A DNA stretch of 64,000 nucleotides from Bacillus sp. NEB1478 (GTDB lineage: Bacteria > Bacillota > Bacilli > Bacillales > Fictibacillaceae). Below the pieces are notes generated by a model. The model made no database searches, had not been told where the DNA came from, and worked only from the letters and a program-made list of their open reading frames with translations. Positions 1 through 64,000 of this stretch are shown here, in pieces. Location of the stretch: the NCBI RefSeq assembly GCF_031582965.1, contig NZ_CP134049.1:1984001-2048000 (forward strand). The letters are read 5' to 3'. Position 1 is the first letter of the stretch. Every line of letters starts with the position of its first letter. A program made the translations under genes and the position numbers.

Positions 1-592
1 TAAAACCTTCTTGCATAAGGAACCCAGAAAATTTTTCACATCTGATCCCACCAGTACAATAGGTTAATACTTTTTTATCTTTAAATTCACTTAAATTTTT
101 ACGAACCCATTCTGGGAAATCCCGCGATGCTTTTACATCTGGTTTGATGGCTCCACGGAAGTGGCCGATCTCATATTCGTAATCGTTCCGGCCGTCAATA
201 ACGATAACATCTTCATCTTGAAGTGCTTCGTAGAACTCCTTTGGCGACAGTCGTTTACCTGAAAGCTGATTCGGATTTACATCTTCCTCAAAACGCCATG
301 TAACAAGTTCATTTTTATGCCGTACGAACATTTTTTTAAAGGTATGTTCTTCGACTTCATCTATTTTAAAAACGATATCTGCAAAACGCGGATCCGATTT
401 AAGATGATCCATATATATTTCTGTTTGTTCGTATGTTCCTGAAACTGTTCCGTTAATTCCTTCAGGAGCTACAATAATTCTCCCTAAAAGACCTAGATCC
501 TTACAAAACTTTAAATGTTCATTCGTAAAGTTTTCTGGATCATCAATCGGTACATACTTATAATACAAAAGTACTCTCATTTTCTCTGACAT
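1..592 (-). CDS. trhO: tRNA uridine(34) hydroxylase TrhO, rhodanese-like (partial, C-terminus cut by window edge)
   Basis: The reading frame runs off the left edge, leaving about 197 N-terminal residues. The N-terminus has the VLLYYKYV strand typical of the YceA/YbfQ/TrhO family, followed by an acylphosphatase-like domain and then a rhodanese domain. The catalytic loop is visible as [10 protein letters not shown] near the window edge, with the presumed active Cys first in CTGGIRC. The family hydroxylates U34 in the wobble position of several tRNAs; this is family knowledge. I chose the ATG at 592 because it gives the usual short lead-in before the first strand. The gene lies directly downstream of a U34-containing tRNA in the same orientation. 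Confidence 0.9.
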
Positions 593-637
593 GATTAATC
601 ACCAACCTGCAACGTTAGTTATTTTATGACGCCAAAT

Positions 638-686
638 AAAAAACCACCGGTTCCAATTACCTAAACCCCGTGATCCCCGTGGTGAG
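638..686 (-). terminator. possible intrinsic terminator after tRNA-Arg
   Basis: On the minus strand an imperfect CCAC...GTGG stem with a G-G mismatch is followed by TTTTTTATTT. The stem is weak, so the call rests mainly on the T-run and on its position just after the tRNA 3' end. Confidence 0.4.
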
Positions 687-723
687 TACCGGATTAACCG
701 ATAATCAATTATAAAATTGGAAG

Positions 724-798
724 TGGCGCGCCCACCAGGATTCGAACCCAGAATACGAGAGCCGAAATCTCGTGTGATATCCATTTCACTATAGGCGC
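724..798 (-). tRNA. tRNA-Arg (anticodon TCG)
   Basis: A full cloverleaf can be folded: acceptor stem GCGCCTA pairs with TGGGCGC (one T-G pair), discriminator G, and an encoded CCA at 724-726. The anticodon stem is CGAGA/TCTCG around the loop TTTCGGC, which puts TCG at positions 34-36 and so reads CGA arginine codons. The T-loop TTCGAAT is standard. A matching promoter lies just upstream. Position 34 is a U in the RNA, which is relevant because the next gene downstream modifies U34 in tRNAs. Confidence 0.93.
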
Positions 799-817
799 TT
801 ATTACGTCACGAATAAT

Positions 818-846
818 ATCATAAACAATAATTCGTAATTTTACAA
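818..846 (-). promoter_or_regulatory. vegetative promoter of tRNA-Arg
   Basis: On the minus strand TTGTAA (841-846) and TATGAT (818-823) are separated by exactly 17 bp, giving a start point about ten bases before the mature tRNA 5' end. Confidence 0.65.
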
Positions 847-877
847 GTACTTTTTACAGCATTTTAATAAACGATCC

Positions 878-1252
878 TTAATTTACCAAATTAAGGGGTA
901 TGAGAGTTTTTTCTATACTTTCATATATCGTGATTAATGGCTCTTCAGGATGCCATTTAAATACCCCTTTTTCTCCGTTCAATATAGCTGGAATATGAAG
1001 TGTTGAAGTATAAGGGTCTTCAAACCAAACTCCATGAGATAATATATTGGCAATGAATATTTCTGCTTCTAGTTCCATATATTGAATTCTTTGTTCCCAT
1101 TCAATTTTTTCTTGCGGGTTCAAATCGGTTTCGAGTTGTTGAAACGATTGATGCCATAAGTCAAACTCTCTTTGCAAGTTATGCAATGAATCCAATTCTT
1201 TAACAATAATAGGCAATAATTGATTTGCTTCTTCTAATGTATAACGCTTCAT
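878..1252 (-). CDS. DUF2203 family protein
   Basis: A 124-residue acidic soluble protein beginning KRYTLEEANQLLPII, the signature opening of the DUF2203 family. The middle is a long predicted helix rich in Glu and Gln (about residues 20-75). The C-terminal third contains Gly-Val-Trp-Phe-Glu-Asp and GVFKWHPEEP, also family features. No signal peptide or membrane segment is present. The function of the family is unknown. The start is supported by AAGGAG eight bases upstream. It is monocistronic, with its own promoter and a decayed interspersed repeat behind it. Confidence 0.85.
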   Translation of the reverse strand: MKRYTLEEANQLLPIIVKELDSLHNLQREFDLWHQSFQQLETDLNPQEKIEWEQRIQYMELEAEIFIANILSHGVWFEDPYTSTLHIPAILNGEKGVFKWHPEEPLITIYESIEKTLIPLNLVN

Positions 1253-1281
1253 AACATGAGCTCCTTCACATTCTTGACAGT

Positions 1282-1310
1282 ATTATAACAAATGAAGGAT
1301 AAATTGCCCA
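1282..1310 (-). promoter_or_regulatory. promoter of the DUF2203 gene
   Basis: On the minus strand TGGGCA (1305-1310) and a perfect TATAAT (1282-1287) are 17 bp apart, about 30 bp upstream of the DUF2203 start codon. Confidence 0.5.
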
Positions 1311-1404
1311 TAAAGAAAACTTGGCGGACACAATTTTTTTAAGCTTGTAATAGCCGCACTTATCATTTAAACCTAAAGGGCAGCAACCAGTTAAATGAAA
1401 TGGA

Positions 1405-1592
1405 TATTTTCGTAACCATTGTTTCTCTTTAAAATGGTTTATTTCCGTTTCAGAATATTCACTTTCCCAGGGGTGTGCGGTGTGCCTCTGTAGTAGATGG
1501 ATGAAGATCCAAATTCGAGGAAGCATGAGTGCTTTCAATGATGTCTCTTTACGAAAATGACCTAATAGCAACAATCTTTTGGAAAATTGCTT
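1405..1592 (+). repeat. interspersed intergenic repeat, copy R1 (decayed)
   Basis: It begins TTTTCGTAACCATTGTTTC and ends with AAAATGACCTAATAGCAAC followed by AATCTTTTGGAAAA. The same opening, the internal TTTCCGTT...GTGAGCC-type middle and the GACCT...CAACAATCTTT end recur at 11295, 12593, 43741 and 48152. The ends are complementary in part, so transcripts could fold into a long hairpin. The 102-codon open frame across it (1266-1574, minus) is not a gene. Confidence 0.75.
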
Positions 1593-1620
1593 TTAAATAA
1601 AGAGTAAAAATTGACAAAGG

Positions 1621-1647
1621 AAAACCTTTTGGTTTCACCAAAAGGTT
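1621..1647 (-). terminator. intrinsic terminator
   Basis: Perfect stem AACCTTTTGGT/ACCAAAAGGTT with a GAA loop, followed by TTTTCC on the minus strand. It overlaps the end of the small gene upstream. Confidence 0.75.
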
Positions 1648-1930
1648 AAATGGTAAGACATAGATCTTTTTTAGGACTTTTCAAATCTAAATAAAAATCT
1701 CTGACTGTATCATCTTCTAGCAATTCTGGAAAATCTCTTCTGTATTCAGAACTGATTAATATTTGTTCGACGAGATCTGAAGAACCTTTTCTTATAAGTA
1801 ATTTTAGCGTTAACCATTTATTTCGTTTAGTCTTCAGATGAAATTTCGTAATAAACAGCATGATTCTATCATCGCTTGAAAATGCTTTTTCCTTTTCTTT
1901 TCGTAAATTAATATGAGAAACGGTTTTCAT
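1646..1930 (-). CDS. small conserved-looking protein of unknown function
   Basis: A 94-residue basic protein that I do not recognise. It has no signal peptide or membrane helix. The N-terminal half is Lys-rich, with a predicted strand LFITKFHLKTK. The C-terminal half is acidic, with FPELLEDDTVRDFYLDL. The reading frame is supported by AAAGGAGGGTG nine bases before the ATG and by a clean terminator straight after the stop codon. It stands alone between a repeat copy and a divergent gene. The strong translation signals make it a likely real gene; any function would be a guess. Confidence 0.6.
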   Translation of the reverse strand: MKTVSHINLRKEKEKAFSSDDRIMLFITKFHLKTKRNKWLTLKLLIRKGSSDLVEQILISSEYRRDFPELLEDDTVRDFYLDLKSPKKDLCLTI

Positions 1931-2120
1931 AGTGAAACACCCTCCTTTAATTTGCGAGCTCTTAATACCATTATTATTCAGTTTTTTCTGAAATATACTT
2001 GTCCATTTATAGAAATCTAGTTTTAATATGGACGGGTATTAATAGAACACCCTTCATTTGCTGAAAATCGTAACATTTGATTTAATAAATCTATGAAGCA
2101 AATACTAGGAGCTGTGTAAA

Positions 2121-2861
2121 ATGAAAAAATTACAAAAAGAAATTGTCTTAGGTGATTTCCAATCAATACTCTCTAAATCAGGAACCTGGAAAATGGGAGG
2201 CTTTCCACTTCCAGATGGATCATTCCATGAGTTTAGAGAACCAGAAGCAGTTGTAATCGTTCGGAACAACGAGTTATACGTCAGAGTCAATCCATTTACA
2301 AAATCACACCCTTCTGTTCAGTTTTTGGATAATGCAAAACACATGTATTATTCAAATGAATCCATAAAGGTCCCTGATGAAGGTTCCATTACTTTCGAAT
2401 GGAAAATGCGTGCTCGTCCAATTGGGACAAACCCAAATGACCTTTATGATGGTTTTGTTTCTGTAAATTTATTAGATTTCACTACAGGCGCTGCCCTTGA
2501 TTTTTTTGCAGGTAATGATCAATTTGCAAGTGTCTATGCGGTTTTGCCGTTTCCAGGTGTTCAAGTGCCTGAAACAAAGGAAACAAGATATTTTTGTATC
2601 TTTAAAGAAGATTCATCCTTTCATCAAAGAGAATGGAACGTATATCAAATAACATACAATCGCAACCTTGATGAAGTGTTATTCCTAATAAATGGTGAAG
2701 TAGTCCGTAAAGAGAATAATGTTCCAATTAAATTTAATGAGTTTACAGTTGCTCTTGGTTTAATGACAGAAAAGGATTTATCACCTGACGGAAGTACTTC
2801 TCTGCATGGACAGGGCATCATTGGAGAATGGTCACCAATGAAAGTTACAATAGATAGTTGA
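2121..2861 (+). CDS. DUF6081-like protein, predicted concanavalin/glucanase fold
   Basis: A 246-residue protein without a signal peptide or membrane segment. It is almost entirely beta-strand with many aromatic residues, for example ITFEWKMRAR, DGFVSVNLLDF, EWNVYQITYNR and VLFLINGEVVR. This pattern, and the ending that describes a second face (HGQGIIGEWSPM), resembles lectin/glucanase-type sandwich domains; I associate it with the DUF6081 group, from memory. No catalytic Glu pair of a glycosidase is obvious. The ribosome site is TAGGAG nine bases upstream, and an intrinsic terminator follows, so it is monocistronic. The intracellular role is unknown. Confidence 0.55.
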   Translation: MKKLQKEIVLGDFQSILSKSGTWKMGGFPLPDGSFHEFREPEAVVIVRNNELYVRVNPFTKSHPSVQFLDNAKHMYYSNESIKVPDEGSITFEWKMRARPIGTNPNDLYDGFVSVNLLDFTTGAALDFFAGNDQFASVYAVLPFPGVQVPETKETRYFCIFKEDSSFHQREWNVYQITYNRNLDEVLFLINGEVVRKENNVPIKFNEFTVALGLMTEKDLSPDGSTSLHGQGIIGEWSPMKVTIDS

Positions 2862-2880
2862 TAATGATGTGATTTATTAC

Positions 2881-2910
2881 AAGGTCTGCACTATGCAGGC
2901 CTTTTTTTAT
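2881..2910 (+). terminator. intrinsic terminator
   Basis: Stem AAGGTCTGCA/TGCAGGCCTT with loop CTA, followed by seven T residues. Confidence 0.85.
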
Positions 2911-2995
2911 TTATTCTATCAATAGTATGAAAATTCCTTTTTTTGCGACAGTTTTATATAATAAGTATTGAAATAATAAGAGAGGATGCGGCAAA

Positions 2996-4450
2996 ATGAA
3001 ACAAATTAATCAAATACGTACTAATGAATTGACACTAGATGAGTTAATTCTCCACTTTGAAAACGGTGAATTATCTTCTGTTGGACTCGTGAAAAACTAT
3101 TTAGAACGCATAGCAGCCTTTGATAAAGCTGGCCCTTGTATTAATTCTGTACTGGAAGTAAACCCCGAAGCCTTATTTATTGCAAAAAAGATGGATCATG
3201 AACGCTCAAATGGTAAAATCAGAGGTCCATTGCATGGGGTGCCTGTGATTATTAAAGACAATATTGATTCAGCAGACCAAATGCACACAAGTGCAGGATC
3301 ATTAGTCCTGGAAAATCACTACGCAGAAAAAGATGCATGGATTGTAAAAAAACTGAGAGATGCCGGTGCTGTAATACTTGGAAAGGCAAATATGACGGAA
3401 TGGGCTAACTTTATGGCTTATGACATGCCTAATGGTTATAGCTCGAGAGGCGGTCAGGTACTTAATCCTTATGGTCCAGGAGTTCATGATGTAAGTGGTT
3501 CCAGTTCAGGTTCTGCAGCTTCTGTTGCATGTAACTTCACTATGCTGGCAGTAGGTACCGAAACTGCCGGATCTATACTTTGTCCAGCAGGAAACAACAA
3601 TATTGTAGGAATAAAACCGACTGTAGGTCTTGTATCAAGAACAGGAATCATCCCGATTTCCATCAGTCAAGATACGGCGGGGCCAATGGCGAGAAACGTG
3701 AAGGATGCAGCAAAATTGTTAGAGGTACTTGCAGGTTATGATGAAGATGACTCAGCCACGCATTCTGCAACTTTTTTTGATTCTTATACTGATGGATTAG
3801 AAAAAGCCACATTAAAAAGAAAAAGATTGGGTGTTACTTATAATTTCTGTATAAGAAATCTTACTGATACTCAAAAGACTGTTTTTGATGAATCGCTTTC
3901 TCTCTTAAAAAAAGAAGGAGCAGAAATTATATATTTAGAAAAAATATCTCCATTGGAAAATGAAAATTTTAATTATAAAGTTTTGCTTCACGAATTCAAG
4001 TCAGGTATTAATAATTATTTGAAGACCGTTTCTTCTGCTTTAAGGATAAGTACTTTATCAGACATTATCGAATATAATAAACAAAATAAAGAAGCTTGTC
4101 TTGTACATAATCAGGAATTGTTGGAAGAAAGTAATCAAACGGATGGCACATTAACGAGTCCAGATTATTTAAATGCACGATTAAACGATTTGAAGTATTC
4201 ACAAGTAGATGGAATTGATCAAGTAATGAAAGAACACCAGCTGGATGCATTGATCAGTCCGAATGATGTTTGGTATGGAATCCCTGCAAAAGCAGGTTAT
4301 CCTTCTATATCAGTGCCATCAGGATTTGATGATAATGGTTTGCCATTAAGTATCGTCTTAACAGCCGGTGCATTTTCAGAGAAAATACTTATTGAAATCG
4401 CATATGCATATGAACAAGTTACACAATATCGAGTTCCTATTGAATATTGA
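2996..4450 (+). CDS. amidase signature family protein
   Basis: A 484-residue cytoplasmic hydrolase of the amidase signature family, which cleaves amide bonds with a Ser-cisSer-Lys triad. The Lys is K87 in VPVIIKDNI. The Gly/Ser-rich core GSSSGSAAS spans residues 168-176, with a Ser near 169 as the cis-Ser. The nucleophile is S193 in GTETAGSI. Length fits stand-alone amidases and not GatA, because no gatB or gatC is nearby. The substrate cannot be read from sequence. The start has GAGG about ten bases upstream. The gene is monocistronic; its 3' region carries the 21-bp array A and then a terminator. Confidence 0.85.
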   Translation: MKQINQIRTNELTLDELILHFENGELSSVGLVKNYLERIAAFDKAGPCINSVLEVNPEALFIAKKMDHERSNGKIRGPLHGVPVIIKDNIDSADQMHTSAGSLVLENHYAEKDAWIVKKLRDAGAVILGKANMTEWANFMAYDMPNGYSSRGGQVLNPYGPGVHDVSGSSSGSAASVACNFTMLAVGTETAGSILCPAGNNNIVGIKPTVGLVSRTGIIPISISQDTAGPMARNVKDAAKLLEVLAGYDEDDSATHSATFFDSYTDGLEKATLKRKRLGVTYNFCIRNLTDTQKTVFDESLSLLKKEGAEIIYLEKISPLENENFNYKVLLHEFKSGINNYLKTVSSALRISTLSDIIEYNKQNKEACLVHNQELLEESNQTDGTLTSPDYLNARLNDLKYSQVDGIDQVMKEHQLDALISPNDVWYGIPAKAGYPSISVPSGFDDNGLPLSIVLTAGAFSEKILIEIAYAYEQVTQYRVPIEY

Positions 4451-4513
4451 TTAAAAAATGAGTACCAATACGATGATTTAACGTTGTTTGGATCTCTTTT
4501 TTTCAATTTCTTG

Positions 4514-4618
4514 TTTATGTGGAATGTATAAACGTTTATGTGCGAAAGTGAAGGATTTATGTGGGCTAAACTTAATTTATGTACGATAACAAGCGTTTTA
4601 TGTGGATTCCCGTTTTTA
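4514..4618 (+). repeat. array A: degenerate tandem units, period about 21 bp, core TTTATGTG
   Basis: The word TTTATGT begins at 4514, 4535, 4556, 4576 and 4597, so spacings are 21, 21, 20 and 21 bp, and a weaker TTTATC follows. Only the first 7-9 bases of each unit are conserved; the remaining 12-14 differ. It sits in the gap between two convergent genes, upstream of their shared terminator. Confidence 0.8.
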
Positions 4619-4637
4619 TCACTAAAAACTCCCATTT

Positions 4638-4674
4638 AAAAAAGGGTCTGTCTCCATGACAGACCCTTTTTTTA
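4638..4674. terminator. bidirectional intrinsic terminator
   Basis: Perfect stem AAAAGGGTCTGTC/GACAGACCCTTTT with loop TCCAT, A-run on one side and T-run on the other. It serves the amidase and threonine aldolase genes. Confidence 0.92.
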
Positions 4675-5691
4675 TACAATTTTGTTGATGATTTCAATTG
4701 CTTCCTCAATATCTTTTGAATTTACATCATAATGAGTAGTGAATCGAATCTTCCCTTCTCCAAAAGAGACAGCGAGTACACCCCTATTTTTTAGCTGTTC
4801 TAAAAATTCTTCATTTGATTTATGGGTTTTTTCAATGTTTACTATTACAATGTTCGTTTCCGGTTTATTTAATACCGAAATGCCTTCAATGTTCTCTAGA
4901 GCATCTGCTAACCTTCTAGCTTTCCCGTGATCTTCATGCAGTCTCTCAACCATTTCTGTTAAAGAGATAATGCCGCTAGCACCTAAAATGCCAGCTTGTC
5001 TTAGTCCGCCTCCCAGGCGTTTTCTCCATTTTCTAGCTTTTTGAATCATTTGTTTGTTTCCAGCCAAAATAGAACCAACAGGTGAACCTAGCCCTTTTGA
5101 TAAACATATTTGAACACTGTCACAATACTTTGTGAAATCCGCTGCTCTTTTATGAGAAGCAACAACTGCGTTGAATAGTCGTGCTCCATCAATATGTACA
5201 GGAATAGAAGCAGATTGAGCTATATCGTAGATAGATTTCATGTTTTCAATCGATACTATAGAACCGCCAGAACGATTATGCGTGTTTTCTATACAAATGA
5301 GCGAAGTATCAGGAAAATGAATATCTTGTGATCGAATAGCATTTTTAACATCCATTGGATTCATCTCCCCTTTTTGCCCCTTAATTACACGGGGCTGAAC
5401 ACCAGCTAAAGCGGATATTGCTGCACCTTCATAGAAAAAGATGTGAGATTCTGACTCTACAATGATCTCATCGCCGGGTGAACAGTTTGCTAAAACGGCT
5501 AACTGGTTTCCTTGAGTACCACTTGTAACAAATAAAGCATCCTCTTTACCCAGCATTTCTGCTGCAAGCTCTTCTAAACGATTAATAGTTGGATCCTCGC
5601 CGTAAACATCATCACCGACCGTAGCTTCAAAAATGGCTTTGCGCATTTTTTCTGTAGGCTTAGTAACTGTGTCACTTCTTAAATCAATCAT
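4672..5691 (-). CDS. ltaE: low-specificity L-threonine aldolase
   Basis: A 339-residue PLP enzyme that splits L-threonine or allo-threonine to glycine and acetaldehyde. The N-terminus IDLRSDTVTKPT is the family hallmark. GDDVYGEDPT, FVTSGTQGNQLA and the HIDGARLFNA Asp follow, and the Schiff-base Lys lies in CLSKGLGSPVGS near residue 200. Length matches the family. AGGTGG stands four bases before the ATG. The start overlaps the stop of the upstream methyltransferase gene by four bases, which indicates translational coupling. Confidence 0.92.
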   Translation of the reverse strand: MIDLRSDTVTKPTEKMRKAIFEATVGDDVYGEDPTINRLEELAAEMLGKEDALFVTSGTQGNQLAVLANCSPGDEIIVESESHIFFYEGAAISALAGVQPRVIKGQKGEMNPMDVKNAIRSQDIHFPDTSLICIENTHNRSGGSIVSIENMKSIYDIAQSASIPVHIDGARLFNAVVASHKRAADFTKYCDSVQICLSKGLGSPVGSILAGNKQMIQKARKWRKRLGGGLRQAGILGASGIISLTEMVERLHEDHGKARRLADALENIEGISVLNKPETNIVIVNIEKTHKSNEEFLEQLKNRGVLAVSFGEGKIRFTTHYDVNSKDIEEAIEIINKIV

Positions 5692-6470
5692 TTTTCCACC
5701 TCGTTTTTTTCAATCACTCCAAATAAAAAACCTGCATTTCTCTGTATAACATTAAATCCTAATTCTTTGAACTTACTGCTCTTTTTACTGTCTTTCATAA
5801 CAACACGCTGTGAAGCTACTCTTTTTGCTTCAGCTATTATCTTCGGAGTGATTGAGCTATAATCTGCACTTCCCTTTAATCCCTGTAGACCAGGTGAATG
5901 AATAGTAGATTCAAACATGGGATCGAAATAAACCACATCGAAGCTGTTTGAACTGCAATTTTTTAAAAAGTCATAATGATTCGCTTGTACAACTTGAATT
6001 CTCCGCATGGCTTCGTTCATTTTCGGGAGATGACTATCCCATATTTTCAACCCGCTTTCTACAACAAAAGAAATAGCTTTGCTGCTTTCGATACCAGTAA
6101 CACTCCCATGATCTCCGGTTACTAGACTCGCAACGATCGAGTCTGATCCTAAACCTAAAGTACAGTCAAGTACAGACATTCCGCTGACAAGTTTAAATGC
6201 ATGAATCAAAGGGTCTTTTTCTCCACGCAGTATTTGTTTAACTCTAAACATGGAAGAGTTGGGATGAAAGAAAAATGGTGCTGTACCCTCTTTTGGATGG
6301 AAAGATATTTTATCCACTCCAATCATCATAACATCATCTTGAAACTCTTCAATTATGGACGAAATGGACTGCTTTTCTCGAACTAAAAAGGAACATTCTA
6401 GAGTATTTGCAATCTTTTCTGCTTTGTCATGAAGTTTGTTAGCATTTTTTCCTGCTGTTGTAACGATCAT
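5688..6470 (-). CDS. RsmJ-like class I SAM-dependent methyltransferase (YpiP type)
   Basis: About 260 residues. The C-terminal part has the SAM fold: LDCTLGLGSDSIVAS forms the glycine-rich loop, VTGIE the acidic strand, and VVYFDPMFE the DPMF motif shared with RsmJ, the 16S rRNA G1516 N2-methyltransferase. The N-terminal 70 residues are typical of Firmicute relatives such as YpiP. The target is therefore probably rRNA, but this is inference. I start at the ATG at 6470, five bases after AGGTGG; the in-frame GTG at 6479 lies inside that ribosome site. It is coupled to ltaE by a four-base overlap. Confidence 0.75.
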   Translation of the reverse strand: MIVTTAGKNANKLHDKAEKIANTLECSFLVREKQSISSIIEEFQDDVMMIGVDKISFHPKEGTAPFFFHPNSSMFRVKQILRGEKDPLIHAFKLVSGMSVLDCTLGLGSDSIVASLVTGDHGSVTGIESSKAISFVVESGLKIWDSHLPKMNEAMRRIQVVQANHYDFLKNCSSNSFDVVYFDPMFESTIHSPGLQGLKGSADYSSITPKIIAEAKRVASQRVVMKDSKKSSKFKELGFNVIQRNAGFLFGVIEKNEVEK

Positions 6471-6577
6471 ATAATCCACCTATCTAAATATTAACCTTTT
6501 TAACATCTTGCGTATTATTTGCATATCTTTTGTAACAAACCTAAAATATGGGAAGATATATATGAGGAGGCAACACC

Positions 6578-8764
6578 ATGAAAAGTAACTCTCCCTTCCT
6601 TTCCTTAGGAAGAATGATATACAGATTCCGTAAAACTATTATATCATTTTGGTTATTGACGACCATTCTTTTAGGTTTTTATGCATTAAAACTTCCTGCT
6701 ATTTTGAATGGCAGCGGCTTTGAAATGGATGGTTCGTTTCAAAAAGTAGAAAACATTCTTCAGGATCAATTTCACCAGCCAAAATCATCAGTTTTGCTCG
6801 TTTTTGATTCGGAAAATTTAAAGACAAGTGATCCAGCCTACAAGAAATTTGTTGCTAGTACCCTTGCATCCATGAAGAATGTGGATGATGTTGCAGGGGT
6901 AAAAAATCCTTACTCAGCACCAAACAAAATGATGAAAGAAAATGTTTCCTATGCGTCTGTCCAGTTCGATAAAAGTTTCGGAGAGTTGAAGAAATCGATT
7001 GAACAGATCAGGGACAGGCTGCCAAAAGATGAAAATATAAAGGTATCACTAACAGGAGGACCAGTTATTGCAGAGGATATGAATACGGCTAGTCAGCAAG
7101 ATCTTGCAAGAGCTGAAGCGATTGGCATACCTGCTGCACTAATTATTTTATTACTAGCCTTTGGAGGATTGATTGCAGCCGGATTGCCGATTATTGTAGG
7201 TATAATAAGTGTTGCAAGTTCGCTTGGTCTATTATATTTTTACGGTTTAGAGGCAAATGTAAGCATTTTTTTGCTGAATGTTGTTCCGATGATAGGTCTT
7301 GCACTGGGTATTGATTTTGCCTTATTGCTCGTAAACCGATTTCGTGAAGAACTTCACCGCGGTGTTGAACAAGCTACAATAATATCGGTTCAAACAGCAG
7401 GTAGATCTATTGCTTTTTCTGGTCTCTGCGTGTTTTTAGGATTGTCAGGCATGATGTTAATTAACGTTGATATCTTTAAGACAGTTGCAATAGGCGGCAT
7501 GGTAGTTGTTATCCTATCTGTCTTAAATGCGATTACATTTTTACCTGCTGTGCTTGCTGTCCTTGGACCAAAAGTGGATGCATTTAAATTGTTTAAGACG
7601 AAAGAACAGACTCGGTCAATCTGGCATAAATTCGCGTCTACAGTAATGAAACGTCCGGTTATTATGGCTATCTTTGCAGCAATTATACTAGCGCTTTCTG
7701 TTACACCTATTAAAAATATGAAACTTTCAATACCAGAAGCAGAGGCACTACCTCCTGACTATGAGTCACGAACAGCCTTTGAAAAGTTTGAAAAAACATT
7801 CGGGGAAGATGAATTATATCCCGTATTGATTATTGCTAAAGCTAAAGGATCGTATCTTGAAAATGAAGACACATTTCACTCTTTACAACAATTAGTTCAT
7901 GATCTTAATAAAGAAAAAGAAATTAAAAAAACAGAATCAGTTTTTAATTATACAAAACAATTTACAGACGCAGAGTTATTTCAAATGCTGCAAACCGAGC
8001 AGGGAAAAAAGCAGCTTTCTCCAGTTATTAAGCCTTTTATCAATGGTGATACAGCGGTAGTCCGTGCATACTTATCGGTTGATGTTACAGGTAAAGAAGC
8101 TAAGCAATTTGTAAAGGATTGGGAAAAGAAACATGATGACCTCTCTCTTACAATTGGCGGAGCCACAAAGTTTAATCAAGAAATATTCGATGAGATAATT
8201 CAAAAAGCTCCATATGGTCTTGGTATTGTTCTAATTACAACTTTATTTATACTGATGTTTGCTTTCCGGTCTATATTTATTCCGATAAAAGCAATCTTCA
8301 TGAATATGCTGAGTCTTTGTGCCACGTTCGGGATAGTTGTTTGGATCTTCCAAAGCGGAATTTTTATGGAGCCAGTCGAAATAGGATTAATGATTCCAGT
8401 CTTTACATTCGGTATCGTTTTCGGATTAAGTATGGATTACGAGGTTTTCTTAATCTCAAGAATTCAGGAAATTTACGAAGAAACTGGAGACAATGATCAT
8501 GCTACTCTTTCCGGTTTAACTTCTACATCAAAAATTATTACTTCTGCAGCAGCGATCATGATTGTTATAACGGGTTCATTTGCTTTTACAGATGTTATGC
8601 CTGTTAAACAAATTGGTATTGCCATTGCCCTAGCTATATTTATTGACGCTACGATCGTCAGGATGATTCTAGTACCTTCGCTTATGAAGCTGCTAGGAGA
8701 TTGGAACTGGTGGATGCCCTTTTCAAAAAAGAAAAATTTTAAAAAACACGGCACTCTTTCTTAA
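6578..8764 (+). CDS. MMPL/RND family membrane transporter (YdfJ type)
   Basis: A 728-residue polytopic membrane protein with the duplicated RND layout: TM1 at about residues 18-36, an extracytoplasmic loop to about 170, five TMs to about 330, then TM7 near 365, a second loop to about 545 and five final TMs. Each half carries a GxxxD-type motif in TM4: LGIDFALLLVNRFREE and FGLSMDYEVFLISRIQE. These are MMPL-family features associated with proton-driven export of lipids or hydrophobic compounds. The substrate is unknown. GGAGG lies seven bases upstream. The gene is monocistronic and ends inside its own terminator. Confidence 0.88.
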   Translation: MKSNSPFLSLGRMIYRFRKTIISFWLLTTILLGFYALKLPAILNGSGFEMDGSFQKVENILQDQFHQPKSSVLLVFDSENLKTSDPAYKKFVASTLASMKNVDDVAGVKNPYSAPNKMMKENVSYASVQFDKSFGELKKSIEQIRDRLPKDENIKVSLTGGPVIAEDMNTASQQDLARAEAIGIPAALIILLLAFGGLIAAGLPIIVGIISVASSLGLLYFYGLEANVSIFLLNVVPMIGLALGIDFALLLVNRFREELHRGVEQATIISVQTAGRSIAFSGLCVFLGLSGMMLINVDIFKTVAIGGMVVVILSVLNAITFLPAVLAVLGPKVDAFKLFKTKEQTRSIWHKFASTVMKRPVIMAIFAAIILALSVTPIKNMKLSIPEAEALPPDYESRTAFEKFEKTFGEDELYPVLIIAKAKGSYLENEDTFHSLQQLVHDLNKEKEIKKTESVFNYTKQFTDAELFQMLQTEQGKKQLSPVIKPFINGDTAVVRAYLSVDVTGKEAKQFVKDWEKKHDDLSLTIGGATKFNQEIFDEIIQKAPYGLGIVLITTLFILMFAFRSIFIPIKAIFMNMLSLCATFGIVVWIFQSGIFMEPVEIGLMIPVFTFGIVFGLSMDYEVFLISRIQEIYEETGDNDHATLSGLTSTSKIITSAAAIMIVITGSFAFTDVMPVKQIGIAIALAIFIDATIVRMILVPSLMKLLGDWNWWMPFSKKKNFKKHGTLS

Positions 8765-8781
8765 GAGTCCCGTGTTTTTTA
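8741..8781 (+). terminator. intrinsic terminator overlapping the MMPL stop codon
   Basis: Long stem of AAAAAACACGG and ACTCTT paired with AAGAGT and CCGTGTTTTTT, with one C-C mismatch and a four-base loop. Confidence 0.85.
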
Positions 8782-8908
8782 AAATTCAGATAAAATAAAG
8801 AAGTAATGTAAACACTGGTATTCACTCAAGTTTATTTAAACAGTTGTGGGAATTCAGCATACTTTGTCCTATAATAAGGATAAGCATGATATATGTAGGG
8901 GTGTATAT

Positions 8909-9511
8909 ATGGTTGAAATAGTACTTATTCTTATTCTTTCTTATTTGCTCGGCTCTATCCCCTTTGCCCTTGTTGTTGGAAAACTAGGTTATGGAATTGA
9001 CATTAGGCAACATGGAAGCGGTAATTTAGGTGGAACAAATACATTTCGAGTTTTAGGAAAAAAAGCTGGATTTATTGTCTCTGCATCAGATGTCCTAAAA
9101 GGGACGCTGGCAGCCAGCCTGCCCTTTTTGCTAAATGTGGATCTTCATCCACTTCTGGCAGGTATCCCTGCAGTGATTGGGCATTGTTATCCGTTATTTG
9201 CAAAGTTTAAAGGTGGAAAAGCAGTAGCTACTTCGGGTGGAGTATTATTGTTTGAAGAACCTTTATTATTTTTGCTGGTTGTACTTATCTTTTTTGTTGC
9301 TTTATACATAAGCCAATTTGTTTCATTGTCATCTATTATTGCTGGGATAGGTTCTGTCATTTTAGGGTTTTTATATTCTGATTTACTGACAACTTGGATT
9401 CTAATAGGCTTCACCTTGTTTTTAGTCTACAGACATAGGCAAAATATTGTAAGAATTGCAAAAGGAACTGAACCGAAAGTCAAATGGATAAGAAAACGTT
9501 CTTCTTCTTGA
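8909..9511 (+). CDS. plsY: glycerol-3-phosphate acyltransferase PlsY
   Basis: A 200-residue membrane enzyme that transfers acyl groups from acyl-phosphate to glycerol-3-phosphate, the first step of phospholipid synthesis. All three PlsY motifs are present: [11 protein letters not shown] near residue 14, [16 protein letters not shown] near 32-47, and [19 protein letters not shown] near 90-108. About five TMs are visible, and the C-terminus is basic. I use the ATG at 8909, preceded by AGGGG; a longer in-frame extension to 8846 has no ribosome site and does not match the family N-terminus. A terminator overlaps the stop. Confidence 0.95.
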
Positions 9512-9526
9512 GAACGTTTTTTATTT
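9493..9526 (+). terminator. intrinsic terminator after plsY
   Basis: Perfect stem AAAACGTTCT/AGAACGTTTT followed by TTATTTT. It overlaps the plsY stop codon. Confidence 0.88.
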
Positions 9527-9751
9527 TGCACAATAAAATAGTTAAACCGTTTGGAGAGATTAGTTTCACACTTTCCGTTTAATGGATTTAAAGATTGACC
9601 AGACTTTCCTTTTTCAAAAATAGGCTCTTCTCCCTAAAAAAGTACAGGCGATTTCACTAAAAACTCCGCATTTGTCCGTGTCCGTTTTAAGGTTTTGTTC
9701 ATATGGTGTAATGTGACGTTGACCTATACTTGAAAATTTGGAGGGACAATA

Positions 9752-9976
9752 ATGGAAAATAAGAAAATGAATATGCCTTATGGTGAAAATATGAACATGA
9801 AGCCAGTTGCAAACATGCCATTTTATCAACACCATGGTGGTGGATATGGATACGGACATGGCTGTGGATTCCTTATTATCGTTGTGTTGTTTATCCTATT
9901 GATCATCATTGGTGCGACATCTTTCCACGGTAAACACGATTGCGATAAAGATGAATCATCATCTTCCTGTCATTAA
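9752..9976 (+). CDS. YjcZ-family small membrane protein with His/Gly/Cys-rich flanks
   Basis: A 74-residue protein. A Met/Asn-rich N-terminus (residues 1-25) leads into a His/Gly/Tyr segment (HHGGGYGYGHGCG), then one hydrophobic helix LIIVVLFILLIIIG at about residues 41-55. The tail contains HGKHDCDKDE and ends Ser-Cys-His. The G-Cys-G-Phe plus helix block is what defines the YjcZ sporulation-associated miniproteins, here with unusual extensions at both ends. The flanking His and Cys residues could bind metal; that is inference. The start has GGAGGG upstream, and a strong terminator follows. Expression during sporulation is suggested by family only. Confidence 0.7.
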   Translation: MENKKMNMPYGENMNMKPVANMPFYQHHGGGYGYGHGCGFLIIVVLFILLIIIGATSFHGKHDCDKDESSSSCH

Positions 9977-9993
9977 TCATTTTTCATTTTTTT

Positions 9994-10024
9994 AAAAAGA
10001 GCAGCTTATCGCTGCTCTTTTTAA
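9994..10024 (+). terminator. intrinsic terminator
   Basis: Stem AAAAAGAGCAGC/GCTGCTCTTTTT with loop TTATC. Confidence 0.9.
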
Positions 10025-10070
10025 TTGATTTTGTTACCACTATAATGTAAAAAACCATCTAAGAAATAGA

Positions 10071-10095
10071 AAAAATCCAGCGAAGCTGGATTTTA
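10071..10095 (-). terminator. intrinsic terminator after brxA
   Basis: Stem AAAATCCAGC/GCTGGATTTT with a three-base loop, T-run on the minus strand. It abuts the brxA stop codon. Confidence 0.88.
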
Positions 10096-10521
10096 GCAGT
10101 GTGCATCATATGCACTGATTAAATTTTCAAGTATTTCTTCCGGTGCGTGATTTTCAATATTATGACGGTGAATAAAGTGCACCACTTCACCGTTCTTTAA
10201 AAGGGCCATTGATGGTGAAGATGGAGGGATATCGCCAAAAAACTCTCTTATTTGGGCGGTTGCTTCTTTATCCTGACCCGCAAATACGGTTACAAAACTG
10301 TCTGGTTTAACTGAATGATTAAGTGAGGCAACTGCAACAGGGCGAGCTAACCCTGCTGCACATCCGCATACAGAGTTAATAATAACGAGCGCTGTACCTT
10401 CTGTTTCATTCATAAAATAATTTACTTCTTCTGGTGTTTTTAATTCCTCAAACCCAGCACGAGTTAATTCATCTCTCATAGGCTGTGCCATTTGTTTCAT
10501 ATATTCTTCATAGGCATTCAT
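10093..10521 (-). CDS. brxA: bacilliredoxin BrxA/BrxB family (YphP type)
   Basis: A 142-residue thioredoxin-fold protein that removes bacillithiol from mixed disulfides on oxidised proteins. The active site is the CGC motif at residues 52-54 in SVCGCAAGLARP. Other family blocks are VTVFAGQDKEAT, SPSMALLK and the ending Asp-Ala-His-Cys, which match YphP more closely than YqiW as I remember them. I place the start at 10521, where AGGAGG lies seven bases upstream; the in-frame ATG at 10542 sits on the far side of that site. It is monocistronic. Confidence 0.9.
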   Translation of the reverse strand: MNAYEEYMKQMAQPMRDELTRAGFEELKTPEEVNYFMNETEGTALVIINSVCGCAAGLARPVAVASLNHSVKPDSFVTVFAGQDKEATAQIREFFGDIPPSSPSMALLKNGEVVHFIHRHNIENHAPEEILENLISAYDAHC

Positions 10522-10583
10522 AAATGTTCCTCCTGAAAACAAATTCTTTTACATACATTATTATAACGAAGAAACTGTAATAT

Positions 10584-11252
10584 TTAAATGTTTCTACTTA
10601 TTTCATGAATCCGCCTGTTCTCAATTACATTTACCTTTTTATTCGATTCCATTGTGGGTGTGAGTTGTTTGATCATTACCATTGCTACTCTCTCAGCTTC
10701 AATCGGCTCATACTTTTTTGGAAAGACGATTGGAAAAGCTTTATATACCTTCTCGGCAAACCTTTCACCAAGACGGAATTCATCACGATCTCCTATTAGT
10801 AATGAAGGTCTAATTATTGTTAAATGATTTAAATAAAGAGAAGATAATTGATTTTCCATCTCCCCCTTTACTCTATTGTAAAAAAAGGTTGATTTCGAGT
10901 CAGCCCCCATCGCAGATATTACTGCCACATGTGCTATATTCATTTTTTTAGCTAAAGCTGCTAATTTAAAGGGAATATGTAAATCTACTTCTTTAAAAGA
11001 CTCTTTCGTTCTTGCTTTTTTCATTGTAGTTCCTACACAGATTAACATACTATCAGCAACTACCTTCTTTAAAGTATATTCTTTTTGAGAAAAGTCGAAT
11101 TGAATTTGCGTTATTTTTGGATGATTAACGTCCAATTTTTTTCTAACGAGTAAAATAATTTCATTAAAAGAGGGATCCTCAATAAGCTGTTTAACTGCTT
11201 CTCTTCCAATTAGACCACTGGAGCCTGCTACGATTATTGTTTTATTTTCCAT
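10584..11252 (-). CDS. NAD(P)H-binding protein, atypical SDR (HTATIP2-like)
   Basis: A 222-residue Rossmann protein. The dinucleotide-binding loop is VAGSSGLIGREAV near the N-terminus. A strand with CVGTTMKKA follows, and VAVISAMGAD plus FYNRVKGEME supply the Ser and Tyr-x-x-x-Lys-like residues, although Tyr and Lys here are spaced YNRVK. IIRPSLLIGDR is shared with NmrA/HTATIP2-type proteins. The substrate is unknown; members act as NADPH sensors or reductases. AAGGG lies ten bases before the ATG. The gene is divergent from another SDR gene, with an interspersed repeat between them. Confidence 0.75.
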   Translation of the reverse strand: MENKTIIVAGSSGLIGREAVKQLIEDPSFNEIILLVRKKLDVNHPKITQIQFDFSQKEYTLKKVVADSMLICVGTTMKKARTKESFKEVDLHIPFKLAALAKKMNIAHVAVISAMGADSKSTFFYNRVKGEMENQLSSLYLNHLTIIRPSLLIGDRDEFRLGERFAEKVYKAFPIVFPKKYEPIEAERVAMVMIKQLTPTMESNKKVNVIENRRIHEISRNI

Positions 11253-11294
11253 AACTTTTTATCCCTTCTTTTATTAGTTTTCATTTATAAAAAA

Positions 11295-11492
11295 GGCTGT
11301 TTTCGTAACTTTTGTAGCTCTTAAAAAGATAGTTGATTTCTGCTCACACGTGACCACTTTCCGTCTGGAGTGCGGCGAGCCTCCTCTGCACTGTTTGCCT
11401 TGAGAATGCTCACACCTTGCACTCCAATCAATTTGTCAATGAAGGCCGTATACAAAAATGACCCAAAATTAACAATCATTTAGAAAAGAGTG
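11295..11492 (+). repeat. interspersed intergenic repeat, copy R2
   Basis: It opens with GGCTGTTTTCGTAAC, has the middle block GGCGAGCCTCCTC and the CACACCTTGCACTCCAATCA block, and ends AAAAATGACCC...AACAATCATTTAGAAAA. These blocks line up in order with copies at 1405, 12593, 43741 (inverted) and 48152. It fills the gap between two divergent SDR genes, so it separates their promoters. Confidence 0.8.
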
Positions 11493-11517
11493 ATCAAAAA
11501 ATAATAGACAGGTTGGT

Positions 11518-12588
11518 GTGAATTTGGAACATACTTATTTTATCACTGGTTTTCCTGGTTTTATAGCTACTAGACTTGTGAAAGAACTTAAGAAGACGTA
11601 TCCTTGTGCCTCTTTTTATTTACTCGTTTTAAAACAAGAAATGAATCTCGCAAATGAAAGAATTAAGATGCATAGTGCCAATATTCATCTTGTTGAAGGT
11701 GACATTACACAAATTGATCTGGGCATCAACAAGCAAAAAAGAGATGAAATAATACAGAATGTTACACACTGCGTTCATTTGGCAGCATTGTATGATCTAA
11801 CAATCCCCTATTCTCCAGCCTATGCATGTAATGTACAAGGCACTGAGCATGTTCTCAAACTAGTAAAAGAGTGCAGGCAAATAAAGCGATTTTGTTATTT
11901 TAGTACGGCCTATGTTTCTGGTAATGAAAAAGGAATTGTTTTAGAAAACCGTTTAATTAAACCTGAAAGTTTCAGAAACCATTATGAACATACGAAATAT
12001 CTGGCTGAACAAAAAGTACAGTCTATTAAACAAGATATTCCAGTAACTATAATTAGACCAGGTATCATTGTAGGTGATTCAATAACTGGAGAAACAGCTA
12101 AATTTGATGGTCCTTATTTTATGATGAAATTTCTAAAGCGTTTATCTTACTTGCCTATTCCTTATATAGGAAAAACGGAATCTTTTATTCATTTAGTTCC
12201 GATTGATTTTATCATTAATGCCTCTATTTTTCTCATGCATGACAAGCGGGGTATATCTAAAACCTACCATCTATTAAGTCCTGATTCCCCTTCTGTTCAA
12301 AAGGCTTATAGTTTGATATGCGAGGAGTTAAACGGAAAAAGACCTAGTTGGTACTTACCGAAAAATGCAGCAGAAAGCGTTTTATCATTCCCGATTATTT
12401 CCAAATGGTTTGGTGTACCTAAAGAGGTTCTCTCTTATTTTTCTCACGAGGCTTACTATGATACATCACAGTTAGAAGAAGATTTAAAAGGAACAGGTAT
12501 CGAATATCCTCATTTTGAAAAATTCATAAAACCCATTGTACAATACTTCAATGAAAATGCAGAAAATCTTGCATTAAAACGATATTAA
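11518..12588 (+). CDS. extended SDR, NAD-dependent epimerase / fatty-acyl reductase-like
   Basis: A 356-residue protein with a Rossmann fold. TYFITGFPGFIATRLV is the NAD(P)-binding TGxxGFxG motif at residues 5-20. VHLAALYDL and FCYFSTAYVSG supply the catalytic Ser/Thr region. The active Tyr-x-x-x-Lys is YEHTKYLAE near residue 158. IIRPGIIVGDS follows. The order and the GDIT block resemble male-sterility/thioester-reductase domains rather than sugar epimerases. The product is not known. It starts at GTG 11518 with a weak AGG-type ribosome site; TTG 11524 is an alternative. Repeat copies flank it on both sides. Confidence 0.72.
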   Translation: MNLEHTYFITGFPGFIATRLVKELKKTYPCASFYLLVLKQEMNLANERIKMHSANIHLVEGDITQIDLGINKQKRDEIIQNVTHCVHLAALYDLTIPYSPAYACNVQGTEHVLKLVKECRQIKRFCYFSTAYVSGNEKGIVLENRLIKPESFRNHYEHTKYLAEQKVQSIKQDIPVTIIRPGIIVGDSITGETAKFDGPYFMMKFLKRLSYLPIPYIGKTESFIHLVPIDFIINASIFLMHDKRGISKTYHLLSPDSPSVQKAYSLICEELNGKRPSWYLPKNAAESVLSFPIISKWFGVPKEVLSYFSHEAYYDTSQLEEDLKGTGIEYPHFEKFIKPIVQYFNENAENLALKRY

Positions 12589-12592
12589 ATAA

Positions 12593-12730
12593 GGCTGTTT
12601 TCATAACCATTGTTGCTTTTAGATGTGATTGATTCCCGCTAACACTTGCTCACTTTTTGCGGAGGGTCAGGTGAGCTGCCAAACTAAGACTGTGGCGTCA
12701 CCCTATATTCAATCATTCATAAGAGCAATT
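12593..12730 (+). repeat. interspersed intergenic repeat, copy R3 (partial)
   Basis: It starts GGCTGTTTTCATAACCATTG directly after the SDR gene and contains the TGATTCCCG and GGTGAGC blocks. It then decays: the 3' GACCT...AACAATC end is missing and only a short AAGAGCAA remnant is left. The remainder of the gap to 12953 holds an AT-rich palindrome with arms AGAATTCAG/CTGAATTCT near 12741 and nothing else I can name. Confidence 0.7.
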
Positions 12731-12953
12731 AAAAAAAGAAAGAATTCAGTTGTTTCCTGAATTCTCTTCTTTGGATATTTTCTAAACCAACGTTGATATT
12801 ATTGAAGTGGAATGATTGCTTTACGAGTTGTGAGCTATTTAAGCACCATGTTCCAGTTCGATTACGCTCTTTTACTCAAACCTCTTCTTTTCAAACAGTC
12901 GTTTTAACAAAATCTACCAAAAAAACTCACAATCTTTTAGAATATTAATCACC

Positions 12954-13514
12954 TTAAAATACTTGTTTTAACAAAATGGTTGCACCGAGCGTATTTTTAA
13001 AATGTGAGAGTGCCCACTTATGTCCTTCTTGATCAAAACTTTGTACAGCATCTTCATGGATAATGATAGAAAATCCTTTATTGTATGCATCTACCGCGGT
13101 ATGTAAAACGCAGATATCTGTACAAACACCTGTAAGATGAATCTCATTAATGTTTCTTTCCCTTAACTTTATTTCTAGATCCGTACCTGCGAATGCACTA
13201 TATCGAGTTTTATCTAACCATAATAAGTGTTCTGATTCCTTATTCTCGGTATGTACACCTTTTAAAGCTCCGTACAACTCGCGGCCTTCTGTATTTCGAA
13301 TATTATGGGGAGGAAATAGCTTGCTCTCTGGATGATATTCGTCATTTTGATCATGAACATCTACAGCGAAAACGACTAAATCATTGTTTTTCAAAAAATC
13401 GTTTGATAATGAAACAATTCTTTCCTCGATCTCTTGTGCTGGTTTTCCACAAGTTAATTTTCCTTCATCCGCTACAAAATCATTTGTATAATCAATAACC
13501 AATAACGCCTTCAT
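12954..13514 (-). CDS. pncA: nicotinamidase / cysteine hydrolase
   Basis: A 186-residue isochorismatase-fold hydrolase converting nicotinamide to nicotinate for NAD salvage. The catalytic triad is D8, K102 in LDKTRYSAFAGT and C135 in GVCTDICVLHTA. Metal ligands are D52, H54 and H70. Its length and the LFPPHNI and YNKGF blocks closely fit the B. subtilis nicotinamidase YueJ/PncA. GGGGG lies five bases before the ATG. It ends twelve bases beyond the neighbouring MgtC-type gene and the two may be cotranscribed, with no functional link known. Confidence 0.9.
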   Translation of the reverse strand: MKALLVIDYTNDFVADEGKLTCGKPAQEIEERIVSLSNDFLKNNDLVVFAVDVHDQNDEYHPESKLFPPHNIRNTEGRELYGALKGVHTENKESEHLLWLDKTRYSAFAGTDLEIKLRERNINEIHLTGVCTDICVLHTAVDAYNKGFSIIIHEDAVQSFDQEGHKWALSHFKNTLGATILLKQVF

Positions 13515-13526
13515 AAAATCCCCCTA

Positions 13527-14207
13527 TTAATTAAGTGTCTCAATTTCAATACTTTTAATCCCATGAATTTTCTTCAAATCATCATAAAGATCTGTTGTAT
13601 ATCTTCTTTCATAGATTTTGGTTGCCAGTTCCATTTTTCGGTTTTCATTTTCCAAATCTTTGATTCTTACATTTACAATTTTGACCTTCAATTCATTAAT
13701 TTGCCTCATTACCTCACTCATATTAGTATCAGGTTCAACAATAAGTTTTAGTTTTAATTCAATTTGCCTTAATGCTCTTGGACCTATCCACTTCATGATT
13801 AATGGAATCAGTTCTACACTAATCATAATAAAAAAAGCACCGATAGCAGCTTCTTTAAAAAACCCAGCACCTGCTGCAATACCTAAACCAGAAGCACCCC
13901 ATATCATAGCAGCAGTTGTCAGTCCTGATATTACATCGTTATTTCTCCTTAAAATAACCCCAGCACCTAAAAAACCAATCCCGCTTACTATTTGTGCAGC
14001 TAAACGCATTGGATCCATTACCGTTTGTCCGGTAAGCTGTGAATAGTTTTCAGCTGATTCAATACTGACAATCGTAAGTAGGCAGCTGCTGATTGAAATA
14101 ACCAAGCTTGTTTTAAGCCCAACTGGTTTGTTCTTTAATTCGCGTTCAATTCCAATGATTAATCCAAAAATCGCGGAGAAACCTAATTTGACAAAAATGA
14201 TGCTCAT
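13527..14207 (-). CDS. MgtC/SapB family membrane protein
   Basis: A 226-residue protein. Four or five TMs occupy residues 5-140, with the family signatures GLIIGIEREL near residue 15 and VSGIGFLGAGVILR near 95. A soluble C-terminal domain of about 80 residues has an ACT-like alternation, ending KIHGIKSIEIETL. MgtC proteins affect magnesium homeostasis and F-ATPase activity in pathogens; the role in bacilli is unclear. AGAGGTG lies upstream of the ATG. It is divergent from the symporter genes and probably forms a transcript with pncA. Confidence 0.88.
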   Translation of the reverse strand: MSIIFVKLGFSAIFGLIIGIERELKNKPVGLKTSLVISISSCLLTIVSIESAENYSQLTGQTVMDPMRLAAQIVSGIGFLGAGVILRRNNDVISGLTTAAMIWGASGLGIAAGAGFFKEAAIGAFFIMISVELIPLIMKWIGPRALRQIELKLKLIVEPDTNMSEVMRQINELKVKIVNVRIKDLENENRKMELATKIYERRYTTDLYDDLKKIHGIKSIEIETLN

Positions 14208-14292
14208 GATGTTTACACCTCTCTCTATAAAAGCCCTTATATAATAATACGCAAAATAAACCTCATAATCCTTCTAAAAAAGATTGATTGAA

Positions 14293-14321
14293 TTGAAAGT
14301 GATAAGGTTAGGGTTTATAAT
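14293..14321 (+). promoter_or_regulatory. vegetative promoter of the DUF485-symporter operon
   Basis: TTGAAA (14293-14298) and TATAAT (14316-14321) with a 17-bp spacer, about 90 bp upstream of the DUF485 start. Confidence 0.7.
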
Positions 14322-14411
14322 AGGGTTTAATTGTCAGAAAATAAACGCAATTCAGTGAAAAAAGGAGGTTGCGGTGTTTTTTCATATTATTAAATAGAAG
14401 GAGGAAGTTAA

Positions 14412-14747
14412 ATGCTGCCCAAAAAACAGCCGAAAATTGATCAATCTAATTATACTGAAATTGTTCATTCCAACTATTTTAAACAGCTAATGGAAAAGAA
14501 AAAAAGATTTATTGTACCTATGACTTTGTTTTTCTTTGTTTTTTATTTCAGTCTTCCCATCCTTACTGCTTATTCAGATGTCCTAAATAATCCAGCCATA
14601 GGAAATATATCCTGGGCTTGGGTATTTGCGTTTGCTCAGTTTATCATGACTTGGTCCCTTTGTATATTCTATACAAATAAAGCTAAAACATTTGATGAAC
14701 TTGCTGATAAAGTAATTGCAGAAATGGATAAGGAGGCTTCTTCATGA
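14412..14747 (+). CDS. DUF485 family membrane protein, symporter partner
   Basis: A 111-residue protein with two TMs, at about residues 36-56 and 70-92. The short soluble N-terminus contains the IVHSNYFKQLMEKKKRFI block typical of DUF485. Genes of this family regularly precede ActP/YwcA-type solute:sodium symporters. Here the stop overlaps the symporter start by four bases, as expected for translationally coupled partners. The function is unproven, probably an accessory subunit. AGGAGG sits six to seven bases before the ATG. Confidence 0.88.
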   Translation: MLPKKQPKIDQSNYTEIVHSNYFKQLMEKKKRFIVPMTLFFFVFYFSLPILTAYSDVLNNPAIGNISWAWVFAFAQFIMTWSLCIFYTNKAKTFDELADKVIAEMDKEASS

Positions 14748-16285
14748 ACGTTACTGCCTTTTCATTGTTTTTAGGGATCGTAGCTTTAACACTTGTCATT
14801 ACTTATTTTGCTTCTAAACGAACAAATACCACAAGTGAATTTTATACCGCTGATGGCGGCCTTACAGGTATGCAGAACGGACTTGCTATCGCTGGAGATT
14901 ATATGTCTGCTGCATCGTTTTTAGGTATAGCAGGGTCTATCGCTTTATCAGGTTTTGATGGTTTCTTCTACAGCATCGGATTTCTAGTTGCCTATTTGGT
15001 AGTCCTTTATTTAGTTGCTGAACCACTGAGGAATTTAGGCAAATATACGATGGCAGATATGATTGCAGCCCGTTTTAATGATAAGAAAATCCGCGGAGTT
15101 GCAGCCTTAAATACGATATCAATTTCAACTTTTTATATGGTTGCACAGCTTGTTGGTGCAGGCGCACTTATTAAATTATTGCTAGGATTAGATTATGTAT
15201 ATTCCGTTTTAATCGTAGGTGTATTAATGACGGTTTATGTAGTTTTCGGAGGTATGACAGCCACTTCATGGGTTCAAATTGTAAAAGCTGTATTGCTGAT
15301 GCTAGGAACGTTTATCATATCAGTTATGGTATTTGCTAAATTTAATTTTAGTTTCACAGAAATGTTTGATCATATGAAATCCGCTACACCGCTTGGTGAA
15401 TCTTTTTTAAATCCTGGGAACAAATTTAAAGACCCGCTCGATACAATCTCTCTAAATTTAGCACTGGTTTTAGGAACAGCTGGACTACCGCATATTTTGA
15501 TTCGGTTTTTCACAGTAAAAGATGCTATTACAGCCCGAAAATCAGTAGTATACGCCACTTGGCTAATCGGTGTGTTTTACATTATGACCATATTTTTAGG
15601 ATTTGGTGCTGCTGCGTTTGTTGGCAACAATAACATTATTACTGCAAATGCCGCAGGAAATATGGCAGCTCCTCTATTAGCTGAAGTGTTAGGCGGAGAA
15701 TTTTTATTTGCGTTTGTTTCCGCTGTTGCCTTTGCAACTATTCTAGCTGTTGTGGCCGGTTTAGTATTGTCAGCAGCTTCAGCGTTTGCCCATGATTTCT
15801 ACACCCATATTCTTAAAAAAGGCAATGCGACTGAAAAGGAACAAATGAAAGCAGCAAAATGGGCGTCTGTTGGTGTTGCTGTTATCTCTATTCTACTAGC
15901 TTTATTTGCACAAAAATTAAATGTTGCCTTTCTCGTCTCACTTGCCTTTGCAGTAGCGGCAAGTGCAAATTTGCCAATTATTCTGCTAACAATATTTTGG
16001 AAGCGTTTTAATACTGCAGGAGCAGTTACAGGAATGCTTGTCGGTTTATTGAGTTCACTTATTTTAGTTGCACTTTCTCCAAGTGTTTGGTCACCAGTTG
16101 AGGGTGCTGCCATATTAACTGGGGATCCCGTCTTTCCACTTTCCAACCCGGGAATTGTTTCGATACCGCTTGGGTTCTTAGGTGCATTTATTGGTACTAT
16201 TCTCTCAAAACCTTCTGATGAAGAAAAGTTTAATGAAATATTAGTTAAAGCAAATACAGGTTCAGGCATCAGAAAAGGAGCATAA
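14744..16285 (+). CDS. solute:sodium symporter, acetate/monocarboxylate type (ActP/YwcA)
   Basis: A 513-residue protein with 13 predicted TMs. The N-terminal block SEFYTADGGLTGMQNGLAIAGDY followed by MSAASFLG is characteristic of the acetate permease branch of the SSS family. Inner motifs include the YTMADMIAARF loop and TAGLPHILIRFFTV. Substrates are likely short monocarboxylates, by family. The four-base overlap with the DUF485 gene and the shared promoter indicate an operon of two genes. The hairpin after the stop is shared with the convergent permease gene. Confidence 0.87.
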   Translation: MNVTAFSLFLGIVALTLVITYFASKRTNTTSEFYTADGGLTGMQNGLAIAGDYMSAASFLGIAGSIALSGFDGFFYSIGFLVAYLVVLYLVAEPLRNLGKYTMADMIAARFNDKKIRGVAALNTISISTFYMVAQLVGAGALIKLLLGLDYVYSVLIVGVLMTVYVVFGGMTATSWVQIVKAVLLMLGTFIISVMVFAKFNFSFTEMFDHMKSATPLGESFLNPGNKFKDPLDTISLNLALVLGTAGLPHILIRFFTVKDAITARKSVVYATWLIGVFYIMTIFLGFGAAAFVGNNNIITANAAGNMAAPLLAEVLGGEFLFAFVSAVAFATILAVVAGLVLSAASAFAHDFYTHILKKGNATEKEQMKAAKWASVGVAVISILLALFAQKLNVAFLVSLAFAVAASANLPIILLTIFWKRFNTAGAVTGMLVGLLSSLILVALSPSVWSPVEGAAILTGDPVFPLSNPGIVSIPLGFLGAFIGTILSKPSDEEKFNEILVKANTGSGIRKGA

Positions 16286-16287
16286 GC

Positions 16288-16325
16288 AAAAAGAAAGACC
16301 GGCTGTTATTCAGTCGGTCTTTCTT
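16288..16325. terminator. bidirectional intrinsic terminator
   Basis: Stem AGAAAGACCG-G-CTG/CAG-T-CGGTCTTTCT with loop TTATT. The T-run is better on the minus strand. It overlaps the stop codon of the minus-strand permease gene. Confidence 0.88.
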
Positions 16326-17724
16326 CATTACGATATCCCTTTTTAGGAACAAGAGGATAGAAAATGATACCAGAAGCGAGAAGTGCAACACCAAACAGGA
16401 ATGTCTTGATATCAGCAGTACCTGCATAGATCACCCATATTGAATAAATAGTTGCGATTGCTGCAATGATTCCATCAAAAATCCGTTTATTATCCGATCT
16501 CTCGTATGTGTCTCCTGTAATTACAAGCTTTAACTGATAAAGGGCAGCAAAGATATATGGAACGAGAAAAGCCAATGTTGCAATAAATATCATAAAATCA
16601 AACGCTTGTGCCATGGACTGGGATACTACTGAAAATATAAACAGCTGAGTACATATGTTTGTAATCCACAAAGACACAACTGGTGCCCCTTTTGGATTTT
16701 CTTTCAAGAAGGCAGGTATAAACATTTTTTGCTGAGCTGCCTGAAAGGGAACTTCAGCAGAAAGTAAGACCCAGCCAATTGTAGCTCCCGTTAAGGAAAT
16801 AATACCTAAAAGCGCCATAATCATTCCGCCTGAAGGTCCGATTGCTGCTTTTAAAGCATCAACTAAAGGTTTTTGTGACGATATAAGCTCGCTTTGAGTT
16901 AAAGTGCCCATAACCAATAGAGTAATACAGAGATATAAAGCAAGTGCAATTAATAATCCGAGAATTGTAGCTTTTTTAACGTCACTTTTCTTCTTTGCTC
17001 GTGTTGCAAAAACAACTGCCGATTCAACTCCAACGAATGCCCAAAGAGTTGCTATCGCTGCACTATTTACCTGTCCGAAAAACCCGGTAGATCCCCCTCC
17101 CTCACCTTCAACTGGCTGATAGAAAGGAAGAAGATTGCTGCTTTGGAAAGCGAAAAGACATACCATAATAAACAATACAAATCCTAACACTTTAGCAGCT
17201 GTCGCAATAAAGTTAACTTTCCCTGCTCCTTCAACCCCGTTTAAAATGAGAAAATGAACACCCCATAAAAGAACGGAACAAACGATAAAAGTAATAACTC
17301 CGCCGCTTGTTATGGTAGTCCCTGCTACCTTAAAAAGCGGATTCTTACTTTCCATTACAGGAAAAAATGTAGATAGGTAACTTGCGAATGTTGTTATGAT
17401 TGCTACGTTTCCAGTCCAGTTAGCTACCCAATATCCCCAGCTAACCAGATAGCCTCCTAATAATGAAGATTGCGTGTTTTCTTTAAATAATGCTTTTGCA
17501 TAGTTTTGAGGTCCGCCATTTAATTCAGGTTTTCTTAAAGATAAATTCCCAAATACTAAGGCAGTCATTAACACTCCAAATCCAGTTATTATCCAAGCTG
17601 ACATGACACCGCCTGGACTTGCTACTTCCGCAAGAGATCTTGGCAGCATGAAAATCCCAGATCCCACCATGTTTCCGACTACTAGGGCTGTTAAAACCCA
17701 AAAGCCAAGGTTTCTTTTATCCAA
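16306..17724 (-). CDS. basic amino acid / polyamine permease (APA family)
   Basis: A 472-residue transporter with about 12-13 TMs. GFWVLTALVVGNMVGSGIFMLP at the N-terminus carries the APC-family G-S-G-I-F substrate motif. VGVESAVVFATRAKKKSDVKKAT follows TM6. The family (ArcD/LysP/YvsH) exchanges or imports arginine, ornithine or lysine. I place the start at TTG 17724, seven bases after AAAGGTGG; the upstream TTG at 17742 precedes that site. No lysine riboswitch fits in the 100-bp leader. Given kamA elsewhere in the window, lysine is a possible substrate, but this is inference. Confidence 0.82.
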   Translation of the reverse strand: MDKRNLGFWVLTALVVGNMVGSGIFMLPRSLAEVASPGGVMSAWIITGFGVLMTALVFGNLSLRKPELNGGPQNYAKALFKENTQSSLLGGYLVSWGYWVANWTGNVAIITTFASYLSTFFPVMESKNPLFKVAGTTITSGGVITFIVCSVLLWGVHFLILNGVEGAGKVNFIATAAKVLGFVLFIMVCLFAFQSSNLLPFYQPVEGEGGGSTGFFGQVNSAAIATLWAFVGVESAVVFATRAKKKSDVKKATILGLLIALALYLCITLLVMGTLTQSELISSQKPLVDALKAAIGPSGGMIMALLGIISLTGATIGWVLLSAEVPFQAAQQKMFIPAFLKENPKGAPVVSLWITNICTQLFIFSVVSQSMAQAFDFMIFIATLAFLVPYIFAALYQLKLVITGDTYERSDNKRIFDGIIAAIATIYSIWVIYAGTADIKTFLFGVALLASGIIFYPLVPKKGYRNEERPTE

Positions 17725-17793
17725 TGAAATACCACCTTTCAATCACTTACTATTTTTACCCTAAAAGATAGTATTCAATCCTATAAACTTCAG

Positions 17794-17822
17794 AAAAAAG
17801 AACTTGTATGTATACAAGTTCC
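17794..17822 (-). terminator. intrinsic terminator after cvfB
   Basis: Stem GAACTTGTAT/ATACAAGTTC followed by six T residues on the minus strand. Confidence 0.9.
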
Positions 17823-17829
17823 ACAAATA

Positions 17830-18690
17830 CTATATTTGAAGATAAGTTTTTCCGTTTTCCTGTATGATTTTTTCTTCTTTCAAGAGCTTACCAAGTGCCC
17901 GTTTGAACGCAGCTTTACTCATTTGAAACGTCGCTTTAATTTCTTCTGGTGAAGACTTATCAGTCAGAGGCATTTGTCCTTTGTTTTCACGAAGATATTG
18001 ATAGATACGTTCAGAGTCTTCGTTATAAGCTTGCTCTTTTCTGGGGCGCATTGATAAATTCATTCGTCCATCCTCCCTCACGAATGAAACTCTAGCTTCT
18101 AACTTTTGTCCAAGGCGAGGTTTTACTTTTAATTCATCGTTATGGATAAATCCAATCTGCTGAGAATCAGTAAATATTAATACTCCGGAATCGTTGATTT
18201 TATATACATAACCCATTACGTGTTTGTTAAATAGCTCTTCTGTTGCGGCTTCTGCTTGTTCTACCATCTCTTCTTCTGTGCCTAAATCAGCGAACAAACG
18301 GCCTTTTTTATCTAGTTTCAAACCAGAATATAATTTATCACCAAGTTTAGGCCATTCTTCCCATGATTCTGGAAGATCATCTTTAGATAACAGAACATCT
18401 TTTTTAATACCAATGTACAAAAACACACCTAATTTATGATTTACACCTGAAACATCCAGCCATGCAAGTGAATCCAATTGTACTTTTGGCTTTGTTTCAG
18501 TAGCTGCAAGCCTGCCTTGGTGATCTTGATATAAAAATACTTCGACAATGGCACCTTCTTCATGTTTTCCTTTTGTCTCTGATTTATGAAGAAGTACTTC
18601 TTCACCGTTTTCTAAGTCTAAAATAATTCCTAAATCCGACTCACGAACGACTTTTAATGGATATACTAGCCCTGGTCTTTTTGATTCCAT
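17830..18690 (-). CDS. cvfB: S1-like RNA-binding protein CvfB (YitL type)
   Basis: A 286-residue soluble protein of the CvfB family. Three S1/OB-type modules are followed by a winged-helix segment. The LGIILDLENGEEVLLHKSE strand pattern and GVLIFTDSQQIGFIHNDE are S1-like. The end has the winged helix TFQMSKAAFKRALGKLLKE. Members bind RNA; in Staphylococcus the protein influences virulence gene expression. I favour the ATG at 18690 after AGAGATG, because the in-frame ATG codons at 18714 and 18708 have no ribosome site. It is monocistronic, ended by a terminator. Confidence 0.87.
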   Translation of the reverse strand: MESKRPGLVYPLKVVRESDLGIILDLENGEEVLLHKSETKGKHEEGAIVEVFLYQDHQGRLAATETKPKVQLDSLAWLDVSGVNHKLGVFLYIGIKKDVLLSKDDLPESWEEWPKLGDKLYSGLKLDKKGRLFADLGTEEEMVEQAEAATEELFNKHVMGYVYKINDSGVLIFTDSQQIGFIHNDELKVKPRLGQKLEARVSFVREDGRMNLSMRPRKEQAYNEDSERIYQYLRENKGQMPLTDKSSPEEIKATFQMSKAAFKRALGKLLKEEKIIQENGKTYLQI

Positions 18691-18736
18691 GTTTTCATCT
18701 CTTTTCATAATCATAATTGTTAATAAAATAATGTGA

Positions 18737-18768
18737 AAAAAAAGAAAAACCTACTATAGTAGGTTTTC
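18737..18768 (-). terminator. intrinsic terminator after yycC-like gene
   Basis: Perfect palindrome AAAACCTACTATAGTAGGTT extended by TT, followed by a long T-rich run on the minus strand. Confidence 0.88.
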
Positions 18769-18784
18769 GCCTTCTTGTTCTTAA

Positions 18785-18934
18785 TTATTCATCCTTTTTA
18801 TCATTGGATGCTTCAAGTTCCATAAGTTTTTTCACTAAAATATGCTGCGGCATATGCATTAACTGCTCAAGGGGAACATTTAATTCTTTTGCTAATTTAA
18901 CAGCTGTTTCGGCAGAAAGTTGTAAAGGTTTCAT
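18785..18934 (-). CDS. YycC family small protein
   Basis: A 49-residue protein that I translated directly from the sequence; it is short enough to be missed by ORF scans. The order KPLQLSAETAVKLAKELNVP, then LEQLMHMPQHIL, matches the YycC family nearly throughout. It is a helical, soluble miniprotein of unknown role. AGGAGGG lies seven bases before the ATG, and a strong terminator follows, so it is an independent gene between fhs and cvfB. Confidence 0.85.
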   Translation of the reverse strand: MKPLQLSAETAVKLAKELNVPLEQLMHMPQHILVKKLMELEASNDKKDE

Positions 18935-18984
18935 ATGTATATCCCTCCTAGCAAAGTATAACAGGGTTATTCCTTTATTACACT

Positions 18985-19011
18985 AAAAGACTATAAAATT
19001 TTAAAATAGTC
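18985..19011 (-). terminator. intrinsic terminator after fhs
   Basis: AT-rich stem GACTAT/ATAGTC continuing into AAAA/TTTT, followed by TTTT on the minus strand. It overlaps the fhs stop codon. Confidence 0.6.
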
Positions 19012-20689
19012 CAACTGCTTTTCCATCTGCTGAAACGTCCATATTATTGGCTGCAGGTACTTTTGGTAAACCTGGCATTGTCATTACATCTCCTGTTAGG
19101 GCAACAATGAATCCAGCTCCAATAGATGGTTTAAGCTCTCTAATCGTGATAGTAAAGTTTTCGGGCCGGCCTAGCTTTTTAGGATCATCTGAGAAAGAAT
19201 ATTGCGTTTTAGCCATACAAATAGAAAGATTGTCCCATCCGAATTCAGTGTATTGTTTAATCTGTTTCATTGCTTTTGGTGAGAATTGAACATCCCCAGC
19301 TCCATATACTTTTTTACAAATTAATTCTACTTTTTCTTGAATCGGTATATCTAGTTCATAAAGAGGTTTGTACGAATTCTTTTCAGTCTCAATAACTTCC
19401 AACACTCTGTTAGCGAGTTCTTCTCCGCCTTTCCCGCCTTTTGCCCATACATCTGCTTCTTCAGCTGCAATTCCCTTGGCAGCGCACCACTCTTTAATGA
19501 ACGCAACTTCTTCCTCTGTATCTGTAATAAATTTATTTATCGCAACTACAACAGGCACACCGAACTGCTTCAATGTATCTAAATGTTTCTCTAAGTTAGG
19601 CATTCCTTTTTCTAGAGCAGTTACATCTGGATTTTTTAAAGCGTCCTTCGGAAGTCCTCCATGCATTTTCAAAGCGCGTACAGTAGCTACAATCACAACT
19701 GCACTTGGATTAATCTCTGCATACCTTGCTTTAATATCCAAGAACTTTTCTGCACCTAAGTCAGCACCAAAACCAGCTTCAGTAACGACAATCTCACCTA
19801 ATTTTGAAGCGAGTTTTGTAGCAATTACACTGTTGCAGCCGTGTGCTATATTTGCAAAAGGACCACCATGAACAAGAGCAGGTGTATTTTCCAAAGTTTG
19901 AACAATATTAGGTCTGATAGCATCTTTTAATAGAAGTGTAAGCGCTCCTTGAGCATTTAAATCGCCCGCTGTAACAGGTTGATTTTCATAATCAAAAGCC
20001 ACTACCATTTTTGAAAGACGAAGCTTTAAATCTTCTAAGTTATTTGCCAAACAGAAAATCGCCATGACTTCTGATGCTACAGTTATATCAAAACCATCTT
20101 CACGAGGCACACCTTGCAATGGACCGCCTAAACCGATGATGATTTTTCTTAAAGCACGGTCGTTCATGTCAAGTGCTCTCTTCCACACAATGCGACGAGG
20201 GTCAATATTTAGCTCATTCCCCTGCTGGATATGATTATCAATTAAAGCGGCAAGCGCATTATTAGCTGTAGTAATAGCATGAAGATCACCTGTGAAATGA
20301 AGATTTATATCTTCCATTGGCATAACCTGAGAATAACCTCCGCCAGCAGCACCGCCTTTAATTCCCATACTCGGACCAAGAGATGGTTCACGCAATGCGA
20401 CAATTGTCTTTTTTCCAACACGGTTTAGCGCTTGTCCTAAGCCAACTGTAACAGTGGATTTTCCTTCTCCTGCCGGTGTAGGGCTAATAGCGGTTACTAA
20501 TACTACTTTTCCCTCTTGAACGGTTTGCAGTTTTTGAAAAAGATCTAATGAAAGCTTACCTTTAAATCTTCCGTATGGTTCCCAATCTTCATCATCAATT
20601 CCAAGTTGTCCTACAATTTCTTCAATTCGCAGCATTTTAGCTGACTGGGCAATCTCGATATCACTTTTAATCGTAATCTTTTCTAACAT
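19001..20689 (-). CDS. fhs: formate-tetrahydrofolate ligase
   Basis: A 562-residue enzyme making 10-formyl-THF from formate, THF and ATP. The P-loop TPAGEGKST lies near residue 75. [31 protein letters not shown] and the [13 protein letters not shown] block are all diagnostic. Length fits the bacterial enzyme. The start at 20689 (MLEKI) is ten bases from GGAGGG; the frame open to 20710 extends through that site. The gene is absent from B. subtilis 168 as far as I recall, but present in many other bacilli. It is monocistronic and divergent from a ferredoxin gene. Confidence 0.95.
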
Positions 20690-20789
20690 ATTGACAAAAC
20701 CCTCCATCACTATATTGAAGTCCTATCTTCTATATTATAATAAACAAGTATTTGATTCTATCAGTTTTTCTATTACAACTTTAGTTTAG

Positions 20790-20817
20790 TTTACTTCATG
20801 TTGGGATATCGTATAAT
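20790..20817 (+). promoter_or_regulatory. promoter of the ferredoxin gene
   Basis: TTTACT (20790-20795) and TATAAT (20812-20817) with a 16-bp spacer, followed by AGGAGG at the expected place. Confidence 0.6.
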
Positions 20818-20850
20818 AGGATGGTAAGTTATTCCCTAGGAGGTAATTGA

Positions 20851-21180
20851 ATGGCAAAAATTGATGTTCAGGGTTATGGCACTTATAATATTGAAAATGG
20901 TAAAAAGCTCGTTATCGCACTGGAGGATCATGGAGTTGACATGCTTCACCGCTGCGGGGGAAAAGCAAAGTGTACAACTTGCCGTGTAGAAGTTCTTTCT
21001 GGTGACCTGGGTCCTATTGGTGAAAAAGAAGCAAACATTCTACAAACGAAAGGACTATCTGGAAACATTAGATTATCATGCCAAATCTGTGTAACAGCAG
21101 ATGCTTCTATTAAACCAATTGTTACAGTAAGTTCAGAAGGTTTAGATGCTGGTCCACGTCCTGCAGAAGAATGTGAATAA
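20851..21180 (+). CDS. 2Fe-2S ferredoxin
   Basis: A 109-residue plant-type ferredoxin. Cluster ligands are C35 in HRCGG, C41 and C44 in KCTTC, and C77 in LSCQIC, in the expected beta-grasp order. The GKKLVIALEDHGVDMLHRCGG lead-in and acidic C-terminus fit electron carriers of this type. The redox partner is not encoded nearby. AGGAGG lies seven bases before the ATG. It is monocistronic: its own promoter lies upstream and a terminator downstream. Confidence 0.88.
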   Translation: MAKIDVQGYGTYNIENGKKLVIALEDHGVDMLHRCGGKAKCTTCRVEVLSGDLGPIGEKEANILQTKGLSGNIRLSCQICVTADASIKPIVTVSSEGLDAGPRPAEECE

Positions 21181-21190
21181 AATATTGAAT

Positions 21191-21243
21191 GAGGGCTGTC
21201 ACAAAAGTTAGAGAGTAGCTTTGGTTTGGCAGCTCTTTTTTAT
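21191..21243 (+). terminator. intrinsic terminator after the ferredoxin gene
   Basis: Imperfect stem AGGGCTGTC/GGCAGCTCT with G-U pairs and a long loop, followed by TTTTTT. Confidence 0.65.
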
Positions 21244-21300
21244 ATGCTCGGAGGAAGTTATAGGAGTAGGTCGTTTTAATGTCGGATTTTGACGACCCGT

Positions 21301-21376
21301 CGATATATGAATGAAAAGTTTCGATATATGATTCATAAATCTCGATAATTTACTAAAAACCTGAATATATGAACGG
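21301..21376 (+). repeat. array B: degenerate tandem units, period about 21 bp, core CGATATATGA
   Basis: CGATATATGA starts at 21301 and 21322, CGATAATT at 21343, and GAATATATGAAC carries the same ATATATGA at 21365. The first three units are exactly 21 bp apart and the fourth 20 bp. An isolated TATATGAACAGG occurs further on at 21436. The array lies between the terminators of two convergent genes, in an otherwise empty 400-bp gap (21181-21582). Confidence 0.7.
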
Positions 21377-21520
21377 AAAATGTGGAATTAATGGTTGCAG
21401 GAATTGGCAGCATGTTCGTTTAACCAAATGATGTCTATATGAACAGGACATTTTGGAGAATTGTTCAATCCAGATGGAATCATGCATAATGATGAATTAG
21501 ACAAGAATATTTTTTACGAT

Positions 21521-21575
21521 AAAAAAAGCTGATGCTTAAAAGGAACATTATTTGTACGTTAAGCATCAGTTTTTA
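21521..21575. terminator. bidirectional intrinsic terminator
   Basis: Perfect 11-bp stem CTGATGCTTAA/TTAAGCATCAG flanked by an A-run on the left and a T-run on the right. It mainly serves the minus-strand ypgQ-like gene. Confidence 0.85.
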
Positions 21576-21582
21576 TATTTTA

Positions 21583-22227
21583 TTACTTTTTCCCTTCCCA
21601 CTCTGAGAAGAACTGATCGAGGAATTGCTTTAAAAAATTATGGCGTTCTTCTGCAAGCTGTTTGGCGTAGGAAGTATTCATATAATCTTTTAGTTTCAGC
21701 AGCTTCTCATAAAAATGATTGATGGCGGTACTCTTCTGGCTGCGGTATTCTTCCTTTGTCATTGTTTCTCTGACTGGTATTTCAGGATCATACATTAGTT
21801 GTCCTTTTGCACCTGAATATGCGAATGTTCTTCCAATGCCGATCGCTCCGATCGCGTCTAGGCGATCTGCATCCTGAACTACTTCCCCTTCGATTGTAGT
21901 CATTGGTGATTGGTTTCCACCTTTAAATGACATCGTTTTAATGATAGTAAGAATATGTATCAAATCTTCATTGTCCACGTGGATTGAATGCAGCCATTGT
22001 TTAACATCTTCGAGCCCTTTTTCTTCACTTCCCGCGATCTTTTCATCAGCTAAATCATGCAATAATGCTGACATAACACAGATAAATCGATCTGCCTTTT
22101 CTTGTTCAGCAATATTTTCAGCTAATTGTTTTACTCGATAGATGTGATACCAATCATGTCCACTGCTATCATTTAATAATTGTTTTTTCACGAATGCTTC
22201 TGTTTTATCTATCATTAATTGTTTCAC
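21583..22227 (-). CDS. ypgQ: HD-domain phosphohydrolase (YpgQ/YedJ type)
   Basis: A 214-residue metal-dependent HD protein. Metal ligands are H24-D25 region in GHDWYHIYRV, H57-D58 in LLHDLADEK and D119 in VQDADRLDAIGAIGIGRT. The last block is the strong signature of the YpgQ/YedJ group, which hydrolyses nucleotide pyrophosphate bonds in the B. subtilis member, as I recall. The start is GTG with a GGGG ribosome site in the three-base gap after the upstream small gene. It forms an operon with that gene and probably with ypeP. Confidence 0.85.
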   Translation of the reverse strand: MKQLMIDKTEAFVKKQLLNDSSGHDWYHIYRVKQLAENIAEQEKADRFICVMSALLHDLADEKIAGSEEKGLEDVKQWLHSIHVDNEDLIHILTIIKTMSFKGGNQSPMTTIEGEVVQDADRLDAIGAIGIGRTFAYSGAKGQLMYDPEIPVRETMTKEEYRSQKSTAINHFYEKLLKLKDYMNTSYAKQLAEERHNFLKQFLDQFFSEWEGKK

Positions 22228-22230
22228 ATG

Positions 22231-22530
22231 TTACCCCACTATACATGACTGTTTTTTATCATTATTTTCTTCTAGTCGACTAAGTAACGCATATGCATTT
22301 TTCTTAGAACGAACGTTCTCCTTAACAAATGATTCAAGGAGCGCAATAAAATAACTTCCATCAAACGAAAGCTGATTGATAAGTGTTATTTCAAGCGCGA
22401 TTTTCACTTGATAATCAGATGCATCTGTATAATGTCTTCCAAAATCAATAAAATAAAGATCCCCATCAGGTAGACGAAAGCCTTTAGAAGCAAGTAAAGC
22501 GATGTAATCTTCTAATACATTTTCTTCCAT
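22231..22530 (-). CDS. DUF6123-like small protein
   Basis: A 99-residue soluble protein. Its blocks LEDYIALLASKGFRLP, FIDFGRHYTDASD and IALEITLINQLSFDGSYF are conserved in bacilli next to ypgQ, and I associate them with DUF6123 from memory. It is largely helical, with no recognisable catalytic motif. It ends three bases before the ypgQ start, so the two are cotranscribed. The start codon is preceded only by a weak GAGATGA, so translation may be low. No function can be given. Confidence 0.65.
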   Translation of the reverse strand: MEENVLEDYIALLASKGFRLPDGDLYFIDFGRHYTDASDYQVKIALEITLINQLSFDGSYFIALLESFVKENVRSKKNAYALLSRLEENNDKKQSCIVG

Positions 22531-22580
22531 TCATCTCAACCCCAAAATCAACAGATTCTAGTAAATTGTACCAGTTGCAT

Positions 22581-23249
22581 TCAATAATTATCAATGACTT
22601 CTTTTACCGCCTTAATGATTTTACCATTAAGAGCTTGTTCGCCTAATTGATCTGCAACTTTATTCTCATTTCGCGTTACCCATTCATAGATCGGTTCAAT
22701 TTTCATTTTCTTAAATAGTGTTTCGATTTTATCTGCCCAGTTCTGGAGGTTCGTTTCATAACAAGGCCATTCACCCTTCATTTGTTCAATAACTACTTTA
22801 GAATCCCCTTTAATAAGGACTTCCTCGTATTGAACACCGAGAGCTTCAAGTTCTTTAGCCGCAATCCAAAGAGCAGCATATTCTGATTCATTATTAGATT
22901 CTATCTGTCCCAAACTGCTATTTTTCTTAAGTCTATACTGAACCCCATTCTGGGAGTATGTGATTACAACGCCTTGCCCGCTTTCTCCTGTTTCTGCCTT
23001 GAATCCTCCATCAAAGGATAAGCTTATTTCACGCGGTTCTTCTTTTTTTACTTTTGTAAGCTTCAATAGTTCTTTCTTGTTCCAATTAACCCCCTTACTG
23101 TCAATAAATGAAATTTCTGAGAGACGTCCGGTATTTTCGAGATCGGATGCAGTTAAAAGTGCTTCTTCTAATGTAACTTGATCGGAAATGAAACGAATCA
23201 TAACTAGAGACTTTGGATGTTTGTATATATATTCAATTGAGAACTTCAT
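22581..23249 (-). CDS. ypeP: RNase H-fold protein with N-terminal extension (YpeP type)
   Basis: A 222-residue protein. Residues 1-70 form an unrelated small domain. The RNase H fold follows: LSFDGGFKAETGESGQGVV holds the first Asp, NNESEYAALWIA the Glu, IKGDSKVVIEQMKGEW the second Asp and ENKVADQLGEQA the last acidic residue. All four catalytic positions look filled. It probably degrades RNA in hybrids, but activity of YpeP proteins is not established to my knowledge. The ATG at 23249 follows AAGGAG; the TTG six bases earlier is less likely. It diverges from a second RNase H gene. Confidence 0.8.
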   Translation of the reverse strand: MKFSIEYIYKHPKSLVMIRFISDQVTLEEALLTASDLENTGRLSEISFIDSKGVNWNKKELLKLTKVKKEEPREISLSFDGGFKAETGESGQGVVITYSQNGVQYRLKKNSSLGQIESNNESEYAALWIAAKELEALGVQYEEVLIKGDSKVVIEQMKGEWPCYETNLQNWADKIETLFKKMKIEPIYEWVTRNENKVADQLGEQALNGKIIKAVKEVIDNY

Positions 23250-23322
23250 AGCCAAACTCCTTTTTGATTTTTGTAAACTGCATTATAATTATATTATGAC
23301 GTTAAACGAAGGAGAGACCCAA

Positions 23323-23730
23323 TTGATCGAGGTATATATAGATGGTGCTAGTGCTGGTGATCCTGGAAAGTCTGGCGCAGGTGTTTATGTAAAAACCGGT
23401 GATGGACAAACACATTCTTATCGTTTCCCATTAGGCACCATGTCTAACCATGAAGCAGAATACAATGCCTTAATCCATGGTTTGAAGTTATGCGTAGATA
23501 ATAACTGGAAAATCGTTTCATTCCGAACAGATTCACAAGCTGTTGAAAGTGCGGTAGATAAGCGTTTTGCTAAAGATAAAAGGTATGTTTACTTATTAGA
23601 AAAAGCCTTAACCTATGCAGATCAGTTAGATTTATTTTTCATTAAATGGATACCTTCAAAACAAAATAAAATGGCAGATGAACTGGCTAGACAAGCGATT
23701 CAGCTAAATGGGAGAACAAAGCATGATTAA
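23323..23730 (+). CDS. RNase HI-like protein (YpdQ type)
   Basis: A compact 135-residue RNase H domain: VYIDGASAGDPGKSGAGVYV with D7, NHEAEYNALIHGLK with E46, FRTDSQAVESAV with D70 and NKMADELARQA with D119. It lacks the basic protrusion of E. coli RNase HI. I choose TTG 23323, six bases after AAGGAGAG; an ATG at 23296 and a longer frame to 23188 have no ribosome site. The gene is head-to-head with the YpeP-type gene and overlaps the next gene by eight bases. Confidence 0.82.
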   Translation: MIEVYIDGASAGDPGKSGAGVYVKTGDGQTHSYRFPLGTMSNHEAEYNALIHGLKLCVDNNWKIVSFRTDSQAVESAVDKRFAKDKRYVYLLEKALTYADQLDLFFIKWIPSKQNKMADELARQAIQLNGRTKHD

Positions 23731-24649
23731 AAAACCTTGGTTTGCTGACGCTAACCTATTGTTAGTAGCTTTTGTGTGGGGAACGACTTTTGTTATTGTT
23801 CAGAGAGCTATTGCCTTTTTGAAGCCCTATTCTTTCAATACTATAAGATTCAGTTTTGCTGCACTTATATTATTTTTCTTTATTTTGTTTTTCAAACGTA
23901 ATTTACTTTTCCATTTTAAAAATGTAACATTGTTGCGAAATGGGGTTATTTTAGGCTTTTTTCTTTATTTAGGCTATGGTTTTCAAACGGTCGGTCTTTT
24001 GTATACTACTTCATCAAAAGCTGGTTTTATTACAGGACTAAGTGTTGTTTTAGTTCCTTTATTAAGCTACTTGTTTTTAAATCAAAAATTAAACTGGCAG
24101 ATCGGAATTAGTTCAATTTTTGCCATGTACGGATTATATTTATTGACCATTCAAAATGCTTTTACAATAAACATCGGTGACGGATATGTATTTTTTTGTG
24201 CTCTTTTCTTTGCTATGCACATCGTATTCACAGGTAAGTTTGCCAAAACATTTGATGCATTGAGTCTGACGGTTGTTCAGCTGATTACTGTTTCAATATG
24301 CAGTTTTATTACCGCATTATTTACAGAGAACTGGCGATCAATGTTTTCAGCCAGCAAAGTTTTTAAACCTGATGTGTTAATTGCACTGTTAATTACATCA
24401 TTATTTGCTACCGCATTAGCTTTTTTGGCACAAACTTACTTCCAGTCATACACTTCTCCTGCCCGAGTGGCGTTTATTTTTGCAATGGAACCCGTTTTTG
24501 CTGCTATAACAGCTTTTATTATGATTAGCGAACATTTGGATGCAAAGGCAATAATCGGCTGTGTACTTATACTTTTGGGTATGGTTTTATCAGAAATAAA
24601 GCTTGGCAAATTTACAATTAAACAGCAAAAAGAGTGGGACGTTCGTTAA
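23723..24649 (+). CDS. DMT superfamily transporter (EamA)
   Basis: A 308-residue membrane protein with ten TMs arranged as two EamA repeats. The N-terminal block VAFVWGTTFVIVQRAI and LGYGFQTVGLLYTTSSKAGFITGL are typical of the YdcZ/YedA group of metabolite exporters. The second repeat ends with FAMEPVFAAITAFIM and LGMVLSEI. The substrate is unknown. Start at ATG 23723, eight bases after GGGAG, inside the end of the RNase H gene, so coupled. Its stop overlaps the convergent ypcP gene by four bases. Confidence 0.83.
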   Translation: MIKKPWFADANLLLVAFVWGTTFVIVQRAIAFLKPYSFNTIRFSFAALILFFFILFFKRNLLFHFKNVTLLRNGVILGFFLYLGYGFQTVGLLYTTSSKAGFITGLSVVLVPLLSYLFLNQKLNWQIGISSIFAMYGLYLLTIQNAFTINIGDGYVFFCALFFAMHIVFTGKFAKTFDALSLTVVQLITVSICSFITALFTENWRSMFSASKVFKPDVLIALLITSLFATALAFLAQTYFQSYTSPARVAFIFAMEPVFAAITAFIMISEHLDAKAIIGCVLILLGMVLSEIKLGKFTIKQQKEWDVR

Positions 24650-25533
24650 CCCACTCTTATTTGTATCTCTAAAGCCTCAAGTGCTTCTCTAACAGTCTGT
24701 TTGTTCAGTTCGTATTTACATATTTCAAGGTCGTGTTCGATTAGATCAGGTACATCTGTATAAATGGTACATAAATCCTTACTCAGAATAGCAAGCTCTC
24801 TGCCAGCTTCTAATTTTTTAAGATATCGCTTGTACTTTGGATCCAGTGTTTCAAAATTTTCATAAATAAATTCAATTGCTCCATATTGCTGAATTAAAGG
24901 CAATGCTGCTTTATCTCCAACACCTGCAACACCTGGTATGTTATCACTCTTATCTCCTAGCAGTGCTTTTACATCGATCCATTGTAATGGAGTAATTCCA
25001 TACTCTTCTTGGAAATGTGATAACGTGTATTTAATTTCATCTCGTTTGATTGAAATGAGCTGAGACGTTTTTTCACATAACAGCTGTAATAAATCACGGT
25101 CATTGCTGTAGATGATACATTCTCCGTCTCTTTCGTTTCGCCAACGATTTACAAGAGTACCAATAATATCATCTGCTTCGTACCTAGGAATTGTTAATTG
25201 ATTAATTCCAATCGTATCAAACAATTCCACTAAAGTTTCAAATTGCTGGATTAATGGCTCAGGAAGCTCGCCTCTTGTTCCCTTATAATCCGCAAATTTT
25301 TCCCTTCGAAGGGTTTCATCGCTTTTAACATCCCACGCAACTGTGATATGAGTGGGTTCATGCTCTCTAACTAACATTAATAATTTTTGAATTGTAACTC
25401 GAATCGCATTTGTGAATTGTCCTTTTGAGTTTCTCGGAAGGTCGTGCATTTCTTTACCATATGCTGTAGCAAAATAACATCTGCTCAGCAAGTTAAAGCC
25501 ATCAATTAAAAGTAATGTTTCTTTCTTTTCCAT
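24646..25533 (-). CDS. ypcP: 5'-3' exonuclease (FEN/PolA N-terminal-like, YpcP type)
   Basis: A 295-residue flap-endonuclease-fold nuclease, the free-standing homologue of the PolA 5' nuclease domain. Metal-binding acids are in LLLIDGFNLLS, VAWDVKSDETLRR, RYEADDIIGTLV, IYSNDRDLLQLL and the helix-three-turn-helix GDKSDNIPGVAGVG. Length matches YpcP. It helps remove RNA primers and repair DNA in bacilli that have a PolA lacking or duplicating this activity. ATG 25533 follows GGGGGAAAG; an upstream in-frame start at 25551 lies before that site. Confidence 0.9.
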   Translation of the reverse strand: MEKKETLLLIDGFNLLSRCYFATAYGKEMHDLPRNSKGQFTNAIRVTIQKLLMLVREHEPTHITVAWDVKSDETLRREKFADYKGTRGELPEPLIQQFETLVELFDTIGINQLTIPRYEADDIIGTLVNRWRNERDGECIIYSNDRDLLQLLCEKTSQLISIKRDEIKYTLSHFQEEYGITPLQWIDVKALLGDKSDNIPGVAGVGDKAALPLIQQYGAIEFIYENFETLDPKYKRYLKKLEAGRELAILSKDLCTIYTDVPDLIEHDLEICKYELNKQTVREALEALEIQIRVG

Positions 25534-25571
25534 GTTCTCTTTCCCCCGCAAAATAGCTAATTATATGATTT

Positions 25572-25606
25572 AAAAAAGCGCATTTTACATGATGTAAAAT
25601 ACGCTT
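25572..25606 (-). terminator. intrinsic terminator of the 6S-like RNA
   Basis: Stem AAGCGTATTTTACAT/ATGTAAAATGCGCTT with one mismatch and a two-base loop, followed by TTTTTT on the minus strand. Confidence 0.92.
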
Positions 25607-25611
25607 GTTAA

Positions 25612-25797
25612 AAGTTAAGTAAGATCCGCTCTGCCGTGACTTTATATGCCTTTGGAACCTGATCTCTCAGGTGGGTACCCGCAGCTGTCGTTACAGTCTT
25701 CCAAGTCGGATGCAAGGCTTGACTGCCTGACAGATCATATTGGATTCCCGTCGTTAGCACATAGGTTAAAGACATTGGAAAGCCACGAACATCGCAG
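25612..25797 (-). ncRNA. 6S RNA-like small RNA
   Basis: About 185 nt between a strong promoter and a strong terminator, with no open frame carrying a ribosome site. The ends pair as in 6S RNA: ATCTGC with GCGGAT and GTGGCTTT with AAAGTCAC, leaving a large internal bulge. Near the 3' side is a short hairpin CCTGAGAGATCAGG. 6S RNAs mimic an open promoter and bind the sigma-A RNA polymerase holoenzyme. The location beside ypcP matches my memory of one of the two 6S genes in B. subtilis (bsrB). Identity rests on fold and context, not on alignment. Confidence 0.7.
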
Positions 25798-25803
25798 ATT
25801 TTT

Positions 25804-25832
25804 ATTATACAACCTCTTGTTTCAGAAGTAAA
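25804..25832 (-). promoter_or_regulatory. vegetative promoter of the 6S-like RNA
   Basis: On the minus strand TTTACT (25827-25832) and a perfect TATAAT (25804-25809) are 17 bp apart. The -35 element overlaps the start of the region just before the stop codon of the upstream small gene (stop at 25834-25836). Confidence 0.8.
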
Positions 25833-25833
25833 A

Positions 25834-25974
25834 TCATTTTGTTTTTTTACCGTGGTGCATCTTTTGAACTTCCATTTCGGCATAAGAAGCAAATTCGGTT
25901 TGATTTTCTGTTCCATTTTCTTTCACATTGTTATTTCGCTGCGCATTTGCGTTTGCCTTTTTCTGTTTTCCCAT
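25834..25974 (-). CDS. small gamma-type SASP-like protein
   Basis: A 46-residue hydrophilic protein read directly from the sequence. It begins MGKQKKANANAQRNN, has the block NQTEFASYAEMEVQ and ends in a Lys/His-rich tail. The T-E-F-A-S box with surrounding Asn, Gln and Ala is the mark of gamma-type small acid-soluble spore proteins, although here there is only one copy and the protein is half the usual length. A very strong AAGGAGGG lies seven bases before the ATG. It is upstream of the 6S-like gene in the same orientation. Spore function is inference. Confidence 0.6.
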   Translation of the reverse strand: MGKQKKANANAQRNNNVKENGTENQTEFASYAEMEVQKMHHGKKTK

Positions 25975-26079
25975 GTTTAATCCCTCCTTTTTACTTACTA
26001 TGGCTTAATTGCCTCTAAATATTTATTACATAAAATTTCCTTAATTGGTTAAGCTATTTATTAAAAGGAGGGATAGATT

Positions 26080-26334
26080 ATGACGAATCCTTATTTATGT
26101 CCAAACTGTAAAACTAATCGAACTCGTTTCAATGTGATCGAACAAAATCCAGTTTCAGTTAAATTAGATCCTGCGACAGGCAGTGTTGTTCAGCAATATG
26201 GCGATGGCGATGACCTAGATATGTTTCATCTGCCATACAAAGGTGCTCAAAAGCTTATTCAATGTGCAGCATGTGGAGTAGTCGGCGAAGAGGAAATGTA
26301 TATTAAACGAGCTCAAAGTAATCCTAGAACATAA
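26080..26334 (+). CDS. zinc-ribbon protein of unknown function
   Basis: An 84-residue soluble protein. CPNCK at residues 7-11 and CAACG near 62-66 make a two-knuckle zinc ribbon separated by about 50 residues. Between them a stretch of Asp and Gly (YGDGDDLDMFHLP) forms an acidic loop. The family is found in bacilli without assigned function, as far as I can tell. AAGGAGGG lies eight bases before the ATG. It is divergent from the SASP-like gene and followed by a bidirectional terminator. Confidence 0.75.
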   Translation: MTNPYLCPNCKTNRTRFNVIEQNPVSVKLDPATGSVVQQYGDGDDLDMFHLPYKGAQKLIQCAACGVVGEEEMYIKRAQSNPRT

Positions 26335-26340
26335 TTTTAA

Positions 26341-26377
26341 AAAGACTGTCAGTATAAATAACATACTGACAGTCTTT
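26341..26377. terminator. bidirectional intrinsic terminator
   Basis: Perfect 15-bp stem AAAGACTGTCAGTAT/ATACTGACAGTCTTT, with a better T-run on the minus strand. Confidence 0.9.
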
Positions 26378-26379
26378 CC

Positions 26380-27816
26380 TTATCTTTGTGGAATTTTTAA
26401 TGGGATAACAACAGCCTTTTTTAATGGTTCGAAGCTCACTAGATTTGAAAGAGTTACTGTAAGTTCCTCAGTCGGCAGTCCCTTATTAAAATCAATAAAA
26501 AACGCTTGTTCTCCTTGTTCGAAATTATCGTGTATTTCGAAATTTTCGTAATTTTTACCATCAAGATTTTTTACTGAAACTAAGTTTGTCAAATTACTTT
26601 CCTCTGATTTCATATCTATAAAATGATATTTTGGGCGAGGATATATCAAATAATCAAAAGCATTTGATACGGTGGTTAAGGTGAATTTTATTACAGGTTT
26701 CTTAGTTTCTGGGTCTAGTGTTAATCCGCTATAGGCTCCCTTAATTCCGTTTTCATTAAATATCACAATATTTCTAACCACATCTTCATTAGGATTTGCT
26801 TTTAATTTATTTATATCTTCTTTTGAAACGGTAAAATCGTGTGAAGTATTCGTCCTATGTATGGAATGAGAAATGATTATTTCCGCTCTTTCCTTTTTGT
26901 CTAGGGAAATCAAATCATTAATGATTCCATAGGTTTCGATATAACTTCTCCCCTTTCCATCATTTGAAATCTGATATTCAAATGAATTGACTTCTTCATC
27001 ACTGTCTCTAAAATATTTCTTGAAATTACCAACAAGTGAAATTAAGGTAGGATCATCCTGTTGAACAACTGATAATCTTGATCCCATTTGATAAAATTGT
27101 AAATTACCAATCTTTATCTCCTTGTTATTGTTAAGAGTAACTATCTTATTTATTGGCTCTGAACTAATGATTATAGGTTCTTCATTCACATTAGCTGGTG
27201 TGACCTTAAAAGAAATAGGATCAAGTTTAATCGTGCCTTTTTTTGAGTATAAACTTAATTTTGTAAACTCCAACCGGTCACTTTTGATGATTTTTTCCCA
27301 ATCAGCTTCTTCGTTTACATTCTCAAAATTGGAGCGTAAGATTACGGATCGATATACACGATGTTTATAGACATATCCATCTAATGAAATTTCCCCATTA
27401 TAACTTTCAGCAGGAGTTTCCAATGAATCTCCATTACTCGATGAAAGTTTAATTTTGTCGACGAATAATTTTGGAATGTCGTCCAAATTTTTATCTCTTT
27501 CTAAAAGGTCTACACTGTACAAAATATATAATTGGTTGGCATAATACCATGTTTTCTCGATCTTGAATTCTCGCTGTTCGTTAGGAATGGGGATAATAAT
27601 TTTACTGTCTTTTAACAAATGAAAGTGATTAACGAACTTTAAATCTTGAAATTTCGATTCTTCCAATTTCATTAATTCGTTCCAGCTATCTGCTACTTGA
27701 AATTTTTCTGTATTGACTTTCCATGTTGGTTCAGCACTTTTTTGAAATTGGGTATATGAAATAAATGCAATAATTAAAATTAGACCGATGAAAATTTTTT
27801 TCCATTTTGTATGCAA
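26380..27816 (-). CDS. membrane-anchored protein of unknown function, paralogue A
   Basis: A 478-residue protein. A Lys-rich N-terminus and one hydrophobic segment (IFIGLILIIAFISYTQF, residues 8-24) form a signal anchor; no lipobox Cys is present, so the rest is probably outside the membrane. The body is beta-rich and highly charged. It shares a collinear series of blocks with the next gene: AEPTWKVN, LYILYSVDLLERDKN, GYVYKHRVYRS, DVVRNIVIFNEN and a closing PLKKAVVIPLKIP. The start is TTG, nine bases after GAGGGG. It is the distal gene of a two-gene operon. I do not recognise the family. Confidence 0.75.
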   Translation of the reverse strand: MHTKWKKIFIGLILIIAFISYTQFQKSAEPTWKVNTEKFQVADSWNELMKLEESKFQDLKFVNHFHLLKDSKIIIPIPNEQREFKIEKTWYYANQLYILYSVDLLERDKNLDDIPKLFVDKIKLSSSNGDSLETPAESYNGEISLDGYVYKHRVYRSVILRSNFENVNEEADWEKIIKSDRLEFTKLSLYSKKGTIKLDPISFKVTPANVNEEPIIISSEPINKIVTLNNNKEIKIGNLQFYQMGSRLSVVQQDDPTLISLVGNFKKYFRDSDEEVNSFEYQISNDGKGRSYIETYGIINDLISLDKKERAEIIISHSIHRTNTSHDFTVSKEDINKLKANPNEDVVRNIVIFNENGIKGAYSGLTLDPETKKPVIKFTLTTVSNAFDYLIYPRPKYHFIDMKSEESNLTNLVSVKNLDGKNYENFEIHDNFEQGEQAFFIDFNKGLPTEELTVTLSNLVSFEPLKKAVVIPLKIPQR

Positions 27817-27849
27817 AACACTATTCCCCTCGCTGTGTAGATTCCTATT

Positions 27850-29304
27850 TTATCTTTTAAATAAGGCGGCTTCCATTTTCGGAATTTTATAGGCGATTGT
27901 CACAGGCTTAGGCAATGGTTTCGAATAAACGAGATCAGTGATGGAAATCGTTAACGTTTCTTCTGGTATATTAATCGTGTTTAATGCCCCGTCGTCTGTA
28001 TCCTCTTTAAAAAAAGCAATGTTATAAGTCGTTTTCGATTCATCTTCAATTTTAAACAAATCAAAATTTTTCATTGTTTCTTTTTTACTGTTTGCTACAT
28101 GCAGTATGTTTTTTTTGTAGCTCCTTACATATTCTTCGGTAACTCCATTATCTACAAAATAACTTTCAGGGGATAATTCATATGTTATATCAGTTTTCTT
28201 ATTATTTTTAATCTCACCAATTTGTATGGAAGGTTTGCCGTTATAAAATCGAAGCCCTTCATAAATGAAAGTGTTATTATGTTCTGTAGTTATAGGCTCA
28301 TTTCTCACAATTTCATGATTAGGATGTGAGTTCATTTTCTTAATATCTTCTTTTGGTATCATCCATGAGTAAGTTTTTTTATCTTTATATAATGAGGCAT
28401 CAATAGTAATCGTTTTTTTCTTTTTTGAATTCTCTTGCTCTAATTGTTTTTCGAAGGTCGGCAATGAAAATCCTTTCTCCGGTGTACCTACAAGATCCCA
28501 TGAGAGGGGGGTGCCGGGTTGATCAATCCATCCGGAAAAACCGATTAAATCCTTATCATCTCTTGGAATATCAACTGAAAACTGACGGCTGTACAATAAA
28601 ATCTCATAAGCGTTTATTTCAGCTTTTTTGTTGCCATCGTAAATAAATTTTTTATGTATTGGAGATGATTCCAGTACTTTTTCTAAGATGTTTTCTAATG
28701 AAACTTTAAAACCGATATTTTTAATTTTGTCAAAACCTTCTCTATTAAAAACTTGAAGGTTTTGCAGTTCGAAACGATTAACACTTGTTAAAATATCCCA
28801 ATCATTTCGTTCAAGTTTTTCCGTATTAGGAACTAAAAACATGGAACGATACAGTCTGTGTTTATACACAAATCCTGAATCTGCAGTGAGGTTATCGCCT
28901 GCTTGAAATGAGAATTCTTTGTCTTTTTCATCTGAAAGTTGCATATTTTTAACGAGGAGGCGCGGGACATCTTGTGCATTTTTATCCCGTTCTTTTAAAT
29001 CTACACTATATAAAATATATAAACTGCCTTGTAAGTTCCAAACTTTTTCTATCGTTAATGTCCTTAGTTCTTTTTCTAATGGAATGGTTTTATTTATTTT
29101 TTGAAGAAGGTTATAACTATCTACTACTCTAAGCTCTTCAAATTTTGTGTATTCCTTTTCCATTCCTTCATTAAAACTGTCCACTACATGGAATTGTTTC
29201 TCATTAACTTTCCAAGCGGGTTCCGCGCTTTTGGCAAACTGGGTATAAAAGATGAAGCCGCCTAGCAAAATACCCCCAACGGCTAGCTTTTTCCACTTAT
29301 TCAA
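27850..29304 (-). CDS. membrane-anchored protein of unknown function, paralogue B
   Basis: A 484-residue protein with the same design as its neighbour: signal anchor at about residues 6-22 (LAVGGILLGGFIFYTQF), then AEPAWKVNEKQFHVVDS, LYILYSVDLKERDKN, GYVYKHRLYRS, EIVRNEPITTEHN and a final PLPKPVTIAYKIP. Overall identity looks moderate, so the duplication is old. The start is TTG after GGGGATG. The gap to the downstream paralogue is only 33 bp, so they are cotranscribed. A short inverted repeat CTCTATATAGAG lies just upstream at about 29323. Function is unknown. Confidence 0.75.
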   Translation of the reverse strand: MNKWKKLAVGGILLGGFIFYTQFAKSAEPAWKVNEKQFHVVDSFNEGMEKEYTKFEELRVVDSYNLLQKINKTIPLEKELRTLTIEKVWNLQGSLYILYSVDLKERDKNAQDVPRLLVKNMQLSDEKDKEFSFQAGDNLTADSGFVYKHRLYRSMFLVPNTEKLERNDWDILTSVNRFELQNLQVFNREGFDKIKNIGFKVSLENILEKVLESSPIHKKFIYDGNKKAEINAYEILLYSRQFSVDIPRDDKDLIGFSGWIDQPGTPLSWDLVGTPEKGFSLPTFEKQLEQENSKKKKTITIDASLYKDKKTYSWMIPKEDIKKMNSHPNHEIVRNEPITTEHNNTFIYEGLRFYNGKPSIQIGEIKNNKKTDITYELSPESYFVDNGVTEEYVRSYKKNILHVANSKKETMKNFDLFKIEDESKTTYNIAFFKEDTDDGALNTINIPEETLTISITDLVYSKPLPKPVTIAYKIPKMEAALFKR

Positions 29305-29394
29305 CTATGACATCCCCTTTTTCTCTCTATATAGAGAAATAATACCATAATTTTTAGAATAGTCGCTAAAATTATTTCCCTTATTTTTACATTG

Positions 29395-29421
29395 AAAAAA
29401 CCTTGCCTAATTGACAAGGTT
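29395..29421 (-). terminator. intrinsic terminator at the end of the kamA-yod operon
   Basis: Stem AACCTTG/CAAGGTT with a nine-base loop, followed by six T residues on the minus strand. Confidence 0.8.
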
Positions 29422-29428
29422 TAGTCTG

Positions 29429-30736
29429 CTATAAAGAAACAGTTTCACTGATTTTATCCAACTGAGCTTCCATTATATTTAGTCCTTTTTGAAGCTGTTC
29501 TTTTGAAATAACGAGAGGGGATAATATTCTGATCACGTTGCTGTATATACCTGCCCCCATTATGGCAAGTCCATTTTGATTGCAAGCTGCTATCAGTTGT
29601 TTAGCTTTGATCGCATCCGGTTTTTTACTAGACTTATCTTGAACGATTTCAAGTGCACACATCGCACCGATCCCTCTTACATCTCCAATAAAATCATATT
29701 GATTTTTCCATTTTGTAAATGTATTTAAGATGATGGAACCAATTTCGTTTGCTTTTGCTAAAAGTCCATCTTCTTCAATCATTGAAATGACTTCTAAAGC
29801 AGCAACACAGCCAAGCGGACTGCCTCCATATGTTCCTCCAATTTCACCTGGAGCAGGTGCATCCATTATTTCAGCTTTTCCTGTTACTGCAGAAATGGGT
29901 AGACCTGCTGCTATAGATTTTGACATGGTCATTAAATCTGGAACAACGTCAAAATGTTCAATGGCAAACATCTTACCAGTACGGCCAAAACCTGTTTGTA
30001 TTTCATCTGCTATAAGTAAGATATTATACTTGTCGCAAATTTTACGGAGTCCTTGAACAAAATTCTTTGATGGTACAACAAATCCGCCTTCCCCTTGAAC
30101 AGGCTCAAAAATGATTGCGGCTATTTCTTCAGGTGGAACTTCACCTAAAAAGAAATCTTCAAATTTGCTTAAAATGGAAGCATCTGTTTCTTCCGTATTT
30201 CGCTCATCACGGTAATAATAAGGATATGGCATTTTGTACGTTTCAGGTGCAAATGGACCGAATTCGAACTTATAAGGTTTTACTTTACTAGTTAATGACA
30301 TTGCTAGAAGGGTACGTCCGTGGAACCCGCGCTCAAATGAAATGATTGCTTTTCTGCCTGTATATTTACGAGCTATTTTTACAGCATTTTCAACTGCTTC
30401 TGCACCACTATTTAGGAAAAATGTTTTTTTGTGATGATTACCTGGAGTGATATCATTCAGTTTTTCTGCGAGCTGAATATAAGGCTCATACATCATGACA
30501 TGAAAACAAGGATGGATGTATTTTTCAATTTGATTCTTTAAGGCATCTACAATTCGAGGCGGGCAATGACCTACATTTAACGTACCGATAGCACCTGCAA
30601 AATCAATGTATTCTTTTCCGTCAACATCTGTCATCGTACTTCCGCTTGCATGATCTAAAAAGTTTAATACCGTGTTAAATGGACCTCTTGGAACATTCAG
30701 CTCCTTACGCTTTAGAAGGTCTTCCGATTTCTTCAT
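29429..30736 (-). CDS. class III aminotransferase, 4-aminobutyrate/omega-amino acid type
   Basis: A 435-residue PLP enzyme. GAIGTLNVGHCPPRIV, NSGAEAVENAVKIARKYT, FERGFHGRT, EPVQGEGGFVVP and DEIQTGFGRTG are class III blocks. The PLP Lys is in MSKSIAAGLP near residue 273. The E-x-V-Q-G-E-G-G pattern and DEIQTGFGR favour a GabT-like omega-aminotransferase. ATG 30736 follows GGGGGG and overlaps the end of yodQ, so this is the last gene of the operon. It adds a second aminotransferase to the B. subtilis yod set, perhaps for a later amino group of the lysine-derived chain. Confidence 0.85.
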   Translation of the reverse strand: MKKSEDLLKRKELNVPRGPFNTVLNFLDHASGSTMTDVDGKEYIDFAGAIGTLNVGHCPPRIVDALKNQIEKYIHPCFHVMMYEPYIQLAEKLNDITPGNHHKKTFFLNSGAEAVENAVKIARKYTGRKAIISFERGFHGRTLLAMSLTSKVKPYKFEFGPFAPETYKMPYPYYYRDERNTEETDASILSKFEDFFLGEVPPEEIAAIIFEPVQGEGGFVVPSKNFVQGLRKICDKYNILLIADEIQTGFGRTGKMFAIEHFDVVPDLMTMSKSIAAGLPISAVTGKAEIMDAPAPGEIGGTYGGSPLGCVAALEVISMIEEDGLLAKANEIGSIILNTFTKWKNQYDFIGDVRGIGAMCALEIVQDKSSKKPDAIKAKQLIAACNQNGLAIMGAGIYSNVIRILSPLVISKEQLQKGLNIMEAQLDKISETVSL

Positions 30737-31995
30737 TCTATAATCCCCCCGCACCAGTCATATATAGTTAGAGCAATGATTTCAGCAGCTTCTAAGACCT
30801 TTTGAATTTCTATATATTCATTTGGATAATGAGCAACAGCAGTTACCCCAGGGCCAAATACAATTGAAGGTGTATTTCCTGCTTGTGTTAAAAGACCTCC
30901 GTCTGTTCCCCATGGAGATGCTTCAATAATAGGCTTTTCACCGCTTACTTGTTCATAATTACGAATAAGGGTTTTCATTAAAGGATGCGTTGTATCGATG
31001 GAACCTGGCAGCCATTGTGCTCCAAACCATTCGATCATGACCGGATGATCTTTTATCCACGAATCATCAATAGCGGAAAGATGTTCTTCCAGTTCTATTT
31101 TTACTGCTTCAAGCGTTTCATGTGGTGCTACACCAATTCTTCCTTCTATCAAAACTGTATCGGGAACACTTGATGGCCAATTCCCACCTGATATTTTACC
31201 GACATTGATAGGAACTGGAATGGGTATATTCTTATATAAAGGATCAGTAATTCGCTGATTTCGAGATTCTTCTAATTCTTTGACAGACGCTAGAACGATT
31301 GCTGCTTTTTCGATGGCACTGATTCCTTCATATCGAGTTCCGCCATGTGCAGCTTTTCCCTTGATCGTTAATCTAAACCACATGGATCCTTGCTGAGCAG
31401 GAAATATTTTCATGTTAGTCGGTTCTGGAATGATTGCCGCGTCAGCTGTATATCCTCTAAGCACAGCTGCAAGAGTCCCTGCACCTCCACTTTCCTCTTC
31501 AATTACACTATGAAAATATAAGTCTCCTTTTAACTGAGTTCCTGTTTCCTTTAATGCTTGGATGGCTAATAGAAGGGCTAAATTACCACCTTTCATATCA
31601 GTAGAACCCCGTCCGTAAAGTTTTCCATCGATAACTTTCCCGCTGAATGGATGTTCATCCCATTGGTTAAGATCTCCTTCGGGCACTACATCAATATGAC
31701 CATTTAATACAAGGGACCTTCCCTTACCTGTGCCTCGCCAAATCCCTACAACATTTGGACTTTTGCTAAAATCTGTACGTCCTGCACAAAAATAAGGATG
31801 CGCTCCCAGCTCTTCACCATCTGGGTACCACATATCTACTTCTAAACCAATCTCTTCTAATTTAGAAGCGATTAGTTTTTGGACTCCAGCTTCATTTTCA
31901 GTCGTACTGGCTTCTTGTACCGTTTTTTGTAAAAAAAGAACTGCGTTTTCTTGTTCTTGGAGAAGCCAATTAGAAAGCTTTTCTTTGACTAGCAT
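30733..31995 (-). CDS. yodQ: M20 family deacylase YodQ
   Basis: A 420-residue zinc peptidase-fold amidohydrolase of the ArgE/DapE group. Metal ligands are in LNGHIDVVPEGD (His and Asp), YGRGSTDMKGG (Asp) and IEEESGGAG (Glu pair). The dimerisation lid is AAHGGTRYEGISAIEKA. The last ligand His is in GVTAVAHYPNEY. Within the cluster it may remove the acetyl group put on beta-lysine by AblB; this is inference. AAGGTG lies seven bases before the ATG. It overlaps the downstream aminotransferase by four bases. Confidence 0.88.
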   Translation of the reverse strand: MLVKEKLSNWLLQEQENAVLFLQKTVQEASTTENEAGVQKLIASKLEEIGLEVDMWYPDGEELGAHPYFCAGRTDFSKSPNVVGIWRGTGKGRSLVLNGHIDVVPEGDLNQWDEHPFSGKVIDGKLYGRGSTDMKGGNLALLLAIQALKETGTQLKGDLYFHSVIEEESGGAGTLAAVLRGYTADAAIIPEPTNMKIFPAQQGSMWFRLTIKGKAAHGGTRYEGISAIEKAAIVLASVKELEESRNQRITDPLYKNIPIPVPINVGKISGGNWPSSVPDTVLIEGRIGVAPHETLEAVKIELEEHLSAIDDSWIKDHPVMIEWFGAQWLPGSIDTTHPLMKTLIRNYEQVSGEKPIIEASPWGTDGGLLTQAGNTPSIVFGPGVTAVAHYPNEYIEIQKVLEAAEIIALTIYDWCGGIIE

Positions 31996-32016
31996 CTATT
32001 TTCACCTTCTTCCGTT

Positions 32017-32679
32017 TTATTGAAAGGCAGAAACTTTTTCATCTACAATTACGTTAGCACCAGTCGAACTTAAAACATCATCTACTGAATAGGGGGTCAT
32101 CACTTCTTTTAAAATTAATTTTCTCTCTTTACAATGGAACACAGCTTTTTCTGTAATGATCATATGTGCTCCTTCTTTAACAGTTAGAGGCAATGAACAC
32201 TGTTTAACGATCTTTGGATTACCGTTCTTATCTGTATGGTTCATTAAGATAATCACTTTTTTTGCCTTTTGTGCCAAATCAATCGCTCCGCCCATTCCAG
32301 GAACACGTTTACCTGGTACGATCCAGTTTGCGATATCACCGGTCTCACTCACTTCAAGAGCACCGAGTATAGTCACATCTAGCAGCCCTCTCCGTATGAT
32401 TCCAAATGCGGTTGCACTATCAAAATAAGATGCTCCAGGCTGGATCGTAACAGGGTATCCTCCTGCATTTGAGAGATTTCCATCTTCTTCTCCCTCTGCT
32501 GGAGAACCCCCCATTCCTAATATTCCATTCTCAGTGTGCAGCATGATATGTAATTCACTTGAAATATAATCTGCGACAAGTGTTGGAATGCCAATACCTA
32601 AATTAACCGTCATTCCATCTTTTATTTCGAGCGCGGCTCTTCGTGCGATTCTATGCCTTGTTTCAGTTCCCATACCCAT
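32017..32679 (-). CDS. yodR: CoA-transferase subunit B, YodR
   Basis: A 220-residue beta subunit of a 3-oxoacid-type CoA-transferase. The catalytic Glu is E50 in LHTENGILGMG. MTVNLGIGIPTLVADY and GAIDLAQKAKKVIILMNHTDK are subunit B blocks. With YodS it should move CoA from an acyl-CoA donor to a short carboxylic acid. The start at 32679 has GGGGTGG seven bases upstream and lies inside the end of yodS, a 58-bp overlap in another frame. The same overlap supports tight co-expression of the two subunits. Confidence 0.92.
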   Translation of the reverse strand: MGMGTETRHRIARRAALEIKDGMTVNLGIGIPTLVADYISSELHIMLHTENGILGMGGSPAEGEEDGNLSNAGGYPVTIQPGASYFDSATAFGIIRRGLLDVTILGALEVSETGDIANWIVPGKRVPGMGGAIDLAQKAKKVIILMNHTDKNGNPKIVKQCSLPLTVKEGAHMIITEKAVFHCKERKLILKEVMTPYSVDDVLSSTGANVIVDEKVSAFQ

Positions 32680-33353
32680 TTCCAGTCCACCCCTTTACTT
32701 TGAATAAGATAATCAACAAATACACCAGGTGTTACTATTTCTTCGGGATTTAAGGAACCGACTGGAACAATTTCTTCCACCTCTGCAATCGTAATAGTTC
32801 CCGCCGTAGCAACAAGCGGATTTGTATTTCTTGCAGTCTTGTCATATATAAGATTGCCATAAATGTCAGCTTTTTTAGCATAAACGATAGAAACATCCGC
32901 TGTTAGTGCGGTTTCGATCATGTATTCCTTATTGTTCACATCAACCTTTTGTTTGTTTGCTTCAACTACTGTACCTAACCCTACATCAACTAAAATACCG
33001 CCGAGTCCCATTCCGCCAGCCCTTATTTTTTCTGCTAATGTACCTTGAGGGACAAACTCTACTTCTAGATTTCCTTCCTGCATTTGTTTTCCTGCTTCAG
33101 GATTAGAACCTATGTGGGATGCAATAAGTTTTTTGACTCTTCTTTCTGTTATTAATTTTCCAGGTCCAATCCAAGGGAAACCGGTATCGTTGCTGATGAG
33201 AAAAATGTCGTGAATGTTTGTTTCAAGGATAAGATTAATAAGTGAAGGAGGAGCGCCAACCCCTCCAAATCCACCTACCATTAGCGACATGCCGTTAAAA
33301 AAATATTGTGAGGCGTCTTTTATGGAGATTTGTTTACTCACTTTTTGTTCCAA
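32622..33353 (-). CDS. yodS: CoA-transferase subunit A, YodS
   Basis: A 243-residue alpha subunit. The CoA-binding glycine-rich loop is GGFGGVGAPPSLI near residue 27. NDTGFPWIGPGKLI, FVPQGTLAEKIRAGGMGLGG and TARNTNPLVATAG are subunit A blocks. I place the start at TTG 33353, eight bases after AAAGGAG. The GTG at 33362 lies next to that site and is less likely. The gene sits 14 bp behind yodT in the operon. It forms a heteromer with YodR. Confidence 0.9.
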   Translation of the reverse strand: MEQKVSKQISIKDASQYFFNGMSLMVGGFGGVGAPPSLINLILETNIHDIFLISNDTGFPWIGPGKLITERRVKKLIASHIGSNPEAGKQMQEGNLEVEFVPQGTLAEKIRAGGMGLGGILVDVGLGTVVEANKQKVDVNNKEYMIETALTADVSIVYAKKADIYGNLIYDKTARNTNPLVATAGTITIAEVEEIVPVGSLNPEEIVTPGVFVDYLIQSKGVDWKWVWELKQGIESHEEPRSK

Positions 33354-33367
33354 TATCAGCACTCCTT

Positions 33368-34735
33368 TCAGCTCGTGGCTTCAGTTATATACAATCCTGC
33401 TGAGATGAGTTGACCTGTTAGTTCCCTGACGGATTGATCAAGTATATCGATTAAATCAATAATTTGGTCTTTCGTTATAGTTAAAGGCGGAGAAATGAGT
33501 ATGGAGTCTCCTGAAAATCCAGTAACACCTCCGACTGCTGGATAAACGAGCAATCCTTTTTCAAAGCAAATGGATAGAATTCTATCTGTAATTTTATTCG
33601 TCATTTCAAATGGCTCTCGTGTTAAAGGATCTTTAACAAATTCTATACCGCATAAAAGTCCCTTTCCTCTCACATCGCCGATTATTGGATGCTTCCATTG
33701 AAGCCGCCGCAAGTTGTTTAATAAATATTCCCCCATGTTAGCTGCATTTTCTTGAATGTTGTTTTTTTCCATGTATTGCAAAACGGCTAAACAGACTGCC
33801 GCTGATTGAGGGTTGGCACTAAATGTATGACCGCTCATAACAATCTTGCTGCCATTTTCAATTTCCTTCATTATGCGGTCTGAAATGATTGTTGCTGCCA
33901 TAGGCGTATATCCAGCACTCATTCCTTTTCCAAGTGTGATGATATCAGGAGTAACGTCCCAATGGTCCATGGCAAACATTTTTCCAGTCCTGCCCATGCC
34001 AGTCATTACTTCGTCAGCAATCATTAAGATATTATATTTTGTACAAATTGCTCTAATTTTGGAGTAATATTCATCAGGGGGTACTATTGCTCCACCTGAT
34101 GCCCCGATTACAGGCTCAACTATAAAAGCTGCAATTTGCTCCGGTCCGATTGTCTGAATGATCGTTTCCAAGTCATCAGCGCATCGTACTCCGCAGCCTG
34201 GATACGTATCCTTCAAAGGACATTGGTAGCAATAGGGAGCTGGAGCAACTGGAAAATCCTCCAGTAAGGATGTAAAGCGCTGTCTTCTTAAAGGATGTCC
34301 AGACATAGATAGAGCACCTAGCGTAATTCCATGATAGCTGGTCCATCTGGATAAAACTTTGTTCTTTGAATGAATTCCTTGTTCTTGAAAATATTGAATT
34401 GCAATTTTCAGAGCAGTTTCTGTAGCTTCTGAACCGCTGTTAACAAAGAATACGGAGTTGAGATCACCAGGTGCACAATCTGCAAGTTTTTCAGCCAAAA
34501 GTTCAGCTGCTTCACTCGTAAACTGAGATCGGTAAACGAAGGATACATGTTTTGCTTGATTCCACATGGCTTCTGCAATCTCTTCAACACTATGACCGAT
34601 ATTAGCCGTAATGGCACCTGATGAACCATCGATGTATCGATTTCCTTGCTTATCGTATAAATAAATTCCTTTTCCGTGGCTGATTACTGGATAATCATTT
34701 CCTAGAACCGGTTTAATGAGATGTGATTTTCTCAT
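33368..34735 (-). CDS. yodT: class III aminotransferase YodT
   Basis: A 455-residue PLP enzyme. It shows GSSGAITANIGHS, FVNSGSEATETALKIA, WTSYHGITLGALSMSG, EPVIGASGGAIVPP and DEVMTGMGRTGK. The PLP Lys is in LGKGMSAGYTPMAA near residue 268. A Cys-rich insert CYQCPLKDTYPGCGVRC at about 160-180 is a conserved oddity of this subfamily and could bind a metal. The likely substrate is the free amino group of acetylated beta-lysine, by context. AAGGAG lies nine bases before the ATG. A terminator-like hairpin separates it from yokU. Confidence 0.9.
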   Translation of the reverse strand: MRKSHLIKPVLGNDYPVISHGKGIYLYDKQGNRYIDGSSGAITANIGHSVEEIAEAMWNQAKHVSFVYRSQFTSEAAELLAEKLADCAPGDLNSVFFVNSGSEATETALKIAIQYFQEQGIHSKNKVLSRWTSYHGITLGALSMSGHPLRRQRFTSLLEDFPVAPAPYCYQCPLKDTYPGCGVRCADDLETIIQTIGPEQIAAFIVEPVIGASGGAIVPPDEYYSKIRAICTKYNILMIADEVMTGMGRTGKMFAMDHWDVTPDIITLGKGMSAGYTPMAATIISDRIMKEIENGSKIVMSGHTFSANPQSAAVCLAVLQYMEKNNIQENAANMGEYLLNNLRRLQWKHPIIGDVRGKGLLCGIEFVKDPLTREPFEMTNKITDRILSICFEKGLLVYPAVGGVTGFSGDSILISPPLTITKDQIIDLIDILDQSVRELTGQLISAGLYITEATS

Positions 34736-34762
34736 AAAAAAGGCTCCTTCCTCATGAGGTTA

Positions 34763-34800
34763 AAAAGGAAATGCACATCTTCTGCGACATTCCCTTTCTC
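34763..34800 (-). terminator. internal terminator or attenuator between yokU and yodT
   Basis: On the minus strand stem AAAGGGAATG/CATTTCCTTT with one A-C mismatch, a 14-base loop, then TTTTT. It lies inside the operon and would reduce yodTSRQ transcription relative to kamA-yokU. Confidence 0.65.
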
Positions 34801-34809
34801 GATTTTCTG

Positions 34810-35082
34810 TTAAAGCTTAAAATAATTTTTCTTTAAAAATCTTGGTATAGTCATCAATTCTGTATATGAAATAGAAGAATCTATTTTTTTCGTATCAATG
34901 AGCATAAGCTGATCTTCAATTTCATCGACAATATGATCTTCTTGATATTCCATGCCGCATGATTCGCAGGAAACAGAAGGTATCACAGTTATTTCTATTG
35001 CTCTAGACCCGTCCGGCAATTCCCAATAACCCGTTAATCCGGCTTGCTTTGCATTATCGTTTTCACACCATAGACACTTCAT
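34810..35082 (-). CDS. yokU: YokU family zinc-ribbon protein
   Basis: A 90-residue protein. CLWCENDN at the N-terminus and CESCGMEYQ near residue 40 form the zinc-ribbon of MqsA-like N-terminal domains. The rest is acidic and helical, ending RFLKKNYFKL. YokU proteins accompany kamA in many bacilli, although the two are far apart in B. subtilis 168 because of the SP-beta prophage region. Function is unknown; it might help metal supply or folding of the mutase, a guess. AGGAGG lies five bases before the ATG, 15 bp after kamA. Confidence 0.88.
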   Translation of the reverse strand: MKCLWCENDNAKQAGLTGYWELPDGSRAIEITVIPSVSCESCGMEYQEDHIVDEIEDQLMLIDTKKIDSSISYTELMTIPRFLKKNYFKL

Positions 35083-35097
35083 GTTTTCCTCCTGTTC

Positions 35098-36522
35098 TTA
35101 TGCATTCTGTTCTTCGGATGATGCAGAAATTCCTTCATTTTTTTCTTGCTCAAATTTATATTTTTTCTCTTTAAGTTCATCACGTTTATCTCGTTTATTT
35201 TTTAATGAGCTATGTTCAGGATTCGTGTGATAATCTTCTCTTCTTTCTAAGCGTTTAAGCCCTTTTGGAACTAAATTAAATGCTTCGTCATTCATGAGTG
35301 CTGACACTCCAATAGCAGGCTTAATATGATCTGTGCCCATAATCTCGTTAAAGTAGGCATCTGCCCTGCCAGCTTGATAGTTTTGTGGTTCAGGATATGA
35401 GGTAATTACACCTTCAAAGTTTCTCAAAACTACTTTTCCAGGAGATTGTGAAATCAAATAGTTTGGCTGAACAGCTATTTTACCGCCGCCGCCAGGAGCA
35501 TCCACTACAAACGTTGGTACGGCGTAACCGGAAGTATGGCCGCGAAGACCTTCAATAATTTCAAGTCCTTTGGAAACAGGTGCTCTGAAATGACCAATTC
35601 CTTCAGAAAGGTCACATTGATAAATGTAATATGGACGCACTCTTATTTTGACAAGGTCATGCATTAGTTTCTTCATGATTGGAACACTGTCGTTGATTCC
35701 AGCCAAGATTACGGATTGGTTTCCAACAGGAACTCCTGCGTTAGCTAGCATCTCACAAGCACGTTTAGACTCTTCTGTAATTTCCAATGATGTATTGAAA
35801 TGGGTGTTCAGCCATACTGGATGGTATTTCTTTAAAATATTGCATAAATTCTCCGTAATCCTCTGAGGAAATACGACTGGTGCTCTTGTTCCAATACGGA
35901 TGATTTCCAGATGAGGAATTTCCCTTAAATTCTTTAATATATATTCTAAAATATTGTCATTGATTAATAATCCGTCACCGCCAGAGATCAAACAATCTCT
36001 TACTTGCGGATTGCTGCGGATGTAATTAATAGCGGCATCCAGCTGTTTCTTTGGAACTCCCATTCCAATCTGTCCTGAAAATCTTCTTCGTGTACAATAG
36101 CGGCAATACATGGAGCATTGATTTGTCACTAGGAACAATACACGGTCAGGATAGCGGTGAGTCAGGCCTGGTACAGGTGAATCCTCATCTTCGTGCAGTG
36201 GATCTTCTAAATCGTACTTAGTTTTTAAAATTTCTTTTCCGATTGGAACGGATTGCATACGGATCGGACATCTAGAATCATCTTGATCCATTAGCCAAGC
36301 ATAATAAGGTGTAATATTCAACGGTATAGTCATCGTTGAAATTTTTACTCCTTCTTCCTCTTCTGGCGTCATGTTAATGATCTTTCTCAAGTCTTTTAAA
36401 TTTCTAATGGTATTGGTTAGCTGCCATAGCCAATCATTCCATTGTTCATCTGTGACATTCTTCCATAAATCGTACTCTTTCCAATGTTTCTTTGGTTTAA
36501 ATAGTCCGTTAATTACAGGCAT
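35098..36522 (-). CDS. kamA: L-lysine 2,3-aminomutase
   Basis: A 474-residue radical-SAM, PLP-dependent enzyme converting L-lysine to L-beta-lysine. The iron-sulfur cluster Cys residues are C136, C140 and C143 in NQCSMYCRYCTRRR. The PLP Lys is K348 in APGGGGKIAV. GTRAPVVFPQRIT and RPYYIYQCDLSEGIGHF are further family blocks. The C-terminal 45 residues are Lys/Glu-rich and probably disordered. AAGGAGG lies seven bases before the ATG. It is the first gene behind the sigma-54 promoter at 36558-36574. Confidence 0.95.
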   Translation of the reverse strand: MPVINGLFKPKKHWKEYDLWKNVTDEQWNDWLWQLTNTIRNLKDLRKIINMTPEEEEGVKISTMTIPLNITPYYAWLMDQDDSRCPIRMQSVPIGKEILKTKYDLEDPLHEDEDSPVPGLTHRYPDRVLFLVTNQCSMYCRYCTRRRFSGQIGMGVPKKQLDAAINYIRSNPQVRDCLISGGDGLLINDNILEYILKNLREIPHLEIIRIGTRAPVVFPQRITENLCNILKKYHPVWLNTHFNTSLEITEESKRACEMLANAGVPVGNQSVILAGINDSVPIMKKLMHDLVKIRVRPYYIYQCDLSEGIGHFRAPVSKGLEIIEGLRGHTSGYAVPTFVVDAPGGGGKIAVQPNYLISQSPGKVVLRNFEGVITSYPEPQNYQAGRADAYFNEIMGTDHIKPAIGVSALMNDEAFNLVPKGLKRLERREDYHTNPEHSSLKNKRDKRDELKEKKYKFEQEKNEGISASSEEQNA

Positions 36523-36557
36523 TCTATGACCTCCTTAATTTCTTCACATAAAATGAC

Positions 36558-36574
36558 ATGCAAGTTCCGTGCCA
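36558..36574 (-). promoter_or_regulatory. sigma-54 (SigL) -24/-12 promoter of the kamA operon
   Basis: On the minus strand TGGCAC-GGAAC-TTGCAT matches the consensus TGGCAC-N5-TTGCA at every defined base, 36 bp upstream of the kamA start codon. The adjacent gene encodes the matching type of activator. The activator-binding site was not identified in the 90 bp further upstream. Confidence 0.9.
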
Positions 36575-36660
36575 AAATATCTGAAATTTCCAAATTCTAT
36601 TATCAGCCATATAGTTTATGCATTTGAACATAACTTCGGGCCATTTTGAAGGAGAAAGAA

Positions 36661-36687
36661 AAAAAAACCGCCGGAAATCCGGCGGTT
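36661..36687 (-). terminator. intrinsic terminator after the sigma-54 activator gene
   Basis: Perfect GC-rich stem AACCGCCGG/CCGGCGGTT with loop ATTT, followed by seven T residues on the minus strand. It isolates the kamA promoter from upstream transcription. Confidence 0.93.
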
Positions 36688-38080
36688 ACTTCTGCTTTAA
36701 CTTATATTGGAGGGTTTGTCTTGGAACTTGAAGGAGCCTTGCAGCTTGTTGAATATTGCCTGACGTTTGTTTTAAAGCTTGATCTATTAACTGTTTTTCT
36801 AATTTAACCAATGCATGTTTCAGAGGAGGTATATCTGCTTGTTCAAAGTTTTTTCCTTGAATGACTTCTGCTGGCTTTACATGTTTCGGAAGCAAATGCA
36901 TCTCAATTGCCCCATGTTCGTCAACAAAGTTCATCGCATGTTCAATGGCGTGTTTGAGCTCTCTTATGTTTCCTGGCCATTCATAATTGCATACAGCATT
37001 TTCTGCTTCATAAGACAAACCGCTGATTTTTTTATGAAACTCCTTATTATATTTCTGTATAAAATATTGTATTAAATACATGATATCTTCACCCCGATTT
37101 CGAAGTGGAGGAAGTTCCAGAGAAACAACATTCAATCTGTAAAATAAATCATGGCGCAAAACCCCTCTTGATAAACAACTTTCGGGTTTCTCATTCAGCG
37201 CAGAAATAATCCGAACATCTACTTTTCGTGCTATACCGCTGCCGATTCTTTGAACAATTCCTTCTTGGACAACTCTTAATATTTTAGCCTGGAGTTCAAT
37301 TGGCATGGAATTAATTTCATCTAAAAATAGCGTTCCTCCATCAGCTAATTCAAAGACACCAGGCCGGTCAACAGCACCTGTAAAGCTCCCCTTCGTTGTT
37401 CCAAAAAATATACTTTCTAAGAGCGGTCCTGGTATAGCAGCACAGTTTTGCACAATAAATGGTTTGTTAACTCTATTAGAGGCATTGTGAATAGCTTGAA
37501 CAAACATTTCTTTACCTGTTCCAGTCTCTCCGTAGATCATAACAGGCGAATTCGTTTTCGAAGCTTTTTCGCTTTGCTTTTTAAGTTCATTTATAAGTGA
37601 ATTTTTGCTTAAAATATCTGAAAACGTATAGAAAGCTAATTCCTGTTTATTCTTTTTCTTAGCTTGACTTTTGATTTTTGCTTGTAGATCCAAGAGCTGA
37701 TCTGAAAGCTGTTTTATTTTTGAAATATCTTTTGCTATCTCTACAGCCCCGATTAATTCTCCGTCTAACCATAACGGAAGTGTTGAATTAACTGTATCAA
37801 TTTGTATCCCTTTTCGATTACGATAAGATTGGTGCTGATTATGAATAGGGATTCCGGATTGGATTACTTTTAATAATGTACTGGTTTCTTTTGTTAGTGA
37901 AGGAAAAGCATCCAACACATGATAATTATGAACTTCATCAGGTGAAAGACCATCTAGTGAGGCAGCTACTGAGTTATAAAAGATCGTCATTCCATTTGCA
38001 TCTACAACATGTATTCCTTCATCAATTGTTTTCAATATAGCTTTCAATGTTTCTGCTGTTTCTACTGTTCCAGAAATCAT
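36686..38080 (-). CDS. sigma-54-dependent transcriptional activator (PAS-AAA-Fis)
   Basis: A 464-residue enhancer-binding protein. A PAS domain fills residues 10-125. The AAA+ domain has Walker A GETGTGKE at 184-191, the sigma-54-contacting loop GSFTGA at 231-236 and Walker B LFLDE at 251-255. The Fis-type helix-turn-helix is at 443-464 (QQAARLLQVPRQTLQYKL). The PAS domain suggests a small-molecule signal such as lysine or beta-lysine. The -24/-12 promoter of kamA is 110 bp downstream, so it very likely controls that operon, like KamR of the B. cereus group as I recall. GGTGGTGAG precedes the ATG. Confidence 0.92.
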   Translation of the reverse strand: MISGTVETAETLKAILKTIDEGIHVVDANGMTIFYNSVAASLDGLSPDEVHNYHVLDAFPSLTKETSTLLKVIQSGIPIHNQHQSYRNRKGIQIDTVNSTLPLWLDGELIGAVEIAKDISKIKQLSDQLLDLQAKIKSQAKKKNKQELAFYTFSDILSKNSLINELKKQSEKASKTNSPVMIYGETGTGKEMFVQAIHNASNRVNKPFIVQNCAAIPGPLLESIFFGTTKGSFTGAVDRPGVFELADGGTLFLDEINSMPIELQAKILRVVQEGIVQRIGSGIARKVDVRIISALNEKPESCLSRGVLRHDLFYRLNVVSLELPPLRNRGEDIMYLIQYFIQKYNKEFHKKISGLSYEAENAVCNYEWPGNIRELKHAIEHAMNFVDEHGAIEMHLLPKHVKPAEVIQGKNFEQADIPPLKHALVKLEKQLIDQALKQTSGNIQQAARLLQVPRQTLQYKLKQK

Positions 38081-38119
38081 GAAGTCTCACCACCCTAGAT
38101 GCTGAATATTTGTCACTAG

Positions 38120-38137
38120 GTGCCGAAAATTAGGCAC
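38120..38137. promoter_or_regulatory. short inverted repeat between ablB and the activator gene
   Basis: GTGCC-N8-GGCAC, with AA/TT continuing the symmetry inside the spacer. It has no T-run, so it is not a terminator. It may be an operator; no second copy was found near the kamA promoter. Confidence 0.35.
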
Positions 38138-38144
38138 AATGTGT

Positions 38145-38999
38145 TTAATGAGATAAATCTTTAACCCATATATTCATATCTTCATATTTATCGAATATTT
38201 TACAATTGTTTGCTAATCTACCTCTATACTCGTACCCTCTTTGATAAAAAACAGCATTCATTCCAAATGATAACGCTCTCGCGATGGAGTATGCGCAAAA
38301 GACATTCTTTAAAAATAATTCTTTTTCGAGCTGATCAATTAAGTGTTTCATGAGACCATATTTGCGATGTTGAACTAAAGTAGCACAGTCTGTTATTTCT
38401 GCATTATTATAAGTTGCATTAACATCTGCTGAAGCAGCGCTAACAATCTTTTCTTTGTGAAGCACTAAACAAAATAAAGTTCCAGATTTCATTATTTCAC
38501 GAATGTATTCAGGATCATTCATCGGCGTTGGATAAATCTCAAAAACACTCTCATACAATTCGGCTAATTCTTGGGCATCGTGTTCATTAGCCATGCGCAT
38601 AGTATATTCAACAGGCATTGGATTTTGCTGATTGGTTTTTGATAATTGCTGAATGTTGTTTAAAATGTTGTCTTCGTCCGTCCAATAATTGCTGTTTCTT
38701 CTTTCATTCGAAAAATACTTGCACATCGCTATTGCTGCAGCTCCATTAAAATAGCCTGAAAATTCACCTTCAAACATGTACCCATTCTGAAGCCAATATG
38801 ACATATCGTCTGCCTTCGATTTGATAATGACTTTATGGAATGGATGAACTTCTGCTGTTTCATTGATCCAGTTCACAAGAACACGAGCATTTCCTCTGTA
38901 ATCATCAATACGAAGCCGTTCATTATAATAGTCAAAGCAAGCATCTGCTACGAATTGCAGCTCCTGTATTTTACGATTTTCATAATAAGTTGTATACAT
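38145..38999 (-). CDS. ablB: beta-lysine N-acetyltransferase
   Basis: A 284-residue two-part protein. The first 135 residues are a degenerate GNAT-like half, with VIIKSKADDMSYWLQNGY. The second half is an active-looking GNAT: YTMRMANEHDAQELAELYESVF starts it, and VSAASADVNATYNNAEITDCATL followed by HRKYGLMKHLIDQLE forms the acetyl-CoA site. It acetylates beta-lysine to N6-acetyl-beta-lysine, an osmolyte in other organisms. AGGAGGGG precedes the ATG. It is read in line with the activator gene 64 bp downstream, separate from the kamA transcript. Equivalent to yodP of B. subtilis. Confidence 0.9.
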   Translation of the reverse strand: MYTTYYENRKIQELQFVADACFDYYNERLRIDDYRGNARVLVNWINETAEVHPFHKVIIKSKADDMSYWLQNGYMFEGEFSGYFNGAAAIAMCKYFSNERRNSNYWTDEDNILNNIQQLSKTNQQNPMPVEYTMRMANEHDAQELAELYESVFEIYPTPMNDPEYIREIMKSGTLFCLVLHKEKIVSAASADVNATYNNAEITDCATLVQHRKYGLMKHLIDQLEKELFLKNVFCAYSIARALSFGMNAVFYQRGYEYRGRLANNCKIFDKYEDMNIWVKDLSH

Positions 39000-39057
39000 T
39001 ACATCCCCTCCTGCCTCTATAAAATAATTTCCATATAAATACGGGTAAATCCTGCAA

Positions 39058-39085
39058 CAAAAAAACCACCTCTAAAGGGTGGTTT
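39058..39085 (-). terminator. intrinsic terminator
   Basis: Stem AAACCACC/GGTGGTTT with a seven-base loop and a T-run of seven on the minus strand. Confidence 0.88.
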
Positions 39086-39094
39086 AAACACAGC

Positions 39095-39691
39095 CTATAA
39101 CGCTCTGTGCGGAAGTTTCCAATTGTATTTAACCGACAACATCCTGAAACCTACAAGAAGGATGAAGAGTATCATATAATCTACTAGACTGTTTACCATG
39201 TTTAGACCCACAATCAATCCGCCCAGCAATGCCCAGACTGCATAAATTTCTTCTCGTAATACGACAGGCTTTCTCCCAGCCAAAATATCACGAATGATCC
39301 CACCGCCAATACCGGTTAAAATGGCTGCAACAATAACCGCGCTTATTGGATGATTCATGCTTGTAGCTGCAATTGCACCTTGGATCGCAAAAGCAGAAAG
39401 ACCAATTGCGTCAAAAAAATGCAGAGTCTTTTTAGAAAACTGTATAAGGTTTCCTGGCATAAAAAAGACAATTCCCATTGCCACTAGTGCCGATTTAAGC
39501 AATAAACCTTGCTGCCAAATCGAATCAACAGGTAAACCGATAAGAACGTTTCGGATGATGCCTCCTCCGAACGCAGTAACTAAACCTAAAATAATTACGC
39601 CTAGAAGATCATAATCCTCTTCCATTGCTACTAATGCACCTGAGATAGCAAATGCTATTGTTCCAATGATGTTTAATAAATCCCAAGTCAT
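39095..39691 (-). CDS. trimeric intracellular cation channel family protein (YvgT type)
   Basis: A 198-residue membrane protein made of two UPF0126/TRIC repeats, about seven TMs. The repeats carry IIGTIAFAISGALVAMEE with FGGGIIRNVLIG, and AIGLSAFAIQGAIAA with GIGGGIIRDILAGRKPVVL. The G-G-G-I-I-R-D/N motif lines the pore in this family. Bacterial members conduct potassium or sodium, or possibly glycine; no function is certain here. AAGGAAG lies seven bases before the ATG. It is a single-gene unit with a terminator after it. Confidence 0.88.
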   Translation of the reverse strand: MTWDLLNIIGTIAFAISGALVAMEEDYDLLGVIILGLVTAFGGGIIRNVLIGLPVDSIWQQGLLLKSALVAMGIVFFMPGNLIQFSKKTLHFFDAIGLSAFAIQGAIAATSMNHPISAVIVAAILTGIGGGIIRDILAGRKPVVLREEIYAVWALLGGLIVGLNMVNSLVDYMILFILLVGFRMLSVKYNWKLPHRAL

Positions 39692-39770
39692 TTCCGCACT
39701 TCCTTTCTACATTCAACAATACTCCGTATTGAATACTATAAGGTTATGGGAAAACTGGCAAGTACTAATT

Positions 39771-40595
39771 TCATTTATTTCTTAATTTTGTTAAGGTACA
39801 GTATGAAACACTGCAACATCCAATATCCCCATGAAATACTTCACCGTTTCGAAACCCGTGGAAATCACTTCCTGCTGTTTTTATTAGCGAGTATCTATCT
39901 GCAAGATTTTCATAGTGTATTACTTGTTCCTCTGTATGATCAGGATGAAAATACTCTAATCCTGCAAGTCCATTTTCGCACAAAACGGGAATGAGTTCAT
40001 CAGCATCGTATATTCCGGGATGCGCCAATACAGGAATGCCGTTTGCTGCCCTAATAAGTTTGATCGCTTCAATAGGTGATATTCGTTCGATCATTGCAAA
40101 TGCTGGTCTTCCTTTAGCCAAATATTTATCAAAAGCTTCAGGAATTGAATTCACAATACCCTTTTCCATTAGAATTTCTGCAATATGCCCTCTACCAACG
40201 TTTCCGTTTCCATGTCTTTTCGCTTCTAACTCTGATTCACTTATGTGTATTCCTAGTTCGTTCAGATTCTTAAGGATCAGATAATTTCGTTGATCTCTTA
40301 CTAACTGCAGTTTTTGTAAGGTTGATAAGAATTCCTCATCATTGTAATCAATGAAATAACCTAATACATGTATGTCCTGGCCTTTGTATAATGTACTGAT
40401 TTCAATTCCTGGTATACATTCTATTCCTTCATGCTTTTCTGCTTCTGCAAGTCCTTCTGTAATTCCGTTAACTGTGTCATGATCTGTGATGGCTATGGCT
40501 TTTAATCCTTTTTCTATAGCTCTCAAAATATTTTCCGCAGGTGAAAAGGTACCGTCAGAAGCTGTGGTATGTGTATGTAAATCTATTTGTTTCAA
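39771..40595 (-). CDS. PHP-domain phosphoesterase (TrpH/YciV-like)
   Basis: A 274-residue metal-dependent phosphoesterase. Metal ligands are in IDLHTHTTASDG, ITDHDTVNG, GIEISTLY, LAHPGIYDAD and AGSDFHGF, the complete PHP set. Members of this subgroup include RNase AM, a 5'-3' exonuclease that matures 5S rRNA, and 3',5'-nucleoside bisphosphatases. I start at TTG 40595, six bases after AGAGGTG; the GTG at 40604 is within that site. It is a single gene, with a 42-bp gap to the upstream rhodanese gene. Confidence 0.85.
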   Translation of the reverse strand: MKQIDLHTHTTASDGTFSPAENILRAIEKGLKAIAITDHDTVNGITEGLAEAEKHEGIECIPGIEISTLYKGQDIHVLGYFIDYNDEEFLSTLQKLQLVRDQRNYLILKNLNELGIHISESELEAKRHGNGNVGRGHIAEILMEKGIVNSIPEAFDKYLAKGRPAFAMIERISPIEAIKLIRAANGIPVLAHPGIYDADELIPVLCENGLAGLEYFHPDHTEEQVIHYENLADRYSLIKTAGSDFHGFRNGEVFHGDIGCCSVSYCTLTKLRNK

Positions 40596-40646
40596 TTTTT
40601 TCACCTCTATTTTTATAAAAAATGTACGGTACGTGAAATTATAGTA

Positions 40647-41486
40647 TTAGTCTTTTTCTGTTTCAATCTTATGTTCCTCATAACTGATCCAATCACTCCA
40701 GCTTCCAGGATATAACGATACGTTATGAATGCCAGCTTCATTCATTGCGAGAATATTAATACAAGCTGTTACACCAGAACCGCAATAAACAATTTGCCCT
40801 TCCTTCTTATCAGAAAACTGCTGGTAGATTGCGCGAAGGTCTTCCTTATTCAGCCAAAATCCCTGGAATCGATAGTTTGTTTTCCAAGGAACATTAACTG
40901 CCGTTGGTATATGTCCTGCTTTATGATCAATAGGTTCAAATTTACCTTTGTACCTTCCTTCTTCTCTCGCATCAATTATGGTGTATTTATCACTTTCTAT
41001 TTTCTTTAGAAGTTCATCCTTATTTACAGCCATTTTGCTCTGGACGTTCGGAGTAAAGTTCCCGGACTTATTTATAGGCATTTTACTTGAGATAGCATAC
41101 CCTTTTTCCTTATAGTGTGTGTATCCGCAATTCATGACAAAAACCTTGGAATGCCCGATGTAGTTCAATAACCACCAAAGTCTGGACGCATACGCACCTG
41201 ATTCATCATCGTATGCAACTACAATTTTTTCACTGTCTACTCCACAATTACTAAAAAATTGTGATAGTATGTTTACGGAAGGCAATGGATGACGGCCGCC
41301 GTGCGCAGATACTTGTCCTGATAAATCTTTATTCAGATCGGCATAATAAGCTCCTTTAATATGATCCTTTTTGTAAAACTCAAACCCTGCTTTAGGTTCT
41401 GCAAGAGAAAACCTGCAGTCAAAAATGATGACCTGTTCATCATTTACATGATCGTTAACCCATTCAGGACTTACAAAATTGGACAT
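40647..41486 (-). CDS. two-domain sulfurtransferase (thiosulfate/3-mercaptopyruvate type)
   Basis: A 279-residue tandem rhodanese. The inactive N-terminal domain has IIFDCRFSLAEP and HIKGAYYADLNKDLSG. The C-terminal domain has IIDAREEGRYKG and the active-site loop CGSGVTAC at about residues 236-243, with the first Cys as sulfur carrier. The G-S-G-V-T loop suits mercaptopyruvate sulfurtransferases. AAGGAGG lies eight bases before the ATG. It is divergent from zwf. Confidence 0.88.
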   Translation of the reverse strand: MSNFVSPEWVNDHVNDEQVIIFDCRFSLAEPKAGFEFYKKDHIKGAYYADLNKDLSGQVSAHGGRHPLPSVNILSQFFSNCGVDSEKIVVAYDDESGAYASRLWWLLNYIGHSKVFVMNCGYTHYKEKGYAISSKMPINKSGNFTPNVQSKMAVNKDELLKKIESDKYTIIDAREEGRYKGKFEPIDHKAGHIPTAVNVPWKTNYRFQGFWLNKEDLRAIYQQFSDKKEGQIVYCGSGVTACINILAMNEAGIHNVSLYPGSWSDWISYEEHKIETEKD

Positions 41487-41579
41487 AATAAAAACCTCCT
41501 TGTGAAGTGTTACGTTAATTTTACTTCATGCAGGGAAAACTAAAAATATAAGAACAGATAGAAAGAAGTGACTTGCAAA

Positions 41580-43085
41580 ATGATACATAGTATTCCGAAT
41601 GCTTCTATTGTAATCTTTGGAGCAACAGGCGATTTGGCTCATCGTAAATTGTTTCCCGCTCTCTATCAATTGTATCAAAAGGGACACATGAAAGAGAACT
41701 TTTCAGTCGTAGGAGTTTCAAGAAAAGAATATTCTCATGAAGAGTTTCAAAAAGAAGTTTATGCTGCCATACAAGAGCATGCTCCTGGTGCCAAGACAGA
41801 AAAAATAAAAAAATTCGCCTCACACTTTTACTATTTGCAAATGGATGTGACGAGTGAAAAAAGCTACCACGATCTTGAAGAATTGCTGAATACGCTGGAC
41901 CGCGACTACAATACAAATGGGAACAGACTTTATTATTTAGCAATGGCACCTAGCTTTTTTGGAACGATTCCAACGTTCTTAAAATCTGAAGGTATTACGA
42001 ACACAGAAGGCTGGCAAAGAATTGTTATCGAAAAACCATTTGGCCATGACTTGTCTTCAGCTACTGAATTAAACAAAGTGATTCAGCAAAGTTTTAATGA
42101 AAACGATATTTACCGAATTGATCATTATCTTGGAAAAGAAATGGTTCAAAACATTCAAGTGATCCGTTTCGGAAACGCAATTTTCGAATCTATTTGGAAC
42201 AATAAATATATCGATTCCGTACAGATCACATCCAGTGAAACACTCGGCGTGGAAGATCGGGCACCTTATTATGAAAAATCTGGAGCACTGCTTGATATGG
42301 TGCAAAACCATATGCTTCAGATGGTAATGATGGTTGCTATGGAACCTCCTGGTGAACTTAAACCAGAGCACATCCGTGATGAAAAAGTAAAGGTATTACG
42401 CTCTCTCAGGTTCTTTAATGAAGAAGAAGTTCAGAAAAATGTAGTTCGTGCCCAATATAGTAAAGGTACGATGAAAGGTGAAACTGTTCCGGCCTATCTT
42501 GATGAAGATAAAGTTGATCCTGAATCCAAGACAGAAACATTTGTAGCTGCAAAACTTTTAATCGATAATTTTAGATGGACAGGTGTTCCGTTTTACATTC
42601 GAACGGGAAAACGAATGGCTGTTAAGTCAACAGAAATCGTTATTCAATTTAAACAAGGGCCAATGGCTCTTTATCATGCACACAAAGAACAATATCAGCC
42701 AAACTTATTAAGAATTCATATTCAGCCTGATGAAGGTGTAAGCTTAACACTTAATGCAAAACCAAAAGGAGATACATCAGACCTTCTTCCGATTGATATG
42801 GCCTACAATAATCAGGCAACAACGGATATGAATTCACCAGAAGCATATGAGAAACTCATTCATGATTGTCTTCTTGGAAACTCAACTTACTTTACACGCT
42901 GGGATGAAGTTGCATTAAGCTGGGAGTTTATTGACCGTATTACTAATGCCTGGCATAACAATCCTGATGCATTGTTAACTCATTATAAATCTGGAAGTAT
43001 GGGTCCAGTAGAAGCAGATGAAATGCTGCAGAGTGACGGTCACTCTTGGTGGGAGCCTACAAATCTTCGAAAGGACTGTGATTAA
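41580..43085 (+). CDS. zwf: glucose-6-phosphate 1-dehydrogenase
   Basis: A 501-residue NADP-dependent enzyme, first step of the oxidative pentose phosphate path. The coenzyme loop is IFGATGDLAHRKLFPALY from residue 12. The substrate and catalytic motif is RIDHYLGKEM near residue 178. EKPFGHD and YIRTGKRM are further conserved blocks. I use ATG 41580; the GTG at 41568 overlaps the weak AGAAGTG site. The stop and the next start share one base (TAATG), so expression of the following cyclase-type gene is coupled, and gnd is not adjacent. Confidence 0.95.
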   Translation: MIHSIPNASIVIFGATGDLAHRKLFPALYQLYQKGHMKENFSVVGVSRKEYSHEEFQKEVYAAIQEHAPGAKTEKIKKFASHFYYLQMDVTSEKSYHDLEELLNTLDRDYNTNGNRLYYLAMAPSFFGTIPTFLKSEGITNTEGWQRIVIEKPFGHDLSSATELNKVIQQSFNENDIYRIDHYLGKEMVQNIQVIRFGNAIFESIWNNKYIDSVQITSSETLGVEDRAPYYEKSGALLDMVQNHMLQMVMMVAMEPPGELKPEHIRDEKVKVLRSLRFFNEEEVQKNVVRAQYSKGTMKGETVPAYLDEDKVDPESKTETFVAAKLLIDNFRWTGVPFYIRTGKRMAVKSTEIVIQFKQGPMALYHAHKEQYQPNLLRIHIQPDEGVSLTLNAKPKGDTSDLLPIDMAYNNQATTDMNSPEAYEKLIHDCLLGNSTYFTRWDEVALSWEFIDRITNAWHNNPDALLTHYKSGSMGPVEADEMLQSDGHSWWEPTNLRKDCD

Positions 43086-43696
43086 TGAAAATATATGATG
43101 TTTCACTGCCTATTTTTGAAGGAATGCCCGTTTATAAAAATAAGTCTGAAAAACAGCCAACATTTAATACAGGTCAATCCGGACACGTTACGGAAACAAG
43201 AATTGCGATGGATGTTCATACAGGTACACATGTCGATGCCCCTCTTCACATGATCCCTGGCGGAGACACAATTGAAACACTGCCTTTAGAAAAGCTAGTA
43301 AGAAATGCAAAAGTAATCGATTTAACACATGCTGTTGATGCTATCACGGCTGATGATCTGCAAGGAAAAGACATACAGCATGGTGATTTCGTATTATTTA
43401 AAACAAAAAATTCTTGGGATACAGAATTCAACTTTGAATTCATATATGTTAACAAAGATGCTGCTAAAATTCTTACAGAAATCGGGGTTTCTGGTGTTGG
43501 AATTGATGCACTTGGAGTTGAGCGCGCACAAGAAAACCACCCTACACATAAAGAATTATTTCAAAAGAACGTAATTATTATTGAGGGCCTTCAATTGAAG
43601 GATGTGGCTGAAGGTGAATACCTTATGGTCGCCGCACCATTGAAAATAAGAGGACTTGATGCATCGCCTGCACGTGTTGTTTTAATTGAACAATAA
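43085..43696 (+). CDS. cyclase-family metal-dependent hydrolase (KynB-like)
   Basis: A 203-residue protein of the cyclase/arylformamidase family. The metal motif HTGTHVDAPLHM is at residues 45-56. YDVSLPIFEGMPVY opens it and GVGIDALGVE is a conserved middle block. Arylformamidase KynB cleaves N-formylkynurenine, but no other kynurenine gene is near, so the substrate is open. It overlaps zwf by one base and ends with a strong terminator. The pairing with zwf is not one I recognise from B. subtilis. Confidence 0.8.
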   Translation: MKIYDVSLPIFEGMPVYKNKSEKQPTFNTGQSGHVTETRIAMDVHTGTHVDAPLHMIPGGDTIETLPLEKLVRNAKVIDLTHAVDAITADDLQGKDIQHGDFVLFKTKNSWDTEFNFEFIYVNKDAAKILTEIGVSGVGIDALGVERAQENHPTHKELFQKNVIIIEGLQLKDVAEGEYLMVAAPLKIRGLDASPARVVLIEQ

Positions 43697-43707
43697 ATTT
43701 AGACTTT

Positions 43708-43738
43708 TGAAAACAGCGGAATTCCCGCTGTTTTTTTT
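43708..43738 (+). terminator. intrinsic terminator of the zwf operon
   Basis: Perfect stem AAACAGCGG/CCGCTGTTT with loop AATTC and eight T residues. Confidence 0.93.
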
Positions 43739-43740
43739 AT

Positions 43741-43910
43741 GGCTGTTTTCTAAAAGATTGTTGCTTTGGATTTGAATCTTTTTGCGCGGACTCTTCATAG
43801 ACATGTTGTTGGAGAGCAGGTGCAAAGCTCTAAGTGGCTCACCGCACGCCCGCCGAAAGCGAGCATCCTGTAACGGAAATCACCCCCTCCAAGAGCAACA
43901 ATGATTGCGA
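43741..43910 (-). repeat. interspersed intergenic repeat, copy R4 (inverted orientation)
   Basis: On the minus strand it reads GATTTCCGTTACAGGATGCT, CGCTTTC, then GCGGTGAGCC and GAGCTTTGCACC, in the same order as copy R5 at 48152. On the plus strand it opens GGCTGTTTTCTAAAAGATTG, the complement of the usual right end. It occupies most of the gap between convergent genes, between their terminators. Confidence 0.82.
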
Positions 43911-43933
43911 ACGGTGGGAAACCTGTATAAAAT

Positions 43934-43968
43934 AAAAAAACCGATCTTCTGTCGCGTGATCGGTTTTC
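43934..43968 (-). terminator. intrinsic terminator after the MFS gene
   Basis: Stem AAAACCGATC/GATCGGTTTT with an 11-base loop and a T-run on the minus strand. Confidence 0.9.
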
Positions 43969-43974
43969 ATCTCC

Positions 43975-45249
43975 TTAATCGAGTGCCGGCTCTAATTTTT
44001 CAGCTTGCAGGTTCTGCTGTTTTTCTTTATTTTCTTTGTCCCCTCCACCGCCTTTTTCTTTTTCAGGTTTGATTGCAAAAAATGCTGCAAGGGCTGCAAC
44101 TGCACTGACTCCAGCTGACGTATAAAAAACCATCTCATGCGAAGACTTCATTAAAATAGCGTATATGGGAGGTCCTAAAGCCACACCGACAAATCGCATT
44201 GAGCTATATATAGAAGTAATAGTACCTCTCGCTTCTTTCTCAATCCCTTCAGTTATTAACGCATCCAAACTAGGCAGTGCTGCACCGATTCCGATACCCG
44301 CTACAAACAGTGCACCTAGCAAAAAATACACATTTTCAGTAAACGTAATCAAGAACACAGATCCTCCCAATAAAACCATGGATAAAAATGTGCACCATTT
44401 CATGACAACTTTGTTTTGTTTAATCTTTTTACCAGCGATATACGAACAAATTGATAAAGCAAGAAGTGGTACGGCTATTACAAGACCTTTCATTACTCCA
44501 TGGATGTCATATTTCTCTTCCAAAATAGTTGAAAGATAAAATAATATCCCAAATAAAACAAACATAATGATTCCGCCAATTAAGAAAATAGCGGTTAACC
44601 ATTTACCTTCAATATGAAAAATTTCCTTAATGTTTTTTAAAAATTCTTTAAATGATTGCTTTTCTTGATCCTTTTTTTTAGGAACCTTTACTAAAAATAA
44701 AACGAGGACAATAGAAAGAACACAAAATACCGGTATAAGCCAAAATGGTAAAAACCAAACGATGGTCGCTAAATACGCTCCCAAAATAGGACTGATTACT
44801 TTACCGATTGTATTCGATGTTTCAATAAGACCTAATCCTGAACTTACTTCTTTTTCATCTTGAAACATATCCCCTACTAAAGGTAAAACAACTGGCGCAG
44901 CACCCGAAGAACCAATTCCTTGAAGAAAACGCCCTACCAAGATAATCATAAATGCATGATTTGATTGCCATGCTGCCCATCCAGAAATTAACCCTCCTAT
45001 TCCTGCAATGAGCAAACTTGGAATAATGATCTTTTTTCTTCCAAAACGATCAGACAAATATCCAGCAATCGGAATCAACAATATGGCGACAATGGAATAT
45101 ACCGTAATAATCATTGAAACCTGAAATGAAGAAATATTTAATTCCTTTTCAATATCAGGCAATACTGGAATCAGCATGGAGTTCCCCAATGTCATTACGA
45201 GAGGAATTGATGCCAAGGCTAAAAGGTCCCACTTTTTCTTTGCTTCCAT
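43975..45249 (-). CDS. MFS multidrug-type efflux transporter
   Basis: A 424-residue protein with 12 TMs. The family-specific TM1 stretch LASIPLVMTLGNSMLIPVLPDIEKEL, motif A GYLSDRFGRKKIIIPS between TM2 and TM3, and LGLIETSNTIGKVISPILGA (motif C position) fit the drug:proton antiporter branch that includes Bmr3/YfmO types. The C-terminal 40 residues are charged and glycine-rich (EKGGGGDKENKEK), an unusual cytoplasmic tail. ATG 45249 follows GGAGG by five bases; the frame open to 45336 is a false extension. It is divergent from patA. Confidence 0.85.
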   Translation of the reverse strand: MEAKKKWDLLALASIPLVMTLGNSMLIPVLPDIEKELNISSFQVSMIITVYSIVAILLIPIAGYLSDRFGRKKIIIPSLLIAGIGGLISGWAAWQSNHAFMIILVGRFLQGIGSSGAAPVVLPLVGDMFQDEKEVSSGLGLIETSNTIGKVISPILGAYLATIVWFLPFWLIPVFCVLSIVLVLFLVKVPKKKDQEKQSFKEFLKNIKEIFHIEGKWLTAIFLIGGIIMFVLFGILFYLSTILEEKYDIHGVMKGLVIAVPLLALSICSYIAGKKIKQNKVVMKWCTFLSMVLLGGSVFLITFTENVYFLLGALFVAGIGIGAALPSLDALITEGIEKEARGTITSIYSSMRFVGVALGPPIYAILMKSSHEMVFYTSAGVSAVAALAAFFAIKPEKEKGGGGDKENKEKQQNLQAEKLEPALD

Positions 45250-45415
45250 AATATCCTCCAAAAACCGTACTATTACCTCCTTTAGTATTGGAAAAAGCAA
45301 AAAAACCATACAAGAAAAATCCACCCATTGACGCATCGAAGGAATTAAAGCTAAACTAAGTGGAAAAGTTCAGTAATAAGCCACCTACGCAGACAGTACG
45401 AAAGGAAGATACATA

Positions 45416-46573
45416 GTGGAAAATTTATTAAACGATCGTGCAAAATCCATTCAAATTTCAGGAATTCGAAAATTTTTTAACGAAGTTGTACAATATCCAA
45501 AAGCTATTTCATTAACATTAGGACAACCTGATTTTCCAACTCCTCAACATGTAAAAGATGCTGCCATTCAAGCCATCCAGCAAAATAAAACAGTTTATTC
45601 TCATAATGCCGGGTTTGAAGAACTTAGAAGTGCTGCTTCTGCTTTTCTATTCGAAAAATATGACTTACATTATGATCCATCAAATGAGGTGATTGTAACA
45701 ACAGGTGCCAGTGAAGCAATTGATATTTCCCTGCGTTCTATCTTGTCCGAAGGTGATGAAGTATTAGTGCCGGGACCAGTTTATCCTGGGTATGAACCCG
45801 TAATTACATTATGCGGTGCGAAGACTATACATATAGATACAACAAATACATCATTTAAAGTTACTGTAGAAGGAATTGAAAGTGCCATTTCTGACAAAAC
45901 AAAAGCGCTCATCCTTCCTTATCCTTCCAATCCAACAGGAGCAGTACTTGAAAATTATGAACTAGAAGTACTTGCTCTCTACTTGAAGGATAAGAACATA
46001 TTCGTTCTGTCCGATGAGATATACAGTGAACTGCGGTATAATGGGCAGCATCGTTCCATTGCATCATATGAAGGAATGCGGGAAAAAACATTTGTGATCA
46101 ATGGGCTTTCCAAATCTCACAGTATGACAGGCTGGAGAATTGGACTTTTATTTGCTCCTAAAGAGATTACCCAGCACGTCTTAAAAGTACATCAGTATAA
46201 TGTAACTTGTGCCTCTTCGATTTCACAGGCCGCAGCCATTGAAGCATTAACACACGGTAAAGACGATGCAGTAGAGATGCGTGATGAATATAAAAAGCGA
46301 TTAGATTACTGCTGTAAACGATTAAATCGAATGGGGATTTCTTTTGAAAAACCTAATGGAGCGTTTTATTTGTTTATTAACATTAAATCGTTCGGACTAT
46401 CTTCTTATTCATTTGCTTTAAAACTTTTACAAAAACAAGAGGTAGCTGTCGTTCCTGGGGATGCATTCTCTTACCTTGGTGAAGGATTTGTACGAATTTC
46501 TTATGCAGCTTCTTTAAAAGAATTAGAAGCAGGAATGGATGGAATTGAAAATTTTATTAAAACTCTCCTTTAA
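45416..46573 (+). CDS. patA: aminotransferase A (class I/II)
   Basis: A 385-residue fold-type I PLP aminotransferase. SLTLGQPDFPTPQHV, TTGASEAIDISLRSIL, LPYPSNPTGAVL and SDEIYSELRY precede the PLP Lys in NGLSKSHSMTGWRIG near residue 231. The sequence follows B. subtilis PatA, linked with the lysine pathway (N-acetyl-LL-diaminopimelate aminotransferase). The start is GTG, seven bases after AAGGAAG. It is monocistronic with a terminator right after the stop. Confidence 0.9.
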   Translation: MENLLNDRAKSIQISGIRKFFNEVVQYPKAISLTLGQPDFPTPQHVKDAAIQAIQQNKTVYSHNAGFEELRSAASAFLFEKYDLHYDPSNEVIVTTGASEAIDISLRSILSEGDEVLVPGPVYPGYEPVITLCGAKTIHIDTTNTSFKVTVEGIESAISDKTKALILPYPSNPTGAVLENYELEVLALYLKDKNIFVLSDEIYSELRYNGQHRSIASYEGMREKTFVINGLSKSHSMTGWRIGLLFAPKEITQHVLKVHQYNVTCASSISQAAAIEALTHGKDDAVEMRDEYKKRLDYCCKRLNRMGISFEKPNGAFYLFINIKSFGLSSYSFALKLLQKQEVAVVPGDAFSYLGEGFVRISYAASLKELEAGMDGIENFIKTLL

Positions 46574-46600
46574 ACTGTCCTAAATTGGGCAGTTTTTTCG
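46572..46600 (+). terminator. intrinsic terminator after patA
   Basis: Stem AAACTG-T-CC/GG-G-CAGTTT with loop TAAATT, then TTT. Confidence 0.8.
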
Positions 46601-46695
46601 AATAGTTTACATAAACATATTATGGTTAATGTTCATGTATAAGAAAGATAAATAGAATTACACTACAAATAATTCAAATAAAGGATGACGTTTCA

Positions 46696-48147
46696 GTGAA
46701 ATTAAAAGCTTTATTAACACATTTGCACATCAATAACGAAAATATCGAAAATCTTAATATTACGGGTATTACTTCCCACTCTAAACAAGTAAAACCAGGT
46801 TACTTGTTTTTTGCTATCTCTGGTGTGCAAGCTGACGGGCATCAATACATACAAGAAGCTTATGAGAATGGTGCCGCAGCAGTTATTGGCGAATATCCTG
46901 AAACCCATTGCAATGGTCAATACTTTTATTCAAAAGATACGAAAAAATTGTTGAGCAGTGCAGCATCCTTTTATTTTGGAGAACCTTATAAAAAGCACAA
47001 AATGACTGGAATCACAGGTACAAATGGCAAAACAACTACTTCTTTCATACTTAAACATATCCTTGAATCACAAGGCATGTCATCGTCTTTATTTGGTACT
47101 GTTCATCACTATATTAATTCAGAGATCGTAAAGAGCTCTCACACAACTCCAGATCCTGTTACTTTGCAAAAAATGCTGCATGAGAGCAATGATGAAGCAG
47201 TTGTCATGGAAGTAAGTTCTCATGGTCTTGAGCAGAAAAGAATTGAAGGCATTACTTATGATCAAGCTATTTTTTTAAACTTAACGCATGATCATCTTGA
47301 CTATCACGGAACAATGGAGTCTTATTTTCAATGCAAAGCTAAGCTGTTCAGTTATTTAAAAACGAAAGGAACAGCTATTATATGCAGCGAAGGAAATTAT
47401 AGCAGAAGACTTGTTGAAGAATTATCTTCCCGAAAAGATCTTCAAATATGGACATATGGCAAGAAGCTGACAGATCAATTTTATATTGAAGATGTTGGAA
47501 AAAACTCATTTAATCTCGTCTATGATTCCATGCAGATTAACGTGCCTCTTCCCTTGCCTGGTGAATATAATGCGTTAAACACTACTGCAGCTATCGCAGC
47601 AGCATATGATTATGGGATATCCATACAAAAATCCGTTTCCTCCCTTACCGATTTTCCCGGGATTCCTGGAAGATTTGAAGAGGTCATGTTAAACAATGGA
47701 ACACTTGTTATCATTGACTACGCACACACACCTGATGGCGTTCATCAAGTATTAGAAGCCGCACGCAAAAAAGCAGGGAAAAGAGCACTTTATCATGTAT
47801 TTGGTTTTAGAGGAAATCGTGACGTATCAAAACGGACAGAAATGATTCAATTATCGATAGAATATAGTGATCATACCGTTTTAACAGTGGATGACTTAAA
47901 TGGTATTCCACAGCATCAATTAATAGAAGAAACGAAATTATCGCTGCCAGATCGCAATCACTCTACTGCAATTATTCCAGACAGAACAGAAGCTATCTTT
48001 TATGCACTGAAAGAAGCACCAGCTGAGAGTGTTGTTATTATTACTGGAAAAGGTCCTGAAAAATATAAAGAACCATATCGTTATCCAACCAAATCGGACT
48101 TATCGACGATTGAATATTTTCAATCCATAAATCATGCTGCTCTTTAA
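46696..48147 (+). CDS. MurE-like amide ligase paralogue with altered substrate loop
   Basis: A 483-residue Mur ligase fold. The N-terminal UDP-MurNAc-binding type domain has TSHSKQVKPGYLFFAISGV. The P-loop GITGTNGKTTT is at 105-115, and a carbamylated-Lys candidate is K214 in FQCKAKLF. VMEVSSHGLEQKRI is standard. However, the diaminopimelate-selecting DNPR box is replaced by DDLNGI at 399-404, and the usual GGDRD is GNRD. So it is a UDP-MurNAc tripeptide synthetase homologue whose amino acid may not be diaminopimelate. It stands outside any dcw cluster. The start is GTG after AAAGGATG. Confidence 0.8.
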   Translation: MKLKALLTHLHINNENIENLNITGITSHSKQVKPGYLFFAISGVQADGHQYIQEAYENGAAAVIGEYPETHCNGQYFYSKDTKKLLSSAASFYFGEPYKKHKMTGITGTNGKTTTSFILKHILESQGMSSSLFGTVHHYINSEIVKSSHTTPDPVTLQKMLHESNDEAVVMEVSSHGLEQKRIEGITYDQAIFLNLTHDHLDYHGTMESYFQCKAKLFSYLKTKGTAIICSEGNYSRRLVEELSSRKDLQIWTYGKKLTDQFYIEDVGKNSFNLVYDSMQINVPLPLPGEYNALNTTAAIAAAYDYGISIQKSVSSLTDFPGIPGRFEEVMLNNGTLVIIDYAHTPDGVHQVLEAARKKAGKRALYHVFGFRGNRDVSKRTEMIQLSIEYSDHTVLTVDDLNGIPQHQLIEETKLSLPDRNHSTAIIPDRTEAIFYALKEAPAESVVIITGKGPEKYKEPYRYPTKSDLSTIEYFQSINHAAL

Positions 48148-48151
48148 TTAT

Positions 48152-48501
48152 GGCTGTTTTCATAAACTTTGTTGCTATTGAAGTAGTTGATTTCCGTTAC
48201 AGGATGCTCGCTTTCCTCGGGGCGTGAGGTGAGCCTCCCAGGCGCTTTGCACCTTTAGGGTCTCACCTGTCTAGCTCCAACGTCTAGCCCCTCGAGGTCA
48301 AAAGTTAGATGGTCCTGAAGGCAAAATCGGACTGTCCCGCTAATCCCGCATGACAAGGAAAGCACCGGCAACAATACATCGCACGAAGAAAATGTGATTT
48401 TCCATTTTCGAGGAGTCTCGCACCTTCCACTCCAATCAACTTTTCGATGAAGGCTTTTCCCAAAAATGACCTGAAGGCAACAATCTTTTAGAAAAAGCCT
48501 T
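48152..48501 (+). repeat. interspersed intergenic repeat, copy R5, composite with a second repeat inside
   Basis: The outer element opens GGCTGTTTTCATAAACTTTG, passes through TTCCGTTACAGGATGCTCGC and GGTGAGCCTCC, resumes at GAGTCTCGCACCTTCCACTC and closes with CAACAATCTTTTAGAAAAAG. Between about 48271 and 48410 lies foreign sequence starting TAGCTCCAACGTCTAGCCCC, a different bacillar repeat as I remember it. Direct CTGTC words flank the first inserted block. Confidence 0.82.
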
Positions 48502-48525
48502 AAGAAGGCAATCATCCATATAAAA

Positions 48526-48576
48526 ATAAAAAGCTGGCTATCATAGGTGTTAATCCTATATAGCCAGCTTTTTATA
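48526..48576 (-). terminator. intrinsic terminator after dynA
   Basis: Stem AAAAAGCTGGCTA/TAGCCAGCTTTTT with a further AGG/CCT pairing in the loop. Confidence 0.92.
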
Positions 48577-48584
48577 ATGTGTTT

Positions 48585-51500
48585 TTATAAATTTTCGATC
48601 TGTTTTAGACTGCTTTCAAGTATATCAATTCTTTTTTCAAGATCTCCAGGTTTTTTTAGCTCAGTAAAGTAATGATTAATCTGCTGTACAAAATACATTT
48701 TCGTATACTCTGCTGCGTTTTGCGCAACGGTATTATAATGTTCTTTCAATACATCTTCAACCGTTTCAATCCACATTCCAATTTCCTTTTCTACTGTTTT
48801 TACAAGTTCATTTCTTAAATCAGCAGACCCGCTTTTTTCAAAAAATTGTTTTGTGTTTTTGAAATACGATAACCAATTACTGTTATCATCAATTGATATG
48901 TGAGTAAACGCTGCAGGAACTGGAGGAGTTTTAAAATTCATTTTATCTTCCAAAGAATGCTGCAGACTTACCTGGTGATCGTTTGCTTCATTTAAGATGA
49001 TTTTTTCTTTTTCATCCAACTGCAGTTGAATCCATTTATCTAATCGTAATGAGCTTGCCCTATATTCTTGCTGAAGATCATGAGCTATTTTTTCGTACAG
49101 CTCTTGGAGACATTGGATTAAATCAGGTTTAGCTGATTTTACCGCTGCAGGATGAATCGTTTCTTTGTAAAAATCATGATAACGAATAAGTACTCGTTGT
49201 TTAACGTAAAAAAGAAGTTCTTTCATCTCCTGATTTAATCGTTTGACTGACAATGAGATTTTTTCGTCACATAGTTTTAATAGTGCATCTTCTCTTTGCT
49301 GAACAGCTAGTATATATTCATCCTCTTTTTGCATCCGAAGATTAGTTTCACCAATCATATTCCGAATGACTTGTTTAGCATGATTTTGAGATTGTTCAGC
49401 ACTTAATATCATAGCTTTTTCCAAATCGTTCTCTAAATATTTATTTAAACTGTTTCTAAAGTTAGCAAAACCGCGATCTGAACCTTCTGCACCATTTAGT
49501 TCATTTTTACTTGATACAGGGAATAATCTTGGATGTCTGATACCAAAAGTCTGTAGGTTATTTTTCACATGATCAACTACTGCTTTTTCATCATCTTTGT
49601 TTTCTGCAAGGTCAGAGGCATTTATAGCAAAAAACATTTTATCTGAAGAAAAAGTATCTTTAATCCTCCCTAACTGAATTAAAAATTCACGGTCAGCATG
49701 AGAGAATGCATGATTAAAGTATGTCAAATAAATAATAATATCTGCATGCTTCATATATTCAAATGCAACTTCCGTATGTCTGGAATGAATGGAGTTGGCA
49801 CCAGGAGTATCTACAAGAACAATTCCCTTTTCAGTTAACGGACAGCTATAGTAAATAGTAATCTTCTTAACGAAACATGCGGTTGATTCTACAGCAGCAT
49901 ATTTAGAAACCTCTGAAAGATCAGTTGTAATGGTTTTGTCCAAGTAACTTTTAGCCCATGGATACCCATCTTTGAATGCCTGCAGATGCTTTAACTGTTT
50001 TGTATGATCCTGTGCTAAAGAATCAAGTTTTAATTGATCAATTAATGATGATAAGTCATCAAGTTCAGATTTTAGTATACTTTTGATTTCATCTCGAACA
50101 TCATCCGCTGATTTCATTTCAATCTGCACAGTACCATGTGTATATCCTTTTTCAGGCTTACGTACTTCATTGATCGCCGCTGTCGTTGGATTAGGTGATG
50201 ACGGCAAAATATTTTCTCCTAAAAGAGCATTAGCGAATGATGATTTCCCTGCAGAAAATGCACCAAACAGTACCATAGTAAAATAACGATTCTCTAATCG
50301 GTTCGCTAGACTTTCCATCTCCTCTGATAAATGGGACAACTGCGAAATGGGTTTTAAAAGCGAAGCTGTTTTGTTAAGCTTTCCCGTTTCAATCTCCAGC
50401 GAGCCTGAAGGTTTATATTCATTTGAAGACGAACTTGAAGATCCTTCATCAATCTCTATTAATACTTCATCCTGTTGATCAAAATACGATTCTTTAAATT
50501 GCTCAACCGATATTGGTTTATATTGAGAAGCATAATGAATTTCGTATACACCTGTATCATACAAATCTGTTATTTTTTCTGAAAGAATATGATTCAATTC
50601 TTTTTTATGTTCTTCCCATTTCAGCGCATATTCTTTTTCAGTAACTAACGAATCTATTTCTTGGTCTAACTCTTCTTCTTGACGAATTGAAAGCAGTGCA
50701 GACTCACTGTTTTCTTTTTCGATCTCCAATGTGACTAAGCCGAGAATAGATGCAATCTGCTTTCGAGCAAACTTTTTTGCAGAACCTGCGATATTATCAC
50801 AGTAATTTAAAAGCCCCTGTCCTTGTGAAGATACTCCAGGTTGAATAAACGAGAAAAGTGTTTCTTCATTTAATACAACTGGATCCCATTGTGGAAGCTT
50901 TGATTTAACCTCTTTTTGCAAGGTGTTCAAATAATTTTGCGCATGCCAGTTAATATGAGCATCGATGGATTCTTTTAGCTTCTCTTGAAACGCTTTTTTT
51001 CGAGCATTCCGTTCTTGTTCCGTTTTATGTTTTGAAAAAAACAAACCCACTTTAAAATCATTTTTGGCGGAATCCATAAACAAACCAGCTTTTTCTCTAG
51101 TTTCATATGGCATGAGCTGTGCTGAATCAACAATTTTAACAAAATGGTCTCTGATGGAATCAACTTTTTCAGTTATGATGTCATTTTGCTTTTTCCGTTC
51201 CATTTGAAGCTTCTCTTTTTCTGCATGCAATAATTCAAGCTTTGCTAAGATCGTTTCTAATGCAGGCTTTTCTTTTTCTTCTGTCTCAATGTACTGATTG
51301 ACCATTTCATTGATTTGACGTTCGGTTCCTTCAACTAATAGGCTGTCTTTGTTCATTTCAATCTTCTTAAGATAAGCCGTTAAAGCAGAAAGGTCATTAT
51401 GTGGAAAAGTTTTGTTCTTAACACTTGTAAAAAAGATATGTTCTTTTTCGATACCATAACTTTTAAAACTATTAAAAACGTTTTCTTTAAAATCTGTAAA

Positions 51501-52139
51501 AGAAAGCTCATCATCACGATGTTTATCTATTTGATTAATGATTAATCGAACTTCTTTTCCTTTTTTTATTAAGTCTTTAATAAATTCAACATTTGTTTCT
51601 GATAGTATGTGATTGTAATCCATCACGTAAAAGATTAAATCTGCAAGATGAATGACATTTTCTGTTGCTTCTCTGTGAGCGGAATCTGTAGAATCAATTC
51701 CTGGAGTATCAAAAAATGTCAGATTAGATTCACTTTGATCTGATTCATAAAAGATTTCGATGGAATGTACAAAGTTCCCATCTTTGCAAAACGTTTTAAT
51801 CTCTTCCACATCAAATGGATGATTGAAAGTTACTACTTGTTTGTTTTTTAAACGGACTAAAGCCCTAGGTAATCCTTTTTTCATTTTGACAATATTTGCA
51901 CTCGTTGGAATAGGACTCGCCGGCAAAATACCCGTACTGGATAAAGCGTTTATCAAACTGGATTTCCCAGCTGAAAAATGTCCGCAAAAAGCTACTGCGT
52001 ACTCTTCTTGCGCGGCTTTTAAAAACAGCTCGTTAATCTGTTCTTCTTTTTTTGGTTCATTCATATTATGGAACGCATCGCTAAGAGCAATTAAGCGTTG
52101 TTTTTCAATAGTTAATAGTTCTTTTTCTGTCGATTTCAT
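48585..52139 (-). CDS. dynA: bacterial dynamin DynA (two fused dynamin-like GTPases)
   Basis: A 1184-residue protein with two complete dynamin-like units. The first P-loop is GHFSAGKSSLINAL from residue 53, with LTFFDTPGIDST and LIINQIDKHRD as G3 and G4. The second is GAFSAGKSSFANALLG near residue 630, with IVLVDTPGANS and FFAINASDLAE. Each GTPase is followed by long helical stalk regions. DynA tethers and fuses membranes and helps in membrane repair and phage tolerance in B. subtilis. Length and fusion match YpbR. AGGTGA lies six bases before the ATG. Monocistronic. Confidence 0.94.
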   Translation of the reverse strand: MKSTEKELLTIEKQRLIALSDAFHNMNEPKKEEQINELFLKAAQEEYAVAFCGHFSAGKSSLINALSSTGILPASPIPTSANIVKMKKGLPRALVRLKNKQVVTFNHPFDVEEIKTFCKDGNFVHSIEIFYESDQSESNLTFFDTPGIDSTDSAHREATENVIHLADLIFYVMDYNHILSETNVEFIKDLIKKGKEVRLIINQIDKHRDDELSFTDFKENVFNSFKSYGIEKEHIFFTSVKNKTFPHNDLSALTAYLKKIEMNKDSLLVEGTERQINEMVNQYIETEEKEKPALETILAKLELLHAEKEKLQMERKKQNDIITEKVDSIRDHFVKIVDSAQLMPYETREKAGLFMDSAKNDFKVGLFFSKHKTEQERNARKKAFQEKLKESIDAHINWHAQNYLNTLQKEVKSKLPQWDPVVLNEETLFSFIQPGVSSQGQGLLNYCDNIAGSAKKFARKQIASILGLVTLEIEKENSESALLSIRQEEELDQEIDSLVTEKEYALKWEEHKKELNHILSEKITDLYDTGVYEIHYASQYKPISVEQFKESYFDQQDEVLIEIDEGSSSSSSNEYKPSGSLEIETGKLNKTASLLKPISQLSHLSEEMESLANRLENRYFTMVLFGAFSAGKSSFANALLGENILPSSPNPTTAAINEVRKPEKGYTHGTVQIEMKSADDVRDEIKSILKSELDDLSSLIDQLKLDSLAQDHTKQLKHLQAFKDGYPWAKSYLDKTITTDLSEVSKYAAVESTACFVKKITIYYSCPLTEKGIVLVDTPGANSIHSRHTEVAFEYMKHADIIIYLTYFNHAFSHADREFLIQLGRIKDTFSSDKMFFAINASDLAENKDDEKAVVDHVKNNLQTFGIRHPRLFPVSSKNELNGAEGSDRGFANFRNSLNKYLENDLEKAMILSAEQSQNHAKQVIRNMIGETNLRMQKEDEYILAVQQREDALLKLCDEKISLSVKRLNQEMKELLFYVKQRVLIRYHDFYKETIHPAAVKSAKPDLIQCLQELYEKIAHDLQQEYRASSLRLDKWIQLQLDEKEKIILNEANDHQVSLQHSLEDKMNFKTPPVPAAFTHISIDDNSNWLSYFKNTKQFFEKSGSADLRNELVKTVEKEIGMWIETVEDVLKEHYNTVAQNAAEYTKMYFVQQINHYFTELKKPGDLEKRIDILESSLKQIENL

Positions 52140-52239
52140 TATTAGTCACCTATCTTTAATCCTAGCTTCTTTATACACTTTACCATATATATGATAACGA
52201 TTTCACCTTTGTTTATCTAGAATGCATATTCATTATTAT

Positions 52240-52330
52240 TAAACTTCTTCACAGTGGCATGTGGTGGAGCCTCTATTTTTTTGGTTATCCCGTTATTCCT
52301 TCAGAAAGTTCACACCTTCCATTGAAAATG
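52240..52330 (+). repeat. possible remnant of the interspersed repeat, copy R6
   Basis: Only short blocks survive: GTGGTGGAGCCTC and CACACCTTCCATTGAAAATG, in the right order and spacing for the middle of the element at 48152. The ends are lost. This accounts for most of the 228-bp gap between dynA and the GNAT gene. Confidence 0.45.
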
Positions 52331-52335
52331 GCGAA

Positions 52336-52368
52336 ATAAAAAAACTGCAGTGTGTCATACCGCAGTTC
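52336..52368 (-). terminator. intrinsic terminator after the GNAT gene
   Basis: Stem AACTGC/GCAGTT with a 13-base loop followed by seven T residues on the minus strand, directly after the stop codon. Confidence 0.8.
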
Positions 52369-52907
52369 TAACGAGAGAAAAAATACCCCATATAAATTTC
52401 ATCTTCATATTCACCATTGATCATGACTTGATCTTTAAGTCTTCCCTCAATTTCGAACCCGACTTTTGAATAAACATAAGCAGCTTTTTCATTTCCAGAA
52501 AAAACCGTTAGCCATATTTTATGCAACGAGTTTTCTTTTCCCCATCTTAATGTGTAATTCATTACTTCTTTAGCAATTCCCAGCCCTTGACTATCAGGAT
52601 GAATCCAAGTCCTGAATACTCCTGTGTGCTTTTTCATTTCCAAATCGCCCCTAAGGATTCTGGCAATCCCTACAACCTTGCTAGCTCTTTCAACTGCTAT
52701 GTACATATTATTTAAAGTGCTTATTTGTTTAATAAATGTGATTTCTTCGAGCAGGGAACGGGGCTCTTCTTTTTGGATATATTTTCCTTCTTTAATGATG
52801 ATTTTTACACTTTCTATAATTTCTTCTGCATCATTTTCAACTACAGGTCTTAATTTAATTTCTTCACCGTTTTTTGATAGAAAAGTGTGTACCTCCCCCA
52901 TCTTCAT
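52368..52907 (-). CDS. GNAT family N-acetyltransferase
   Basis: A 179-residue acetyltransferase. EIKLRPVVENDAEEIIE opens the GNAT fold. VGIARILRG with the strand-bulge FRTWIHPDSQGLGIAKEVMNYTLRW gives the acetyl-CoA pyrophosphate loop (S-Q-G-L-G-I-A). IWLTVFSGNEKAAYVYSKVGFEIEGRLKDQV is typical of RimJ/RimL-like members, and the ending DEIYMGYFF too. The substrate is unknown: protein N-termini, amino acids or drugs are all possible. AAAGGA lies seven bases before the ATG. It is monocistronic between dynA and cshA. Confidence 0.85.
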   Translation of the reverse strand: MKMGEVHTFLSKNGEEIKLRPVVENDAEEIIESVKIIIKEGKYIQKEEPRSLLEEITFIKQISTLNNMYIAVERASKVVGIARILRGDLEMKKHTGVFRTWIHPDSQGLGIAKEVMNYTLRWGKENSLHKIWLTVFSGNEKAAYVYSKVGFEIEGRLKDQVMINGEYEDEIYMGYFFSR

Positions 52908-52973
52908 ATCACAATTCCTTTCATTTACATAGCTATTTCCTTATTATTTCTCTCTCAAAAAATCTTCATACAC

Positions 52974-53010
52974 GAAAAAAAGGATGACTCAATGGAGCCA
53001 TCCTTTTTAT
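52974..53010. terminator. intrinsic terminator after cshA
   Basis: Stem AGGATG-A-CTC/GAG-C-CATCCT with a four-base loop, seven T residues on the minus strand and TTTTTATTT on the plus strand. Confidence 0.88.
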
Positions 53011-53015
53011 TTAGT

Positions 53016-54578
53016 TTATCTGTTTTTATTATCTTCACGAACTCTTTTTTGTGAGCGATAAGATTGGTCACGGCCGCTGCTGCGGTTTCCGCCATCTCTG
53101 CTTGAAGAGCTGCTGCGTTCTCCTCTTGGAGCGCCGCTTCTTTCGCCGCCTCTAGAAGAATAACCAGAACGACGGTTGTTATCAGGTCTTCCGCCTTCAC
53201 GTTTACCGCCAGAACGTCTGCGATCTGAGAAACGGTTGTTTGGGCGTCTCTTTTTCACAGATAATGGCGGCTCATCCGTTAAGTTGACCGGAGTTGTATC
53301 AGGTTCTTTCGTAAGAAGTTTAAGTGCAGCTGCCACTAATGTTACTGAATCATTTTCTTCCAATAACTCTACAGCTGTTTGCTTGTATCCACTTAAGTCA
53401 TCTTGTTGAATAACTTCCATTAATTTTTCAAGTGCAAGCTGCTGCTGTCCTTCCATTGCTTCAGATACAGAAGGAACTGTGCGCTTAATCATTTTACGTT
53501 GTGTGATTTTTTCAATTGTATATAAATGATCAATTTCACGAGGTGTAATGAATGTTAAAGCATAACCTGTTTTACCTGCACGTCCAGTACGTCCAATACG
53601 GTGAACATAGCTTTCTGGATCTTGAGGAATATCAAAGTTATAAACGTGCGATACACCAGAAATATCAAGTCCGCGGGCTGCTACGTCCGTTGCTACAAGT
53701 ACTTCAATCGTGTTGTTTTTAAATGCGCGCAATACTTTATCACGTTTCGCCTGTGGAAGATCACCATGGATACCTTCTGCAGAATATCCGCGTTTGCTAA
53801 GTGCTTCAGATAACTCATCAACACGGCGCTTAGTACGTCCAAAAACGATAGCAAGCTCTGGTGAGTGAATATCCATAAAGCGGCAAAGGGCATCGAATTT
53901 TTGACGTTCTTTTACTTCAACATATTCTTGTTCAATGTTTTTAACTGTCATCTCAGAAGCTTTAACTTTAATAAGTAAAACGTCCTTCATGAACTTAGCA
54001 GCAAGGTTTTGAATTTGTTTAGGCATTGTAGCTGAGAAAAGCATAGTGTGACGTTCAGTAGGAACGTTTTCTAAAATCTTCTCAATATCTTCAACAAAGC
54101 CCATGTTTAACATTTCGTCAGCTTCGTCCAATACTACAGTATGAACGTTTTCAAGCTTTAATGTTTTTCTGTTGATATGGTCTTGTACACGTCCAGGTGT
54201 ACCAACAATGATATGCGGACCATTCTTTAATGCTTTAATTTGGCGAACGATGGATTGTCCACCGTAGATCGGTAATGTTTTAATTCCTTTAAACTGACCG
54301 ATTTTATTTAGTTCTTCAGCAACTTGAACAGCAAGCTCTCGCGTTGGTGCAAGAACGATCCCTTGTACTAATCTTGATTTTGTATCCATTTTTTCGATTA
54401 GCGGAATACCAAATGCAGCTGTTTTTCCCGTACCTGTCTGTGCCTGACCGATTAAGTCAGTTCCTTTGAAAGCTGTAGGGATGGTGTCACGCTGAATTGG
54501 TGTTGCTTCCTCAAATCCCATGTTGTTGATTGATTGAAGCAACTCAGGACTAAGTCCCAATTCTTGAAATGTTGTCAA
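53016..54578 (-). CDS. cshA: DEAD-box RNA helicase CshA
   Basis: A 520-residue RNA helicase of the RNA degradosome and ribosome assembly. Motifs in order: Q motif [19 protein letters not shown], Ia [14 protein letters not shown] in [42 protein letters not shown]. The C-terminal 90 residues are a low-complexity Arg/Gly/Ser tail ([24 protein letters not shown]), which binds RNA. The start is TTG eight bases after GGAG. It has a leader of unusual structure upstream (54601-54664). Monocistronic, ended by a terminator. Confidence 0.95.
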
Positions 54579-54600
54579 TGTTCTATCTCCTTTTCTTTGA

Positions 54601-54664
54601 CGAAAAAGGTTTTACGATAACCTCGTGGACCTGACATTTTTTTAAAAAAAATACGTAATGTCAG
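54601..54664 (-). promoter_or_regulatory. structured 5' leader of cshA with two small hairpins
   Basis: On the minus strand CTGACATT/AATGTCAG (54631-54664) flanks a run of eight T and seven A. Closer to the gene, GGTT/AACC (about 54608-54621) is followed by TTTTT just before the GGAG site. The second resembles a weak attenuator. The rest of the 440-bp gap up to 55018 is AT-rich with no supported gene. Confidence 0.35.
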
Positions 54665-55018
54665 CCAATTGTTTTCAAAATACATCATGAATTGCACATA
54701 AAATAGCATTTCCTATTTTAAAAATTGACTGGAAATGCTTAGCCATGTGAATATGCGTAAAGGTTTAAAAGTTAAAAGTTACAAGGCTATCCGTAATTCA
54801 AACTTGTTCCGTCCATATATATTCCGTTGTTTAACTTATCACGTAACAATAATAAATGCAACTGTTTCACGTGAAGATACATTTAATTTAACCCATGTTC
54901 AATCAATTGAAACATCTATTATTGAATATATGTGTTTCGTAATAAATGGTTTACAGAGAATATTTTTATTAATCCATCACAGGCTAATGTTATGACATTG
55001 AAAGAAGGTAGGACATAG

Positions 55019-56428
55019 ATGGATAACAATTGGATTTCAGTCATTCCCTTTTTGGTGGTCATACCCATTGCAATAAAAACAAAACAGGTTTTGCCAGGAT
55101 TGATTGCAGGATTGTTAACTGGCTCTTATCTTCTGAAGCCATCTTTCGTCGGCGGTTTGGAGAAAATGGTTCAGTTTCTTGTAAAAGGGTTAATCGACTC
55201 AAAAAATATAAAAATTTTAATTTTTCTATATGTTTTTTCAGGACTGATTTCCATGATTAAGCTTTCTGGGGGAATAAAAGGATTTGTTGAAGAAGCGTCC
55301 AGCAGAATACAAACTAAAAAGGGTGCTCTATTGTTAACTTATGTATCAACCATCGGAACTTTTGCGGCTCCCAGCTTCCGCTTTGTGACGATTGCCCCAA
55401 TAATGAGGGCGCTTCTAAAAAAAGTCAAAATGTCTACGCAGGAACTGGGATTTGTTATTGAGACAACCGCTACCCCTATAATTGTATTAATCCCAATAGC
55501 AACTGCTTTTGTGGGATATATGACATCGATTGTGGGATTATCACTAAAAAATGAACATTTGAATGCAGATCCTTATTCGATGTTTATTAAAAGTATCCCT
55601 TTTAATTTTTTTTCTTTTGTGATGATTATCGTAGGTATTTACTTAAGTTTTTTTCACCATTCAAAATCAACAGAAGAATCGGATCCGAATGATGTGGGGG
55701 AAAATGAGGATGACGATTGGCACTCATGTGATCCGGCAGTAGGAAAAGATTTGCCGAACAAGCCATGGAATCTCTTAATTCCGCTCATTATGGTAGTAAT
55801 GTTAACACTTTTATTAACATGGTGGGATGGGTATAAAAAAACAGGTGGATTCATTAAAGCATTTATTTCTGCTGATGTTATGGATGCTATGCTCATTTCT
55901 CTGCTGTTTACAGCAATCTTCACTTTTCTCTTTTTAAGATTGCAAAAAATGAAGATTGGAGAACTATTGAGCGGTTTCATCTTAGGCGGGAATGATTTAA
56001 TGAGCGTCATCGTTTTGTTGACCATTGTTTGGGGATTATCTTCAGCGACTGAAGAACTTGGATTTTCCGAATTTGTTACGAAGTACGCTGCATGGATACC
56101 CGCATCATTAATCGTACCGCTTTTATTTCTTTTCGGTTGTGCGGTATCTTACTTTATTGGTTCTGCTTGGGGTACATGGGGAATATTAATGCCGCTCGGT
56201 GTTTCGATGTCATCAGTAGCTGACGTTTCAGTCCCCCTTGTGATCGGGGCGGTATTTGCAAGTGGTACGTTCGGAGCATTTGCCTCTCCTTTAAGTGATG
56301 ATACAAACACAATCGCTAGAATTTTAAATTTATCCGTCATAAAATATGCGCGGTATAAGTTAAAGCCAGCTTTGATCGCGGCAGGAATTACTGCTGTAAT
56401 GTACGGTGTGACTGTATTCTTTTTTTAA
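55019..56428 (+). CDS. NhaC family Na+/H+ antiporter
   Basis: A 469-residue membrane protein with 11-13 TMs and an acidic hydrophilic loop at about residues 215-250 (SDPNDVGENEDDDWHSCD). Family blocks are TYVSTIGTFAAPSFRFVTIAPIM, ATPIIVLIPIATAFVGYM, FLFGCAVSYFIGSAWGTWGILMPLGV and FGAFASPLSDDTNTIARI; the last two are the NhaC signature in the C-terminal half. It probably exports sodium or exchanges an organic anion such as malate or tyramine; the ion pair is not certain. GGTAGG lies six bases before the ATG. The extreme terminus of a repeat element follows the stop. Confidence 0.85.
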   Translation: MDNNWISVIPFLVVIPIAIKTKQVLPGLIAGLLTGSYLLKPSFVGGLEKMVQFLVKGLIDSKNIKILIFLYVFSGLISMIKLSGGIKGFVEEASSRIQTKKGALLLTYVSTIGTFAAPSFRFVTIAPIMRALLKKVKMSTQELGFVIETTATPIIVLIPIATAFVGYMTSIVGLSLKNEHLNADPYSMFIKSIPFNFFSFVMIIVGIYLSFFHHSKSTEESDPNDVGENEDDDWHSCDPAVGKDLPNKPWNLLIPLIMVVMLTLLLTWWDGYKKTGGFIKAFISADVMDAMLISLLFTAIFTFLFLRLQKMKIGELLSGFILGGNDLMSVIVLLTIVWGLSSATEELGFSEFVTKYAAWIPASLIVPLLFLFGCAVSYFIGSAWGTWGILMPLGVSMSSVADVSVPLVIGAVFASGTFGAFASPLSDDTNTIARILNLSVIKYARYKLKPALIAAGITAVMYGVTVFFF

Positions 56429-56440
56429 GGCTGTTTTCGT
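56429..56440 (+). repeat. terminal fragment of the interspersed repeat
   Basis: GGCTGTTTTCGTA right after the stop codon equals the left end of copies R2, R3 and R5, with no further homology. It may be a remnant of an excised or deleted copy. Confidence 0.45.
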
Positions 56441-56478
56441 ATAAAAAGAGGATGACTCATTAATCATGCCATCCTCTA
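56441..56478 (-). terminator. intrinsic terminator for the uracil-DNA glycosylase-like gene
   Basis: Stem AGAGGATG/CATCCTCT with a 15-base loop and TTTTTAT on the minus strand. It lies 150 bp beyond the stop codon, so array C is inside the 3' untranslated region. Confidence 0.75.
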
Positions 56479-56497
56479 ATTATTAATAGTTGTTGTA

Positions 56498-56571
56498 TTT
56501 GTTTGATTTCTTTTCATTTTTGTCTGATTGAATCCTATTTTTGTTTGATTGCTCTAATTATCTGTTCAATT
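56498..56571 (+). repeat. array C: degenerate tandem units, period 21 bp, core TTTGTTTGATT
   Basis: TTTGTTTGATT at 56498, TTTGTCTGATT at 56519, TTTGTTTGATT at 56540 and TCTGTTCAATT at 56561: three consecutive spacings of exactly 21 bp. The remaining ten bases of each unit are unrelated. The array lies between convergent genes. Confidence 0.78.
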
Positions 56572-56624
56572 TTCGTTCTTGATTAACCGTTCCCTTAATC
56601 CCCCTGAGATATCATCTAATGAAG

Positions 56625-57236
56625 TTAGCTTGTTTTTAACTTTCCTTCATGACGTACTTGGTCTATGACATCTTTGTATCGCTCTTTTGTCCATGAATTA
56701 TAAGAAGGGTGCGGAACTCCACTAATTATTTTGTATCTTTCGTTCAATTGCAGTTTATCCACATATTTTTCAGCAAACTTCCCACATGGAACGATAACAG
56801 TATCATCAGTTATATCTTTTAAAAGTCTTAACTTAAAATCCTGCAACACCATAGCGTGAAATTCGGCTTTATATTTATCACGAAAGATTTTTGCAGAACT
56901 TGTTCTAACTGACTCTGCCAGATTTAATTCATCTGTAAAACGGTGAACAAATTCCTCAGGATATGCTGATTTCTGAAGTGGAAATGGACAAACATTTACA
57001 ATAGCATAGACAGTTTCCTTTTCTTTGTCTAAATATTTTCCCATCGGTTCAATATGTTCTGCTTTAAAGAGCACTTTTGCCATTGATCTTCCAGATAGAC
57101 CAGCTAATGGTACGCCATATTTTAATTCCTCTTTATGTGGTGATTCAAGAACAAATAATACCTTTGAATATTTAGTCCGTATATCATTTACTTGAAAATT
57201 TGATTTCGCCTCTTGAAAAAATTTCTCAATATTCAT
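56625..57236 (-). CDS. uracil-DNA glycosylase superfamily protein
   Basis: A 203-residue protein. VLFVLESPHKEELKYGVPLAGLSGRSMAKVLF carries the motif 1 region (E-S-P-H-K-E, then G-x-P-L-A-G), and ISGVPHPSYNSW near the end is motif 2, H-P-S. This pattern belongs to UDG-fold proteins of uncertain specificity rather than to Ung, whose GQDPYH motif is missing. Base-excision activity is therefore unproven. ATG 57236 follows AAGGAG; an in-frame ATG at 57278 lies upstream of that site. Its 3' untranslated region includes array C. Confidence 0.75.
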   Translation of the reverse strand: MNIEKFFQEAKSNFQVNDIRTKYSKVLFVLESPHKEELKYGVPLAGLSGRSMAKVLFKAEHIEPMGKYLDKEKETVYAIVNVCPFPLQKSAYPEEFVHRFTDELNLAESVRTSSAKIFRDKYKAEFHAMVLQDFKLRLLKDITDDTVIVPCGKFAEKYVDKLQLNERYKIISGVPHPSYNSWTKERYKDVIDQVRHEGKLKTS

Positions 57237-57263
57237 TTCATTCTCCTTCAGTAACTTTATGTT

Positions 57264-57296
57264 AAAAAAAACCGGCAAACTGCAGTTTGCCGGTTT
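57264..57296 (-). terminator. intrinsic terminator after psd
   Basis: Perfect palindromic stem AAACCGGCAAACTG/CAGTTTGCCGGTTT and a T-run of eight on the minus strand. Confidence 0.92.
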
Positions 57297-57301
57297 AGAA
57301 T

Positions 57302-58159
57302 TTATATAGTAGCGGAATATTTCTTTGCTTTTGCAGATGCTGTATGTTTGCCGATGATTTCTCCCATACGTACTGAAGTCCCCACCTTAATTGCATCATC
57401 AAATGTAAAATCGGCATCCTCAAATAAAAGAATTACAGTTGAGCCAAATTCAAAATGCCCTACTTCGTCACCTTTATTATAAGAAACAGGTGTCATTGCT
57501 GACTTCATAACCTTTTTCCATTTACGGACTTTATTATCGTAATTTACTTTTACACTACCTACGATAAAAGCCCCTACTTTTACAATAGCTAATTTCCCGT
57601 AATCTGAATCTGCAAACGTAACAACCCGTTCGTTTTTCGTAAATAATCCTTTAACGTGATTTACACCAATGTCATTTACCGGGAACAAACGTCCAGGAAT
57701 ATATGTGCTGCTATCAACGGTAGCTTTAACCGGCATGTGAATTCGATGATAATCTTTCGGACTTAAATAGATTGTAATAAAATGCCCGTTTTCAAATGAA
57801 GTCTTTCCTTCTTCAGCCAATAAACGCTGTACAGAATAGGAAATTCCTTTTGCTTGTATAATCGTTCCTTTTTCAATACTGCCCATCTGTGTAATCAGAC
57901 CATCTACTGGAGAGATTACTTCATTTTCTTCTCCGCATATAGGTCTTGCATCTACTTTAAGTTTTCTTGAGAAAAACTCCGTTAAATGGGCATATTCATG
58001 AATAGGTTTTTCTATTTCTGATAAATTAATCTTGTAATGCTTAGCATACCGTTTTACATAGCGTTTACTTAATTTTGAACGGCCTGCCTTACCTACAATG
58101 GATGAGATTTTATTTTGAGGTAATAATGTCAAAAATAATTTTGCAACTCGCTGTTTCAT
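57302..58159 (-). CDS. psd: phosphatidylserine decarboxylase
   Basis: A 285-residue proenzyme making phosphatidylethanolamine. Self-cleavage occurs at the Gly-Ser bond of FGST near residue 238 (HFEFGSTVILLFE), giving the pyruvoyl small subunit. The catalytic Asp is in ISPVDGLI near residue 83 and the His in LSPKDYHRIHMPV near 141. It is about 20 residues longer than the B. subtilis enzyme at the N-terminus. Membrane-associated. AAGGGG lies seven bases before the ATG. It is monocistronic; pssA is not adjacent. Confidence 0.93.
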   Translation of the reverse strand: MKQRVAKLFLTLLPQNKISSIVGKAGRSKLSKRYVKRYAKHYKINLSEIEKPIHEYAHLTEFFSRKLKVDARPICGEENEVISPVDGLITQMGSIEKGTIIQAKGISYSVQRLLAEEGKTSFENGHFITIYLSPKDYHRIHMPVKATVDSSTYIPGRLFPVNDIGVNHVKGLFTKNERVVTFADSDYGKLAIVKVGAFIVGSVKVNYDNKVRKWKKVMKSAMTPVSYNKGDEVGHFEFGSTVILLFEDADFTFDDAIKVGTSVRMGEIIGKHTASAKAKKYSATI

Positions 58160-58314
58160 TTAATTTCCCCTTCGGCTGATAAATCCTTCCAAATTAAAAT
58201 GCTCTTATTTATTATAACCATTTTAACATAGATGGAGAGTCATTTTTATTGTTTATTAAATAAGCTTATGGCACAATAGCAAAAAACTAAGAATAAGACA
58301 TTGGGAGTGTATAT

Positions 58315-58608
58315 ATGAACATTCACATGAATGATGAAACAGCAAATTTTATTATTAAAGACCTGCAAGCTGATAAGGGCGATAAAATCAGATTTTTTGT
58401 CAGGTTAGGCGGCTGCAGTACAGCACAGGAAGGTTTTTCTTTAGGAATCAGCAAAGATAATCCTAAATACCCTGCGGCTTCTCTTAATCTCCAAAATCAT
58501 GAGTTTTTTATCGAAGAAGAAGATCAATGGTTTTTTGATCAAAATGATTTAAAAGTGAAAATTCAAAATGGTGAAATCGAATATGAATTTGTTAAATCAG
58601 AGACTTGA
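58315..58608 (+). CDS. yneR: HesB/IscA-like protein (YneR type)
   Basis: A 97-residue HesB-like fold protein with the order FFVRLGGCSTAQEGFSLGIS, then NHEFFIEEEDQWFFD. Only one of the three Cys residues used by A-type iron-sulfur carriers is present (GGCS), which is the normal condition in the YneR subgroup, so classical cluster transfer is doubtful. GGGAG lies seven bases before the ATG. It is convergent with yneQ, with a two-base gap, as a compact version of the B. subtilis yneP-yneQ-yneR neighbourhood. Confidence 0.85.
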   Translation: MNIHMNDETANFIIKDLQADKGDKIRFFVRLGGCSTAQEGFSLGISKDNPKYPAASLNLQNHEFFIEEEDQWFFDQNDLKVKIQNGEIEYEFVKSET

Positions 58609-58610
58609 AT

Positions 58611-58907
58611 TTACAAGAATTTATCTAGCTCGTTATAGCGTCCTTCTTTTTTCATAATTATTCTTTGCTTATCCCCTATAAGATCAAAATGGGGATAAGC
58701 TTCTTTTTCATGAATCCATTCTGCCTTTAAACCATATTTTTCTCCCCAAGAAATTAACTTATTTAAATCCTTGCAGCCAACTTTCGTAACACTCTTTTCC
58801 CCTGGGAATCTTGAATCAAGCCAAAAGTGGGTAATAAATGAAATATTTCCTGCTTTCACTTCTCTTTTCCATTTCTTCAGCTGCTCTTTTTTAATTCCGA
58901 AAGCCAT
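58611..58907 (-). CDS. yneQ: YneQ family protein
   Basis: A 98-residue soluble protein: MAFGIKKEQLKKWKREVKAG, then ISFITHFWLDSRFPG and VTKVGCKDLNKLISWG. The THFW...D-R-F block and the HFDLIGD segment near the end are conserved in bacillar YneQ proteins. No function is assigned. The start codon overlaps the stop of the thioesterase gene by one base, so translation is coupled. It is the last gene of its transcript. Confidence 0.83.
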   Translation of the reverse strand: MAFGIKKEQLKKWKREVKAGNISFITHFWLDSRFPGEKSVTKVGCKDLNKLISWGEKYGLKAEWIHEKEAYPHFDLIGDKQRIIMKKEGRYNELDKFL

Positions 58908-59329
58908 TATTCTACCCTGCTCGCTTTCTCATATGCTGCATGCCAATCCGGAAAATGTTTTCTAATGGAAATCGGTCTGAACGATTCTTTTTTCACGCAA
59001 ACGTGTGTTGAATTGCCTGTAACACATAACTCACCATGCTCGTTGTATATTTGATAGCCGTAAACCACTTTAATCCCTGAATATTCTATTACTGCCGTTT
59101 TCACAAGCGCACTTTGTCCGTATGTTAAAGGTTTCTTATAAGAAACTTGAATATCTGTAACAGGAGAAAGAACACCAGCTGATTCCATATCCGCATATCT
59201 GAATCCTAATGATTCAATAAATTTTGTTCTTCCAATCTCAAACCAAACTAAATAATTGGCATGATAAACAACACCCATCTGGTCTGTTTCTGCATACCTT
59301 ACATCAATCGTTGTTTCTGCATATTTCAC
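58907..59329 (-). CDS. yneP: 4HBT acyl-CoA thioesterase (YneP type)
   Basis: A 140-residue hotdog-fold thioesterase. The catalytic Asp is D16 in YAETDQMGVVYHANYLVWFEIGR, the typical 4-hydroxybenzoyl-CoA thioesterase motif. VSYKKPLTYGQSALV and HVCVKKESFRPI complete the fold. The acyl substrate is unknown. I use GTG 59329, seven bases after GGGTGG. The ORF open to 59392 includes a hydrophobic false N-terminus and runs into the tlp terminator. Confidence 0.88.
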   Translation of the reverse strand: MKYAETTIDVRYAETDQMGVVYHANYLVWFEIGRTKFIESLGFRYADMESAGVLSPVTDIQVSYKKPLTYGQSALVKTAVIEYSGIKVVYGYQIYNEHGELCVTGNSTHVCVKKESFRPISIRKHFPDWHAAYEKASRVE

Positions 59330-59378
59330 TTTATTGCCACCCTTTTTTACTTTTCTTTCACTGTAGTAGAAAACGTAG

Positions 59379-59405
59379 AAAAAGACCAGCAATATGCCAG
59401 TCTTT
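59379..59405 (-). terminator. intrinsic terminator after tlp
   Basis: Stem AAAGACTGGC/GCTGGTCTTT with two G-U pairs, loop ATATT, followed by TT after the stem. It overlaps the tlp stop codon. Confidence 0.78.
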
Positions 59406-59640
59406 ACTTTAATTCGTTGCCTTCTCGATATGCTTTTTCTTCCTGAATTTCAATTTGAAACTGCTCAAGGGATTCTTGTCTATGCTGATTTTTCTCTTTT
59501 ATCTGTTCTTTTTGACTAGCAGTCAGAGAATTATTATCCATTGTTTCGTTAGCTTCTTGCATGTTTTGCTGCGTATTTTGCACCATTTGTTCTAAACGTT
59601 CAACATTGTTGCTGCGATCGTCTTTATTAGGTTTTTGCAT
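59404..59640 (-). CDS. tlp: small acid-soluble spore protein Tlp
   Basis: A 78-residue Gln/Asn/Glu-rich helical protein. The order KDDRSNNVERLEQMVQNTQQN, then IKEKNQHRQESLEQFQIEIQEE, matches the Tlp (thioredoxin-like protein) minor spore protein family and has no Cys in the body. Such genes are transcribed in the forespore, and the protein is packed into the spore core. ATG 59640 follows AAAGGAG by eight bases. Its place next to yneP and near sspN fits the conserved order. Confidence 0.9.
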   Translation of the reverse strand: MQKPNKDDRSNNVERLEQMVQNTQQNMQEANETMDNNSLTASQKEQIKEKNQHRQESLEQFQIEIQEEKAYREGNELK

Positions 59641-59694
59641 CTTACACACTCCTTTAATTTGATCTTCAATAGTGTGTGCAAAAACATTGGAACA

Positions 59695-60210
59695 TTATTC
59701 GTTATTTTTTTGGAGTAATATCGGGCTCATATTCTCAATACTGCTTTTACAAAGTTCTGATAGGTATTTCCAAAGTTCAACTACATCTTCCTCATCAGAA
59801 TTTTTCATCGTTATTTCAAGCCAGGCCAATTCTTCTGCTAATCTAATCGATGAACCTATCCAGTATTTTTTGTTTTTTACCGTTATCTGGAATGGTTCTT
59901 CAAAGCGAAATGGTAAATAAAACCCTTCTGTATTCGGGTGTAGAATAATGTGCTGATAAACAGTTCCTTTAAAAAGCTTTGCGTAAAATAAAAAGACACC
60001 ATCATTTTTTGCTGCTGCTTTTTTAAGCTTTTCTAATGTTTCTTCATTTCCTAGGTCAATGGTTATTATTTCTTTATTCCAATTAAGTTCTTCGCGAAAC
60101 GGAACAAGGTGTCCTAATCGCTGCATTTCAATCTCTAATTGTCTGTATAAATAATCCTGATCATCCTTATTATGTGATACAGGTAATGGTTTGACAGCTG
60201 CCGTAATCAA
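59695..60210 (-). CDS. protein of unknown function
   Basis: A 171-residue soluble protein I do not recognise. It begins ITAAVKPLPVSHNKDDQDYLYRQLE if translated from TTG 60210, which is five bases behind AGGAGGGG. The middle is alternating strand and helix with FLFYAKLF and YQHIILHPNTEGFYLPF; the C-terminus is acidic and helical. The upstream in-frame ATG at 60243 has no ribosome site. It lies between tlp and sspN, two spore genes, and reads in the same direction, so a sporulation link is possible but not shown. Confidence 0.65.
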   Translation of the reverse strand: MITAAVKPLPVSHNKDDQDYLYRQLEIEMQRLGHLVPFREELNWNKEIITIDLGNEETLEKLKKAAAKNDGVFLFYAKLFKGTVYQHIILHPNTEGFYLPFRFEEPFQITVKNKKYWIGSSIRLAEELAWLEITMKNSDEEDVVELWKYLSELCKSSIENMSPILLQKNNE

Positions 60211-60305
60211 ACGTACCCCTCCTAATTCTTTCACTACATACATTTTTTCGACAAATCCAAGAAATTATGGGAGTCAAAATGAAAATTAGGAGATAAAAAT
60301 TTAAT

Positions 60306-60449
60306 TTATTTTCCTTTTGGCGGGTTATAATCCGCATGATCATGTGATTTATTTGCCATTTTCTTTCCATTGTTACTATTGCTTTCCCTCGGTTGTGTTC
60401 CAATATGATTTGGCACATAATCCTCTGGAAATCGTTTTGGGTTACTCAA
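60306..60449 (-). CDS. sspN: small acid-soluble spore protein N
   Basis: A 47-residue protein read directly from the sequence. MSNPKRFPEDYVPNHIGTQP is the diagnostic opening of SspN (Y-V-P-x-H-x-G-T-x-P), followed by SNSNNGKKMANKSHDHAD and a basic end. It is a minor spore core protein made in the forespore. The start is TTG, seven bases after AAAGGAG, which explains why simple ATG scans miss it. The gene is upstream of an unknown gene and tlp in one direction. Confidence 0.85.
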   Translation of the reverse strand: MSNPKRFPEDYVPNHIGTQPRESNSNNGKKMANKSHDHADYNPPKGK

Positions 60450-60600
60450 AGTCCTTCACTCCTTTCCACCTTTCTCTTAACTTTCCTTTAAACAAAATCA
60501 ACTATTCATTCAGCGAAGAGATGACATTTCTTACAAAGAGTGATTATTTCGACATTACTTTGGCGATATTGATACTATACAAAGTAAATGAGGTGTCTGT

Positions 60601-60729
60601 ATGAGAAGAATCAGAAAAATGAATTTCCGTGAATTAGTGAATGAAAATAGACGGCAATTGTTAAAAGACGAATCCTATATTGAGGCGTTAGAGAAAAAAT
60701 TAGATGAGAAACATATGAAAAACGCATAA
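60601..60729 (+). CDS. FbpB-family small basic protein
   Basis: A 42-residue basic protein, MRRIRKMNFRELVNENRRQL, then LLKDESYIEALEKKLDEK. The Arg-rich start and the E-L-V-x-x-N-x-x-x-L-L-K-D core are those of the FbpB-like small basic proteins. B. subtilis FbpB works with the small RNA FsrA in the iron-sparing response, which also lowers citB. Its position next to citB is therefore suggestive, but this homologue may be one of several. GAGGTG precedes the ATG, and a bidirectional terminator follows. No clear Fur box is visible upstream. Confidence 0.78.
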   Translation: MRRIRKMNFRELVNENRRQLLKDESYIEALEKKLDEKHMKNA

Positions 60730-60765
60730 AAAAACCTTTGCCGAATCGGCAAAGGTTTTTTTACT
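60728..60765. terminator. bidirectional intrinsic terminator
   Basis: Perfect stem AAACCTTTGCCG/CGGCAAAGGTTT with loop AAT and T-runs both ways. It is shared by the FbpB-type gene and citB. Confidence 0.94.
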
Positions 60766-60770
60766 GTCAT

Positions 60771-63503
60771 TTAGTTACTTTGTGTTTGTGAAGAATGAGC
60801 TAATTTATTACGAAGTACCATTGGTAGAATACCGCCATGACGATAGTACTCAATTTCAACTTCACTATCAAAACGTGCTAATACTTCAAATGTCTTTTCT
60901 GTTCCATCTTCGAAAACTGCAGTTACTTTAACTAGATCACGCGGCTTCACTGTTTCGTCAACTTCAACAGTGAACGTTTCTTTTCCAGTTAATCCAAATG
61001 TTTCTGCGTTTTCTCCATCTTTAAATTGAAGAGGTAGAACACCCATCAACACAAGATTGCTGCGGTGAATACGTTCAAAGCTTTCAGCAAGTACAGTTTG
61101 AATACCAAGGAGGGTAGTTCCTTTAGCAGCCCAGTCACGTGAAGAGCCCATCCCGTAATCTTTACCTGCGATTACCATAAGTCCTGTTCCGATTTCTTTG
61201 TATTTCATTGCTGCATCGTAAATGCTCATTACTTCATTTGTCGGCCAGAAAGTTGTCCATCCACCCTCTGTTCCAGGTGCGATACCATTACGAATTCGGA
61301 TGTTGGCAAACGTACCGCGCATCATTACTTCATGGTTTCCGCGTCTTGAACCATAAGAGTTAAAGTCACGAGGCTCTACACCGTTTTTAATTAAATATCG
61401 TCCAGCCGGTGTATCTTTTCCAATCGCCCCAGCTGGTGAAATGTGGTCAGTTGTTACAGAGTCCCCAAATTTCGCAACCAGTTTTAAATCTTTAAGCGGT
61501 TGAATCTCTTTTAGTTCAGCTGAAAGTTCTTCAAAGAACGGCGGGTTTTGAATGTAAGTAGAAGAAGAATCAAAGCTGTATAATTGATCAGCAGATGTCT
61601 TCAGTTCATTCCAACGCTCGTTTTCATCGAATACACGCTCGTATTGTTTCTTAAACAATTCAGGTGTAACTGCCTTTTTCATCGCTTCATTAATTTCTTC
61701 TGTAGAAGGCCAGATGTCATTAAAGTATACTTCGTTGCCATCCTTATCCGTACCGAAAGAGTCTGATTGAAGGTTGAAGTCAACTGTACCTGCAAGTGCA
61801 TACGCAACAACTAGAGGCGGTGAAGCCAAATAGTTTGCTTTTACAAGCGGGTGGATGCGTCCTTCAAAGTTTCTGTTTCCAGAAAGTACTGATGTAACTG
61901 TCAGATCATTTTTAGAAATAGCATTTTCTACTTCAAGAGCTAGCGGTCCTGAGTTTCCGATACATGTTGTACACCCATAACCTACAAGATTGAATCCAAG
62001 CTGGTCCATGTAGCTCATCAAACCAGCTTCCTCTAGATAGCTAGTTACTACTTTAGATCCTGGAGCTAAAGATGTTTTCACATATCCAGGTACTTTCAAG
62101 CCCTTTTCTACTGCTTTTTTAGCAACCAATCCTGCTCCAAGCATAACGTAAGGGTTAGATGTGTTTGTACAGCTTGTGATGGCAGCGATCGCTACTGCAC
62201 CCGTTTTCATTGTGGAGGATTCACCGCCAGGATGCTTTACAGTAACCTCTTTGTTAATTTCATCAGCTGTTAAACCGAAGCCTGCATTCCCTTGAGGGGC
62301 CACTAATGCTTTATTAAAACTGTCTTTCATTTGAGAAAGAGGCACTAGATCTTGTGGACGTTTTGGTCCAGATAAGTTTGGTTCGATTTGTGACAAGTCG
62401 ATCTCAACAACACTTGAAAATTCTGGATCTTCACTTGTTCCTGCAGTATAGAACAATCCGTTTTGTTTGCAATAAGCTTCAACAAGTTCGATTTGCTCTT
62501 CTGTTCTTCCAGTAAGACGAAGATAGTTTAATGCTTCTTCATCAACTGGGAAGAATCCACATGTTGCTCCATATTCTGGAGCCATGTTTGAAACCGTTGC
62601 ACGGTCCGCAAGCGGCATTTCAGAAAGACCAGGTCCAAAGAACTCAACAAACTTTCCAACTACTTTCTTTTCACGCAGTACTTGCGTTACTTTAAGAGCA
62701 AGGTCAGTGGCAGTCGTTCCGTTTGGCAGTGAACCAGTTAATTTAACTCCGATAACTTCAGGTACAGGGAAATAAGAAGGCTGTCCGAGCATCCCTGCTT
62801 CGGCTTCAATTCCACCTACACCCCAACCTAGAACGCCTAAACCATTGATCATTGTTGTGTGGGAGTCCGTACCAACTAATGAGTCAGGAAATGCAACTGT
62901 TTCTCCTTCGGATTCATTTGTCAGAACAACTGGTGCTAAGTACTCAAGGTTTACTTGGTGAACGATACCTGTTGCAGGAGGGACAGCACGATAGTTATCA
63001 AATGCTGATTGAGCCCAGCTCAATAATTTATAACGCTCTTCATTACGAGCAAACTCGAGGTTCATATTAAACGCTAATGAATCTTCCGTACCCGCTTTAT
63101 CAACTTGAACTGAATGGTCAACCACTAGATCAACTGGAATATCAGGATTGATTTGAGATGGGTCTCCTCCCATATCTTCCATTGCTTTTCGTAACGATGC
63201 CAAGTCAACTACCGCAGGAACCCCAGTAAAATCTTGAAGAATTACACGAGATGGTTTAAAAGGTACATCTATATCTTTTAATTCACTCGTACCCCATTTA
63301 GCAAGGTTTTCTACATGTTCTTTGTTAATTACTTTTCCATCATACTGTCTTAATACTGATTCCAATAACACTTTTACAGAGTAAGGTAATTTTGATACAT
63401 TTCCGATACCCGCTTCTTCTAACGCTGCTAAACGGTAGTAAGCATACTCTTTACCGTTTACATCAAAAGTAGAACGGGCTTTAAATACGTCATTCTTTTT
63501 CAT
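60771..63503 (-). CDS. citB: aconitate hydratase (aconitase A type)
   Basis: A 910-residue monomeric aconitase of the IRP1-like group, converting citrate to isocitrate and, when it loses its cluster, often binding RNA. Cluster Cys residues are in [14 protein letters not shown] and [51 protein letters not shown] and [13 protein letters not shown] are standard, and the swivel domain is at about 690-910. ATG 63503 follows GGGAGAGAGTGG; the frame open to 63533 is a false extension. CcpC-like and Fur-like sites lie upstream. Monocistronic. Confidence 0.96.
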
Positions 63504-63578
63504 GTTCCACTCTCTCCCTTCAGTAACAATCATACACGATTATGAGAAAAATTGTCGAAAAAATGTGTAAGTTTTCCT

Positions 63579-63584
63579 ATTATA
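63579..63584 (-). promoter_or_regulatory. candidate -10 element of citB
   Basis: Perfect TATAAT on the minus strand about 75 bp upstream of the citB start. No convincing -35 hexamer is present at 16-18 bp, as would suit an activator- or repressor-controlled promoter. Confidence 0.4.
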
Positions 63585-63645
63585 ATAGCCACAAAAACTT
63601 TTTTTCCCTCTACTATCATATGTAAAACCTTTTCATAAGTAAAAT

Positions 63646-63660
63646 AGTTAATCGTTATCA
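63646..63660. promoter_or_regulatory. Fur-box-like site
   Basis: AGTTAATCGTTATCA matches 11 of 14 defined positions of the 7-1-7 Fur consensus. It lies in the region between citB and the divergent DUF378 gene. Confidence 0.35.
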
Positions 63661-63665
63661 ATCAA

Positions 63666-63682
63666 CATAAGTTTTTCTTATG
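63666..63682. promoter_or_regulatory. CcpC-type dyad upstream of citB
   Basis: CATAAG-TTTTT-CTTATG is a perfect inverted repeat containing ATAA-N7-TTAT, the form bound by CcpC at B. subtilis citB. A half site CATAAG also occurs at 63634. Relative to the TATAAT at 63579 it is about 95 bp upstream. Confidence 0.55.
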
Positions 63683-63794
63683 ACAAAAATAATCACCTTA
63701 TTTTCATTAAGTCATAAGATATATGACCTGACGATTCTTGAAATTTTTTATTCCCTATCAGTATTACGTCTCAAGCAGACAGGAGGAAAACGCA

Positions 63795-63983
63795 ATGGAT
63801 TGGTTAAAAAAATTAGCGGCTTTACTCGTTCTAATAGGAGCTTTAAATTGGGGGCTAATCGGTTTATTTAATCTTAATGTTGTAACAGAAGTTTTTGGAA
63901 GCGGTTCTACAGTGACGCAAGTCCTTTATAGTCTGATTGGGCTATCGGGATTGTGGCTTCTGATATCCAAATTTAAATCTTAA
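63795..63983 (+). CDS. DUF378 family small membrane protein
   Basis: A 62-residue protein with two TMs: LAALLVLIGALNWGLIGLF (about 6-24) and VLYSLIGLSGLWLLISKF (about 42-59). The G-A-L-N-W-G-L-I-G-L-F block is the DUF378 signature, as in B. subtilis YuzA. Function is unknown. The ATG at 63795 follows AGGAGG by eight bases; the frame open to 63738 has no site. It is divergent from citB, and the window ends soon after. Confidence 0.9.
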   Translation: MDWLKKLAALLVLIGALNWGLIGLFNLNVVTEVFGSGSTVTQVLYSLIGLSGLWLLISKFKS

Positions 63984-64000
63984 CTTTCTTTGAAGCACTC

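Follow-up and report, generated by a model that had tools for sequence, protein, structure and literature searches.

Repeat arrays in the amidase-aldolase gap and elsewhere in the window

The window analysed here is a stretch of 64,000 nucleotides, positions 1984001-2048000 of the single 3.93-Mb contig of Bacillus sp. NEB1478. Two of its genes, which from their translations we take to be amidase-like (2996-4450) and threonine-aldolase-like (4672-5691), converge on a gap that holds a row of short direct repeats and a hairpin.

2996..4450, + strand: amidase-like gene, 484 aa, upstream of array A (ORF; homologs, synteny)
4514..4618, + strand: array A, five direct units with the core TTTATGT(G) and a free remainder
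4638..4672, unstranded: hairpin between the convergent genes (fold with a 15-bp stem, a 5-nt loop, and A/T-rich stem ends)
4672..5691, - strand: threonine-aldolase-like gene, 339 aa, convergent (ORF)

Array A lies between the stop of the amidase-like gene (4450) and the hairpin. TTTATGT occurs at 4514, 4535, 4556, 4576, and 4597, exactly where a preliminary description of this DNA had placed it, with steps of 21, 21, 20, and 21 bp. As that description had also held, conservation is confined to the start of each unit: all five copies agree in columns 1-7, four of them have G in column 8, and the remainder is variable. The longest 7-mer chain at 20-22 bp has five members in the window vs two in each of 100 shuffled windows, and shuffling the gap itself (4451-4671) 2000 times gave longest chains of 1 or 2. 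An ordinary tandem repeat or microsatellite was rejected, since only 7 of 21 columns are invariant and 4514-4618 is absent from the Tandem Repeats Finder list (score 30), which includes part of the second row described below (21300-21347, period 21). A coding role was rejected because the 20- and 21-bp steps shift the frame; a 112-aa minus-strand ORF across array A is taken to be spurious. The hairpin is probably the shared terminator of both genes, a role to which its fold points, although a consensus terminator scan of 4300-4800 returned 0 terminator-like sites and the hairpin was absent from the output.

A second row of the same kind, built on a different word, is preceded by a distinct module:

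21280..21299, + strand: head module of array B, with TGTCG-like boxes at 10-bp spacing (TGTCGGATTTTGACGACCCG)
21300..21382, + strand: array B, with units at 21300, 21321, 21342, and 21362 and the core TCGATATATGA

At the gathering threshold, Rfam gave no match over array A or array B. Elsewhere in the window it placed 6S RNA at 25619-25803 (- strand; RF00013, 73.4 bits) and a tRNA gene at 727-798 (- strand; RF00005).

Abundance, pitch, and unit structure of the arrays

Intergenic recurrence of 7-mers was counted in a sample of 864 kb from the same genome, consisting of the window and 40 further stretches; a mechanical ORF rule classed 115 kb of it as intergenic. In this part, repeats of an identical 7-mer at a distance of 21 bp number 304 vs 17.8 in shuffled sequence, and those at 20 bp number 92 vs 18.1. 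Echo peaks appear at 41/42 and 62/63 bp (161 vs 14.1 at 42 bp and 81 vs 11.6 at 63 bp). Strong clusters, defined by five or more matches, number 29 vs 0.5 in shuffles, with no comparable excess for periods of 15-17, 26-28, or 30-32 bp; at least one of the 29 (L047:2560) is a simple TTG run and thus no member. Their density of 34 per Mb extrapolates to approximately 130 arrays in the whole genome. Among clusters with three or more matches, 33 of 36 have 3-6 units, and each array has a word private to it (CGTGGATATAT, CGTTGGATTAT, CGCGAGATTAT, AGACTTAAT, and others). The preliminary description had named many arrays, each homogeneous in its core word, as what would support its idea, and had staked the idea on an excess of this spacing over shuffled intergenic DNA; both are borne out by these counts.

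The word of array A itself is found in ten pairs at 20-22 bp, spread over seven places in the genome (one pair in the reversed control). Of the six places outside the window, four (L001, L002, L009, and L010) are part of longer rows, at L003 a tail-like end comes after two units, and L004 is coding sequence in appearance (by eye). The fuller unit of the TTTATGT rows is like TTTATGTGGATTCA plus seven free bases.

The mean step of the arrays is 20.8 bp, or two turns of 10.4 bp, from 1 step of 19, 16 of 20, 52 of 21, and 3 of 22 bp (one step of 18 and one of 24 were excluded from the mean), which fits the one-face-of-the-helix spacing suggested earlier for array A. The A/T power of the strong clusters is 5.97 at 10.4 bp vs 1.15 in shuffles, the strongest of six periods tested and above the 2.82 at 20.8 bp; since the clusters were selected for a 20-22-bp repeat, this rhythm may in part be a harmonic of that selection. 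In array A taken by itself the effect is small (2.76 vs 1.2 at 10.5 bp). The companion suggestion of a phased-bend element gains some support: the rhythm is there in the strong clusters, but it is partly open to the harmonic and slight in array A. Unit consensus sequences were obtained from tail-anchored elements (T, 145 units: ttTGaGcGaAAa.......tt) and head-anchored elements (H, 140 units: AcTCGTGGGATTAt....aat), with unit registers picked by matching neighbouring units; flanking controls were nearly flat for both.

Head and tail modules

Many arrays are bounded by one of two end modules, the elements being roughly 100-190 bp long (by eye). The head module reads TGTCG N5 TGTCG NN TCG and is followed by about five units; the tail module reads ACGTGT N13 ACACGTACCG and is preceded by about five (unit numbers by eye). 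The own-genome sample contains 23 non-coding sites with two TGTCG-like boxes at 10 bp, 15 of which head an array (by eye). Among 17 whole genomes the head module is present in 8, all of this genus, with 16 copies in this genome. Its reversed control gave 0 everywhere except 1+1 in G017, a genome without the head. The exact tail is present in 7 of the 17, again all of this genus, at 4 to 50 copies each (controls 0), and is found neither in this genome nor in G017. This genome has instead a degenerate tail: five copies, mismatched at no more than three positions, all of which follow units like those of array A (by eye); at array A itself a tail module is not recognisable. Over 299 genomes of the order, covering 116 genera, a tail variant pattern was found in nine, all belonging to this genus. 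Short inverted repeats (GGGTAT ... ATACCC) flank head elements in some relatives (L206, L214, L216, L222, and L228; by eye).

The boxes of the head module were compared with TGTCGAA, which we take to be the Spo0A (0A) box. The head boxes stand in tandem at 10 bp, with hardly any conservation in the bases that follow the first of them, TGTCG having been preset in the search pattern. TGTCGAA/TGACGA boxes at 10-bp spacing were also seen at L030:1467 and 1700, the second upstream of an AbrB-like gene; the boxes at L030:1700 are presumably Spo0A sites, both names being our own assignment.

Taxonomic range and turnover

An excess at 20-22 bp is present in seven of eight sampled members of the genus, this genome included, the exception being G017 (7 vs 3.2, no strong cluster). 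Within the same family, the counts are 50 vs 5.9 in G019 (two strong clusters), 13 vs 2.7 in G023 (one), and 4 vs 1.5 in G021 (none). Genomes of three other families gave 9 vs 8.8, 9 vs 3.0, and 2 vs 3.9, with no strong cluster. A scan of public genomes for pairs of the word CGTGGAWWTAT returned seven stretches: two belong to Fictibacillus, which is therefore probably the genus concerned here, one belongs to Mesobacillus, and the other four to unrelated metagenome genomes. A viral origin was considered and rejected, as one tail pattern had no match in viral_contigs and neither of the two matches to one head pattern was followed by an array (by eye). Literature searches returned no title describing such arrays among the matches listed, which does not in itself show that they are absent from print.

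Arrays come and go at single loci. No TTTATGT array was seen by eye in the orthologous amidase-aldolase gap of 17 genus relatives, so a fixed place of array A at the amidase locus is not supported; in G005 the same gap has a short row of a different word. At trpS a cluster is present in 6 of 18 species by the mechanical rule, and by eye in G014 too, with differing words and end modules; the rpsD locus has a cluster in 3 of 18 species. One further gap contains tail elements with differing words in three species (L241, L259, and L260). At trmU a 20-bp cluster stands behind a hairpin in 16 of 18 species, with at least four units in ten of them and up to approximately 21 (G016). Near-perfect 20-bp tandem rows of the TTTATGAGCGATTCCAGAGA type lie behind the hairpin in the trmU gap of L188 (G016) and also of L191 and L187, and their unit resembles that of array A (by eye). 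In one relative (L193) the trmU cluster contains a run of N.

Sequence constraint was estimated from six comparisons of orthologous arrays, using core columns defined leave-one-out. Differing positions amount to 41/306 in core, 43/261 in intermediate, and 19/63 in free columns (core vs free, p 0.002), two of the six comparisons sharing L156 and 20-bp steps blurring the register in some arrays. An earlier count of 5/191 in core vs 94/538 in spacer defined the core by a single member of the compared pair and was thus biased towards the core, for which reason the leave-one-out values are preferred. Core conservation is modest under this unbiased definition.

Position and orientation of the arrays

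Of the 64 convergent gaps of at least 100 bp, 13 contain a strong cluster, vs 13 of the 236 codirectional and 2 of the 92 divergent gaps of that size, and many arrays stand beyond a terminator-like hairpin (by eye). In G005 and G015, 49 of 59 tail elements point along replication, with the origin set at the contig start, a placement supported by the GC skew of sampled stretches. Since genes there have a similar strand bias, this orientation may follow from that of the genes. In this genome, head elements are without such a bias (6 of 16 along replication, counted by eye). Tail elements of G005 look sparse near the replication terminus (by eye).

Interpretation

With a probability of about one half, array A belongs to a family of dispersed repeats, confined to this genus, whose body serves as a docking strip, on one face of the DNA, for a putative oligomeric DNA-binding protein. 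The body of an element consists of about five direct, degenerate units at the mean pitch of 20.8 bp, many bodies having a head or tail module. Its units would be sites for an oligomerising, DNA-bending or DNA-wrapping protein that may form a strip close to the downstream ends of genes, and copying would be the way in which the elements spread. A row of one-face sites for such an oligomer would agree with the pitch and the 10.4-bp A/T rhythm, with spacers that are free, with RNA structure that is weak, and with the location of the arrays near gene ends. A single sequence-specific protein would be awkward, since words differ greatly between arrays; a candidate binder is a histone-like ring such as RemA. 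RemA-like proteins gave two matches in each of the 17 genomes, with or without arrays, and their gene number is uninformative for this reason.

The distribution of the elements can be accommodated equally well by a BOX-type interspersed repeat, and an element may be both a docking strip and such a repeat. The main rival, a parasitic MITE- or BOX-like element without host function, whose repeats serve its own copying and which collects in convergent gaps because insertion does least harm there, is possible though tentative. Copies at unrelated loci in G005 (L172, L088, and L090) have common spacers (by eye), a sign of dispersal; exact tail copies range from 0 to 50 among genus members; presence differs between species at one locus; and both the convergent enrichment with divergent depletion and the 49 of 59 tail elements running with the replication fork would suit it. 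BOX, RUP, and SPRITE, dispersed intergenic repeats of Streptococcus, are likewise described as over-represented between convergent genes and as 61-63% leading-strand in the cited part of their account (PMC3049150). Against this, the arrays are not known to have target-site duplications, paired ends, or a partner transposase, and conserved cores at helical pitch between free spacers require an extra reason. Some of the G005 copies, moreover, lie within a larger repeat that may have carried them (by eye). By eye, tail elements at L172, L233, and L090 lie within or next to a larger GC-rich repeat, which is found in several gaps and is a possible carrier.

Two other explanations are improbable. 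Structured or repeat-bearing RNA in 3' regions would suit the many arrays that come after a gene and the place of array A between a stop codon and a hairpin. However, RNA folding is little better than in shuffles (mean z -0.79 for 28 head elements and -0.74 for 29 tail elements), many arrays lie beyond a terminator-like hairpin (by eye), arrays A and B are without an Rfam match at the gathering threshold, and the helical pitch is left without a reason. Decaying minisatellites, in which a 20-21-bp unit was tandemly duplicated and then drifted neutrally, have similarly small odds. The long trmU clusters and the identical adjacent units of one own-genome array (L033) speak for them, but neutral decay would blur all columns equally, while here cores persist and spacers are free, and in many elements the units number about five and the end modules are fixed (by eye).

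The ends of Tn7 start with TGT, as does the head module. An origin of the arrays as Tn7-, Mu-, or IS21-like transposon ends with several direct transposase sites is nevertheless the least probable reading. Several direct repeats at one end are a feature of such elements (PMC10122671, in the part cited), but a single end only is seen (by eye), and a transposase of this type was rejected on the Mu-transpos_C domain, which is present in 2 of 17 genomes (G015 and G037) and missing in the other 15, including this one (0 matches) and the tail-rich G005, G007, G009, and G014.

Returning to the docking strip, a bolder and unlikely extension is that each chromosome of this genus has many strips of constant pitch, in this species possibly numbering a hundred or more, at which a ring- or filament-forming protein would wrap the DNA at gene ends as a form of sequence-marked chromatin, with words that would be replaced between species one array at a time. 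The copies of an interspersed repeat usually share their sequence; in these arrays helical pitch and architecture are constant and the word changes with each array. If protein-bound, the arrays would make helically phased binding at gene ends directly testable across a whole genome and would show how words within one array change together. If parasitic, they would be a family diverse enough in sequence for a standard repeat finder to overlook, as Tandem Repeats Finder overlooked array A and caught array B in part.

Comparison with known systems

Plasmid iterons and ParR/parC sites are direct repeats of approximately 20-22 bp on one helix face. They are replication or partition sites in low number, whereas the arrays occur in tens of chromosomal copies with differing words. 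Some array words resemble what we take to be the DnaA box and others do not.

The classical LytTR consensus showed no excess in the arrays. LytTR boxes are described as direct repeats of 9 bp, usually separated by 12 bp and less often by 11 or 13 (PMC6193735), and the array steps, mostly 20-21 bp with a mean of 20.8, agree with this 21-bp period (9 + 12). The part of that source cited here describes the boxes as pairs just upstream of promoters, unlike the arrays, and LytTR boxes were rejected by word, as 26 own arrays score -3.91 vs -2.01 column-shuffled. The corresponding scores are -4.46 vs -4.20 for T and -5.26 vs -4.03 for H; array A scores -0.37, a value reached by 57 of 500 shuffles. 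LytTR genes number 1-2 per genus member vs 2-4 in five genomes of other families.

The ends of Mu-, Tn7-, and IS21-like transposons, as far as the cited part of their account goes, have several direct protein sites in a row (PMC10122671), as the arrays do; the arrays differ in that no second end was seen and that Mu-transpos_C is absent in 15 of 17 genomes.

RemA of Bacillus subtilis is a ring-shaped oligomer described as binding AT-rich, modestly conserved 7-bp direct repeats with 3-bp spacing over regulatory regions of 107-159 bp (PMC8481266, in the part cited). The arrays have a comparable A/T rhythm near 10 bp (5.97 vs 1.15, partly a selection harmonic). They differ in their stronger cores and 21-bp word period; RemA sites are reported upstream of promoters (PMC8481266), whereas arrays are rare in divergent gaps.

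In layout the arrays resemble BOX, a short dispersed intergenic element described as modular, with an internal module of variable copy number (PMC3049150, in the part cited). The arrays are likewise dispersed and intergenic, with end modules and an enrichment in convergent gaps. BOX, RUP, and SPRITE are predicted to form RNA stem-loops (PMC3049150), whereas the arrays fold weakly, and the internal unit of the arrays is approximately 21 bp, helically phased, and degenerate, with a word that differs between arrays. Although the folding speaks against a BOX-like RNA stem-loop, the arrays fit the general kind of the modular interspersed repeat.
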